Part shown: positions 1 through 54,479 of the stretch, in pieces | Position numbering within the stretch: position 1 is the stretch's first letter | How the letters are laid out: every line of letters begins with the position of its first letter | Assembly (NCBI RefSeq): GCF_025602895.1 | Contig: NW_026516409.1 | Span: 1-54,479 of the forward strand | DNA length: 54,479 bases | Source of the DNA: Polychytrium aggregatum | Taxonomy: Eukaryota > Chytridiomycota > Chytridiomycetes > Polychytriales | Direction of reading: 5' to 3' | Notes under the pieces: model-generated | Seen by the model: the letters and a program-made list of their open reading frames with translations, nothing else | What the model was told of the DNA's origin: nothing | Databases searched by the model: none | Made by a program: the position numbers and the translations under genes

Positions 1-1226
1 AGATTCTCGTCGAGATAGTCACGCAGAGCGTGAAGTTCGGGCTCGGACAGTGAGTACAGAGGCCCGAACTTTGGCGACTTGCCCGGCTCCAAGTCAATGG
101 GGCAGTCATAAGGGCGATGCGGAGGCAAGGAGTCAGCTTCCTGTTTAGAGAAAACAGACAGGAAGTCCTTGTACTCCGCAGGCACTTCGACAGTCGCAGT
201 GCTCGGCTCGTCAGTGGGCAGGACATGGACCTGAAAGATGGTCAGGGGTTGCGTTCCATGCCTGCATGCATCCAAAGACTCGCGCATCGAGCGGTAATCA
301 ATGCTGCAGACGCGGAGAGGAGCGTCCGAGCTGAGAGGAGGGGCGTGGACAAGGTCAGAATAATGTTCGACGGTTACTTTATTCTGAACAATGTCCGAAG
401 AACAAACAACAGGAGGAGGTACATCAAGGAGGGAAAGAGAACTGACAACAGAAGAAGGGGTTTGGGAAGAGCGAAGGGGTTCGGGAGGAACAAGACAAGA
501 AGGGGAAGACGAAGGTGGGAGCGTAGGAGAGGAGCTTAGATCAATCAAAGGAGTGGAATCATCAAGAAGGGGAGTGACATTGGAGGAAGTGGAGCAAGAC
601 GAAAGAGAAGTAGTGCATGGAGAGGGGTCGGAATCAACAGAAGGAGGGAGACAAAGAAGACCGCGAGACCAGACAATCTTGGGCTCGGCGGTGCGCAACC
701 AAGGAAAGCCAAGGATAAGTGGTTGATGTGGAGACCTGATCACATCGAACCGAAGGCGTTGCGAGACGTCCCCGAGAATCACCTCGAGTGGAGCAGTCTC
801 GCGGAGGATGGGGCCAGACGACAGCGGCTTACCATCCACGCCTTCCACTGCCAAGGGCGAAGCCTTGGAGCAGGTGGGGACAGAGTGTCGAGCAACAAAG
901 TCCTCGTCGATAAAGTTGCCAGAGGCACCAGAATCGACAAGTCCTTCGCACGACAGAGAATCACCAGAAGGAAGACGAACAGCGACGGGAACAACCAACG
1001 AGCAACGACGAACAGACGAAACACAAGACTTTGGTTCGGTACCAGCTTCGGCACCAGGGTTGCGGCTAGCACAGACAGTTAACTTTGCCGAGGGTTGGCA
1101 GGACAGCTCAGGTATTTGCACCTGTGGATGAGGTGCAGTTCCCAGTGACACCAGAGGTGCCACGGGTACTATGCCAGAGCTGAGAGTGTCCGCCGGTCCA
1201 GAGGCAAGGCGAAGCTGTCCGCACAT
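1..1226 (-). CDS. pol: Pol polyprotein of element A, N-terminal part
   Basis: The reading frame is open without a stop from the gag overlap to the window edge. The first internal ATG is at 1226, but the frame is already open upstream to the gag 3' end, so Gag-Pol is probably made by -1 frameshifting at 1340. An aspartic protease motif [13 protein letters not shown] lies near residue 98 counted from the ATG. A hydrophilic linker follows, then the start of the reverse transcriptase with DCPIDLEPG and LYSLSEPEL at the left edge. These motifs match C1 pol closely. The reverse transcriptase core, RNase H and integrase are outside the window. Confidence 0.85.
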
Positions 1227-1315
1227 CACTGCTTCCCCAGTACTTACCAAAGGCACCTTACCAATGTCTTCACTTTCGGAAGGCGGTGGGCACGGCTCCG
1301 GTTCAAGGCCTTCAC

Positions 1316-2293
1316 TTAGAACCGGGCCTGGTCGTTTCCCGAACTGAAGTCTTGCACTTCTCCATCTTCGTAAACGATGGTGCGGATGATCCTCGGGCCG
1401 GGAGGTCCAGGGGGCGGTCCGGTAGCTCTGGTAGATCCAAACTTGACGGGGCAGTTTCGTACCAAGTGGCCCTTCTTGCCACAGTACAGGCAGAGTCCAA
1501 AGCGGCGGCGGCGTTGTTTCTCCTCGGCGGTCAGGGGTCCAGAGACGGCAGAGTCCACTTGCATGGGCTCGGAAACAATGTAGGAGGGGTGCGGCGGAGC
1601 GAGGACGGGCGCGGGAGCGATGGCGGGAACGGCAGCGGAGGCGGAACCAAAGGCGAACTGGGAAGACCGGTAGCGGGCAGGCGTGCTTCGGCGCTCTTGA
1701 CGGCGCTCGCGGATTCGTGCATCGAGCTCGTTACAAAGCTCGATGTACTCCTCCAGATCTCGTGGCAGAGGGCGAACTCGCGAAAGTTCGTCTCTGACAT
1801 CATCCGACAAGCCAAGTCGGAAGAACGAGATCTTTGCACCGTCGTTCCAAGTCGTATCGGCGGCAATACGAAGGAACTCGGATGCATAGACTGCGCACGG
1901 GCGGTTGCCCTGAGACAGTGTGGTGATCACTGACTCGGCAGTCCTGGCCCGATCAGGGTCGTCAAACACTTTGGAAAAGCGTTCTAGGAAATCGCCAAAA
2001 GAGTTGAGTCGGGGATCACCCATCTCAAGCATCGGAGTCGCCCACTGGAGAGCCGGTCCAGTGAGCAGACTAATGACGAATCCGACCTTAATCGGGTCAG
2101 CAGGGAACCGGTGGGGCTGCATTCGTATATACAGTTTGCACTGATTTACGAATGCCCGGAACCCTTGCCGGTTACCGTCGTAACGGTCCGGCATCTGCAC
2201 GCTGTACCCAGCGGCAGGAGCATCGCGAGCTGTCCGGAGCTCGGCGAGCTCGGCCTCCAAGGCACGGAGGCGGTCCACGAGGGCAGGATCCAT
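1316..2293 (-). CDS. gag: Gag polyprotein of element A
   Basis: A 325-aa structural protein predicted to form the retrotransposon particle and bind its RNA. An N-terminal helical segment is followed by the conserved capsid region with a [12 protein letters not shown] motif (the same motif class seen in Tf1/sushi-type and domesticated vertebrate Gag proteins), an acidic EPMQVD motif, and one CCHC zinc knuckle ([14 protein letters not shown]). The ATG at 2293 is the first in frame after the leader; an A-tract lies just upstream. The stop at 1316-1318 is preceded by a G GGA AAC heptamer, and pol is open in the -1 frame. The closest relatives in the window are the gag genes of C1 and C2. Confidence 0.9.
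1334..1340 (-). promoter_or_regulatory. Candidate -1 frameshift slippery site, element A
   Basis: GGGAAAC on the minus strand is positioned as G GGA AAC in the gag frame, 15 nt before the stop codon. The overlapping pol frame is -1. No downstream stimulatory structure was computed. Confidence 0.65.
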
Positions 2294-2458
2294 GGCGGGA
2301 CTGGGACTGGGACTGGGAAAAAAAAAAAAAAGCGAGGAGGTTCAAGAACAGGAGAGCGAAGAGGGCTCAGACACAAGTGTGCTTGAGGTTCGGACAGGAC
2401 TAGGAAAGGGGCGGGGCTAGGAGCGGAAGATACCAAGCAGGTGGTATCAGTAGAAGAG

Positions 2459-2470
2459 AGTTCGAACAAA
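2459..2470 (-). other. Element A primer-binding site (self-primer type)
   Basis: TTTGTTCGAACT on the minus strand lies 1 nt inside the LTR end. It is the exact reverse complement of a 12-nt segment inside the LTR (2559-2570) that lies 39 nt downstream of the TATAAA box, where transcription should start. It does not begin with TGG as a tRNA-primed site would. This matches Tf1-type self-priming. Confidence 0.7.
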
Positions 2471-2471
2471 G

Positions 2472-2890
2472 TGTAAGGAGTGAACAAGCGCAAGGACGAA
2501 GACCAAGTGCTTGGTATGAGCTTTATTAGCTTTTAGCCCCGAACACCAAAGAACAAGTTTTGTTCGAACTGGTGTTCAACATAGGCTCAGACATGCAGGG
2601 CTATTTATAGACCGGGAGAAGGTCGAGGGGCAAAAGTGGGCGAGAAGGGTGGAGCATCACAGAGAAGCGAGAAGGGGGTGCGAGAGTGGCTGGTGTGCAA
2701 GCGAGAGAGGCTTGGCACAGCCCGGGGACATGTGCCGAGCGGTGGGGGAGGCAGGAAACCAGTAGACGCGGGTGGCAACGGCGCGTGCTCATGCATGGGG
2801 GCAAACAAACACGTGGGGACTCATGATTGGTGCGGAGGGCGAGAGCATGCGGGACAATCTCATTGGTCCGTTGTGATGCTGGTCATCACA
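2472..2890 (-). repeat. 5' LTR of element A (419 bp)
   Basis: The LTR begins TGTGATGACC and ends CTCCTTACA in element orientation. It contains a TATAAA box (2604-2609). The right boundary is where B0 protease sequence stops abruptly. The left boundary is set by alignment with the LTR end and leader of element C. The partner 3' LTR is outside the window, so the ends rest on the TG...CA rule and homology. Confidence 0.85.
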
Positions 2891-3877
2891 GGGACCGGGA
2901 CCGGCTTGGTCGGTGTCGTCGACCTCACGCACGACACAGAGGAACGACGTGTCCTTCTTGATCAGCCTCTTGAATTGCATGGCTGAGAGGAGAGGTGGCA
3001 TGTTGGGTGAGGCCATGCCCTGCAGGACAATGTCAGGGCCAACACGGACAGTGCGGCCTTTCCAGTCGACGACTGGAGTCGGCTCGGCACGAGCAAGCCA
3101 GCTCATGCCGAGGATGGCATCGAACTTGGTGTCGATCACTTGGAACAACAGGACAGGATGGTACTTGGGATGGAGGGCCACTCGCAGGACCACTTGGTGT
3201 GTGCACTGCTGCACACGATCGTCTGCAAGCGCCACACTCATCGGCGACTTCTTCTTGGTTGCATGTATGTTGAGCTCCTGGAGCAAGCGTCTGCTGACAA
3301 AGTTGCAGCTTGCTCCAGAGTCCACCATCATTCGGACGGTGTGACCTTGGACGGTGGCAGGGAGGTACAGCAGGGACTCTTCATGGTCCTCCTGCACAGC
3401 CTCCTGCACCATGACTTGACTTGGGGGAACGGGCGACACTTGGTCTTGGTTGGCTTCATCACGGCCACTCGGACATTTTGGATAGGGTTCGGCCATTGCG
3501 GGGGCCTGCGGCGTCAGCACGCCATTGCACACGACGTCCACGGCTTGCGGACACATGTCGGAAGCATCCGACACACACGACTTGACAGGGGTGAGGGCAC
3601 AGGCGGTCCTGTCCCTCAAGGGTTCTTGATTTTCTTTTTTGTTTTGGTTTTCAATTTTGGTTTTCTCTTCACGTTCGTGGAGAGGCAGGCGGCTTGCGCC
3701 ACCATGCACCTCTCGCACGACGCACAACACTTGGTTTGTTTCTCCTTCGGGGGAGGGGGCGAGGTGAACTTCCTCTGGAGACGCGTGGACTGCATTGAGC
3801 AATCCACGGCGTTGGTCTCCTACTAGGGCTCCAGAGCCACCTAGTAGGGTCGGCCGTTTCCCGACTTCATGGGGCAC
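2891..3877 (-). pseudogene. pol: Pol of element B0, truncated after the protease
   Basis: The -1 frame is open from the gag overlap through a linker and the aspartic protease ([15 protein letters not shown]) to a GPGP sequence, where element A interrupts it. The RT, RNase H and integrase parts lie beyond A, outside the window. Translation matches B2 pol over the shared part. The gene is broken by insertion, not by point mutation. Confidence 0.9.
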
Positions 3878-4662
3878 TCCTTGGCCTGGTGTCCCGGTCG
3901 GTGACAGAAGAAGCAGGAACCATGGCGGAGGTCCTCCTGCTTCTGTCTGTCCTTGGGGGAGACAGTGGCAGCTTGCTGGAACCGGGAGCGGGGAGGGCCA
4001 CGAGCCTCCATGGCGTTGACGTCAACGTCCATGGGCTCAGGCATGGGTCTTGCGGGCGGGGCCGGGCGAGGCGGACGGGCTGGGACGTGATGAGACCGAT
4101 GGCCGCCTGCCAGCTGCGGGTAGAACTGGCGGCCATGGTACTGGACGTTGTCGAGGTTCTCGGCAACGTCCATCATCACGTCCAGGGACTTGCGGGCATC
4201 AGGGTTGCTGGCGATGTACTCTCTGATCTTGGGCTTGAGGCCCTTCTGGAAGAGGTACATCGCATCAGCAGAGCCCAGCTCCTCAATCTGGGAGGAGAGG
4301 TCTTCAAACTCCTCGATGTAGCGGGTCACAGAACCACGCTGCACGAGAGAGTATAGCTTGTCACGGGCAATGAGTTCAGCATTGGGGCTGCCGAAGCGGC
4401 GACGGAGGCGGTCCTTGAAGTCGTCAAACACACCTTCGCTCTGCTCGTCGAACCCTTGGCGGCGGTACCAACGGTACGCCTGGTCCTTTAAGCAGAGCTT
4501 GGCGGCGACGATGTGGTGGGTGGGGGCGACTTGGGCAGCATCGAGGTAGTCCTCGAGTTGCTGCAGCCAGTCCTCCACCGAGGAGGAGCGGCTCTTCCCA
4601 GTAAACACTGGGGCACGGAAGGTCTTGAGGAAGGCTTCCGGAAGTGGGCGGGGGTTGCTCAT
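3841..4662 (-). CDS. gag: Gag protein of element B0
   Basis: A 273-aa Gag identical in translation to those of B1 and B2. It has a capsid-like retrotransposon gag domain in the first ~150 residues ([18 protein letters not shown]), a proline-rich linker, a PMDVD motif, and a CCHC zinc knuckle [14 protein letters not shown] near the C-terminus. It starts at the ATG 111 nt downstream of the primer site. The stop lies 11 nt after a G GGA AAC heptamer. Confidence 0.9.
   Translation of the reverse strand: MSNPRPLPEAFLKTFRAPVFTGKSRSSSVEDWLQQLEDYLDAAQVAPTHHIVAAKLCLKDQAYRWYRRQGFDEQSEGVFDDFKDRLRRRFGSPNAELIARDKLYSLVQRGSVTRYIEEFEDLSSQIEELGSADAMYLFQKGLKPKIREYIASNPDARKSLDVMMDVAENLDNVQYHGRQFYPQLAGGHRSHHVPARPPRPAPPARPMPEPMDVDVNAMEARGPPRSRFQQAATVSPKDRQKQEDLRHGSCFFCHRPGHQAKECPMKSGNGRPY
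3856..3862 (-). promoter_or_regulatory. Candidate -1 frameshift slippery site, element B0
   Basis: GGGAAAC on the minus strand reads G GGA AAC in the gag frame, just after the zinc knuckle and before the gag stop. Pol is open in the -1 frame. Confidence 0.65.
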
Positions 4663-4772
4663 GGCAGGGGCAGGCTCCAGGGACAGAGAGGAGAGTCGGT
4701 CGGCAAGAGAGGCGGGATCCAGCTTGAGGATCTAGAAAGAGGACAAACAGGACGAAAACAAGACGAGGATTT

Positions 4773-4784
4773 CCGATGCTACCA
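4773..4784 (-). other. Element B0 primer-binding site (tRNA type)
   Basis: TGGTAGCATCGG on the minus strand directly abuts the LTR end. TGGTAGCA is complementary to a tRNA 3' end UGCUACCA, as found in eukaryotic initiator tRNA-Met. The tRNA assignment is an inference. Confidence 0.55.
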
Positions 4785-5093
4785 TGTAACGTCCACTACT
4801 GGGACGTTGGGGCAAGACGGGGAGGGAGGGGGTACAAGACAAGACAGGACGGGGCAGAACAGGGCGGTGCTAGGCTACTCTAGCGGACGGGTGAGCTCGG
4901 GGAGCACTTACGTTTATTCACGATAAAACCGAACTCCAGACAAACGGGGGGAACGGGGGCAACCCGCAGGTATACCCTGCGGTGGCCTGCCTGCGGTGCG
5001 TGAAAACGCAAAGCGCAGCACAGGTCACGACCCACTGCGCCGCGCAGTACGCGCAGTACGCGCAGCACAGCGTCGGAGATACCATCTCCTACA
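4785..5093 (-). repeat. 5' LTR of element B0 (309 bp)
   Basis: It begins TGTAGGAGATGG and ends GTGGACGTTACA in element orientation. It is the same length as both B2 LTRs and carries two copies of a 9-bp GCGTACTGC unit. An AATAAA signal is present. Confidence 0.9.
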
Positions 5094-5881
5094 GGGTGAA
5101 CCAGATCCTGGAACAGTATCTCCGCTGTTATGTGTCATACCAGCAGGATGACTGGTTGGAACTCCTGCCACTTGCAGAGTTTGCGTACAACAACGCAACT
5201 CACGAGTCGACAGGAGTGTCCCCATTCTACGCTAATTATGGCTTGCACCCTCGTTTCTCAGTCCTCCAGCCACAAGCAACGGTCAATCCCGCCGCGGAGG
5301 GGCACGCAAAGCTCCTTGAAGATGTTCGTCAGCGTCTGACAAAGGTCTTGACAGAGGCGCAAGAACGACACAAACGATTTGCCGACCATCACCGGGCAGA
5401 ACCACCGCCGTATGCACCGGGCGACAAGGTGTGGCTCCGGCGGGTCAACATCAAGACCACACGCCCGTCGGAGAAGCTCGATTATAGGCGAATTGGCCCT
5501 TACAAGATCAAGAGGAAGGTGAACGAGGTAGCGTTCGAGCTGGACCTCCCAGCACACTTCCGAGTGCACCCGGTGTTCCACACCGCACTCCTGGAGCCGT
5601 ACCACAAGTCAACGATCCCCAACCGGGATATCCCTCCTCCACCTCCAATCGAGGTGGAAGACCAACTCGAATACGAAGTTGAAGAGATTCTGGACTCGAG
5701 AAGGCAAGGGAGGGGAATCCAATACTTGGTCGCCTGGAGAGGCTATCACATCACCGAAGCCACTTGGGAACCCGCTTCGAATCTTGCCCACGCACCACTG
5801 ATTGTCAAGGAGTTCCACCAGCGCTTCCCAGAGAAGCCAGTTCCCCCCAACAAGCAAGCGCAAGGGTTGAGAAGGGTGTGA
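5094..5881 (+). pseudogene. pol: Pol C-terminus of element E (integrase end and chromodomain)
   Basis: The open frame starts inside the integrase core at VNQILEQYLRCY, just after the position of the catalytic glutamate. It continues through the integrase C-terminal region (GDKVWLRRVNIKT, RIGPYKIKRKV) to a chromodomain (YEVEEILDSRRQGRG, YLVAWRGYHITEATWEP) and a stop at 5881, one base before the LTR. The upstream pol is separated by insertion of B0. Chromodomains of this type are known in other elements to direct integration to heterochromatin. The remnant itself carries no stop or frameshift. Confidence 0.9.
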
Positions 5882-5997
5882 TGTGACGAACCGGCGTGTT
5901 CGTCACATAGCGCGTGCACGCAGACTGAGCGACGCAGCGTGAGAACCTCGACCCGGTTCCCCGCACCGACTCTTGCTGGGCCCAAACTATATAAAGG

Positions 5998-6316
5998 TGT
6001 AGGAGATGGTATCTCCGACGCTGTGCTGCGCGTACTGCGCGTACTGCGCGTACTGCGCGGCGCAGTGGGTCGTGACCTGTGCTGCGCTTTGCGTTTTCAC
6101 GCACCGCAGGCAGGCCACCGCAGGGTATACCTGCGGGTTGCCCCCGTTCCCCCCGTTTGTCTGGAGTTCGGTTTTATCGTGAATAAACGTAAGTGCTTCC
6201 CCGAGCTCACCCGTCCGCTAGAGTAGCCTAGCACCGCCCTGTTCTGCCCTGTCCTGTCTTGTCTTGTACCCCCTCCCTCCCCGTCTTGCCCCAACGTCCC
6301 AGTAGTGGACGTTACA
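5998..6316 (+). repeat. 5' LTR of B1 (319 bp)
   Basis: TGTAGGAGATGG...GTGGACGTTACA. It has three copies of the 9-bp GCGTACTGC unit, where B0 and B2 have two. An AATAAA signal lies near 6182. Confidence 0.95.
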
Positions 6317-6328
6317 TGGTAGCATCGG
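6317..6328 (+). other. B1 primer-binding site (tRNA type)
   Basis: TGGTAGCATCGG directly follows the LTR. Its first 8 nt fit the 3' end of an initiator tRNA-Met. Confidence 0.55.
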
Positions 6329-6438
6329 AAATCCTCGTCTTGTTTTCGTCCTGTTTGTCCTCTTTCTAGATCCTCAAGCTGGATCCCGCCTCTCTTGCCG
6401 ACCGACTCTCCTCTCTGTCCCTGGAGCCTGCCCCTGCC

Positions 6439-7260
6439 ATGAGCAACCCCCGCCCACTTCCGGAAGCCTTCCTCAAGACCTTCCGTGCCCCAGTGTTTAC
6501 TGGGAAGAGCCGCTCCTCCTCGGTGGAGGACTGGCTGCAGCAACTCGAGGACTACCTCGATGCTGCCCAAGTCGCCCCCACCCACCACATCGTCGCCGCC
6601 AAGCTCTGCTTGAAGGACCAGGCGTACCGTTGGTACCGCCGCCAAGGGTTCGACGAGCAGAGCGAAGGTGTGTTTGACGACTTCAAGGACCGCCTCCGTC
6701 GCCGCTTCGGCAGCCCCAATGCTGAACTCATTGCCCGTGACAAGCTATACTCTCTCGTGCAGCGTGGTTCTGTGACCCGCTACATCGAGGAGTTTGAAGA
6801 CCTCTCCTCCCAGATTGAGGAGCTGGGCTCTGCTGATGCGATGTACCTCTTCCAGAAGGGCCTCAAGCCCAAGATCAGAGAGTACATCGCCAGCAACCCT
6901 GATGCCCGCAAGTCCCTGGACGTGATGATGGACGTTGCCGAGAACCTCGACAACGTCCAGTACCATGGCCGCCAGTTCTACCCGCAGCTGGCAGGCGGCC
7001 ATCGGTCTCATCACGTCCCAGCCCGTCCGCCTCGCCCGGCCCCGCCCGCAAGACCCATGCCTGAGCCCATGGACGTTGACGTCAACGCCATGGAGGCTCG
7101 TGGCCCTCCCCGCTCCCGGTTCCAGCAAGCTGCCACTGTCTCCCCCAAGGACAGACAGAAGCAGGAGGACCTCCGCCATGGTTCCTGCTTCTTCTGTCAC
7201 CGACCGGGACACCAGGCCAAGGAGTGCCCCATGAAGTCGGGAAACGGCCGACCCTACTAG
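6439..7260 (+). CDS. gag: Gag protein of B1
   Basis: A 273-aa Gag, identical in translation to B0 and B2: capsid region, PMDVD motif and CCHC knuckle [14 protein letters not shown]. The reading frame is intact, so it could act in trans even though pol of this copy is broken. The start ATG is 110 nt after the primer site. The stop TAG lies 13 nt after the slippery heptamer. Confidence 0.9.
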   Translation: MSNPRPLPEAFLKTFRAPVFTGKSRSSSVEDWLQQLEDYLDAAQVAPTHHIVAAKLCLKDQAYRWYRRQGFDEQSEGVFDDFKDRLRRRFGSPNAELIARDKLYSLVQRGSVTRYIEEFEDLSSQIEELGSADAMYLFQKGLKPKIREYIASNPDARKSLDVMMDVAENLDNVQYHGRQFYPQLAGGHRSHHVPARPPRPAPPARPMPEPMDVDVNAMEARGPPRSRFQQAATVSPKDRQKQEDLRHGSCFFCHRPGHQAKECPMKSGNGRPY

Positions 7261-10200
7261 GTGGCTCTGGAGCCCTAGTAGGAGACCAACGCCGTGGATT
7301 GCTCAATGCAGTCCATGCGTCTCCAGAGGAAGTTCACCTCGCCCCCTCCCCCGAAAGAGAAACAAACCAAGTGTTGTGCGTCGTGCGAGAGGTGCATGGT
7401 GGCGCAAGCCGCCTGCCTCTCCACGAACGTGAAGAGAAAACCAAAATTGAAAACCAAAACAAAAAAGAAAATCAAGAACCCTTGAGGGACAGGACCGCCT
7501 GTGCCCTCACCCCTGTCAAGTCGTGTGTGTCGGATGCTTCCGACATGTGTCCGCAAGCCGTGGACGTCGTGTGCAATGGCGTGCTGACGCCGCAGGCCCC
7601 GCAATGGCCGAACCCTATCCAAAATGTCCGAGTGGCCGTGATGAAGCCAACCAAGACCAAGTGTCGCCCGTTCCCCCAAGTCAAGTCATGGTGCAGGAGG
7701 CTGTGCAGGAGGACCATGAAGAGTCCCTGCTGTACCTCCCTGCCACCGTCCAAGGTCACACCGTCCGAATGATGGTGGACTCTGGAGCAAGCTGCAACTT
7801 TGTCAGCAGACGCTTGCTCCAGGAGCTCAACATACATGCAACCAAGAAGAAGTCGCCGATGAGTGTGGCGCTTGCAGACGATCGTGTGCAGCAGTGCACA
7901 CACCAAGTGGTCCTGCGAGTGGCCCTCCATCCCAAGTACCATCCTGTCCTGTTGTTCCAAGTGATCGACACCAAGTTCGATGCCATCCTCGGCATGAGCT
8001 GGCTTGCTCGTGCCGAGCCGACTCCAGTCGTCGACTGGAAAGGCCGCACTGTCCGTGTTGGCCCTGACATTGTCCTGCAGGGCATGGCCTCACCCAACAT
8101 GCCACCTCTCCTCTCAGCCATGCAATTCAAGAGGCTGATCAAGAAGGACACGTCGTTCCTCTGTGTCGTGCGTGAGGTCGACGACACCGACCAAGCCGGT
8201 CCCGGTCCCCCGCCTGTGGTGACCAAGCTGCTCGACGAGTACAAGGACGTATTCCCCGACCAGTTGCCACAATGCCTGCCACCCCAACGCACCGTCGATC
8301 ATCGCATCGACATCGAACCAGGCTCGTCGCCTCCGTCAAGACCGACGTACCAACTGTCGCTGACGGAGATGGACGAACTCAAGCGCCAGTTGGATGACCT
8401 CCTCGCCCATGGGTTCATCCGCCCGAGCCAGTCACCGTATGGTGCACCAGTGCTCTTTGTCAAGAAGAAAGAAGGTGATCTCAGGATGTGCGTCGACTAT
8501 CGCGCACTAAACAAACAGACCATCAAGAACACCTACCCCTTGCCAAGGATCGACGAGTTGATGGATCGTCTGAGTGGAGCAAAGGTCTTTAGCAAGATAG
8601 ACCTCCGCTCAGGCTACCATCAGATCCGCATCCACGAGGATGATGTCCACAAGACCGCCTTCAGGACTCGCTACGGACTGTACGAGTTCCTAGTGCTGCC
8701 GTTCGGATTGACGAACGCACCTGCCACGTTCATGCAGCTGATGAACGATGTGTTCCGCCAAGAGCTCGACAACTCTGTCATCGTGTACCTGGATGATATC
8801 CTTGTGTACAGCAAGGATGAAGCGACCCATGAAGGTCATGTCGCCCGCGTGCTGGCCAAGCTACGCGAGCACAAGTTGTATGCCAAACTGTCCAAGTGCG
8901 AGTTCTTCCAGAATCAAGTCCCGTTCCTGGGACACGTTGTCTCAGGAAGAGGAATCGAAGTCGACCCCGCCAAGGTCAAGTCTGTGGTCGAGTGGCCGCC
9001 GCTCGCATGCGTCTCTGACGTGCAGTCGTTTCTCGGTCTCGTCAACTACTACCGCCGATTCATCCCCGATCTGGCGCGCACTGCCGGTCCACTCACAGAC
9101 CTACTCCGCAAAGAGTGCCCCTTCGTGTGGGACCACCCACAACGCCAAGCGTTCGAGACCCTCAAGCACGCCTTGACGAACGCTCCTGTCCTCGCTGTGT
9201 TCGACCCGAACACGGATGTCTCCGTGCACACCGACGCCTCCGACTTTGCGGTGGGAGCTGTTTTGATGCAGGAGGGAAGGCCCGTTGCCTTCGAGTCGCG
9301 CAAACTGTCCCAACACGAGATCAACTATCCCGTGCACGAGAAGGAGCAGCTTGCGATCATCTACGCGCTGCAGAAGTTCCGAGTGTACCTCCACGGTACC
9401 GCCAAGCCCTTCAAGATTGTGACGGACCACCAGTCACTGCGTTACCTCGACACCAAGAAGAACCTGAGCCGACGCCAAGCGCGATGGATGGAGTTCCTCG
9501 CCGAGTACAACTACGAGGTTGTATACCAGAAAGGCAAACTCAATGTGGTGCCTGACGCACTGTCCCGACGCCCCGACTACCAATTGGCGTCACTGTACGA
9601 GTCGACTGTCAGTGTCGACAACACGATGCTGGATGTTGTCCGAGACAACATCGCCAACGACAAACAGTTCGGAGAACTGTTCCGAAAGGTGTCTAAGCTC
9701 CCCAAGGACGACGAATCGTCCGAGTACACAGTGCGTGATGGCCTGCTCCTCCTGAAGAAGGACAGCCGTGTCTGTGTGCCGGACATTCCGTCGTTGAAGA
9801 CCAAGTTGCTCCAAGAGGTCCACGACTCGCCCCTCGCTGGACACTTTGGAGTCGAGAAGACATACGACCGACTGGCCAAAGTCGCATACTGGCCTGGAAT
9901 GAAGCGCACCGTCGAGAAGTACATCGAGTCCTGCCATACCTGCAAGATGGTCAAGTCACGCACGACCCGAGAGCAAGGATTGCTGCAACCCCTGCCTGTT
10001 CCCGACCGCCCCTGGACCAGCATGTCCATGGATCTCATCACGCATCTACCGACGACCAAGTTGGACCACGATGCAATCGCTGTCTTTGTCGACAGGTTCA
10101 GCAAGATGGCACACTTTGTGCCGTGCCAGACGACATGCTCCGCGCCTGACCTTACACTGCTGTTCTTCAAGCATGTGTTCAAGCACCACGGCCTCCCAAA

Positions 10201-11155
10201 GTCCATCGTCAGTGATCGAGACCCCCGATTCACCTCCTTGTTTTGGACAAGTCTGTTCGACCATCTCGGCACCAAGCTGAACATGTCAACCTCGCACCAC
10301 CAACAAACGGATGGACAGTCCGAGCGGACGATCCGCACCCTCGAGCAATACCTGAGGACATACGCCTCGACCAGTCAAGACGACTGGGACATACAGCTGA
10401 GTCATGCAGAGTTTGCATACAATACCGCCAAGTCGAGCACAACTGGTTTGAGCCCCTTTGAGGCGCTCTACGGATTCCAGCCTGATGTTCCCACCTCCTT
10501 GACACTGACCGAGTCCACGGCTGGATTGCCTCCCAAACCAAGTGCCTTTGTCAAAGATCATCAAGTCCGACACAAGATGATCGCCGACGCGCTCACGGAT
10601 GCGCAACAAGTGATGGCGAAGTACTACGACCGCCGACACCAGGATGTCTCCTTTGAAGTTGGAGACCTTGTCTACCTGGACGCCGACAACATCAAGGTCC
10701 CCGAAGCCCAGTCAAAGAAGTTGTTGCCCAAGTACCGAGGACCGTTTAAGATAGCGGCCCGACCCAGTCCCCTCAACTACCTGTTGGACTTGCCACCTGG
10801 AAGCAAGCTCCATCCTGTCTTCCATGTGTCCAAGCTGCGTCGCCACACGACCCGCAGTCCAGCACAGTTCCCCGACGCCGACGAAGGTGTCCCGGACGAC
10901 GCACCACTGGAAGACGACCTCGGACAATACTATACTCAAGAATATGAAGTCGAAAGGATCGTGAGGCACAAGAAAGTGGCTGATGGGTCACTTCGGTTTT
11001 ATGTCAAGTGGGTTGGTTACCCACACTCGGGCAACACATGGCAAACACTGGAGGACTTGTCCCATGCACCCGAGGAGCTGAGTAAATACGGTAAACACCT
11101 CGAGGAGCCCCAAATAAAGAGCACACGCAGGGCTCCTCGCAGGAAGCCTTCTTAA
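7224..11155 (+). pseudogene. pol: Pol polyprotein of B1, broken by a 1-nt deletion
   Basis: The -1 frame that overlaps the gag end runs only to 7772, because a C-run at 7597-7600 has four C where B0 and B2 have five. After the deletion the pol frame is open to 11155. It encodes protease (VDSGASCNF), reverse transcriptase (YLDDILVYS), RNase H ([10 protein letters not shown]), the integrase zinc-binding region and DDE core ([15 protein letters not shown]), and a C-terminal chromodomain ([26 protein letters not shown]). All catalytic motifs survive; only the linker frameshift breaks Gag-Pol. A sequencing error in the homopolymer is possible. Confidence 0.85.
7239..7245 (+). promoter_or_regulatory. 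Candidate -1 frameshift slippery site, B1
   Basis: G GGA AAC in the gag frame, just upstream of the gag stop. Identical position to B0 and B2. Confidence 0.65.
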
Positions 11156-11164
11156 GTGTGGGAG

Positions 11165-11483
11165 TGTAGGAGATGGTATCTCCGACGCTGTGCTGCGCGT
11201 ACTGCGCGTACTGCGCGTACTGCGCGGCGCAGTGGGTCGTGACCTGTGCTGCGCTTTGCGTTTTCACGCACCGCAGGCAGGCCACCGCAGGGTATACCTG
11301 CGGGTTGCCCCCGTTCCCCCCGTTTGTCTGGAGTTCGGTTTTATCGTGAATAAACGTAAGTGCTTCCCCGAGCTCACCCGTCCGCTAGAGTAGCCTAGCA
11401 CCGCCCTGTTCTGCCCTGTCCTGTCTTGTCTTGTACCCCCTCCCTCCCCGTCTTGCCCCAACGTCCCAGTAGTGGACGTTACA
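11165..11483 (+). repeat. 3' LTR of B1 (319 bp)
   Basis: Same sequence and length as the 5' LTR, followed by the AAAGG duplication. A short purine-rich tract (AAGTGTGGGAG) immediately precedes it. Confidence 0.95.
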
Positions 11484-11745
11484 AAAGGCGCCATCCCCGT
11501 CGCCCGAGAGGCCCAGCAAGAGGAATCACCTGTATTCTCCGCCTTGCCCTGCGTCGTTCGCCAAATAAACGACCGTCTCCAGTCCCCGTCCCCCCGATCC
11601 CGTCCTGCTTCCGCCCTGCCGTCGCCTCGCTTCCGTCCTGCCTTCGCTCGAGCCTCGCCCGCCGTTCCGTCCTCTCCAGCCCTGCCCGTCCGTGACACCC
11701 GGGAGATGAGCTCAACGGTCTTGGCAAGACCAAAGTGACCAGCGG

Positions 11746-12054
11746 TGTAGGAGATGGTATCTCCGACGCTGTGCTGCGCGTACTGCGCGTACTGCGCGGC
11801 GCAGTGGGTCGTGACCTGTGCTGCGCTTTGCGTTTTCACGCACCGCAGGCAGGCCACCGCAGGGTATACCTGCGGGTTGCCCCCGTTCCCCCCGTTTGTC
11901 TGGAGTTCGGTTTTATCGTGAATAAACGTAAGTGCTCCCCGAGCTCACCCGTCCGCTAGAGTAGCCTAGCACCGCCCTGTTCTGCCCCGTCCTGTCTTGT
12001 CTTGTACCCCCTCCCTCCCCGTCTTGCCCCAACGTCCCAGTAGTGGACGTTACA
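11746..12054 (+). repeat. 5' LTR of B2 (309 bp)
   Basis: TGTAGGAGATGG...GTGGACGTTACA with two GCGTACTGC units. Its last 30 bp contain a short inverted repeat ACGTCC...GGACGT. Confidence 0.95.
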
Positions 12055-12066
12055 TGGTAGCATCGG
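12055..12066 (+). other. B2 primer-binding site (tRNA type)
   Basis: TGGTAGCATCGG abuts the LTR with no spacer, as expected for tRNA priming. Confidence 0.55.
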
Positions 12067-12176
12067 AAATCCTCGTCTTGTTTTCGTCCTGTTTGTCCTC
12101 TTTCTAGATCCTCAAGCTGGATCCCGCCTCTCTTGCCGACCGACTCTCCTCTCTGTCCCTGGAGCCTGCCCCTGCC

Positions 12177-12998
12177 ATGAGCAACCCCCGCCCACTTCCG
12201 GAAGCCTTCCTCAAGACCTTCCGTGCCCCAGTGTTTACTGGGAAGAGCCGCTCCTCCTCGGTGGAGGACTGGCTGCAGCAACTCGAGGACTACCTCGATG
12301 CTGCCCAAGTCGCCCCCACCCACCACATCGTCGCCGCCAAGCTCTGCTTAAAGGACCAGGCGTACCGTTGGTACCGCCGCCAAGGGTTCGACGAGCAGAG
12401 CGAAGGTGTGTTTGACGACTTCAAGGACCGCCTCCGTCGCCGCTTCGGCAGCCCCAATGCTGAACTCATTGCCCGTGACAAGCTATACTCTCTCGTGCAG
12501 CGTGGTTCTGTGACCCGCTACATCGAGGAGTTTGAAGACCTCTCCTCCCAGATTGAGGAGCTGGGCTCTGCTGATGCGATGTACCTCTTCCAGAAGGGCC
12601 TCAAGCCCAAGATCAGAGAGTACATCGCCAGCAACCCTGATGCCCGCAAGTCCCTGGACGTGATGATGGACGTTGCCGAGAACCTCGACAACGTCCAGTA
12701 CCATGGCCGCCAGTTCTACCCGCAGCTGGCAGGCGGCCATCGGTCTCATCACGTCCCAGCCCGTCCGCCTCGCCCGGCCCCGCCCGCAAGACCCATGCCT
12801 GAGCCCATGGACGTTGACGTCAACGCCATGGAGGCTCGTGGCCCTCCCCGCTCCCGGTTCCAGCAAGCTGCCACTGTCTCCCCCAAGGACAGACAGAAGC
12901 AGGAGGACCTCCGCCATGGTTCCTGCTTCTTCTGTCACCGACCGGGACACCAGGCCAAGGAGTGCCCCATGAAGTCGGGAAACGGCCGACCCTACTAG
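12177..12998 (+). CDS. gag: Gag protein of B2
   Basis: A 273-aa Gag, same translation as B0 and B1. It has a capsid-type domain in residues ~1-150, a proline-rich linker with PMDVD, and a CCHC knuckle close to the C-terminus. The stop follows the slippery heptamer by 13 nt, so most ribosomes would make Gag and a minority Gag-Pol. Confidence 0.9.
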
Positions 12999-15900
12999 GT
13001 GGCTCTGGAGCCCTAGTAGGAGACCAACGCCGTGGATTGCTCAATGCAGTCCACGCGTCTCCAGAGGAAGTTCACCTCGCCCCCTCCCCCGAAGGAGAAA
13101 CAAACCAAGTGTTGTGCGTCGTGCGAGAGGTGCATGGTGGCGCAAGCCGCCTGCCTCTCCACGAACGTGAAGAGAAAACCAAAATTGAAAACCAAAACAA
13201 AAAAGAAAATCAAGAACCCTTGAGGGACAGGACCGCCTGTGCCCTCACCCCTGTCAAGTCGTGTGTGTCGGATGCTTCCGACATGTGTCCGCAAGCCGTG
13301 GACGTCGTGTGCAATGGCGTGCTGACGCCGCAGGCCCCCGCAATGGCCGAACCCTATCCAAAATGTCCGAGTGGCCGTGATGAAGCCAACCAAGACCAAG
13401 TGTCGCCCGTTCCCCCAAGTCAAGTCATGGTGCAGGAGGCTGTGCAGGAGGACCATGAAGAGTCCCTGCTGTACCTCCCTGCCACCGTCCAAGGTCACAC
13501 CGTCCGAATGATGGTGGACTCTGGAGCAAGCTGCAACTTTGTCAGCAGACGCTTGCTCCAGGAGCTCAACATACATGCAACCAAGAAGAAGTCGCCGATG
13601 AGTGTGGCGCTTGCAGACGATCGTGTGCAGCAGTGCACACACCAAGTGGTCCTGCGAGTGGCCCTCCATCCCAAGTACCATCCTGTCCTGTTGTTCCAAG
13701 TGATCGACACCAAGTTCGATGCCATCCTCGGCATGAGCTGGCTTGCTCGTGCCGAGCCGACTCCAGTCGTCGACTGGAAAGGCCGCACTGTCCGTGTTGG
13801 CCCTGACATTGTCCTGCAGGGCATGGCCTCACCCAACATGCCACCTCTCCTCTCAGCCATGCAATTCAAGAGGCTGATCAAGAAGGACACGTCGTTCCTC
13901 TGTGTCGTGCGTGAGGTCGACGACACCGACCAAGCCGGTCCCGGTCCCCCGCCTGTGGTGACCAAGCTGCTCGACGAGTACAAGGACGTATTCCCCGACC
14001 AGTTGCCACAATGCCTGCCACCCCAACGCACCGTCGATCATCGCATCGACATCGAACCAGGCTCGTCGCCTCCGTCAAGACCGACGTACCAACTGTCGCT
14101 GACGGAGATGGACGAACTCAAGCGCCAGTTGGATGACCTCCTCGCCCATGGGTTCATCCGCCCGAGCCAGTCACCGTATGGTGCACCAGTGCTCTTTGTC
14201 AAGAAGAAAGAAGGTGATCTCAGGATGTGCGTCGACTATCGCGCACTAAACAAACAGACCATCAAGAACACCTACCCGTTGCCCAGGATCGACGAGTTGA
14301 TGGATCGTCTGAGTGGAGCAAAGGTCTTTAGCAAGATAGACCTCCGCTCAGGCTACCATCAGATCCGCATCCACGAGGATGATGTCCACAAGACCGCCTT
14401 CAGGACTCGCTACGGACTGTACGAGTTCCTAGTGCTGCCGTTCGGATTGACGAACGCACCTGCCACGTTCATGCAGCTGATGAACGATGTGTTCCGCCAA
14501 GAGCTCGACAACTCTGTCATCGTGTACCTGGATGATATCCTTGTGTACAGCAAGGATGAAGCGACCCATGAAGGTCATGTCGCCCGCGTGCTGGCCAAGC
14601 TACGCGAGCACAAGTTGTATGCCAAACTGTCCAAGTGTGAGTTCTTCAAGAATCAAGTCCCGTTCCTGGGACACGTTGTCTCAGGAAGAGGAATCGAAGT
14701 CGACCCCGCCAAGGTCAAGTCTGTGGTCGAGTGGCCGCCGCTCGCATGCGTCTCTGACGTGCAGTCGTTTCTCGGTCTCGTCAACTACTACCGCCGATTC
14801 ATCCCCGATCTGGCGCGCACTGCCGGTCCACTCACAGACCTACTCCGCAAAGAGTGCCCCTTCGTGTGGGACCACCCACAACGCCAAGCGTTCGAGACCC
14901 TCAAGCACGCCTTGACGAACGCTCCTGTCCTCGCTGTGTTCGACCCGAACACGGATGTCTCCGTGCACACCGACGCCTCCGACTTTGCGGTGGGAGCTGT
15001 TTTGATGCAGGAGGGAAGGCCCGTTGCCTTCGAGTCGCGCAAACTGTCCCAACACGAGATCAACTATCCCGTGCACGAGAAGGAGCAGCTTGCGATCATC
15101 TACGCGCTGCAGAAGTTCCGAGTGTACCTCCACGGTACCGCCAAGCCCTTCAAGATTGTGACGGACCACCAGTCACTGCGTTACCTCGACACCAAGAAGA
15201 ACCTGAGCCGACGCCAAGCGCGATGGATGGAGTTCCTCGCCGAGTACAACTACGAGGTTGTATACCAGAAAGGCAAACTCAATGTGGTGCCTGACGCACT
15301 GTCCCGACGCCCCGACTACCAATTGGCGTCACTGTACGAGTCGACTGTCAGTGTCGACAACACGATGCTGGATGTTGTCCGAGACAACATCGCCAACGAC
15401 AAACAGTTCGGAGAACTGTTCCGAAAGGTGTCTAAGCTCCCCAAGGACGACGAATCATCCGAGTACACAGTGCGTGATGGCCTGCTCCTCCTGAAGAAGG
15501 ACAGCCGTGTCTGTGTGCCGGACATTCCGTCGTTGAAGACCAAGTTGCTCCAAGAGGTCCACGACTCGCCCCTCGCTGGACACTTTGGAGTCGAGAAGAC
15601 ATACGACCGACTGGCCAAAGTCGCATACTGGCCTGGAATGAAGCGCACCGTCGAGAAGTACATCGAGTCCTGCCATACCTGCAAGATGGTCAAGTCACGC
15701 ACGACCCGAGAGCAAGGATTGCTGCAACCCCTGCCTGTTCCCGACCGCCCCTGGACCAGCATGTCCATGGATCTCATCACGCATCTACCGACGACCAAGT
15801 TGGACCACGATGCAATCGCTGTCTTTGTCGACAGGTTCAGCAAGATGGCACACTTTGTGCCGTGCCAGACGACATGCTCCGCGCCTGACCTTGCACTGCT

Positions 15901-16894
15901 GTTCTTCAAGCATGTGTTCAAGCACCACGGCCTCCCAAAGTCCATCGTCAGTGATCGAGACCCCCGATTCACCTCCTTGTTTTGGACAAGTCTGTTCGAC
16001 CATCTCGGCACCAAGCTGAACATGTCAACCTCGCACCACCAACAAACGGATGGACAGTCCGAGCGGACGATCCGCACCCTCGAGCAATACCTGAGGACAT
16101 ACGCCTCGACCAGCCAAGACGACTGGGACATACAGCTGAGTCATGCAGAGTTTGCATACAACACCGCCAAGTCGAGCACAACTGGCTTGAGCCCCTTTGA
16201 GGCGCTCTACGGATTCCAGCCTGATGTTCCCACCTCCTTGACACTGACCGAGTCCACGGCTGGATTGCCTCCCAAACCAAGTGCCTTTGTCAAAGATCAT
16301 CAAGTCCGACACAAGATGATCGCCGACGCGCTCACGGATGCGCAACAAGTGATGGCGAAGTACTACGACCGCCGACACCAGGATGTCTCCTTTGAAGTTG
16401 GAGACCTTGTCTACCTGGACGCCGACAACATCAAGGTCCCCGAAGCCCAGTCAAAGAAGTTGTTGCCCAAGTACCGAGGACCGTTCAAGATAGCGGCCCG
16501 ACCCAGTCCCCTCAACTACCTGTTGGACTTGCCACCTGGAAGCAAGCTCCATCCTGTCTTCCATGTGTCCAAGCTGCGTCGCCACACGACCCGCAGTCCA
16601 GCACAGTTCCCCGACGCCGACGAAGGTGTCCCGGACGACGCACCACTGGAAGACGACCTCGGACAATACTATACTCAAGAATATGAAGTCGAAAGGATCG
16701 TGAGGCACAAGAAAGTGGCTGATGGGTCACTTCGGTTTTATGTCAAGTGGGTTGGTTACCCACACTCGGGCAACACATGGCAAACACTGGAGGACTTGTC
16801 CCATGCACCCGAGGAGCTGAGTAAATACGGTAAACACCTCGAGGAGCCCCAAATAAAGAGCACACGCAGGGCTCCTCGCAGGAAGCCTTCTTAA
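12962..16894 (+). CDS. pol: Pol polyprotein of B2 (protease, RT, RNase H, integrase, chromodomain)
   Basis: A 1310-codon open frame in -1 relative to gag; its apparent GTG start is only the edge of the open frame, and translation should enter by frameshifting at 12977-12983. Counting from 12962: protease VDSGASCNF (catalytic Asp ~186), RT with YLDD at ~522-525, RNase [11 protein letters not shown], integrase zinc-binding region ([25 protein letters not shown]), integrase core ([25 protein letters not shown]), GPF-type C-terminal module ([12 protein letters not shown]) and a chromodomain ([26 protein letters not shown]). Domain order RT-RH-IN plus chromodomain defines a chromovirus. All catalytic motifs are present. 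Confidence 0.95.
12977..12983 (+). promoter_or_regulatory. Candidate -1 frameshift slippery site, B2
   Basis: G GGA AAC in the gag frame. The pol frame is -1 and open across this point from 12962. Confidence 0.68.
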
Positions 16895-16903
16895 GTGTGG
16901 GAG

Positions 16904-17212
16904 TGTAGGAGATGGTATCTCCGACGCTGTGCTGCGCGTACTGCGCGTACTGCGCGGCGCAGTGGGTCGTGACCTGTGCTGCGCTTTGCGTTTTCACGCA
17001 CCGCAGGCAGGCCACCGCAGGGTATACCTGCGGGTTGCCCCCGTTCCCCCCGTTTGTCTGGAGTTCGGTTTTATCGTGAATAAACGTAAGTGCTCCCCGA
17101 GCTCACCCGTCCGCTAGAGTAGCCTAGCACCGCCCTGTTCTGCCCCGTCCTGTCTTGTCTTGTACCCCCTCCCTCCCCGTCTTGCCCCAACGTCCCAGTA
17201 GTGGACGTTACA
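16904..17212 (+). repeat. 3' LTR of B2 (309 bp)
   Basis: Matches the 5' LTR, including the two-unit 9-bp repeat, and is followed by the AGCGG duplication. Confidence 0.95.
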
Positions 17213-17770
17213 AGCGGCAGCGGAGCAGTGACGTTGCTCAAACACTTTGAGCTGGAGCTCGGGGGAAGGGACAACGATCAGGTCTTTAAAGTAAAGGAGA
17301 CCGTCACGGAAGGAGTAATCACCATCAAGACGTTTGGCGTTAAAGTCGGAAAGAAGGGAACAAGAAAGGGTGGCAGCTCGAATCTCGGAAAGAAAATCGG
17401 GGTTCGAGCCGATAACGGTGATGCTGTCGAGAGAAATAGACTCGAACAGCTGAAGGAAGTTGGTGGAGTGGAGGGAGTCACCAGGCTTTATCTCAAAGTC
17501 AGAACGGCGACTGAGAGCATCGGCTTTGGTGTTGAGACGACCAGGGCGGTGGTAAATGCGAAAAGCAAAGTCAGAAAGGAATTGGGCCCACCGGAACTGG
17601 CGGCGAGAAAGTTGGGAAGCGGAAGTGAACCGGGTAAGGTTCTGATGATCGGAGAAAACAAGAGTGGGATGATCGGGGTCGGCAGCCATCAAGTAATGAC
17701 GCCAGGCAGTGAAGGAATCGACAATAGCAAGGAGCTCTTTGTCGTGGGTGTCATAGTTCACCTCGGCGGG

Positions 17771-18155
17771 TGTGATGATCATGCACGTTGGGAACACGTG
17801 TGGACTGCTGCGCGTGATGCACCGTGAGTCATGTTTGTTTGTCTTGGCGTGTATTCCCTGATTGGCTGGCGCCGATGACTCTTACTTCGCCTCCGACTGC
17901 GCTGTGCTTCGCCCCTCTCGCTGGATGCTCCGCCTCCCTCGCACCCCCTTCTCGTCCCTCGTTTGTCGCTCCACCCTTCTCGCCCACTTTCGCCCTTCGG
18001 TTTCCCTCTTGGCTATAAAGCCCCTCCTTTCTTGCACCCATTTTGTATCTTCAGTTCGAACAACACTTGTTGTTATCTGATAAGTCGTAATATAGCTTAT
18101 CGTTGTTCGCCAAGCACCTGGTCGTCCAGTGTCGTTGCTTGTCGTGGTCCTCACA
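17771..18155 (+). repeat. 5' LTR of C1 (385 bp)
   Basis: TGTGATGATC...GGTCCTCACA. A TATAAA box is at 18014-18019; the likely transcript start AGTTCGAACAA is at 18053-18063. Confidence 0.95.
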
Positions 18156-18157
18156 TA

Positions 18158-18168
18158 TTGTTCGAACT
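18158..18168 (+). other. C1 primer-binding site (self-primer type)
   Basis: TTGTTCGAACT begins 2 nt after the LTR and is the exact complement of AGTTCGAACAA at 18053-18063 in the LTR, 39 nt downstream of TATAAA. Confidence 0.75.
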
Positions 18169-18274
18169 CCCTCTCTCTGTCTGACCACCTGCTTGGCTGA
18201 GGCTTCGTTGCTGCCCTCATCCTTCTATTCTCTGTTGTCTTCTCTGCACTCTCCCCCCCGCCCCCATATCCCAC

Positions 18275-19258
18275 ATGGACCAACTCCAGGCCCAAATCGT
18301 TGCCCTCCAGGAGGAACTGGTCCTCCTCCGGACCACACACTCTTCCGCCGCCCCGCAGCTCCCCCACATGCCGACCCCGGACAAGTTCGACGGCACCAGG
18401 TCAAAGTTCCGCCCCTTCGTCAACCAGTGCCGCCTGCTCATGATGCTTCAGGCATCCAGGTTCCCGTCCGAGCAAGTCAAGGTGGGTTACGTCTTGAGTT
18501 TGCTCACTGGTCCGGCCCTCCAGTGGGCGACTCCCTTGATCGAGTCGAACGATCAAATCCTGCACTCGTTCGACTCGTTCATGGAACGCTTTCGCCAAGC
18601 GTTTGACGATCCCGACCGCACCCATACTGCCGAGCTGCTCCTTTCCTCCATGGCACAGGGCAACCGATCGTGCATGGACTACGCTTCCGAGTTCCTCCGC
18701 GTTGCCGCCGACCTTCCCTGGAACGACGAAGCCAAGATATCCGCCTTCCGCCGTGGCCTGTCGAGGGAGATCAAGCAGCGTCTCTCCTTCATCGACCCTC
18801 TCCCTCTCCGCTTGGTCCCGTTCGTCGAGCGTTGCCTCAAGATCGACGCACGCATCATCGAGCTCAACAACGAGCTCCGAAACACCGGCCCTGTTTCCTT
18901 CGGCACCCAGGCCTTCCACTCCCGCACCCCGTCCTTCCAGCCGCCCGCCCAGGAGCCTCCGGTCCTCTACTCCGAGCCGATGCAGATCGACGCCGCCGTC
19001 GTCAGCCGCCTGACCCCCGAGGAGAAGAATCGCCGCTTCCAGGAGCGCCTCTGCTTCCGTTGTGGCAAGCCCGGCCACGTCGCCAAGTCCTGCCCCCTCA
19101 AGTCCGGCTCCCGTGCTCCCGCCTCTGGTTCCCGCTTCCCTGGCTCCCGTCCTCAGGCTCCCGGCTCCCGTCCCCGTTCGAAGGTTGTCCGAACCATCGT
19201 CTACGATGATGGTGAGGAGGAACACTTCGAGTCGGGAAACGACCAGGCCCAGATCTAA
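18275..19258 (+). CDS. gag: Gag protein of C1
   Basis: A 327-aa Gag. An N-terminal helix (MDQLQAQIVALQEEL) precedes a capsid region with [13 protein letters not shown], an EPMQID motif, a CCHC zinc knuckle CFRCGKPGHVAKSC, and a short proline/glycine/serine repeat tail (PGSR-type). The ATG follows a C-rich leader that differs from C2. The stop TAA is 16 nt after G GGA AAC. Related to gag A. Confidence 0.92.
   Translation: MDQLQAQIVALQEELVLLRTTHSSAAPQLPHMPTPDKFDGTRSKFRPFVNQCRLLMMLQASRFPSEQVKVGYVLSLLTGPALQWATPLIESNDQILHSFDSFMERFRQAFDDPDRTHTAELLLSSMAQGNRSCMDYASEFLRVAADLPWNDEAKISAFRRGLSREIKQRLSFIDPLPLRLVPFVERCLKIDARIIELNNELRNTGPVSFGTQAFHSRTPSFQPPAQEPPVLYSEPMQIDAAVVSRLTPEEKNRRFQERLCFRCGKPGHVAKSCPLKSGSRAPASGSRFPGSRPQAPGSRPRSKVVRTIVYDDGEEEHFESGNDQAQI
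19234..19240 (+). promoter_or_regulatory. Candidate -1 frameshift slippery site, C1
   Basis: G GGA AAC in the gag frame near the 3' end of gag. Pol is open in the -1 frame from before this point through 23301. Confidence 0.68.
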
Positions 19259-19341
19259 GTGGAGGCTTAGATCTGGAGCCGTCCCCCCTTCCTCCAGAAG
19301 CAAGCGTCGATGGTAAGGAGCATGAGGTAAGTGTCGAACGC

Positions 19342-22300
19342 ATGGCTATGTGTGGAATGATCAATGTAGTCGGTGGTGGATCGCACTCTGTCAATACCGC
19401 CTCTTCTAAGGGCACATCTGGCTCCCAGATGTCTTTGACAGAGCTCCCGATCTCCACACCACCTGCGAACTTGGTCATCTGCTCGAACCATGCTGCCGAC
19501 ACTGATCTCTGCTCCGAGCCTTCTTCGTGCGTTTCTTCGATTTCTTCGTCTTCTCCCGTTTTCTCCGCTTCTCTTGTTCTCCCTTCTGGTCGCTCCCTCT
19601 CTTGCCAACTTCTCGTCGATTCTGGTGCCTCCGGGAACTTCATCGACGAGAGCTTTGTTGACCGCTTCTCGGTCCCCCTCGTTTCCAAATCCACTCCTCT
19701 CCCTGTCCAAGGTGTCGATGGCCAGCCACTTTCTTCCGGCCCCATCACTTTTGAGACGGAACCCCTCAAGATTGTTCTTGGGGACTACACTCAACACCTT
19801 TCCTTTGATGTCATTAAGTCTCCCCACCAACCCGTTATCCTTGGCTATCCCTGGCTGCAGTCCATCGAACCCAGGCTTCACTGGGCTCGTGGACTCCTTT
19901 GCCTTCCCCGTCCTGCAAGCCACATCCTCAAGGTTGTGGATGCCTCTTCCCTCCCTTCCGTTTCTTCCGTTTCTCCTTCTCCCCTTCCTCTTGTTGGCGA
20001 CACACCCAATGTTTTCCCTCGTGCCTCTACCGACACCACTGTGGTGCTCGCTTCTTCGCCTCGCACCGTTTGTACTCGCGAAGATGATCAGAATAAAGTG
20101 ATCGCTCAACGTTATTCTGATTGTGTTCCGAGTGAGGTGCCCTGTTCCTGTGCTGCTCGTCCTGGTCCCTCCGGTCTCGTCTCCGTCCGTCCTGGTCTCC
20201 CCGGTCCCGTTGCTCCCAGCCCCGCTCCTGTCCGTGTCCAAGCGATCAGGTACAAGTCGTTGGAGCAGTCCGTCCTCGACACACAGTCTAGCCCCGACCC
20301 CCTGACTGTGTTCCAAGTCCTCGTCCTTCCTGCCACCGATCCGGATCCGACGCCCCTCTCGACGTCGATCCCCGAGGAGTACAAGTCGTTTGGCTCAGTC
20401 TTCTCGAAGCAGGAAGCCGACTCGTTGCCCCCGCACCGGACGTACGACTGCCCGATCGACCTGGAGCCCGGCAAGACCCCCAAGTTCGGACCACTCTACT
20501 CCCTGTCAGAGCCCGAACTCAAGGCCCTTCGTGAATACCTCGACGACAACCTCGTCAAAGGGTTCATCCGTCCTTCGTCCTCTCCCGCCGGTTCCCCGAT
20601 CCTCTTCGTCAAGAAGAAGGACGGCTCTCTGCGTCTCTGCGTGGACTATCGCGCATTGAACACGATCACGGTCAAGAATCGTTATCCCTTACCGTTGATC
20701 AACGAGATGCTGGACCGAGTCCGGGACGCGAAGGTGTTCACGAAGCTGGACCTCCGCGGGGCCTACAACCTGCTGCGTATCCGCGCAGGCGACGAGTGGA
20801 AGACGGCCTTCCGCACTCGTTACGGCCAGTTCGAGTACTTGGTGATGCCCTTTGGACTCACCAATGCTCCGGCCACCTTCCAGCACTTCATCAACGATGT
20901 CCTTCGTGAGGAGCTGGACAACTTTGCGATTGCCTACCTTGACGACATCTTGATTTACAGCGCTGACCCCACTCAGCATGCAAATCACGTCAAGCAGGTC
21001 CTGGCCAAGCTCCAGGCTGCAAAGTTGTACTGCAAGCTGGAGAAGTGCGAGTTCTCCAAGGACAAGGTCTCGTTCCTCGGCTACGTCATCTCGCCCAAGG
21101 GTATCGAGATGGAACGAGCAAAGCTCTCCGCCATTGTCGACTGGCCCGTCCCCCGCAATGTCTCCGACCTTCGCTCCTTCATTGGGTTCTCGAACTTTTA
21201 CCGTCGCTTCATTGACGGATATGCCAAGATCGCCGGTCCGCTCACGCTCCTGTTCAAGAAGTCCCAGGTCTTCCGCTGGTCCCCCGACGCCCACAAGGCT
21301 TTCCAGTCCCTCAAGGAAGCCTTCGTCTCCGAGCCCGTCCTTGCGCACCCCGACCCATCCAAGCCCTTTGTCGTGGAGTCTGATGCCTCAGACTTTGCGA
21401 TCGGATGCGTCCTGTCCCAGCGCGGCTCCGATGGCCACCTGCACCCGTGCTCCTTTCACTCCCGCACGCTCATGGATGCTGAACGCAACTACAGCATCTA
21501 TGAGAAGGAGCTCTTGGCCATCAAGGAGGCATTCGAGGTCTGGCGACACTACCTCGAAGGCGCCCAACACCCAGTCCAAGTCCTTACCGACCACAAGAAC
21601 TTGGAATACCTGGCGTCGGCCCGCATCCTCAACCAGCGACACGCCCGGTGGTCGCAGTTCCTGTCTCGGTTCGACCTCCGGATTCAATACCTCCCCGGTC
21701 CAAAGAACGGCAAGGCCGACGCTCTCTCCCGCCGCCCGGACTACGTCCCTCCGTCCGCACCTGTGTCCAAGGAGCCTCCCCCGTTGCTGCCACCTTCGGC
21801 GTTCGCCTGTGCCGTCCGTCGCTCCTCGGATGCAAGTTCCACTCGCCCTGTGGACTTGCTCAAGCTCATTGCCGAGGAGCAACCAAAGGACCCGTCCCTG
21901 GACCAGCTCCGCAACGATCCCAAGTATGTCCTGAAGGATGATCTCCTCACCTTCATGGACAAGATCGTTGTGCCAGAGTCGTGTCGAGTCCCCGTCCTCA
22001 AGTCATGCCACGACCCTGTCGCTGTTGGACATCCTGGCATTCGGCGGACCCGAGCACTGATCTCGAGGCAGTTCTGGTGGCCCTCGATCCGCAAGGATGT
22101 CCAGGCTTATGTCTCGACGTGCGACACTTGTGCACGCTCGAAAGTCCCTCGACATAAGCCGTTTGGATACTTGCAGCCCCTCCCGACGGCATCGCGACCC
22201 TGGTCTCTGGTGACGATGGACTTTATCACCGACCTCCCCGAGTCCAACGGCAAGACTTGCATCTTTGTCGTCGTCGATAGCCTGACCAAGATGGCCCACT

Positions 22301-23301
22301 TCCTTCCCTGTCGGTCCCTCCCAAGTGCCGAGGAAACAGCGTCGCTGTTCCTCGACAACATCTTCCGCCTCCACGGTCTCCCGGACAACATCGTCTCGGA
22401 CCGAGGAAGCCAGTTCACCTCGCGGTTCTGGCAGGCCCTGTGCTCGGAACTCGGCATCAAGACCAGTCTGTCCACGGCGTTCCATCCCCAAACCGATGGA
22501 CAGACTGAGCGGGTCAACCAAGTCATCAACCAGCATCTCCGCTGCTACACCTCGTACCAGCAGGATGACTGGGCGATGCTGCTCCCGCTCGCCGAGTTCT
22601 CATACAACAACCTCGAGCACACCTCGACCAAGGCCTCCCCGTTCCTGGCGACTTACGGCTTCAACCCTCGATTCGAGTCTCCGGTCCTTCCTTCCAGTCT
22701 CGATGTCCCCTCCGCGACCGACCGAGTCGAACACCTTCAGCACAACTTGGCGTTGCTGAAGGAGAACCTCGAGAAGGCCAAGGCGGACTACAAGCGCTTT
22801 GCGGATGCCCACAAGTCCGACGCTCCCAAGTTCGCTCCTGGCGATCAAGTCTGGGTCCTAACACGCAACATCAAGACCACCCGTCCAAGCAAGAAGTTGG
22901 ACTACCAGCGCATCGGACCCTACAAGATCGTCGAAGCCATCGGTTCCCTCGCCTTCCGCCTCGACCTTCCCAAGGATCTCAAGATCCATCCGGTGTTCCA
23001 TGTCTCCCTCCTCGAGCCCCACAAGTCGAACACCCTCCCCGGCCGCATCCAAGACCCTCCTCCGCCAGTCCGCGTCGACGACCACTTGGAGTATGAAGTT
23101 CAGGAGATCCTCGACTCCAAGCTGGTCCGCGGTAAGTTGAGCTATTTCGTTGATTGGAAGGGCTACTCGACTGATCATCGCAGCTGGGAGCCCGCCAACT
23201 ACGTTAACGCTCCCGACAAGATAGCCGACTTCCACCGCCGGTACCCCGACAAGCCTGGACTTATTGTTCGTAGGAGTGGCCGTAGTTTGGGGAGGGGATG
23301 A
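19342..23301 (+). CDS. pol: Pol polyprotein of C1 (protease, RT, RNase H, integrase, chromodomain)
   Basis: The first ATG in frame is 19342, giving 1319 aa. The frame is open upstream to the gag overlap, so a Gag-Pol fusion through 19234-19240 is likelier than initiation at this ATG. Counting from the ATG: protease [14 protein letters not shown] (Asp ~93), RT with AYLDDILIYS (Tyr ~532), RNase H ESDASDFAIGCVLSQ, integrase zinc-binding region (GHPGIRRTRALISRQFWWP, CDTC), core (TMDFITDLP, SDRGSQF, QTDGQTER), RIGPYKIVEAI module and chromodomain (YEVQEILDSKLVRG, YFVDWKGYSTDHRSWEP). All catalytic motifs are present. The 3' two thirds look identical to C2 in translation. Confidence 0.95.
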   Translation: MAMCGMINVVGGGSHSVNTASSKGTSGSQMSLTELPISTPPANLVICSNHAADTDLCSEPSSCVSSISSSSPVFSASLVLPSGRSLSCQLLVDSGASGNFIDESFVDRFSVPLVSKSTPLPVQGVDGQPLSSGPITFETEPLKIVLGDYTQHLSFDVIKSPHQPVILGYPWLQSIEPRLHWARGLLCLPRPASHILKVVDASSLPSVSSVSPSPLPLVGDTPNVFPRASTDTTVVLASSPRTVCTREDDQNKVIAQRYSDCVPSEVPCSCAARPGPSGLVSVRPGLPGPVAPSPAPVRVQAIRYKSLEQSVLDTQSSPDPLTVFQVLVLPATDPDPTPLSTSIPEEYKSFGSVFSKQEADSLPPHRTYDCPIDLEPGKTPKFGPLYSLSEPELKALREYLDDNLVKGFIRPSSSPAGSPILFVKKKDGSLRLCVDYRALNTITVKNRYPLPLINEMLDRVRDAKVFTKLDLRGAYNLLRIRAGDEWKTAFRTRYGQFEYLVMPFGLTNAPATFQHFINDVLREELDNFAIAYLDDILIYSADPTQHANHVKQVLAKLQAAKLYCKLEKCEFSKDKVSFLGYVISPKGIEMERAKLSAIVDWPVPRNVSDLRSFIGFSNFYRRFIDGYAKIAGPLTLLFKKSQVFRWSPDAHKAFQSLKEAFVSEPVLAHPDPSKPFVVESDASDFAIGCVLSQRGSDGHLHPCSFHSRTLMDAERNYSIYEKELLAIKEAFEVWRHYLEGAQHPVQVLTDHKNLEYLASARILNQRHARWSQFLSRFDLRIQYLPGPKNGKADALSRRPDYVPPSAPVSKEPPPLLPPSAFACAVRRSSDASSTRPVDLLKLIAEEQPKDPSLDQLRNDPKYVLKDDLLTFMDKIVVPESCRVPVLKSCHDPVAVGHPGIRRTRALISRQFWWPSIRKDVQAYVSTCDTCARSKVPRHKPFGYLQPLPTASRPWSLVTMDFITDLPESNGKTCIFVVVDSLTKMAHFLPCRSLPSAEETASLFLDNIFRLHGLPDNIVSDRGSQFTSRFWQALCSELGIKTSLSTAFHPQTDGQTERVNQVINQHLRCYTSYQQDDWAMLLPLAEFSYNNLEHTSTKASPFLATYGFNPRFESPVLPSSLDVPSATDRVEHLQHNLALLKENLEKAKADYKRFADAHKSDAPKFAPGDQVWVLTRNIKTTRPSKKLDYQRIGPYKIVEAIGSLAFRLDLPKDLKIHPVFHVSLLEPHKSNTLPGRIQDPPPPVRVDDHLEYEVQEILDSKLVRGKLSYFVDWKGYSTDHRSWEPANYVNAPDKIADFHRRYPDKPGLIVRRSGRSLGRG

Positions 23302-23686
23302 TGTGATGATCATGCACGTTGGGAACACGTGTGGACTGCTGCGCGTGATGCACCGTGAGTCATGTTTGTTTGTCTTGGCGTGTATTCCCTGATTGGCTGG
23401 CGCCGATGACTCTTACTTCGCCTCCGACTGCGCTGTGCTTCGCCCCTCTCGCTGGATGCTCCGCCTCCCTCGCACCCCCTTCTCGTCCCTCGTTTGTCGC
23501 TCCACCCTTCTCGCCCACTTTCGCCCTTCGGTTTCCCTCTTGGCTATAAAGCCCCTCCTTTCTTGCACCCATTTTGTATCTTCAGTTCGAACAACACTTG
23601 TTGTTATCTGATAAGTCGTAATATAGCTTATCGTTGTTCGCCAAGCACCTGGTCGTCCAGTGTCGTTGCTTGTCGTGGTCCTCACA
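23302..23686 (+). repeat. 3' LTR of C1 (385 bp)
   Basis: Same sequence as the 5' LTR by eye, followed by the GCGGG duplication. It directly follows the pol stop codon. Confidence 0.95.
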
Positions 23687-25664
23687 GCGGGACGGAATTG
23701 CCGAGAGTGAAAAGCAACGGGGTGAAGAGCGCCGTCAGGGTCAAACTGGGAAAGGACGGCACCCAGAGCAAAGTCAGAAGCATCGGGCTCAATGACAGCG
23801 GGTTTGGAGAAATCAAAGTATCGAAGGATAGGTGCGGAAGTGAAGGAATGTTTAAGAGAATCAAAAGCCTCTTGGGCCTCGGGAGACCAAGAGAAGGTGG
23901 AGGATTTGGTGGTGAGGGAAGTCAAAGGACGAGCAAGTGCAGAAAAGTCCTTGACGAAGCGGCGGTAAAAGTTTGCGAAACCAATAAAAACTTGGATGTC
24001 GCGAGCAGAAGAGGGAACAGGCCAAAGAGAAACGGCCTCGACCTTGGCAGGGTCCATTTTGATGCCATCGGCAGAGATGATCATGCCGAGAAAATCAACT
24101 TCAGAAAGGTCAAAAGAACACTTGGCCGGATTGACCTTAAGGGAGTGTTCACGAAGGCGAGAAAGAACAAGCTTAACATGCTCCTCATGCTCCTGGGGAT
24201 CTTTTGAGAAGATCAGGATGTCGTCAAGATAAATGACAACACAGACACCAAGGAGGTCCGAGAAGATGTCGTTCATAAAAAACTGAAAAGCAGCGGGGGC
24301 ATTCGAAAGACCAAAGGGGATAACATTGTACTCAAATGAGCCAGATTTACAAACAAAAGCAGTCTTCCACTCATCGCCCTTCTTGACACGAACCAAGTGG
24401 TAAGCATCAGGGAGGTCAAGGTGTGAGAAGACGCGGGCAGAAGAAAGTTTATCCAGAAGATCCTGGAAGAGGGGAAGAGGGTAGCGATTCTTCTTCGTGA
24501 TGGCATTGAGGCCCCGGTAGTCGACGCAAAGGCGAAGACCACCATTGGGCTTCTTCACGAAGAAGCAGGGAGCACCAACGGGGAGAAGAGGATTTGGAGA
24601 TCCAACCACGTGCGAGGGCGTTGGTCAGATACTCCGAAAGAGCAGATTCCTCGGCCGGGGACAAAGGATAGACTTTCCCCGGCTTTGGCAAACGAGGTTC
24701 CTTTCCATCCTCGGTCCGTACAAACTCAATGGACAAGTCATACGGACGGATGAGGAGGCAAGGAAGAAGGAGGGTCAGACTTGAGGCTGAAAACGTCGCC
24801 AAACTCATTGTATTTGAGCGGGACACCTCGAGAGTCAACAGGGGTGCCAGACTCGGCAGTACACCTTCGTCGTGAGCACGGACCTTATCGACACCGTAGG
24901 ATACGTCTCCGGCGAAGGAGGACGGATATCCATTTGGGCAGCGAAAATGTCGAGCTTGTCTTCTCGTGCAAGACGGAGAAGACTCGCCGCATTAACGAGC
25001 TCAATGTCGTGTGAAGATAAAGCCGTTGGCTCTTCAGAAAGCGAAGCAGAGTCAAGGCGGGAAGAAAGGGAAGGCGAAGTGCCAGAGGAGGGAATCGGTG
25101 TAATGAAAGGACCGAAGGGAGGAAGAGTCAAAGGCGAAGTGCCCGAAGGGGGAGGCAAAGAGCCGGAAGTGGACGAAGTGTCCAAGGAAGAAGCAGAGAC
25201 ATCCGCGAGGATGTGTCCATCAGCAAGGCAAGAGGGATCGGAGAACGAAAGGGAGAGGGACTTCCAATTGACAACTGGATTGTGCAAGCGCATCCAGGGA
25301 AGACCAAGAGTGATGGGAGTGGTGGAGAGTCGAGTCACAAGAAAAGAAATCGACTCGGTGTGGGAACCAATGGTCAGAGTCAAAGGCACGGTTTGGAAAC
25401 GAATGAAGCCGGCCGAAGAGCCATCAGCAAGGGAAACGGAGTAAGGAGTAGAAAGAGGGATAAGAGAGAGTTTATGGAGATCCGCAAAGGCAGGATCAAT
25501 GAGGGCAAGAGCGGTACATCCATCATCAATAAAGACAGAAAGGGAGATGGAGACCGGGCCAGAAAGACTCATGACGACAAGAGTGGCCGGAAGAAGAAGC
25601 TTATCGTCCGATAATGACGAGTCAAGGGGGGAAGATGTTCGTATCGCCGAACAGACCACCTCGC

Positions 25665-26426
25665 TTACTTGCGAGGTGCTGCTCGGCTGTGAGCATTTCC
25701 CGAGTTCCGTTTGACCAGAACCGGGCACTGCTGAACATCGCGACTGCCGGGACAAGACTTTTCCCCGCAGTACAAGCAGAGACCCTGCTCACGACGTCGC
25801 TTTTTCTCGACGTCGGAGAGCTTAGCAGGGCGGACCGAGACAGAGTCAAGGTCCATGGGAGTGGGGGCAGAAGCGGAGGAAGAAGAAACATGCGCGGGAG
25901 AATGGTGGTGATGGGGAGCAGAGCGAGAAGAAGGAGGAGGAGGCTGGGAACGGGAGGAGACCTTGAGACGATGAAGGGCATCGTCGTACTCGACCGCTGC
26001 CTTGATCAACTCGGGCAAGGAAGCCGTGTCCTCACCGAAGGTCGACTTGAGGGCAACTTCGAAGTCGGCGAAGGAGGCAGGGAAGCGGTTGGCCATGTAG
26101 AAGGCTGCTTCGTACCACTTGAAAGCCTCACCGCGGAGGAAGGAGGTGGCATAAAGGACCTTCTGGCGCTCGGGCGCGAAGAAGGCGGGATCGGCGAGGA
26201 AAACGAGGTGGCACTGGGCGAGGAAGGCCGTCGTCTCGTCGCGGGAACCTAGGAACTCCTTGGGCTTGTTCACCTGGTAGACCTGGCGGGGAGCGGCGGC
26301 GGGAGCTTGCAGATCTTGGATCTGACGATGGAGAGCAGCGTTCTGGGTCATGAGGGCGTTCATACGCTCCTCCATGCGCGCCAGATACGCATTCAAGTCT
26401 GCAGGGGGTGCAGCAGGCTCAGCCAT
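25665..26426 (-). CDS. gag: Gag protein of element D
   Basis: About 253 aa from the ATG at 26426. An N-terminal segment with coiled-coil character (MEERMNALMTQNAALHRQIQ) precedes a capsid-like region (FLAQCHLVFLADP, FKWYEAAF), a serine- and histidine-rich linker, a PMDLD motif, and a zinc-knuckle-like CLYCGEKS sequence. The knuckle is aberrant: the usual histidine spacing is lost (CPGSRDVQQC follows), so a small compensated indel is possible. The C-terminus overlaps pol in the -1 frame after a G GGA AAT heptamer. An upstream TTG-initiated frame was not used because it reads through the primer site. Confidence 0.8.
   Translation of the reverse strand: MAEPAAPPADLNAYLARMEERMNALMTQNAALHRQIQDLQAPAAAPRQVYQVNKPKEFLGSRDETTAFLAQCHLVFLADPAFFAPERQKVLYATSFLRGEAFKWYEAAFYMANRFPASFADFEVALKSTFGEDTASLPELIKAAVEYDDALHRLKVSSRSQPPPPSSRSAPHHHHSPAHVSSSSASAPTPMDLDSVSVRPAKLSDVEKKRRREQGLCLYCGEKSCPGSRDVQQCPVLVKRNSGNAHSRAAPRK
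25695..25701 (-). promoter_or_regulatory. Candidate -1 frameshift slippery site, element D
   Basis: GGGAAAT on the minus strand is in the gag frame as G GGA AAT, about 30 nt before the gag stop, with pol in the -1 frame. It is a Z-position variant of the GGGAAAC found in A, B and C. Confidence 0.6.
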
Positions 26427-26483
26427 CGGATCGACGAGGGAAAGAGAGGCGAAAGAAGAAGAAAGGCCGGGAAGCCAAGAGGG

Positions 26484-26495
26484 AGCGTTCAAAAT
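26484..26495 (-). other. Element D primer-binding site (self-primer type)
   Basis: ATTTTGAACGCT on the minus strand, 2 nt inside the LTR, is the exact complement of AGCGTTCAAAAT within the LTR (26694-26705), which lies 39 nt downstream of TATAAA. The sequence is unrelated to that of A and C, yet the pairing and spacing are conserved. Confidence 0.72.
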
Positions 26496-26497
26496 GA

Positions 26498-27287
26498 TGT
26501 TAGAGTCCGAAGGGGACTCAACGGCAAAAGAAGAAGTGAGCTCGAAGTGAGCTCAGGGAAAGCAAGGGTAAAGTCCGAAGTGGACTCGGAGAGGGAGCGA
26601 GGGAAGCAAAGATCCGTTCAAGATAAGACTAGTCTCGAAATGAGACGTGAGGAACACTCAGAGAATAAAGTAGAAGGCACTTTATTTAGTCCTATTTTGA
26701 ACGCTGAGGTTCGACTACACATCGCGGGGGTCAGGCTATTTATAGACAAGTCCGGACTTGGCAGCGAAGGGCGGCCAAGGGAGGGAAAAGTGGGCGATCG
26801 AGCAGGGCGAAGGGGGCGATGCACGAGCGAGGGCCGAGAAGGACCACCGAGACGGGCAGAGAACCAAAGCGAGAGAGGCGCAAGCAAAAGCGAAGCACCT
26901 GGCAGGAGAAACGTGCAAAGGCGAAGCAATGTGACTCAGCGTCAAGCAAGCGGATTGGTCAAAGAACAGATTGGGGCGAACGCATGCAAGATAGGCGAGG
27001 GTTTGGGGTGTTCAGGCAGGTCATGAGTCACCGGTGGGGGACACATGACCGGCAGCCGAATTGCAACCAATCGCAGCAAGGCGCGTGCACAAACAAACCG
27101 GCGCGTGCGAAGAAGACAAAGGAAGCGGAGCAGCGCGGGAAAACGGAAGTGCGGAATGGGCGGAAAAGACAGGCAAAAGGCGGAAAATTGGAGGGGAACT
27201 GCAAGGCTACACACAAACAAACAGAAAGGCAAAAGAACAGCCAAGTGTGCAGTCAAAGTGGAGAACAAGCAGGAGCTATCCCTAACA
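26498..27287 (-). repeat. 5' LTR of element D (790 bp)
   Basis: It begins TGTTAGGGATAG and ends GGACTCTAACA in element orientation, giving TGTTAG...CTAACA termini. A TATAAA box is at 26739-26744. It is the longest LTR in the window. The right boundary is where element J pol sequence resumes. Confidence 0.88.
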
Positions 27288-27288
27288 G

Positions 27289-27702
27289 CGACCCACGGCC
27301 AAGCTCGACCACACCAAGCTTGGGCCGTTCAAGATCGTCGCTCAAGTCGGTTCCCGCGCTTTCAAGTTGGACTTGCCCTCGTCCATGCGCATTCATCCTG
27401 TCTTCCACGTCTCCCTGCTCGAGCCTGCCGCCGACGACAAGATCCCAGGTCGAACGATCCCGCCCCCTCCACCCATCCAAGTCGACGGCCACGACGAACG
27501 GGAAGTCGAACAGATCCTGGACTCCAGGCTGTTCCGAGGTAAGCTCCAGTATCTTGTGCACTGGCGTGGCTACACGGTGATGGATTGCACCTGGGAGCCC
27601 GCCAGCAATCTTGCACATTGTCCGGAGCCTGTCACTGCCTACCACTCCTCTCATCCCTCGAAGCCTGGCCCTCTCGGAGCTCGGGCCTTGAGAGGGGGGT
27701 AG
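27289..27702 (+). pseudogene. pol: Pol C-terminus of element J (integrase end and chromodomain)
   Basis: The open frame starts at the D junction with RPTAKLDHTKLGPFKIVA, the GPF-type integrase C-terminal module. It continues through HPVFHVSLLEP to a chromodomain (EVEQILDSRLFRGKLQYLVH, WRGYTVMDCTWEPASN). The stop TAG at 27700-27702 abuts the LTR. Translation is closest to the C-terminus of E and C among elements here. Only this end survives in the window. Confidence 0.88.
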
Positions 27703-28283
27703 TGTCATGAACACCCTCTGCCTTTGCCCACTTCCTTCCTTTACCCTTGCCCTTTCCTTTCTGTTTGCCTGTCTTAGTGCTTTCCCTTCCTTCTGTTTGT
27801 TTGTTTCCCGCGCTGTGCTGCCTTGTTGTCTTACCGCCAGCACGCGCGCTGTCTGTGTTCCGTTCCCGCTTCCTTGCTGTTGGTCATGGGTTACGCCCAC
27901 GACGCCGCCTCGACGCCGCCTGACGCCTTGGCGCCGCCATGCCGCCGCCACTGACGCCCGCTGACTCACGGATCCCGAGTCACGGCCGCCACCTGCTTCG
28001 CTCGCTGCTTCGCCCTCCCCGCCGCTGCTTCGCTCCTGCCCCCTCGCTCTGCAGCGTCGATCCTTGGCGCTCGCATAAATAGCCCTCCGACCAGCCTCTG
28101 TCTTTTGCCTTCGTCTTGCCACTTTGTATTTTTAGTATCCTAAGCCTTGGATCTAGAATAAAACTTTGGCTTTACACTTGACACTCTGTGTCCCAGTCCA
28201 GTCCCCGCTCCTCTCCCTACGTTCGAGTCTTGCATTAGGACTCCTGCGCACTTCCCTGCTTGCCCCGTTGTCCAGTCTTGACA
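27703..28283 (+). repeat. 3' LTR of element J (~581 bp)
   Basis: It begins TGTCATGAACACC straight after the pol stop and a purine tract, and ends CAGTCTTGACA where element G coding sequence resumes. A CATAAATAG motif near 28073 may be its TATA box, and AATAAA lies near 28157. No second copy is present, so the right end rests on the coding junction. Confidence 0.75.
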
Positions 28284-30689
28284 TGCCGACATTAAAGATG
28301 ACCTCATCCTGGGCAATCCATTCGATGAGGAGGTCCGCGTCCTGGATCAGAGGACCCAGGAGGGTCGGACAAGGATCACTCTCGTGGATCGGCGTAACAC
28401 CCGACATGTTTGGACCAGCCTGCCAGCCGTGAAGGATCAACGAGTTAGGGCGATCCACATCGAAGCGGTATCCTTCAAGCAGCTCCAGAGAGAACTCAAA
28501 GAAGATGAAGTGCAGGTTGGAGTCGTCTTGGTAAGCCAATCCGAGGTCACCCAGATTAACAGAAACCTGAACGATAAGTCGCTGGCGGAACAGAAGGAGG
28601 AATACCTGGCCAAGCTTCCGCCAGCCATCCGATCTGTCCTGGAGAGATACATGGACGTATTCGAGGACCCCAAAGGTCTGCCCCCGCCTCGGCCGGAAGA
28701 TCAGCACATCGAGCTGATCGATTCGAGGAAGCCTCCACCGTACAGACCATCTTCCACTTGAGTCCCGAGGAGTTGACGGTGCTGAAGGCCAAGCTGGACG
28801 AGTTGCTCGAGAAGGGGCATATCCGCCCCTCGACATCCAACTACGGTGCTCCGGTACTCTTTGTCAAAAAGGCCGACGGCACATTACGTATGTGTGTGGA
28901 CTACAGGGCGTTGAACGCCAACACGGTCAAGAACCGCACTCCGCTTCCGTTCATTGCGGAGATGCGGGACCGCTTGGCAAACAAAAGATTCTTCAGCGGA
29001 CTCGATGTTCGCGACGGGTTCAACACGGTCCGCATGGATGAAGGCAGCATTGCGAAGACGGCCTTTCGGACAAGATATGGAACATTTGAATACCTAGTAA
29101 TGCCGATGGGGCTTACCAACTCCCCGGCCTGCTTCATGACGATGATGAACCGCATATTTCACGAGTTCTACGACAAGTTTATGGTCGCCTATGTCGACGA
29201 TGTCCTTGTCTACTCGGACACTTTAGAAGAGCATGCAGCCCACCTGGAACGAGTTCTCAAGAAGTTTAAGGAGAACGGCCTCTATGCCAAGTTGATGAAG
29301 TGCAGCTTCGCTCAGGAATCGGTCCCGTTCTGTGGACATGAGGTGTCCAGACATGGGCTGAGTATCACGAAGGACAAGGCCAACGCTGTCCTGGACTTTG
29401 GCCAGCTGTCCTCGATCACGGATGTGCAAGCCTTCCTGGGACTCACCAACTGGGTGAAGGACTTCATCCCCGGATACGCCGAGATATGTCTGCCATTGAC
29501 AGGGCTACTTCCGAAGAACACCGGATGGATATGGACCGAACAGGAACAGACCGCGGTAAGGGTGCTTCAGCACCACATATCGTCATACCCGGTCCTGAGA
29601 TTCTACGACACCCAACTGCCGGTCGAGGTCCACTCTGACGCCTCCCGCTATGCGGGGGGTGGGGTGATCTTGCAACGATTCGACGATGGGCTTCACCCCA
29701 TCCTGTATTGGTCCAGGAAGTGGACGAACACTGAACGCAACTACTCGACGTACGAGCATGAACTGCTGGCATTGCATGATTTAGTCAAACATGGTCGGCC
29801 ATATCTGATGGGTTGCCAGTTCCATGTGGTTACGGACCATAAGGCACTCATCTGGCTCAACACCCAAGCCAATATCAATCGACGCCAGGCCCGGTGGATC
29901 CTGGATTTTCAAGATTATGACTTCACTATTGAACATGTCCCCGGATCTCGAAACACAATCGCAGATGTACTCAGTCGAGCGCCATGCCACAGGCCCCTCT
30001 GCTCCAAGTGTAGGGGGAAGATTGACTCGGACACAGCTGCAGTCGATGTGAGGCCGGTCACGACCAGTCTCTCTGCCTCTTCCCTCCGTGACGAAGTAGG
30101 AGACGCTCTGGGGAACGATGAATTGGCAATGACACTGCAGAAGTATCTCGATGGTCAGGATGTAGATGGCCGCTCCAAGGACGCACCACTGGAGCGTCTT
30201 ACAAGAGTGGATGGCCTGATCTTTTACGACCACGATCGACTCTACGTTCCGAAGGTGGAGTCGATACGAACACGGATCCTTCAAGAGCACCACGACGTCA
30301 TCACTGTGGGCCATGTTGGACAGCTACGGACGCTCGAAAAGATTTCGCGCCAGTTCTGGTGGCCCACGTTGCGAGCGGATGTGACCCGCTATGTTGCAGC
30401 ATGCGAGGTGTGCCAGAAGTCCAAACCCCGCAACCACCTCCTCGACGGCCTGCTGCATCCGTTGCCCATCCCTGAGGAACGATTCAGCTCGGTGTCCATG
30501 GACTTTGCCTTTATGCCACTGTCGAAGAAAGGCAACGACAAGTGTCTGATCCTGGTGGATCGACTCACCAAGCTGGCACAGTTCGTTCCGTGCACAACCA
30601 AGTCCACGGCCGAGGACGTGGCATTGTTGTTTATTCAATACTGGGTCGTCTCCTTCGGACTCCCGACGGAGCTAATCTCGGACCGAGAC

Positions 30690-31074
30690 TGTGATGATCA
30701 TGCACGTTGGGAACACGTGTGGACTGCTGCGCGTGATGCACCGTGAGTCATGTTTGTTTGTCTTGGCGTGTATTCCCTGATTGGCTGGCGCCGATGACTC
30801 TTACTTCGCCTCCGACTGCGCTGTGCTTCGCCCCTCTCGCTGGATGCTCCGCCTCCCTCGCACCCCCTTCTCGTCCCTCGTTTGTCGCTCCACCCTTCTC
30901 GCCCACTTTCGCCCTTCGGTTTCCCTCTTGGCTATAAAGCCCCTCCTTTCTTGCACCCATTTTGTATCTTCAGTTCGAACAACACTTGTTGTTATCTGAT
31001 AAGTCGTAATATAGCTTATCGTTGTTCGCCAAGCACCTGGTCGTCCAGTGTCGTTGCTTGTCGTGGTCCTCACA
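30690..31074 (+). repeat. 5' LTR of C2 (385 bp)
   Basis: Same sequence as the C1 LTRs. Transcript-start candidate AGTTCGAACAA is at 30972-30982. Confidence 0.95.
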
Positions 31075-31076
31075 TA

Positions 31077-31087
31077 TTGTTCGAACT
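31077..31087 (+). other. C2 primer-binding site (self-primer type)
   Basis: TTGTTCGAACT, 2 nt after the LTR, pairs with 30972-30982 in the LTR. Confidence 0.75.
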
Positions 31088-31194
31088 CCCTCTCTCTGTC
31101 TGACCACCTGCTTGGCTGAGGCTTCGTTGCTGCCCTCATCCTTCTATTCTCTGTTGTCTTCCCTGCATCCTCGCTCCCCACTTTCAAAGCCCAC

Positions 31195-32178
31195 ATGGAC
31201 CAACTCCAGGCCCAAATCGTTGCCCTCCAGGAGGAACTGGTTCTCCTCCGGACCACACATTCTTCCGCCGCCCCACAGCTCCCGCACATGCCGACCCCGG
31301 ACAAGTTCGACGGCACCAGGTCAAAGTTCCGCCCCTTCGTCAACCAGTGCCGCCTGCTCATGATGCTCCAGGCATCCAGGTTCCCGTCCGAGCAAGTCAA
31401 GGTGGGTTACGTCTTGAGTTTGCTCACTGGTCCGGCCCTCCAGTGGGCGACTCCCTTGATCGAGTCGAACGATCAAATCCTGCACTCGTTCGACTCGTTC
31501 ATGGAACGCTTTCGCCAAGCGTTTGACGATCCCGACCGCACCCACACTGCCGAGCTGCTCCTTTCCTCCATGGCACAGGGCAACCGCTCGTGCATGGATT
31601 ATGCCTCAGAGTTCCTCCGCGTTGCCGCCGACCTTCCCTGGAACGACGAAGCCAAGATCTCCGCCTTCCGCCGTGGCCTGTCGAGGGAGATCAAGCAGCG
31701 CCTCTCCTTCATCGACCCTCTCCCTCTCCGCTTGGTCCCGTTCGTCGAGCGTTGCCTCAAGATCGATGCACGCATCATCGAGCTCAACAACGAGCTCCGA
31801 AACACTGGCCCTGTTTCCTTCGGCACCCAGGCCTTCAACTCCCGCACCCCGTCCTTCCAGCCGCCCGCCCAGGAGCCTCCGGTTCTCTACTCCGAGCCGA
31901 TGCAGATCGACGCCGCCGTCGTCAGCCGCCTGACCCCCGAGGAGAAGAACCGCCGCTTCCAGGAGCGCCTCTGCTTCCGCTGTGGCAAGCCCGGCCACGT
32001 CGCCAAGTCCTGCCCCCTCAAGTCCGGCTCCCGTGCTCCCGCCTCTGGTTCCCGCTTCCCCGGCTCCCGTCCTCAGGCTCCCGGCTCCCGTCCCCGTTCG
32101 AAGGTTGTCCGAACCATCGTCTACGATGATGGTGAGGAGGAACACTTCGAGTCGGGAAACGACCAGGCCCAGATCTAA
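31195..32178 (+). CDS. gag: Gag protein of C2
   Basis: A 327-aa Gag that differs from C1 Gag by one visible residue (AFNSRTP for AFHSRTP), although the DNA differs at many synonymous sites. It has the same capsid region, EPMQID motif and CCHC knuckle. The predominance of silent changes suggests that both copies descend from Gag genes under protein-level constraint. Confidence 0.92.
   Translation: MDQLQAQIVALQEELVLLRTTHSSAAPQLPHMPTPDKFDGTRSKFRPFVNQCRLLMMLQASRFPSEQVKVGYVLSLLTGPALQWATPLIESNDQILHSFDSFMERFRQAFDDPDRTHTAELLLSSMAQGNRSCMDYASEFLRVAADLPWNDEAKISAFRRGLSREIKQRLSFIDPLPLRLVPFVERCLKIDARIIELNNELRNTGPVSFGTQAFNSRTPSFQPPAQEPPVLYSEPMQIDAAVVSRLTPEEKNRRFQERLCFRCGKPGHVAKSCPLKSGSRAPASGSRFPGSRPQAPGSRPRSKVVRTIVYDDGEEEHFESGNDQAQI
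32154..32160 (+). promoter_or_regulatory. Candidate -1 frameshift slippery site, C2
   Basis: G GGA AAC in the gag frame, same position as in C1. Confidence 0.68.
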
Positions 32179-32261
32179 GTGGAGGCTTAGATCTGGAGCC
32201 GTCTCCCCTTCCTCCAGAAGCAAGCGTCGATGGTAAGGAGCATGAGGTAAGTGTCGAACGC

Positions 32262-35200
32262 ATGGCTATGTGTGGAATGATCAATGTAGTCGGTGGTGGA
32301 TCGCACTCTGTCAAACCCGCCTCTTCTAAGGGCACATCTGGCTCCCAGATGTCTTTGACAGAGCTCCCGATCTCCACACCACCTGCGAACTTGGTCATCT
32401 GCTCGAACCATGCTGCCGACACTGATCTCTGCTCCGAGCCTTCTTCGTGCGTCTCGTCGATTTCTTCGTCTTCTCCCGTTTTCTCCGCTTCTCTTGTTCT
32501 CCCTTCTGGTCGCTCCCTCTCTTGCCAACTTCTCGTCGATTCTGGTGCCTCCGGCAACTTCATCGACGAGAGCTTTGTTGACCGCTTCTCGGTCCCCCTC
32601 GTTTCCAAATCCACTCCCCTCCCTGTCCAAGGTGTCGATGGCCAGCCACTTTCTTCCGGCCCCATCACTTTTGAGACGGAACCCCTCAAGATTGTTCTTG
32701 GGGACTACACTCAACACCTTTCCTTTGATGTCATTAAGTCTCCCCACCAACCCGTTATCCTTGGCTATCCCTGGCTGCAGTCCATCGAACCCAGGCTTCA
32801 CTGGGCTCGTGGACTCCTTTGCCTTCCCCGTCCTGCAAGCCACATCCTCAAGGTTGTGGATGCCTCTTCCCTCCCTTCCGTTTCTTCCGTTTCTCCTTCT
32901 CCCCTTCCTCTTGTTGGCGACACACCCAATGTTTTCCCTCGTGCCTCTACCGACACCACTGTGGTGCTCGCTTCTTCGCCTCGCACCGTTTGTACTCGCG
33001 AAGATGATCAGAATAAAGTGATCGCTCAACGTTATTCTGATTGTGTTCCGAGTGAGGTGCCCTGTTCCTGTGCTGCTCGTCCTGGTCCCTCCGGTCTCGT
33101 CTCCGTCCGTCCTGGTCTCCCCGGTCCCGTTGCTCCCAGCCCCGCTCCTGTCCGTGTCCAAGCGATCAGGTACAAGTCGTTGGAGCAGTCCGTCCTCGAC
33201 ACACAGTCTAGCCCCGACCCCCTGACTGTGTTCCAAGTCCTCGTCCTTCCTGCCACCGATCCGGATCCGACGCCCCTCTCGACGTCGATCCCCGAGGAGT
33301 ACAAGTCGTTTGGCTCAGTCTTCTCGAAGCAGGAAGCCGACTCGTTGCCCCCGCACCGGACGTACGACTGCCCGATCGACCTGGAGCCCGGCAAGACCCC
33401 CAAGTTCGGACCACTCTACTCCCTGTCAGAGCCCGAACTCAAGGCCCTTCGTGAATACCTCGACGACAACCTCGTCAAAGGGTTCATCCGTCCTTCGTCC
33501 TCTCCCGCCGGTTCCCCGATCCTCTTCGTCAAGAAGAAGGACGGCTCTCTGCGTCTCTGCGTGGACTATCGCGCATTGAACACGATCACGGTCAAGAATC
33601 GTTATCCCTTACCGTTGATCAACGAGATGCTGGACCGAGTCCGGGACGCGAAGGTGTTCACGAAGCTGGACCTCCGCGGGGCCTACAACCTGCTGCGTAT
33701 CCGCGCAGGCGACGAGTGGAAGACGGCCTTCCGCACTCGTTACGGCCAGTTCGAGTACTTGGTGATGCCCTTTGGACTCACCAATGCTCCGGCCACCTTC
33801 CAGCACTTCATCAACGATGTCCTTCGTGAGGAGCTGGACAACTTTGCGATTGCCTACCTTGACGACATCTTGATTTACAGCGCTGACCCCACTCAGCATG
33901 CAAATCACGTCAAGCAGGTCCTGGCCAAGCTCCAGGCTGCAAAGTTGTACTGCAAGCTGGAGAAGTGCGAGTTCTCCAAGGACAAGGTCTCGTTCCTCGG
34001 CTACGTCATCTCGCCCAAGGGTATCGAGATGGAACGAGCAAAGCTCTCCGCCATTGTCGACTGGCCCGTCCCCCGCAATGTCTCCGACCTTCGCTCCTTC
34101 ATTGGGTTCTCGAACTTTTACCGTCGCTTCATTGACGGATATGCCAAGATCGCCGGTCCGCTCACGCTCCTGTTCAAGAAGTCCCAGGTCTTCCGCTGGT
34201 CCCCCGACGCCCACAAGGCTTTCCAGTCCCTCAAGGAAGCCTTCGTCTCCGAGCCCGTCCTTGCGCACCCCGACCCATCCAAGCCCTTTGTCGTGGAGTC
34301 TGATGCCTCAGACTTTGCGATCGGATGCGTCCTGTCCCAGCGCGGCTCCGATGGCCACCTGCACCCGTGCTCCTTTCACTCCCGCACGCTCATGGATGCT
34401 GAACGCAACTACAGCATCTATGAGAAGGAGCTCTTGGCCATCAAGGAGGCATTCGAGGTCTGGCGACACTACCTCGAAGGCGCCCAACACCCAGTCCAAG
34501 TCCTTACCGACCACAAGAACTTGGAATACCTGGCGTCGGCCCGCATCCTCAACCAGCGACACGCCCGGTGGTCGCAGTTCCTGTCTCGGTTCGACCTCCG
34601 GATTCAATACCTCCCCGGTCCAAAGAACGGCAAGGCCGACGCTCTCTCCCGCCGCCCGGACTACGTCCCTCCGTCCGCACCTGTGTCCAAGGAGCCTCCC
34701 CCGTTGCTGCCACCTTCGGCGTTCGCCTGTGCCGTCCGTCGCTCCTCGGATGCAAGTTCCACTCGCCCTGTGGACTTGCTCAAGCTCATTGCCGAGGAGC
34801 AACCAAAGGACCCGTCCCTGGACCAGCTCCGCAACGATCCCAAGTATGTCCTGAAGGATGATCTCCTCACCTTCATGGACAAGATCGTTGTGCCAGAGTC
34901 GTGTCGAGTCCCCGTCCTCAAGTCATGCCACGACCCTGTCGCTGTTGGACATCCTGGCATTCGGCGGACCCGAGCACTGATCTCGAGGCAGTTCTGGTGG
35001 CCCTCGATCCGCAAGGATGTCCAGGCTTATGTCTCGACGTGCGACACTTGTGCACGCTCGAAAGTCCCTCGACATAAGCCGTTTGGATACTTGCAGCCCC
35101 TCCCGACGGCATCGCGACCCTGGTCTCTGGTGACGATGGACTTTATCACCGACCTCCCCGAGTCCAACGGCAAGACTTGCATCTTTGTCGTCGTCGATAG

Positions 35201-36221
35201 CCTGACCAAGATGGCCCACTTCCTTCCCTGTCGGTCCCTCCCAAGTGCCGAGGAAACAGCGTCGCTGTTCCTCGACAACATCTTCCGCCTCCACGGTCTC
35301 CCGGACAACATCGTCTCGGACCGAGGAAGCCAGTTCACCTCGCGGTTCTGGCAGGCCCTGTGCTCGGAACTCGGCATCAAGACCAGTCTGTCCACGGCGT
35401 TCCATCCCCAAACCGATGGACAGACTGAGCGGGTCAACCAAGTCATCAACCAGCATCTCCGCTGCTACACCTCGTACCAGCAGGATGACTGGGCGATGCT
35501 GCTCCCGCTCGCCGAGTTCTCATACAACAACCTCGAGCACACCTCGACCAAGGCCTCCCCGTTCCTGGCGACTTACGGCTTCAACCCTCGATTCGAGTCT
35601 CCGGTCCTTCCTTCCAGTCTCGATGTCCCCTCCGCGACCGACCGAGTCGAACACCTTCAGCACAACTTGGCGTTGCTGAAGGAGAACCTCGAGAAGGCCA
35701 AGGCGGACTACAAGCGCTTTGCGGATGCCCACAAGTCCGACGCTCCCAAGTTCGCTCCTGGCGATCAAGTCTGGGTCCTAACACGCAACATCAAGACCAC
35801 CCGTCCAAGCAAGAAGTTGGACTACCAGCGCATCGGACCCTACAAGATCGTCGAAGCCATCGGTTCCCTCGCCTTCCGCCTCGACCTTCCCAAGGATCTC
35901 AAGATCCATCCGGTGTTCCATGTCTCCCTCCTCGAGCCCCACAAGTCGAACACCCTCCCCGGCCGCATCCAAGACCCTCCTCCGCCAGTCCGCGTCGACG
36001 ACCACTTGGAGTATGAAGTTCAGGAGATCCTCGACTCCAAGCTGGTCCGCGGTAAGTTGAGCTATTTCGTTGATTGGAAGGGCTACTCGACTGATCATCG
36101 CAGCTGGGAGCCCGCCAACTACGTTAACGCTCCCGACAAGATAGCCGACTTCCACCGCCGGTACCCCGACAAGCCTGGACTTATTGTTCGTAGGAGTGGC
36201 CGTAGTTTGGGGAGGGGATGA
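32262..36221 (+). CDS. pol: Pol polyprotein of C2 (protease, RT, RNase H, integrase, chromodomain)
   Basis: 1319 aa from the first in-frame ATG, with the frame open upstream to the gag overlap as in C1. All motifs listed for C1 pol are present: [30 protein letters not shown], the integrase zinc finger and DDE core, and the chromodomain. The only translated differences from C1 that I see are two residues near the start (SVKPASS for SVNTASS). The copy looks capable of activity. Confidence 0.95.
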   Translation: MAMCGMINVVGGGSHSVKPASSKGTSGSQMSLTELPISTPPANLVICSNHAADTDLCSEPSSCVSSISSSSPVFSASLVLPSGRSLSCQLLVDSGASGNFIDESFVDRFSVPLVSKSTPLPVQGVDGQPLSSGPITFETEPLKIVLGDYTQHLSFDVIKSPHQPVILGYPWLQSIEPRLHWARGLLCLPRPASHILKVVDASSLPSVSSVSPSPLPLVGDTPNVFPRASTDTTVVLASSPRTVCTREDDQNKVIAQRYSDCVPSEVPCSCAARPGPSGLVSVRPGLPGPVAPSPAPVRVQAIRYKSLEQSVLDTQSSPDPLTVFQVLVLPATDPDPTPLSTSIPEEYKSFGSVFSKQEADSLPPHRTYDCPIDLEPGKTPKFGPLYSLSEPELKALREYLDDNLVKGFIRPSSSPAGSPILFVKKKDGSLRLCVDYRALNTITVKNRYPLPLINEMLDRVRDAKVFTKLDLRGAYNLLRIRAGDEWKTAFRTRYGQFEYLVMPFGLTNAPATFQHFINDVLREELDNFAIAYLDDILIYSADPTQHANHVKQVLAKLQAAKLYCKLEKCEFSKDKVSFLGYVISPKGIEMERAKLSAIVDWPVPRNVSDLRSFIGFSNFYRRFIDGYAKIAGPLTLLFKKSQVFRWSPDAHKAFQSLKEAFVSEPVLAHPDPSKPFVVESDASDFAIGCVLSQRGSDGHLHPCSFHSRTLMDAERNYSIYEKELLAIKEAFEVWRHYLEGAQHPVQVLTDHKNLEYLASARILNQRHARWSQFLSRFDLRIQYLPGPKNGKADALSRRPDYVPPSAPVSKEPPPLLPPSAFACAVRRSSDASSTRPVDLLKLIAEEQPKDPSLDQLRNDPKYVLKDDLLTFMDKIVVPESCRVPVLKSCHDPVAVGHPGIRRTRALISRQFWWPSIRKDVQAYVSTCDTCARSKVPRHKPFGYLQPLPTASRPWSLVTMDFITDLPESNGKTCIFVVVDSLTKMAHFLPCRSLPSAEETASLFLDNIFRLHGLPDNIVSDRGSQFTSRFWQALCSELGIKTSLSTAFHPQTDGQTERVNQVINQHLRCYTSYQQDDWAMLLPLAEFSYNNLEHTSTKASPFLATYGFNPRFESPVLPSSLDVPSATDRVEHLQHNLALLKENLEKAKADYKRFADAHKSDAPKFAPGDQVWVLTRNIKTTRPSKKLDYQRIGPYKIVEAIGSLAFRLDLPKDLKIHPVFHVSLLEPHKSNTLPGRIQDPPPPVRVDDHLEYEVQEILDSKLVRGKLSYFVDWKGYSTDHRSWEPANYVNAPDKIADFHRRYPDKPGLIVRRSGRSLGRG

Positions 36222-36606
36222 TGTGATGATCATGCACGTTGGGAACACGTGTGGACTGCTGCGCGTGATGCACCGTGAGTCATGTTTGTTTGTCTTGGCG
36301 TGTATTCCCTGATTGGCTGGCGCCGATGACTCTTACTTCGCCTCCGACTGCGCTGTGCTTCGCCCCTCTCGCTGGATGCTCCGCCTCCCTCGCACCCCCT
36401 TCTCGTCCCTCGTTTGTCGCTCCACCCTTCTCGCCCACTTTCGCCCTTCGGTTTCCCTCTTGGCTATAAAGCCCCTCCTTTCTTGCACCCATTTTGTATC
36501 TTCAGTTCGAACAACACTTGTTGTTATCTGATAAGTCGTAATATAGCTTATCGTTGTTCGCCAAGCACCTGGTCGTCCAGTGTCGTTGCTTGTCGTGGTC
36601 CTCACA
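36222..36606 (+). repeat. 3' LTR of C2 (385 bp)
   Basis: Matches the 5' LTR, directly follows the pol stop, and is followed by GAGAC. Confidence 0.95.
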
Positions 36607-37517
36607 GAGACTCCCATTTCACATCGAACTTTTGGATAAAAGTCCTGACCACGCTTAAGATTTCCCAGAAGCTTACGACGGCCCGGCACCAACAGGCCAA
36701 TGGCCAAGCCGAAGCAACGGTCAAGGACCTCAAGCAAAGACTGGTCCCATTCGCCAACTACAAGGGCGATAATTGGGACGAGGTGGTGCACCTGCTGGAG
36801 TTTGGACACAACGACTCGGTGCACACCTCCACCGGATTCTCCCCATTCTATTTGGCATTCGGGGTACACCCAAGGACGATGCCAGGCAACGAGCATGCCA
36901 CCGATGATCGAGTGGCAACCTGGAGTCTCCTGGAGGACCTCGAAGCCATACGAAGGATTGCAACACAACAACTCCAGGAGGCTCAGGATCATCAAACCCG
37001 GAGCGGGAACGAGAGAAGACAGGCGGGGGAGGAGCTCAAGGTTGGAGACATGGTCCTCCTTGAGCGCGAAGGTATCAACTGGGAGGCCCACAAGTTCAGG
37101 CCAGACCAAATCATCCCGCGTCGGCTGGGTCCGTTCAAGATTACGGAGATCGAAGGACTCAACCACACCCTGGAGCTACCCCCTACACTAAGCCACATAC
37201 ACCCGACATTCCACCGCAAACTCCTGCGGAAGTTTATTGAGACGCCGGACGACTTCGCTTCAAGAGCGACTTACACAAGACCACCTGCAATCTCCTACGT
37301 CGAACCAATATTCAAGGTGGAGAAGTTGGTCAACGACAGAAAATACCGCAAGAAGCAACAGTACCTGGTACTGTGGGAAGGATATCCCCTTGAAGATGCC
37401 ACTTGGGAATACGAAGACAACATCGCGGATGATGTGATAGAGGAATACTGGAGAGAGAAGGAGGTGGGTGTAGGGAGTAGTATGTAGTTAGAAATTTGAT
37501 TTCAAATTTAGGGGGGG

Positions 37518-37789
37518 TGTGACACGATTGAGGATAATCGAGGTATAGCCGTGAGCGAGAGCTTTCTTACGATACCGATTTCATCCAGAACGGATGAGAA
37601 CTGACTGCTGTAGCACCGTGGGAAAAATTGTAGTATATCGAGGGAGTAGTCCTGGGTTACTGTGTGTGTGTGTGTAGCTGGGGAACGGATAAGGAAATGG
37701 GGCACGCTCCTGTATGACTCTGGGCGCGTCAACGCGTCAGGCTGCTGGACATATACGGCCGCCACCTCGCCCTGCTCTGCTGGAGATCA
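37518..37789 (+). repeat. 3' LTR of element G (~272 bp)
   Basis: It begins TGTGACACGATTG after a run of seven G. It contains a (TG)n tract near 37661-37674. The right end GAGATCA is inferred from where H gag coding sequence resumes; the exact base could be off. Confidence 0.65.
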
Positions 37790-37794
37790 TCTGG

Positions 37795-38072
37795 AAAAAT
37801 ATAGTGGCCTTGGCTACACCGTAGCGGGCCTCAAGGAGGGTGCAAAACTGGCGGAAGTCTTGAAGCGCAGGGTCCTCAGTGCGGACGAGGCTTGCGAACC
37901 AGTCGGCGGGCGGGCCGGAGAGGAGCGAACCGACGAGGCCAACTCTGTGGCTGGCAGTTGGATAGCGGGCATCGTTCAGGGTTAGGACGATGTTGACCTT
38001 CGTGAGGAAGGTCCTGAGTTGACGGCGGTCCCCGGTAAACGGGTCGGGGAGACGGATGACGGGATCAGCCAT
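37795..38072 (-). pseudogene. gag: Gag N-terminus of element H, truncated by G
   Basis: Starts MADPVIRLPDPFTGDRRQL and continues through a capsid-type region (SLLSGPPADWFASLV, FRQFCTLLEARYG) until it meets the G LTR after KATIFFQ. The SLLSGPPADWF block corresponds to the [10 protein letters not shown] block of A and C Gag, placing it in the same broad Gag class. Confidence 0.8.
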
Positions 38073-38090
38073 AGCGAGGACGGGGTGAGG

Positions 38091-38101
38091 AAGAGAAGTC
38101 A
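38091..38101 (-). other. Element H primer-binding site (self-primer type)
   Basis: TGACTTCTCTT on the minus strand, 2 nt inside the LTR, is the exact complement of AAGAGAAGTCA in the LTR (38238-38248), about 37 nt downstream of the TATA box. Confidence 0.7.
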
Positions 38102-38103
38102 AA

Positions 38104-38370
38104 TGTAACGGACGGGGCGAGGGTGGACCGAGGCGAGGGCAAATAGGCAGGGCGAACAGGCAGGGCAAACGGGGACGGGGCCGAAAGGCGAAACTGGGAG
38201 CTGGACAGGAATATATTGCAGGAGGGGAGAGTACAGATGACTTCTCTTGCTGGGCTCTCGTGGGGCCGGAGGGGCAGCCCTTATATACTGAGGCCCAGCA
38301 AGAGACGATCGCGCGTGGCTTGGAACCAGCCAACGCACGCCCGATGTGGCGACCACGCCGGGTCGTCACA
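38104..38370 (-). repeat. 5' LTR of element H (267 bp)
   Basis: TGTGACGACCCGG...CCGTCCGTTACA in element orientation, with TATATAAG (38280-38287). Blocks such as TCTTGCTGGGCC and GCCCAGCAAGAG are shared with the E LTR. Confidence 0.85.
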
Positions 38371-38681
38371 AGGGTCATTACTAGCAAAGTTTGATGAAGA
38401 TTTAGTCAAAACTGACTGAGTCGTCATGTTTCATGTCTTAAAGTACAAAATATTGGACCACTTTTCGAAACCACTGTAACTCTACCTACCAACATTCATG
38501 CCCCAAGTGGATTATTCTCTTTCTCCAGTGCAAAGCGTACCTTTACCTCGGCAATACAACTTCGAAGGAATTAGCATTTCTATCTCTTGATACGCTCAAT
38601 CACTTCTCTTTCCCGCATTCTCCCTTGGCCAATATTATTCATGTACTACCGTCACTACCCACAACGCCCCGGCTGAACTTT
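38371..38681. other. Host spacer between the retrotransposon nest and the Fanzor relic
   Basis: AT-richer than the nest. I see no open frame of note, no LTR and no RNA gene. It marks the sharp right edge of the nest. Confidence 0.6.
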
Positions 38682-38915
38682 CTAGGTGACCTTTGACAAC
38701 GAGCTCAACACCTCGCAGGTGTGCAGCGCTTGCCATGAACACCTTCGACCCAATGATCAGGATGCACTCGGAGTTGCATATTCCCACTTTGTCAGGAGCC
38801 GTATCTCGATTGTGGAGACTGTAGAGTGTCTCGAGGTCTTCACTCGGAGGTGTATTGTTAAATTGCTAATGGCTCTGTTGGACCCAAGCCATCTCATATT
38901 ACACTTACCTATGCT
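38682..38915 (+). pseudogene. Fanzor relic: C-terminal fragment with internal deletion
   Basis: The translation ELNTSQVCSAC...YSHFVRS aligns with residues ~712-744 of the full Fanzor at 46748-49111. It then jumps directly to a SIVE...VFTRR ending. About 31 residues are missing: the second cysteine pair of the zinc finger and the NRDVNAARN RuvC-III motif. DNA similarity continues past the former stop into the 3' flank (GGCTCTGTTGGACCCAAGC against GGCTTTGCTTGACGCAAGC), showing that the relic came from the whole element 3' end. It cannot encode an active nuclease. Nothing upstream of 38680 aligns visibly. Confidence 0.8.
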
Positions 38916-39669
38916 CTTTGATCTACTCACTCGTTTCTCACTGAACACAGCGCAAAGTCCCACATTCTCGATACTATGACCATCTTCATTTCCACTATTT
39001 TGTTCTTCCCCGCCTGCTCGTTCACCTCGCGTCTCAGGCATTGTTTGTAACTCTTCCGTGTGTTGATAAATGCCAAAATGGGCTCCTCGTTATCCCGATC
39101 ATCGAGATGACTTCGATCCTGTATTTTCCTATTCACTGCAATGTACTCCTGGTAGTGACGACAAGTCTTGGCCGCACAATTCCTCCATCCATATTTTATC
39201 GTCGCTTCTTGGTATCTTGTTGGGAGGCTAGCTTGATCCGCGGCCTATATCTCCCAAATAATATCGTTCCATGCCTGGAACCATCCTCAAACGTCTCACC
39301 ACCGAATGTAATGAATCATCAACACATGAGGAATCTTGTGAAGGTTCCATATCATTGGCTCTCGCCCCAGAACCACCTCGATTACACTTATGATGCACAC
39401 TCCGATTCACGCCACTCCCACAAATTTGTTCGCCATGTACTCGAGACTGGGTTGGGAGCTTGAATTTATATGAGTCCTGTGAGCTCAAGCACGCACCCGA
39501 GCCCCCACACATCGGCAATCATGGTGTTATTCGGGTGATTTAACTCCTCAGATGATGAATCATCTGACAAACATTCATCCTCCCTGAAAGCTCTGTAAAC
39601 CCACGGCGAGTCGCCTCCGCATATCGCCACTTCCATATGATGGAATCCCTTGGTTACATCCTCGTGACC
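38916..39669. other. Intergenic region with a possible protein-kinase relic
   Basis: On the minus strand around 39480-39610 one frame reads TMIADVWGLGCVLEL, resembling protein-kinase subdomain IX (DVWSLGC). The surrounding sequence has no other kinase motif and soon meets stops, so this may be chance or a decayed fragment. Otherwise I see nothing definable. Confidence 0.25.
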
Positions 39670-42633
39670 TTAATGGCCATGAGGATCTTCCTCCTTCTGT
39701 GGGGGGTCGAGCTTGATCATGTCGCTATAAGGAGAGGGATATTCGTTTGTTTAGTTCCAAAGTCGGCGGCCTCACCGATCACCTTGATCTCACTCTCGCC
39801 TTCCTCCGTCGCCACCACTCTCTTTCATTGATGAACGTACTCAATACGCAGGAGAGCGATTGCTGCTTCGGTGGCAGCCTTGAGTGACTTGATTTTGGAG
39901 ATGGCAGGTTCCAAAACACCGGCTTTCATATTGTCACGAACAGTGCCGTTGATCAACTCAAGGCCAGACCTGAGTCGAGTACACCACAAGGACAAGAAGC
40001 ATCGTTCCTTAATAAGCCTTGAAAGAGAACTCTGCACCGTCAGGATTGTATCATACTTACCATCGAAGATTGCGCTTTGCTTCGTCGGCGCCAGTGGCCT
40101 GGGAAGCGTTATGATAGGCCCGGAGACGGGCGATCAAATCGGTGGAATCTTTGGCGGCATTTACGGCAAGGGTTTTCGGAATCACGAGAAGGGCGTGGGC
40201 GAACTCTGCAATGGCGAGCTGTTCGCGCGAGCTCTGATGTCAAAGAAGCATTCATTAGGAGCCGTGACGGAGGCCATTTTGGTCCTAGATGCTTGGCACT
40301 GGATTCAATATGCTGTGGAGCTCTCGGTGTTTGCAATTGATCCAATCATCTCACCAGGGAGGTCGCAAAGTTTTCGAGGTAGATGGACAAGGCGGCTTCG
40401 ACAGCTCCTCCACCTGGGACAACCGCGTTGCTTTCCAACGTTCGCTTGATAGCGCAAAGGCTGTCGTGGACAGAGCGCTCGACTTCATCCAGCATATAGT
40501 CATTCGCTCCCCGGAGAATGATCGATGCGGCACTATGAACCTTGGTGCCCTTGATGAGAATGCATTCGTCATCGGAGATCCGCTCCTGCACAACTTCATC
40601 AGCGTATCCGAGGTATCCGGTTTCGAATGTTTCTTCGCCCTCCAGATTGGCAAGGGTAGAAATAAGCGTGGCTAATTCGCAGCAATGCGAAGAGACAGAA
40701 AAGCGGCCCACAGTAGATGAGCGCGGGCCGGGAGGCAGCCGATTCTCCAATTCCGCAGTTTCCGTCGTTGTGGTTGCGGCAAATTCACCTTTCGCCCACA
40801 TTCATACCTCCGGAAGCCTTGGCGATCCTCTTGAGGTCGTCCTTTTTCACGCGACGCACGGCCATAGCTCCGGCTTCGACAAAGAGCTTGAGGCAAAGAT
40901 CGTCAATGCCCTTGGTGGTCAAAATGACGTTGGCTCCGGAGGCAAGGATCTTCTTGATCCGCTCGGTCGTAATTTCGATTTCCCTTGATAGGAAAAGAAG
41001 CGTATCAGGCAACAAGCCACTGTAGAACCTGCCGAGCTTTGTACACGCCGGCATACCTGCGACGAATGTCCTCAAGCTTGTCAGGGTCATCAATTACAAT
41101 ATTGACACCGAGGTGCATTCTGGCCTTTTGGAGGTTAATGTCGAGGCAGGCGATTTTTGCATCGATGACACGCGTTTTCATGGCTGCGCCAGGGATAACG
41201 GTGGTGGATTTTAGCTCGTGCTCAGTACCCGTCTTGCTCTGTATCAACTCCTTGGACCCAACACCAGCACCACTTCATTTCAGCGAACCTTGAGAAGCAA
41301 CAGTGCAGTTCAAAGCGTAGCCCTTCACGAAAATGCTCTCGCGGGTTGATTTGCCATGGGCCTTCAGAATGTTGACGGCTTTGATTGGATACTTGACTTC
41401 TCCCTTTGGACTGGTGGTCTTCACAGCCAACATAGCGTCAACAACCATGCGGGAGAAGAATTCATCGTCACTAGTTTCATGGATTTTGTCAGCTGCTGGG
41501 CAGAGGCACTCATTTCCAAATCCAATACCTGCCCGCTTGTCCCCAGCTTGGGCGCACTGACTGGGCTGTACTGCTTAGGCTGAGCACATGGAGACGATAG
41601 CACACCTGCCAATGATCTTGGAAGACATGGACGTTTTGGCAATGTTGATCAGGCAGTCCTTGCCAAGAGCGTCGACTTTGACAGCCATTTGATCGGTAAT
41701 AAACTTGATAGCCTCTTTTTGAGCCAAGCGGTAGCCCGATATGATTGTGGTCGGATGGATCCTGTTGCGGGTCAGCTCCGAGGCACGTTTCAAAAGCTCG
41801 GCGGCGATGATGACCACAGATGTAGTGCCATCGCCGACCTCTTTATCCTGCTGCTGGGCAAGTTCCACAAGGACCTTCCCGGCAGGGTGTTCGACCTCAA
41901 GCAGCCTCAAGATGGTTGCTCCATCATTGGAAATCGTGACGTCCTGCCAGAGTTGGGGCGATCGTCCAGCGTTAGTGATCTATCGACATTCTGAAATCGG
42001 ATGTACTCAACGCGTCTGACCAGCGACCGCTCTCTGTCCGAAGCAGTGGATACTTTGTGACAGATAATCCAATCGCCCCAGATCAGCTCACTCGAGCACA
42101 CGGCGGCTCTGGCTCGTCAAAAGATGTTGGTAACTCCCTCTGCCTATGATCGATCCCGCCCACAATTCGACCCAGATCAGCCTCCTCCTGGCCCTGAGAG
42201 CCACAAGGTGGCGATCTTGCCTGTGGAATCCATCAGAGCGAGATAGCGTTGCCCTTGGGTTATGAGCGCACAAGTTAAAGAACACAAATTTACCCCAATG
42301 TCATCGACGAGCATCTTGTCCAAGCCGACAGGGCCGAGGGAGCTCTTGACAATGTTGGCGATCGCGACAGCAGCCAAAACTAGAGGTGGAAAAAAAAATC
42401 GTTTGTCACGGCCTCTATGGAAAAGTAGCGATCCACGAACAAGCCCCAATCCAAATCGTTCAGCTATCTCAGCAGGCTGCCTGAGATCTGCTCCAGGGAA
42501 GCCAGACCCTGAGGGCACTTTGCGATCCACCAGCCGGAGACAGGGAATGCAGGCGTCACATACCATTCTGCGATCGGACTTCTGAGCCTGAGGTTCTGTT
42601 TCCACCGATAGCAAGCGCTTTCTCTACAGCCAT
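39670..42633 (-). CDS. CCT1: T-complex protein 1 subunit alpha (CCT1)
   Basis: Subunit alpha of the cytosolic chaperonin TRiC/CCT, which folds actin, tubulin and other proteins with ATP. Ten exons join in frame to 550 aa: 42633-42564, 42379-42294, 41943-41606, 41470-41289, 41183-41057, 40983-40808, 40671-40355, 40233-40061, 39969-39841, 39724-39670. All introns are GT-AG. Motifs: SSLGPVGLDKMLVDD, the ATPase segment EVGDGTTSVV, TSMSSKIIG, GANVILTT, the VPGGGAVEAAL segment, and a C-terminus RIDDMIKLDPP. Length and motif order match CCT alpha (about 550-560 aa) better than other CCT subunits. The ATG at 42633 begins MAVEKALAIGGNRTSG. The gene is intact and divergently arranged with the Ugo1-like gene. 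Confidence 0.95.
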
Positions 42634-43154
42634 CTTGACGAGGTCTCGGAGGTGCCAGGGAGACGGGGGTGATTGGGACAGCCGATGCGATCGCTGGTGT
42701 GGAGGAGACGGGGCACCTGGGTCCCTGGGCTGGGGAAACTGGCGGGGCTGGGTTGCAGCCAGGGCGAGGACCAGCGAGGACCAGCGAGAGCCTGCGAGAG
42801 TCTGCGAGGACGAGCGAGACGATTGTCCACGTGTCCCCCGCAAATGGAAACCCCGAAAATGAATTCTTCATTCGCTGCGCTTCATGCAGCAGCCAGCCTG
42901 TGGCCTGCCACCGGTCGAGTGGCGGGCTGGCTCGATCCGGTCTCCGCCCATGAGCCGTTTTTTTCGCGACTGTTGTCGGCCCTTGGTTTCCGGCTGCTTC
43001 TTCTTACCACTGCCGCCGGCTCTTCATCTCCCGTATCCAAGTCTTGCCAGCGATCGTCTCGTTCGCGCCTGCCTCTGGCCCTTTGTTTCCTACTCCAGCT
43101 CAAAAACACCCACCACAGCCGGCCATTTTCTTGGACAAACCCGTGGACCCAGTC
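42634..43154. promoter_or_regulatory. Divergent intergenic region between CCT1 and the Ugo1-like gene
   Basis: About 520 bp must hold both promoters. No TATA box is obvious. A GA/CG-rich tract near 42755-42825 has tandem-like repeats of GCGAGGACCA and related units. Both genes are housekeeping type, consistent with a shared TATA-less promoter region (inference). Confidence 0.5.
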
Positions 43155-45410
43155 ATGGATCAATCTAGCCCCCAGGAGCCATACTCCTTCAGCTCCTTCC
43201 AGCCCAAGACCAACCTTCCCTACCCAACCGTGCCCCCGCAGTTGACCCAATTTCGGACTGGTAGCAGCCTCCCATTCCAGCCGCTCTCTGAAGTGGAGTC
43301 GGACCCGATCACTAACAAAAGCGGGTTCTGGGCGGAAGGCGATGCCCAAGAGAGCGCAATGTCCTCCAGGGAAATCCTAGTTTATGCTGGACTCAAGTTT
43401 CTTGCATCGGCCCTTGTCTGCCCCTTCGAGGCCGTCAATATTCTCAGGGTAAGTTGTGACCGGTCGGCTTGGTAGACCGAGTGACTCATATCTCCACGAG
43501 CCTGGGCATCGTCATAACATTCTATAAAGTCGTGCCCCCCCCCCACAAGCGCATTGTATCATCAAGCGCCGTACCGATGCCTGTCGTTGGTCGCTCTCCT
43601 CCCCAGGGGCGACCGTTTCTACCCGCCTTCCCCAGCTAATTCCTGCGTCACCGTCTTTTCATCACGCCTCGAGCAGCAAATTCAATATAGCCCCTCGGAC
43701 TTCCATCAGGCCCAGCTCTCGATGTCGGATGAACCCGGAGCCACCCACACCAACCACCCACCGGATGTATGGTCTGCGTCCTGGAGATGCCACATTTGCT
43801 CCGCCTGTTGGTCGCTTGTGCCGAAACACCTTGAGCGATTTTGTGTCTCCGTGGCCCCTTCCTTTCAGCACTGCCCTCGACAACCGGGATCGACTGATCG
43901 ACTGATCGACTGATCGACTGATCGACTGATCGACTGATCGACTGATCGACTGATCGACTGATCGACTGATCGACTGATCGACTGATCGACTGATCGACTG
44001 ATCGACTGATCGACTGATCGACTTATTCCCCTCGACTCCCACTCGACTCTATGTAGCTGGAACAGGATTTTGAAGATTCAGATACCGCAGCTGGCGACCA
44101 GTCGGATCCATACCACCTCGCTTCCACCCAGCCCCAGAAGCATGACAATCGGCAATACCGGGGCCCAAAATCGTCTGTAGACTCGGCAGGGTATCTAATT
44201 CAAACATCGTTCGATAGAAACGACCCAACCCGTCCTGCGTTCAAACTTCCGATACTGGAAGGATCCGCCTTTTCTTCTATTGCCCAGATTGTGCGCCAGG
44301 AATCGCTCGCTTCCCTATGGAAAGGTCTGCCTCAGCTAGATCCGACATGTCGTTGCCATGAGAAAGCACTTGCGCAAATCAATCTCGTAGATGGATGTGA
44401 CCCCTAGTTCTCCCCCCCCCACTTTGTCTCTCAAGCCCGGTTTGCTCATCGAATGTTCATAACCGGTCCTGTAGGTCAATTTTCCCATTGGTGCTTTGAT
44501 ATGAGCCACATGTTCATGCAACCCTCTGTGGAAACAATGCTCAACGACACCTTTGAAATCGCGGATGCATCCATTCCCCTTGTTCATCTGCAGCACCCTG
44601 GACCGAATCTCACCACCATTGTGGCGAGCTATGCCCTGACTGGATTCATTCTCTCCCCGCTAGATCTCGTGCGGACACGGTACGAGCCCTATTTTGCTAC
44701 AAATGGAGTAAATCCGCTTGATGTATCTTATCCATAACCTTGCAGTTCATGGATTTAGCCGATAGTTGCCTAACATGACGCTGATTTTGCGACCGTTGGC
44801 TGATCGTCGTCCCGGATTTCCTAGCTTGATTGCCCAGACTGCTCACCGCCACCATCGAAAATATAAGGGTACACTCCACGCGCTGTCGACTGTCCTCGAG
44901 GAAGAAGGTCTCACCACGCTCTATTTCGGAACTCACTGCCTTCCCACCTTGATCCACTTCACTGTCCAACCATTCTTTAAGAACGCCACGCAGCTGATCA
45001 TCCAGCGATGGCTGAGGTTGTCTTCGGATGAGTCGCCCCTCACCGTCCTTGTGGCTGAAGTTGGTCTGATCGGGCTCGAAATATTCATCTCCATGCCGAT
45101 CGAGACAGTCAAGCGTCGACTCCAGTGCCAGGTATCGACGCCGTTTCCCAAAGAGCCCAAATACGAAACCATGATTCAGCAGAGCAAGATACCCTACACG
45201 AGCTTTTGGGACTGCTTCTGGCGAATTATCAAGGAAGAAGGTGGGGTCAGAGTCAAGGGCCGTCATGGTAAAGTGTCACGCCGCAGAGGCTGGCTGAGTA
45301 CCTGGGGGCTCAAGGGTCTGTACAAAGGCTGGAAGCAGCGCCTCGCCGCCAGAATTCTGCTATTGCTGCTCAACACTCTCACCAATGCTCTTGAAGATTC
45401 GGAACCATGA
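43155..45410 (+). CDS. UGO1: Ugo1/SLC25A46-like mitochondrial carrier-family protein
   Basis: Probable mitochondrial outer-membrane member of the carrier (SLC25) family, related to Ugo1/SLC25A46, which acts in mitochondrial fusion and membrane organisation rather than solute transport. Five exons join in frame to 480 aa: 43155-43448, 43677-43766, 44057-44324, 44475-44679, 44825-45410. An N-terminal ~70-residue polar, proline-rich region is followed by carrier-type repeats with signature-like motifs PFEAVNILR, PLDLVRTR and PIETVKRRLQCQ, plus an SLWKG motif and a C-terminal GLYKGWKQRLAARI. The signatures are partly degenerate, as expected for this branch. Start: first ATG giving the carrier frame. 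Assignment to Ugo1 rather than another divergent carrier is by motif pattern only. Confidence 0.7.
43888..44023 (+). repeat. Perfect octamer tandem repeat (GATCGACT)17
   Basis: 136 bp made of 17 copies of GATCGACT, inside the second intron (43767-44056) of the Ugo1-like gene. It is open in one antisense frame only because the repeat lacks stops. Confidence 0.95.
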
Positions 45411-45837
45411 TCGATCGCCGCGCGTCATCAGTCGGAATCTTCGAACCTACCTTCCGCCGCCCATCATCGATTCGAGATGCAGCACAGCTTATTAGGACTA
45501 CCTACCATATCTTGACCATTGAATACATGTCCACTGCGACTGATCCTTGACTCCTGGCGACAGACCTCGCTGTCAGGCTTGATAAGGCCTCGTGGGCAAG
45601 GCAAGCCATCGTAATTTAGCTCTGGATCATTCCATGACTGAAGATGAGCCATAGTTCAGAGCAGGTCTCATCAATGGGTATCTGATTGAGTCGTTCTTCA
45701 GCAGTTGCTATGCCAGTCGCCGTCGACAGGCTTCTGTTGGACCAAGTGGCTGTCAGTCACGCGTGACACTGATCCCATAGATCAATCTTCATGGCCAAGG
45801 ATCGATCTACGCATCATGACCAGCAATGATTACAGCG
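45411..45837. other. Intergenic spacer between the Ugo1-like gene and the Fanzor transposon
   Basis: No gene, repeat or RNA feature is recognised. The TA at 45838-45839 is the presumed target of the adjacent transposon. Confidence 0.6.
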
Positions 45838-45839
45838 TA

Positions 45840-45858
45840 TCCACCAAAAAACGGGACA
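45840..45858 (+). repeat. Left terminal inverted repeat of the Fanzor transposon (shortened)
   Basis: TCCACC followed by AAAAAACGGGACA. Compared with the right TIR it lacks about 10 nt including TTATTCAG. Confidence 0.65.
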
Positions 45859-45915
45859 CCCAGGGTTTTGACCATTGATCAATATTTTGTTACCCAATAC
45901 CATCGCGCGCTGGCC

Positions 45916-46479
45916 ATGACCATTCGCCACACAACCACTCTCCAGAGGAAAGTTTCACTCTCACTCTGCCACACTGCCCTACAGCGAGCAGGTCTCTCAC
46001 ACAAGAGTGCAACACACCTCTACAAGTCCAAGCGACTGGATGAGCGAGTGGCACAGTTCAGGGACCAGGTCCGCTCCATCGACCCACGACGATTCGTTTT
46101 TGTCGATGAGACAGGGATCAGGAAATCCATTTTCCCTCTCTACGGATACTCACCGAAGGGTGCTCCGCTTCGCCAGCGCAATCACATGAAACACAAGTCC
46201 GTCTCGGCTGCATTTGCCATCAACCACTCTGGTGTGCTGCATCGCATGTACATCCCCACATCATTCAAGACACACTCGATGGTCGAGTTCTTTGAGCGAG
46301 CGAGCTTCCCAGACGACTCTGTGATTGTGATGGACAATGTCAGCATGCACAAGACACGGGCTGTCCTGGACTGCATCGAGCGCCGAGGATGGTCAGTGAT
46401 CTTCACCCCACCTGCCTCGCCCGACTTCAATCCCATCGAGAACTTCTTTGGGGTTGAGTCCCCACCGATTTGGGGTTGA
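45916..46479 (+). pseudogene. DD34E (Tc1/IS630-type) transposase, truncated at both ends
   Basis: 188 codons from the ATG at 45916. A helix-turn-helix-like segment (ALQRAGLSHKSATHLYKSKR) precedes a DDE catalytic domain: first Asp in FVFVDETG (residue 64), second in VIVMDN, and Glu in DFNPIENFF, with 34 residues between the last two (DD34E). The first N-terminal helix-turn-helix is missing: the derivative at 49459-49608 keeps MTILRCGAT...VSKSTIHRWRSD at the matching place, where this copy jumps from MTIR to TTTLQRK. The C-terminus ends soon after the catalytic Glu, at the TTTGGGGTTG repeats. It would cut and join TIR ends if intact; this copy is very probably inactive. Confidence 0.82.
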
Positions 46480-46500
46480 GTTCCTCCAATTTGGGGTTGT
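46447..46500 (+). repeat. Short tandem repeat with TTTGGGGTTG core, three copies
   Basis: TTTGGGGTTG recurs at about 21-22 bp spacing, exactly where transposase coding sequence ends and the Fanzor upstream region begins. It may mark the junction at which the Fanzor module joined the transposase element (inference). Confidence 0.7.
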
Positions 46501-46612
46501 CCCTCCAATCAAGCCGCCATTTTCACGCCCAAATCCCTGGCTTGAACCTCTCGGCGATTTTTGAACAGGGTCGCTTCCAACCAGCCCGCAAAGACGGGTT
46601 CCTGCTCTCGGG

Positions 46613-46618
46613 TATAAA
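46613..46618 (+). promoter_or_regulatory. Candidate TATA box of the Fanzor gene
   Basis: TATAAA, 130 bp upstream of the Fanzor ATG, in the stretch between transposase and Fanzor. It suggests the Fanzor has its own promoter. Confidence 0.45.
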
Positions 46619-46747
46619 TGTCCCACCTTCGTCCTGCTGCTTTCTTCCCTCACCTCGCCTTGATCGGATCATCGCGCTATTGTACGATAAAAAAAAGTCT
46701 CTGCTCTGACCAGTACCACTGGCAGGCACCCAGCATCCTCTGCCCCC

Positions 46748-49111
46748 ATGCCTCCGAAGCGTAAGGGTACCGGTAATGGCCAGCCTCGGCCACCCAGGCC
46801 CAAGAAAGCCAAGTCACAGTCGGAGCCTGTCTCTGGTTCGTATTCTGATCCCACGCATGCTTGGTCGTCTGTTGCTCCGTCGCTCACCACCACTGCTTCT
46901 GCAGATCCAATGGATGTCGATCCCACCGAGCCTGGTCCCTCATCTGGTCCTGTCAAGCGATGTCCCAAGTGCGACGGTACCGACCACGAGCGAAGCAACA
47001 CCAACAGGTGTCCCGAATATCACCCCCTCAAGAGTTCTGTCGTCCCACTCGTGGATGGAAGGTCATCTGCCCCTCAGTTCAGCTGCTTCAAGCAGACGAT
47101 GGATGGCTGTTGTCTCAATCCCGCTCTCCGCGACAAGATCCAGGCCACCGTCGAGGCCATGACCCAGATCCAGTTCGAGGCATCCAGGCTGCTCAACCTG
47201 CACATCCTCCGGTGCATCGAGCAGGATCTTCCCGTCCCCGTCATCTCCAAGTCCACCCCTGCTTTCATCCGCCAATGCTTCAAGATCGTCCAGGACGGTG
47301 CGCTCTCCCCGACCAGGGACACCAAGAAATACAACGAGCATCTGGTCGCTTCCTTTCGCGACTATCAGACCACTCGGCACGCAGACCTGCCTCCGGCCCC
47401 TCGTCTGCCTGATGGTGCTCACAGTCAGCTTCTCACACTGGCTGTCAATGCCTATGCCACCAACTGCACCACGCACCTCGATCTGGCCTACTGGCGACTC
47501 CTTCGCCGCTTCTGCGCTGCCGTCTTCCCAGCCAACAAGCACAAGCACGAAGCCATCGAGGCTTGTCTCGAGCTCTTCGAGAAACCAGGGCAGACTCCAC
47601 CCAAGGCCGATCTCGAGTTCCTCTATCCAGACTTTGGCCACGTCCTGGACGAGTTTCGGTACAGCAACGACCAGGACCGCTTCCGGGCCCTACATCGCCT
47701 CTCACACCATGTGGGAATCCTCGCCCGGGACAAGATGGTCGACAATGTCCACAAGTGGATCGACTGTGACATGCCCGCCCTCCGAGTCACCGAGCTGCAG
47801 CGCCAGGCCAAGCTGGACGAGCTCACTGCCAGAGGCATTCCCTCCGACGACAAGAGGTTCACCAACGCCAAGTCTGAGCTCGGCACCACCAAGGCCAAGA
47901 TCAACAAGCTGGCATCCAGACTCAAGTGGGCCCTCAAGCAGCTCGCTCTGGACACTCCTCCGGCCGTGTGCACGATGGTCCCTCTGTGCACTGCGAAGGC
48001 CAAGTATGTCAAGATTGACACGGCCACTCTTTGGCAACTCCTGGGTCCAAAGAAGCGCCTTGACCTCACCAGGGACAAGCTCAAGGAAGAAGGTGATGAC
48101 GGTGTCAACAACCAGGATCGTCTCTGGCGCAGTTGCTTCAAGCTGCGTAGTTCCCCCTTCCGTGACCGGGATATCAATCACAAGCTGTTCAACTACGAGA
48201 TCAGCACCGATGGCATTGGATGCACCATCGGTCTCGTCAAGTTTGTGCGTCGAACCGATCGCACCGAGACCATCGAGCCTCCTCCGACTGCCGAGCAGCG
48301 CATCCAGGCCATCGGCAACCCAGACCCCAACCGCACCACTTGGATTGGAATTGACCCAGGCGTCGGCTCCATCTTCACGGCGGTCATCCAAGCACCGGGC
48401 CACCAAGACGAGGTGGTCTCATTCTCGAATGGTCACTATCAGCACATGTGTGGCCACAGGTCCGATACTAAGTGGCACAATACCAAGAAGAAGCAGCTCA
48501 GCATCGAGACCTGGATGTCGACCACCCCCTCGCCCAAGGTGTCGTCCTCGGAGGCTTTCAAGGTCCATCTCACCCATGTCCTGCGACCGGAGCTGCGAGT
48601 GCAGCTCGACTTCCACCTTGGCAAGAAGGCCCGTCACCATCGCTTCACGGGCCACAAGAGGCGCCAAGTGGCCGTCGACAGGATGTGCAAGGCCGTCCTG
48701 AAGCACGCCCCGATACGGACCGATGTGGTCATCGCCTTTGGCAATGCGTCATGGCGTCAAGGCAAGGGCTATGCATCCAGCCCTCGGAGGCAGCGGTTTG
48801 CTCAGTACTTTGAGCAATTCGAGCACCACCGACGCCGTCCCAATCACCATCATGGAAGCGTCAAGGTGGCCTCGACGAACGAGTTCAACACCTCGCAGGT
48901 GTGCTCCAAGTGCCTGGAGCCAGTTCGGTTGGAAGGACTCGATGCGCCCAGTGTTGCGAATTCCCACTTTGTCAGGAGCTGCAAGAATCCCAGCTGCCGG
49001 ACAGTGTGGAATCGCGACGTCAATGCGGCGCGCAACATGATCACAGTATGCAGGTCGATTGTGGAGATCGGAGAGCGACCGGCGGTCTTCACTCGGAGGC
49101 TGCCAAAGTGA
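46748..49111 (+). CDS. Fanzor (eukaryotic TnpB-like RNA-guided nuclease), intact, 787 aa
   Basis: Fanzors are eukaryotic relatives of IscB/TnpB-type OMEGA nucleases that use an element-encoded RNA to guide DNA cleavage. The frame is intronless and intact. Residues 2-22 are rich in basic clusters (PPKRKG, RPKKAK), a likely nuclear localisation signal. A PMDVD motif and a zinc-knuckle-like CPKCDGTDH...RC (C72, C75, H80, C88) follow. The RuvC-I motif GIDPGVGSIFTAV places the catalytic Asp at 536. VVIAFGNASW lies in the RuvC-II region; Glu712 in NEFNTSQVC may be the shifted catalytic Glu reported for Fanzors. The zinc finger is C719-x2-C722 ... C745-x4-C750, and RuvC-III NRDVNAARNM has Asp757. 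The ATG is the first in frame after the TATA motif. It lies between transposase and right TIR, as in Fanzor1-type transposons. Activity is inferred, not shown. Confidence 0.9.
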   Translation: MPPKRKGTGNGQPRPPRPKKAKSQSEPVSGSYSDPTHAWSSVAPSLTTTASADPMDVDPTEPGPSSGPVKRCPKCDGTDHERSNTNRCPEYHPLKSSVVPLVDGRSSAPQFSCFKQTMDGCCLNPALRDKIQATVEAMTQIQFEASRLLNLHILRCIEQDLPVPVISKSTPAFIRQCFKIVQDGALSPTRDTKKYNEHLVASFRDYQTTRHADLPPAPRLPDGAHSQLLTLAVNAYATNCTTHLDLAYWRLLRRFCAAVFPANKHKHEAIEACLELFEKPGQTPPKADLEFLYPDFGHVLDEFRYSNDQDRFRALHRLSHHVGILARDKMVDNVHKWIDCDMPALRVTELQRQAKLDELTARGIPSDDKRFTNAKSELGTTKAKINKLASRLKWALKQLALDTPPAVCTMVPLCTAKAKYVKIDTATLWQLLGPKKRLDLTRDKLKEEGDDGVNNQDRLWRSCFKLRSSPFRDRDINHKLFNYEISTDGIGCTIGLVKFVRRTDRTETIEPPPTAEQRIQAIGNPDPNRTTWIGIDPGVGSIFTAVIQAPGHQDEVVSFSNGHYQHMCGHRSDTKWHNTKKKQLSIETWMSTTPSPKVSSSEAFKVHLTHVLRPELRVQLDFHLGKKARHHRFTGHKRRQVAVDRMCKAVLKHAPIRTDVVIAFGNASWRQGKGYASSPRRQRFAQYFEQFEHHRRRPNHHHGSVKVASTNEFNTSQVCSKCLEPVRLEGLDAPSVANSHFVRSCKNPSCRTVWNRDVNAARNMITVCRSIVEIGERPAVFTRRLPK

Positions 49112-49210
49112 TCTGTTTTATTTCTTGTGGCTTTGCTTGACGCAAGCACATCGCATACTACAGGTTCATGGAAACGGCTATATTGTCCCGTTTTTTTTCT
49201 GAATAAAGTG
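49112..49210 (+). ncRNA. Candidate guide-RNA (omega RNA) region at the Fanzor 3' end
   Basis: The 99 bp between the Fanzor stop and the right element end, plus the end of the ORF, form the only segment kept in all three Fanzor-derived copies of the window (relic at 38682, derivative at 49296, full copy). In TnpB systems the guide RNA scaffold overlaps the gene 3' end and the right element end, with the guide read from flanking DNA. By that analogy the guide would start near 49211. No structure was computed. Confidence 0.3.
49184..49210 (-). repeat. Right terminal inverted repeat of the Fanzor transposon
   Basis: Read inwards from the right end it is CACTTTATTCAG, then A8, then CGGGACA. The AATAAA within it (49202-49207 on the plus strand) can serve as a polyadenylation signal for the Fanzor transcript. 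Confidence 0.7.
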
Positions 49211-49295
49211 TACGATGGATTGCTGCACACCAACCTCGATTTCATTTTGACCGCTCTTGCGCAGTGGCCAGACTGGTGATCGAGTAGCCACGGTA
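49211..49295. other. Spacer between the transposon and its inverted derivative
   Basis: 85 bp with no recognised feature. It separates two right-type TIRs facing each other, so the two elements could form a long hairpin. Confidence 0.6.
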
Positions 49296-49608
49296 TACTT
49301 TATTCAGAAATAACGGGACACCACACCCGCTTTCATCAAGATGTAGTCTGTGATGAGCTCGCGTCAAACAAAGCCATGAGAAATAGAACAGATCACTATG
49401 ACAGCCTCCAAGTGAAGGCTACCGGTCGCTCTCCGTCTTCACAATCGACCTACACACTGGTATCGGAGCGCCAGCGGTGAATGGTGCTCTTGGACACACT
49501 GAATGACGGTGTAGCACCGCAACGCAGAATGGTCATAGCCAGCGTGGGTAACAAAATATTCGGCCCATGACCAAATCACCAGGGTGACCCGATTGACTGT
49601 TAACAATG
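49296..49608 (-). mobile_element. Internally deleted (MITE-like) derivative of the Fanzor transposon
   Basis: On the minus strand it starts with a degenerate left TIR (AATCGGGTCACCCT region, ~49578-49596). The transposase 5' end follows, with an intact ATG and a VSKSTIHRWRSD helix-turn-helix. At about 49459 this passes directly into the last ~165 bp of the Fanzor element: its final codons, 3' flank and right TIR (ACTTTATTCAG...AACGGGACA). Its TIR at 49296 follows a TA. It lies in inverted orientation to the full copy. The left boundary near 49608 is approximate. The arrangement equals a full transposase-Fanzor element with the middle removed. Confidence 0.78.
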
Positions 49609-49937
49609 CTAGTGCAGTGAAGGATTCGGATGGGAGGGTCGACGCAGCGTCTGTGTTCCGTCGTCGAAACCCGATATCTATGGGGGAGGGGGCCGTGAGA
49701 GTGCAGGGAGAGGGTCTTTGATTCACTTGATATTGTGTGTCGTCAGAACAATGATCCGCTCGTTTAGAACAATACCGTGGCTGTCGGCCCTTCCGGCAAT
49801 CGAGAATAGCCGCAGCCAGACCAAGCGGAGCGTGACCCATAGCAGCAACAGGCGACGAAGGGGCGATGTTCTCTGCATTTCAAAGGCAGTTGGCTCTGGA
49901 CGAAGGGGCTCACGATATCCCTTTCACTCCACCCACA
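49609..49937. other. Upstream region of the adenylate kinase gene
   Basis: About 330 bp without recognised coding content. It should contain the promoter of the following gene; no TATA box is evident. Confidence 0.5.
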
Positions 49938-52898
49938 ATGTGGTCCTTACAGCAATTTGTTCAGAACGAAACATATCAAGAAGCACGCGACTACTTTGAG
50001 CGCAACCAAATTAATCAGCTTCTCGAGGTTAGTTGATACAACGACGATCATTGAGCCTAGAGTTCGATGTTTGGGGCTTCTGGCCGCCCACCCCCGGAAG
50101 TGTGATCCTCACTCGATCTTTGGTGAGCTGGATTTCCCAGCTCGATGGACGGCGCCGTGCCCCGGTCGCTAAAACCCTGAGCATGTGCTTGGATATCACA
50201 GAGCATCATTACGGGTTTGACATTTGCACAGCCGGACGACCCGCTGCTCTTCATCGAAGATTGCATCAGCCGAATCCGGGCAGAGAAGCTCCTATCGGAG
50301 AAATCGCGCATTCGATGGGATCTGTTCATTCCCGCCGAAGCGAAAGAGGAGCAGCTCCAGCGAGAACTCTCGCTCAGGTCCCTTCTTGAACAAGACCCTC
50401 TCAGGCCAACGCTCAACCGGAAGAAATATCGCATTGCACCCCTTCCTCTGTTGCCAACAAAGAAGGTAAGAAGACTCGGTGGCTCGGTGCCGAAGAGTTA
50501 CAGGCGTGGTCGCTGTCGTGCCGAGCCAACCCCATCAAATGATGTGTGTTTCCTGCAGCCCAGCACATCCAACGATCTCCAGAGAGTCTCGACCCCAGCA
50601 GATATACGCAGTGCAAGCGTGGCTTTTGCAGCAGATGCCATCCCGGCCAAGGCTGTCCTGCCCGGAATTCCACCCAACGGACAATCCAGGCCTCGAGGCA
50701 ATATCGTATTCGTCCTCGGAGGTCCGGGATCTGGTAAGCAACGTCGGTGAGTGGCATTGGTGGCGATTGTCACGGTGATGATCTTGTCTTCCACTTGCAC
50801 TTCCTCACGAACTCGGCTCTGGAAATTGAGACCCTTGATCGGATGCTGGCTCCTCCGAGCTCCGGCTAGAGGCAGCACCCGAAAGTCTGATATCCTGGCA
50901 TATGTATCTCGCCACCGATGCTGCCGATGCGTTGGTTGACCAGGAAAAGGAACCCAGTGCGTCAGACTAGCCCAAGAATTCAAGTACGCTCACTTGTCTG
51001 CTGGGGATTTGTTGCGGCAAGAAGTCTCCAGTAATTCTCCAATGGCCAAGGAAATCGACTCAATTATGAAGGAGGGGAAGATCGTGCCGATGGTATGGCC
51101 ATATGCCGCCTGCAATGAAAAAGCAACGCCCCGTGCCATGCGATTCCGACTCGGGCTGATCGACCACTTGTCCTTGTGAATGACTCTGCGGTGTGTGGCA
51201 GGAAATCACGATTCGGCTCCTCCGCCAGGCCATGGATGCCGCAAAAGACTGCCCTGGGTTTCTTATCGATGGCTTCCCGAGACAGCTCGACCAAGCCAAA
51301 GTGTTTGAAGAACAGATTGCCGCATGCAAACTTGTTCTGTTCTTTGATTGCCCCGAGCCTGTCTTGGAGAAGCGCTTGTTGAAACGGGGAGAGACCAGCG
51401 GCCGAGCAGACGACAACATCGATACGATCAAGAAACGCTTCAAGACCTTTGTCGATACCAGCTATCCTGTTATCGAGTACTTCACCCGCCTCGGCAGGTG
51501 TGCCAAGGCAGGTGCATGCTATGTGCGGCTGTGCTGTGAATAAGTCATGGCGCAGTGTGGCCGTGTTTGCGGCGTTGCCTCATTTCTTCCCCACAACCCC
51601 CCCCTACCGGGTTTCTCCAGATTTCGTCCGAACCGCCAGTCGACCAAGTTTACGCCCAAGCCAGAATGAATCTTGTCGAGGGGCCGCTCAATCATCCGAA
51701 CGTTATATTTGTGCTCGGTGAGTGTGTGTTTTTGATGTGGTGAACAGAGCCAATGCACTCATGATGAATCCCGGCTGCAATATTGTTTCCTGTTTCCCTG
51801 TTTCCCTGTTTCCCTGTTTCCCTGTTTCCCTGTTTCCCTGTTTCCCTGTTTCCCTGTTTCCCTGTTTCCCTGGTTCTCTCACCGTCCCTTGGCCCTGTCG
51901 GATGGAGGGCCACCTCCTATCCGTCGTTGCGGGGTGGGGTGTGTACAGAAATGGAACTACATAATGCTCAGAAAGCAGCCATGATAATATCCATTCCAAC
52001 GTGGGCTCTCGCTCCTGCTCTCGAATGAACTTTAGGTGGACCGGGATCCGGAAAAGGAACACAATGTGCCATACTGGCCAAGCAGTTCAGACTCGCGCAT
52101 CTCAGCGCAGGTGATTTATTGCGGCATGAAGTCGAGACGGGCTCGGTCGTTGGTCAGCAAGCCTCCGGTCTCATGAAGGAAGGGAAGATCGTACCAATGG
52201 TGAGCCATTGACAGTCGGCTCTGGTCGACAGTGCAGTCATGTTCCCATCGGGCATCACTCCCTTGTATACCGCTGCTATGCATTACATTGCGTTCTTCCT
52301 CATTCCAGCATCGATCTGGCTCCACACTCGATCTCGATCTCGATGCATTGTGGGCTTCTGAGCCCATCAGAAAACTAATAACGTACTCAAACTCATGCCC
52401 ATCCAGGAAATCACCATTAGCTTGTTGAGGAAGGCCATGATTGAACATTTTAATACGATTGGATTTCTCATAGGTGGGTACTCGCACAAATAACTCTAAA
52501 TGGCACATTGAGTCCAGTTCCAAGTCTATCAACGTGCACAGTGGCGTTCCCAACAGACTATAGAGATTGCTGTGGTGTCAAAGCTCGGTATCGCTTCCTG
52601 CTTAGGTATCTAATCCGAGATTCCTTCAACCACGGTGTAAAACAGATGGTTTTCCGAGAGCTCTCGACCAAGCAATTGAGTTTGAGCGAACAGTGAGTAG
52701 ATTACACATCGGTGAACACGAGATTCTCTCATTCTTTGTCCACTAAAACCCGCCTTCATCCCCCTTCAACTTTCACTCACTCACTCACTCACTCACTCAC
52801 TCACTCACTCACTCACTCACTCACTCACTCACTCACTCACTCACTCACTCACTCACTCACTCACTCACTCACTCACCCACTCACTCACTCTCTCTCTC

Positions 52899-52961
<63 letters not shown>

Positions 52962-54479
52962 CACTCACTCACTCTCTATCCTTGTAACTGCCAATCGTAG
53001 GTCGGACCATGCAAAAAGGTCCTCTTCTACAACTGTCCACTCGATGTGCTGGAGCAACGTCTCCTCGAGCGCGGCAAGACAAGCGGTCGTGCCGACGATA
53101 ACATCGATACAATCAAAAAGCGCTTCGTTACCTTTGAGAACCAGAGCATGCCTGTTGTGCAGCACTACGAATCCGTTGGAAAGCTCGTAAAGGTAATGTG
53201 GGTTTTGTTGAATCGCAGTATGCTCATTCGGCTAACTCATTTCTCGTATAGATTTCATCAATTCCGACGATCGATGAGGTGTACGAGTTCACCAAGAGGG
53301 CCCTCGCAGATGTGCTCCCAATCAACCACCCAAATATAGTGTTTGTGATAGGTCTGGCCACGATGCTGTTGGCATGAACTTGCGAGTGTTGATAATCGTT
53401 AGTATTCACCAAATTGCTCCAACTCTCTTGGCTGCAGGAGGTCCTGGATCCGGAAAAGGAACGCAGGTGCTCCCGTTTGGCTCAAGAATTTGGCCTCATC
53501 CATCTCTCAACGGGCGATCTCCTGCGAGAGGAAGTCCAAAAGGGGTCGGAGACGGGCCTCAAGGCCGATGCCATAATGAAAGAGGGCAAGATGGTACCCA
53601 TGGTAGTGTGTTGTCATAAGTTTAGGATAGGCAAATTGGATCATGTTGATTCAAAGCCGACGGACAAGCAGCACCGATCTCGTATCTCTGTCGAGCTCAT
53701 CCTTCTCGTTTCGCAGAGCCTCATCCTCTCGTTGCTCCGGAACCGCATTCAAGAGAACCAAACAGCGCCGGGGTTTTTAATCGGTAGCGTATAGCAATCA
53801 TGCAGTGCTGTATCGGACTGAAAGGCTGACCGTATTATGGAACTATTCACGATTAGATGGATTCCCAAGAAGTATGGAACAAGCAGTGGAGTTTGAGCGG
53901 ATGGTATGACGATACGGTTGCAAATTTCCAGTCTTGACCGCTTTTGTTTCAGAAGTAGTACGGATGACTTCGTGGCGAGCTTATTCTTATGGCGGCCGAT
54001 AGATTGGCCGTGGCCGAGTTGCGCTCTCGTTCAGCTGTCCTCTCGATGTCCTTGAGCGACGCTTACTGGAGCGCGGAAAGACAAGTGGCCGTGCAGATGA
54101 CAACATCGACACAATCAAAAAGCGGTTCATCACCTTCCAGGAGGAAACCGTGCCGGTCATGAAGTACTTCAAAGACGACAGACGCGTTGTGGAAGTAAGC
54201 CTGTGGTCGCCGTCTGGGCAAGCCCAATCACCCTCAAACGGGGTTCTCAATACCAATTTGTCTGGACGAGTTGAATGAACAAGCATTCATGATCACAATA
54301 CGAGCCACTGACTCACATCACTCTACCTAGATCACGTCCGTTGGAACCATAGACGAGGTGTACGAACAGGCCCGGACATCGTTCTTATTCATGAAGCCTC
54401 CAGTTCAACACCCAAACATTGTCTTTGTTCTTGGTAAGCACTCGATGCGCCGTTATGAAGGCCTGAAGCTGAAGTCAAA
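49938..54479 (+). CDS. Tandem-domain adenylate kinase (AK5-like), 5' part, partial
   Basis: Nucleoside monophosphate kinase with repeated AK domains (ATP + AMP to 2 ADP); multi-domain AKs of this kind often serve flagellar or local energy transfer. Sixteen exons are visible: 49938-50027, 50202-50465, 50559-50733, 50944-51092, 51202-51507, 51621-51717, 52036-52199, 52407-52473, 52646-52692, 53001-53192, 53252-53351, 53438-53602, 53717-53783, 53857-53903, 54003-54194, 54331-54433. The N-terminus ([29 protein letters not shown]) resembles the docking-type start of AK5. Each of three domains has [10 protein letters not shown], a GDLLR segment, GFLID(G)FPR, and a short LID with [15 protein letters not shown] and DTIKKRF. 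A fourth domain begins past the edge. Domain 1 uses a GC-AG intron after 51507. Exon 12 has one extra base after the P-loop, breaking the frame in domain 3. Confidence 0.85.
51784..51870 (+). repeat. Octamer tandem repeat (TGTTTCCC)10 in an intron
   Basis: Ten perfect TGTTTCCC copies (51791-51870) preceded by one shortened unit, in the intron between exons 6 and 7 of the adenylate kinase gene. Confidence 0.95.
52773..52958 (+). repeat. Compound microsatellite (TCAC)n-(CT)n in an intron
   Basis: A TCAC tract of about 29 units (52773-52889) is followed by a CT tract to 52958, in the intron between exons 9 and 10 of the adenylate kinase gene. Apparent LTHS- and LSLS-repeat reading frames here are artefacts. 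Confidence 0.95.

Follow-up and report, generated by a model that had tools for sequence, protein, structure and literature searches.

The 54,479-nt window, by which we mean the whole stretch of Polychytrium aggregatum DNA that was analyzed, contains a Tc1/mariner-type element of 3378 bp at positions 45833-49210. This element has imperfect inverted ends and a TA duplication on both sides, and it comprises or adjoins the following features:

45830..45832, + strand: TTA at the left junction (the target TA and the preceding T), candidate TAM; of the 56 distinct left flanks with a TA, 51 have a T directly before it
45833..45860, + strand: left terminal repeat, with the inner part AAAAAACGGGACACC and a variable outer part; 398 genome matches of the end pattern
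45826..46479, + strand: remnant of a DD34E (Tc1/IS630-type, DDE_3) transposase that lacks the N-terminal helix-turn-helix part and the C-terminal end, as judged from a profile match and comparison with fuller copies
46748..49111, + strand: intact Fanzor1-like RNA-guided nuclease (by homology) of 787 aa, identified from its ORF, Pfam match and motifs
49045..49210, + strand: right-end segment, candidate omega/reRNA scaffold that includes the right terminal repeat; present in 13 of 13 Fanzor-less copies read, with a predicted fold
49184..49210, + strand: right terminal repeat TGTCCCG...AAAGTG; 260 genome matches, control 0
49211..49212, + strand: TA target duplication on the right side, read at the junction
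49213..49232, + strand: predicted guide, the right flank after TA, proposed because Fanzor1 reRNAs are reported to continue for about 15 nt after the target duplication (PMC10711439)
49294..49600 (about), - strand: older inverted copy with an internal deletion, consisting of a left end and the Fanzor-side right end, about 80% identical by sequence comparison

A preliminary description of this locus had placed one transposon, with a DD34E transposase and an intact Fanzor, between inverted termini and TA dinucleotides. Exact 13-bp inverted arms and flanking TA pairs are indeed present, but the arms are only the inner part of longer imperfect ends. Because the inverted repeats extend further out in other copies, the limits first assigned to the terminal repeats can be ruled out as the true ends. 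As set by these other copies, the element begins with CAG at 45833 and finishes with GTG at 49210, and the TA pairs lie just outside, at 45831-45832 and 49211-49212. The window is the whole of contig C121, and the rest of it carries chaperonin, adenylate kinase and mitochondrial-carrier fragments together with many Ty3-type retroelements, which is a eukaryotic gene set.

The 787-aa ORF matches the Cas12f1-like_TNB family (PF07282) with an E-value of 6.4e-9, above the Pfam cut-off, and thus has C-terminal RuvC/zinc-ribbon homology. The RuvC and zinc-finger motifs noticed initially are in place (motif names follow PMC10711439). The TDG motif occupies residues 487-489, where T487, D488 and G489 are the same in all 12 copies aligned, and its position would fall in the WED domain. 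The DPG motif (536-538), E712 (in TNEFNTS) and D757 are each conserved in 19 of 19 copies. D757 is the RuvC-III aspartate, and E712 is the putative displaced glutamate (Ealt), assigned by position only. The zinc-finger positions are C719, C722, C745, C750 and D757. Among 19 Fanzor copies (171 pairs) the median dN/dS is 0.27; this sample, the best-scoring 20 copies minus one duplicate, is biased to good copies. The Fanzor is therefore kept under constraint among the best-scoring copies. A protein search at a threshold of 1e-3 returned no relatives of the 787-aa protein, viral and bacterial/archaeal scans likewise found none, and solved structures (PDB) gave no sequence match at 0.01.

The adjoining ORF at 45826-46479 matches DDE_3 (Pfam) with an E-value of 3.9e-22 and carries the DD34E triad as D94, D170 and E205, with 34 residues separating D170 from E205. 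As the preliminary description had noted, the transposase is broken: relative to copy L004 it is missing about 246 bp, corresponding to the N-terminal helix-turn-helix part, and a further 140 bp or so near the C-terminal end.

Copies of the element in the genome

We searched the 64.68-Mb assembly that includes the window contig. With at most two mismatches allowed, the 64.7 Mb contain 260 matches to the right-end pattern and 398 to the left-end pattern. Neither pattern had any match when reversed as a control, so the element ends are not chance matches. Further copies with the same terminal repeats, which the preliminary description had proposed to seek, are therefore abundant, and most have TA on both sides. 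A related subtype, B, has the right end GTTTCTTTCTGGACCGACTG and variants of it; it also includes short copies, one of 202 bp.

A search of the genome with the Fanzor yielded 57 scored matches among 1268 first-look candidates, at identities of 93-95% or more, and 49 of these 57 copies have a stop-free Fanzor frame. With the transposase as query, 150 scored matches were obtained among 679 candidates. The full-length element is about 3.73 kb. In three of the 14 loci inspected (L004, L007 and L014), the Fanzor is accompanied by a full transposase ORF of 310 aa whose N-terminus resembles a helix-turn-helix and whose triad is complete, and the transposase and Fanzor frames are both stop-free in at least 10 copies (C8, C68, C223, C13, C301, C257, C376, C112, C101 and C190).

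Short copies without a Fanzor, which we call ghosts, have deletion points in common and are about 283, 312, 384 or 1114 bp long, according to class. All 13 ghosts that were chosen from the end lists and read are deletion derivatives with both ends of the joint element, and all retain at least the last 168 reference positions, TA included. Since short copies with common deletion points retain both outer ends, a Fanzor element nested in an unrelated transposase element was ruled out; likewise, terminal repeats around the transposase alone, with the Fanzor inserted separately, were not seen.

The same ends thus enclose both genes in many copies. Because other copies have both genes open, the pairing is genuine, and the damage to the transposase in the window copy is not the rule. 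The earlier suggestion that the Fanzor may persist apart from its transposase is not borne out by these copies.

Insertion sites and the candidate guide RNA

We compared 59 distinct left flanks. A junctional TA is present in 56 of them, and in 51 of these 56 it is preceded by T. On the right side, the base after TA shows no preference among 40 distinct flanks (C in 12, A in 10, T in 10 and G in 8). The left-side bias differs sharply from the right flanks (Fisher, 2.5e-11). This arrangement, with a motif on the TAM side and free sequence on the guide side, makes TTA the predicted TAM. The preference may be the transposase's own, because the bias is equally strong in Fanzor-less copies: TTA is found at 10 of 11 distinct ghost sites, and the exception (L057) has TTA on the opposite side.

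Unoccupied sites were sought for 28 insertions. The L003 site lies within a repeat and has 40 scored unoccupied matches across the junction; three of these paralogues were read, and each has a single TA with a T before it. The T and one of the two TAs are therefore part of the target. The other 27 sites yielded no empty allele, and so no filled/empty pair was caught; the only empty counterparts are the paralogues of the repeat-borne L003 site.

Fanzor1 reRNAs are reported to include the terminal repeat and target duplication in their scaffold and to extend about 15 nt beyond (PMC10711439). By analogy, the right end of the present element may supply a scaffold. The terminal repeat and the target TA are predicted to be paired in form A and in some B forms, with modest z-scores. 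When folds were compared with shuffled sequences, the last 87 nt of form A gave a modest z of -2.5, and other cuts gave -1.3, -0.6 and 0.0. Because only the 87-nt form A folds somewhat better than shuffled sequences, the guide RNA remains a prediction.

Right-flank sequences at left ends

Left ends with the exact inner core number 332, of which 262 begin with TAC, 37 have TA followed by a base other than C, 12 have T followed by a base other than A, and 21 are without the first T. Non-canonical left ends thus account for 70 of 332. One of them, in L005, has TTTCGGTCGA after the left TTA, identical to the ten bases of its right flank after TA. After this observation, the right flanks of other odd left ends were predicted and then read. 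In 15 of the 19 non-canonical left ends entered in a permutation table, the first 1-10 bases after TTA copy the right flank. The remaining four are L089 and L012, with no match, and L107 and L075, with one base each. The summed match was 80, whereas the sums averaged 12 and never exceeded 51 when the right flanks were permuted among the 19 sites (0 of 20,000 permutations reach 80). The table left out L074, L077 and L088 (no left TA) and L011, which has 3 nt copied from its right flank.

The lengths of these copies, which we term scars, are as follows:

10 nt: L005
9 nt: C102/C124
8 nt: L084/L087
7 nt: L073/L080; C24
6 nt: L071/L083
5 nt: C68; C156
4 nt: L076/L090; L044; C157
3 nt: C105; C124
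2 nt: C9/C79
1 nt (single base only): C2

In the class with TA followed by a base other than C, one or more right-flank bases (up to 9 nt) begin 10 of 11 readable sites, or 12 of 13 matches; for 11 matches, the left sequence had already been recorded when the right flank was read. The out-of-register class matches its right flank over 4-10 nt at 5 of 11 sites. When six variants of the TAC ends were tested, three matched the right flank (CAGTAGATC over 9 nt, CGGG, and CG) and three did not. The CGGG start also occurs as an inherited form.

No right-flank match was found for L089, for L012 (whose right junction has no TA), or for L074, L077 and L088, the last two of which have a subtype B right end. 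L075/L081 do not match their own right flank (L075 by one base) and share the end of L073, perhaps by inheritance. L107 matches over one base and then in three of four. No right end of L078 lies in the stretch read, and the right flanks of L103 and L106 were not obtained. Scars are a minority outcome, given that canonical forms make up about 79% of left ends. Seven scar sites are present on two contigs, some with SNPs in the flanks, and therefore scars are not single-contig assembly errors.

Each scar can also be written as a 3-12 bp target duplication with a shortened left end, as would be produced if the left end had been trimmed and the transposase had then joined it several bases from the TA. 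We consider such irregular integration improbable. The canonical mariner target duplication is TA, and 262 left ends of the family are canonical. Moreover, trimming would have to affect the left end only, and in each of the 37 in-register matches the trim would have to equal the extra duplication, which is a partial argument as the search required this register by design.

The right ends were examined in the same manner. Next to TA, only two non-canonical right-end matches were found (one sequence on two contigs), compared with at least 100 exact canonical ones listed. The left and right sides thus differ (37 of 299 versus 2 of 102, the latter among the matches listed; p = 0.0015). The one non-canonical right end whose left flank was read carries no copy of it. 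A second search found just four changes of TA to TG (last A to G), and neither right-end search revealed a mirror scar, that is, a right-end copy of the left flank.

For right-flank sequence to end up between TTA and the element, the empty site must have been broken shortly 3′ of TTA and one of its strands joined to the left end. A break of just this kind would be made by a nuclease with TTA as its TAM and the right flank as its guide. We regard it as moderately probable that the break is made by the Fanzor at an empty site bearing TTA and the guide sequence, into which the element is then copied, sometimes with an imperfect left join. In this cut-and-copy homing, the autonomous element of about 3.73 kb would insert at TTA by means of its own DD34E transposase, and Fanzor1 would be loaded with an RNA that has the right end as its scaffold and the right flank next to it as its guide. 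The loaded nuclease would cut the unoccupied version of the same site (TAM, TTA; target, the right flank), and repair from an occupied sister or homologue would place the element there. The right broken end, being homologous to the donor, would be joined cleanly. The left broken end would carry TTA and a few target bases that, if incompletely trimmed, could be joined or annealed to the left end of the element and leave a copy of 1-10 bases. Scars would be left-sided and short because the right broken end is fully homologous and the left has a short unmatched tail. The longest copy (10 nt) also fits the geometry reported for a Fanzor1 protein, since SpuFz1 is described as cutting 16-21 nt 3′ of its TAM (PMC10432273).

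The main rival of a guided cut is template switching during repair of the gap left by the transposase, whereby, after excision from a heterozygous site, synthesis from the left broken end first covers a few bases of the empty homologue and then moves to the sister, where it copies the element. This process would yield the same left-end product with no need for the Fanzor; Tc1/mariner excision does break DNA at the element, and the family is rich in internal deletions of the kind that aborted gap repair typically leaves. However, the right broken end should act equally and place left-flank copies at the right end, and none were seen. Furthermore, template switching sets no limit on copy length, yet the longest matched site is 10 nt. 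We therefore judge template switching to be unlikely, mainly because mirror scars are missing.

Several scar sites belong to ghosts (C9, C105, C124, C156, C157, L073 and L076), which suggests that Fanzor-less deletion copies that retain the right end might be served in trans by the Fanzor. The many copies without a Fanzor that have still spread, with an equal TTA bias, would also be expected if the Fanzor were a passenger or regulator, with the bias and the scars due to the transposase and host repair alone. This is the least probable of the explanations we considered, given the purifying selection on the Fanzor (among best-scoring copies only), the one-sidedness of the scars and the retention by ghosts of the right end, where the RNA would be encoded.

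On balance, with a probability of roughly 0.58, the Fanzor functions as a homing nuclease for the eukaryotic cut-and-paste transposon that carries it. Its RNA-guided cut at TTA plus the copied flank would fill empty sites, for ghosts in trans as well, and left-end copies of the guide target would be the record of this activity in the genome. The anatomy of the element, its copy number, the TTA bias and the one-sided right-flank copies at left ends are observed directly; the RNA, the guided cut and the homology repair are steps that we infer from the pattern of element ends and flanks.

Relation to known Fanzor and TnpB systems

The presence of a Fanzor inside mariner elements was already known from PUl-1 and PGv-1 (Bao and Jurka, 2013; PMC3627910). 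These are described as having a Fanzor and a mariner-like transposase between terminal inverted repeats with TA duplication, and as having Fanzor-only relatives with the same repeats. The P. aggregatum elements differ in their high copy number, in the many copies in which both genes are open, and in having an oriented TTA context, abundant ghosts and left-end scars; the passages on PUl-1 and PGv-1 make no mention of scars (PMC3627910). Similarly, Spu-1 of Spizellomyces punctatus is a TA-flanked Fanzor1 element (SpuFz1) with terminal inverted repeats and ghost loci that retain only the RNA end. In contrast to the present family, its authors report no transposase within the Spu-1 repeats, and the TAM of SpuFz1 is CATA rather than the TTA predicted here; that of GtFz1 is given as TTAAN (PMC10432273). 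The proposed activity resembles the retention and plasmid drive described for TnpB of IS200/IS605 (PMC11870625). This nuclease takes its guide from the flank of its own element and cuts sites that are unoccupied, so that the element is retained and spreads. TnpB is bacterial and belongs to another type of transposon, whereas the element described here is a eukaryotic DDE cut-and-paste transposon in which the evidence for such activity consists of fossil sequence. The Discussion of the 2023 Fanzor description calls the biological role of these proteins unknown (PMC10432273).

What is new here is the TTA-oriented insertion together with one-sided left-end copies of the right flank, a signature that was not found in the open-licence PubMed Central papers searched. 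A role for Fanzor in copying its element into empty sites has long been suspected. This role becomes testable because a transposase and a Fanzor occur together in a single family with hundreds of ends, because a TAM and a guide are predicted for every copy, and because the scars predict the cut position. The scar signature can also be sought in any genome with Fanzor elements. In P. aggregatum, the end scars of many copies look like traces of a Fanzor helping its element to copy itself into empty sites.

Surroundings of the window element

The following features lie in the window:

1 to 37500: several Ty3-type retroelement ORFs, some of them present in near-identical copies and in opposite orientation
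45833 to 49210: the window element, carrying the transposase remnant and the intact Fanzor1-like nuclease
49294 to 49600: an inverted deletion copy of the same transposon family (approximately 80% identity), directly adjoining the window element

The inverted deletion copy is older than the window element. The left flank of the latter is carried by three contigs (C121, the window itself, C361 and C259); the assembly seems to include redundant or allelic contigs. Between C121 and C361, this flank is nearly identical.

Element forms and possible chimeras

Different forms of the element occupy the same insertion site on C312 and C368 (approximately 3.6 kb versus approximately 0.31 kb) and on C35 and C382 (283 versus approximately 309 bp). 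Likewise, copies L071 (C8) and L083 (C135) share a site and differ by the presence or absence of an internal deletion. The pattern looks as if elements already in place at a site had lost their contents or had them exchanged. Furthermore, copies L077 and L088 have the left half of subtype A and, at roughly the full-length distance from it, the right end of subtype B, which suggests that they are chimeric elements.

Left ends and predicted guide targets

Copy L075 has the left end CTGGTCA, which differs from its own right flank; at L073, CTGGTCA is identical to the local right flank. Perhaps the left end of L075 and L081 is a scar (a short copy of the right flank following the left TTA) that was inherited through later transposition, by comparison with L073 and L080. 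Copy L003 (C25) is inserted in a repeat for which at least 40 unoccupied matches were scored, and therefore many places in the genome would be matched by its predicted guide.

A truncated transposase lineage

Many copies have in common a truncated form of the transposase that ends in ...ENFFGVESPPIWG, indicating that a defective lineage was amplified, presumably driven in trans by an intact transposase.
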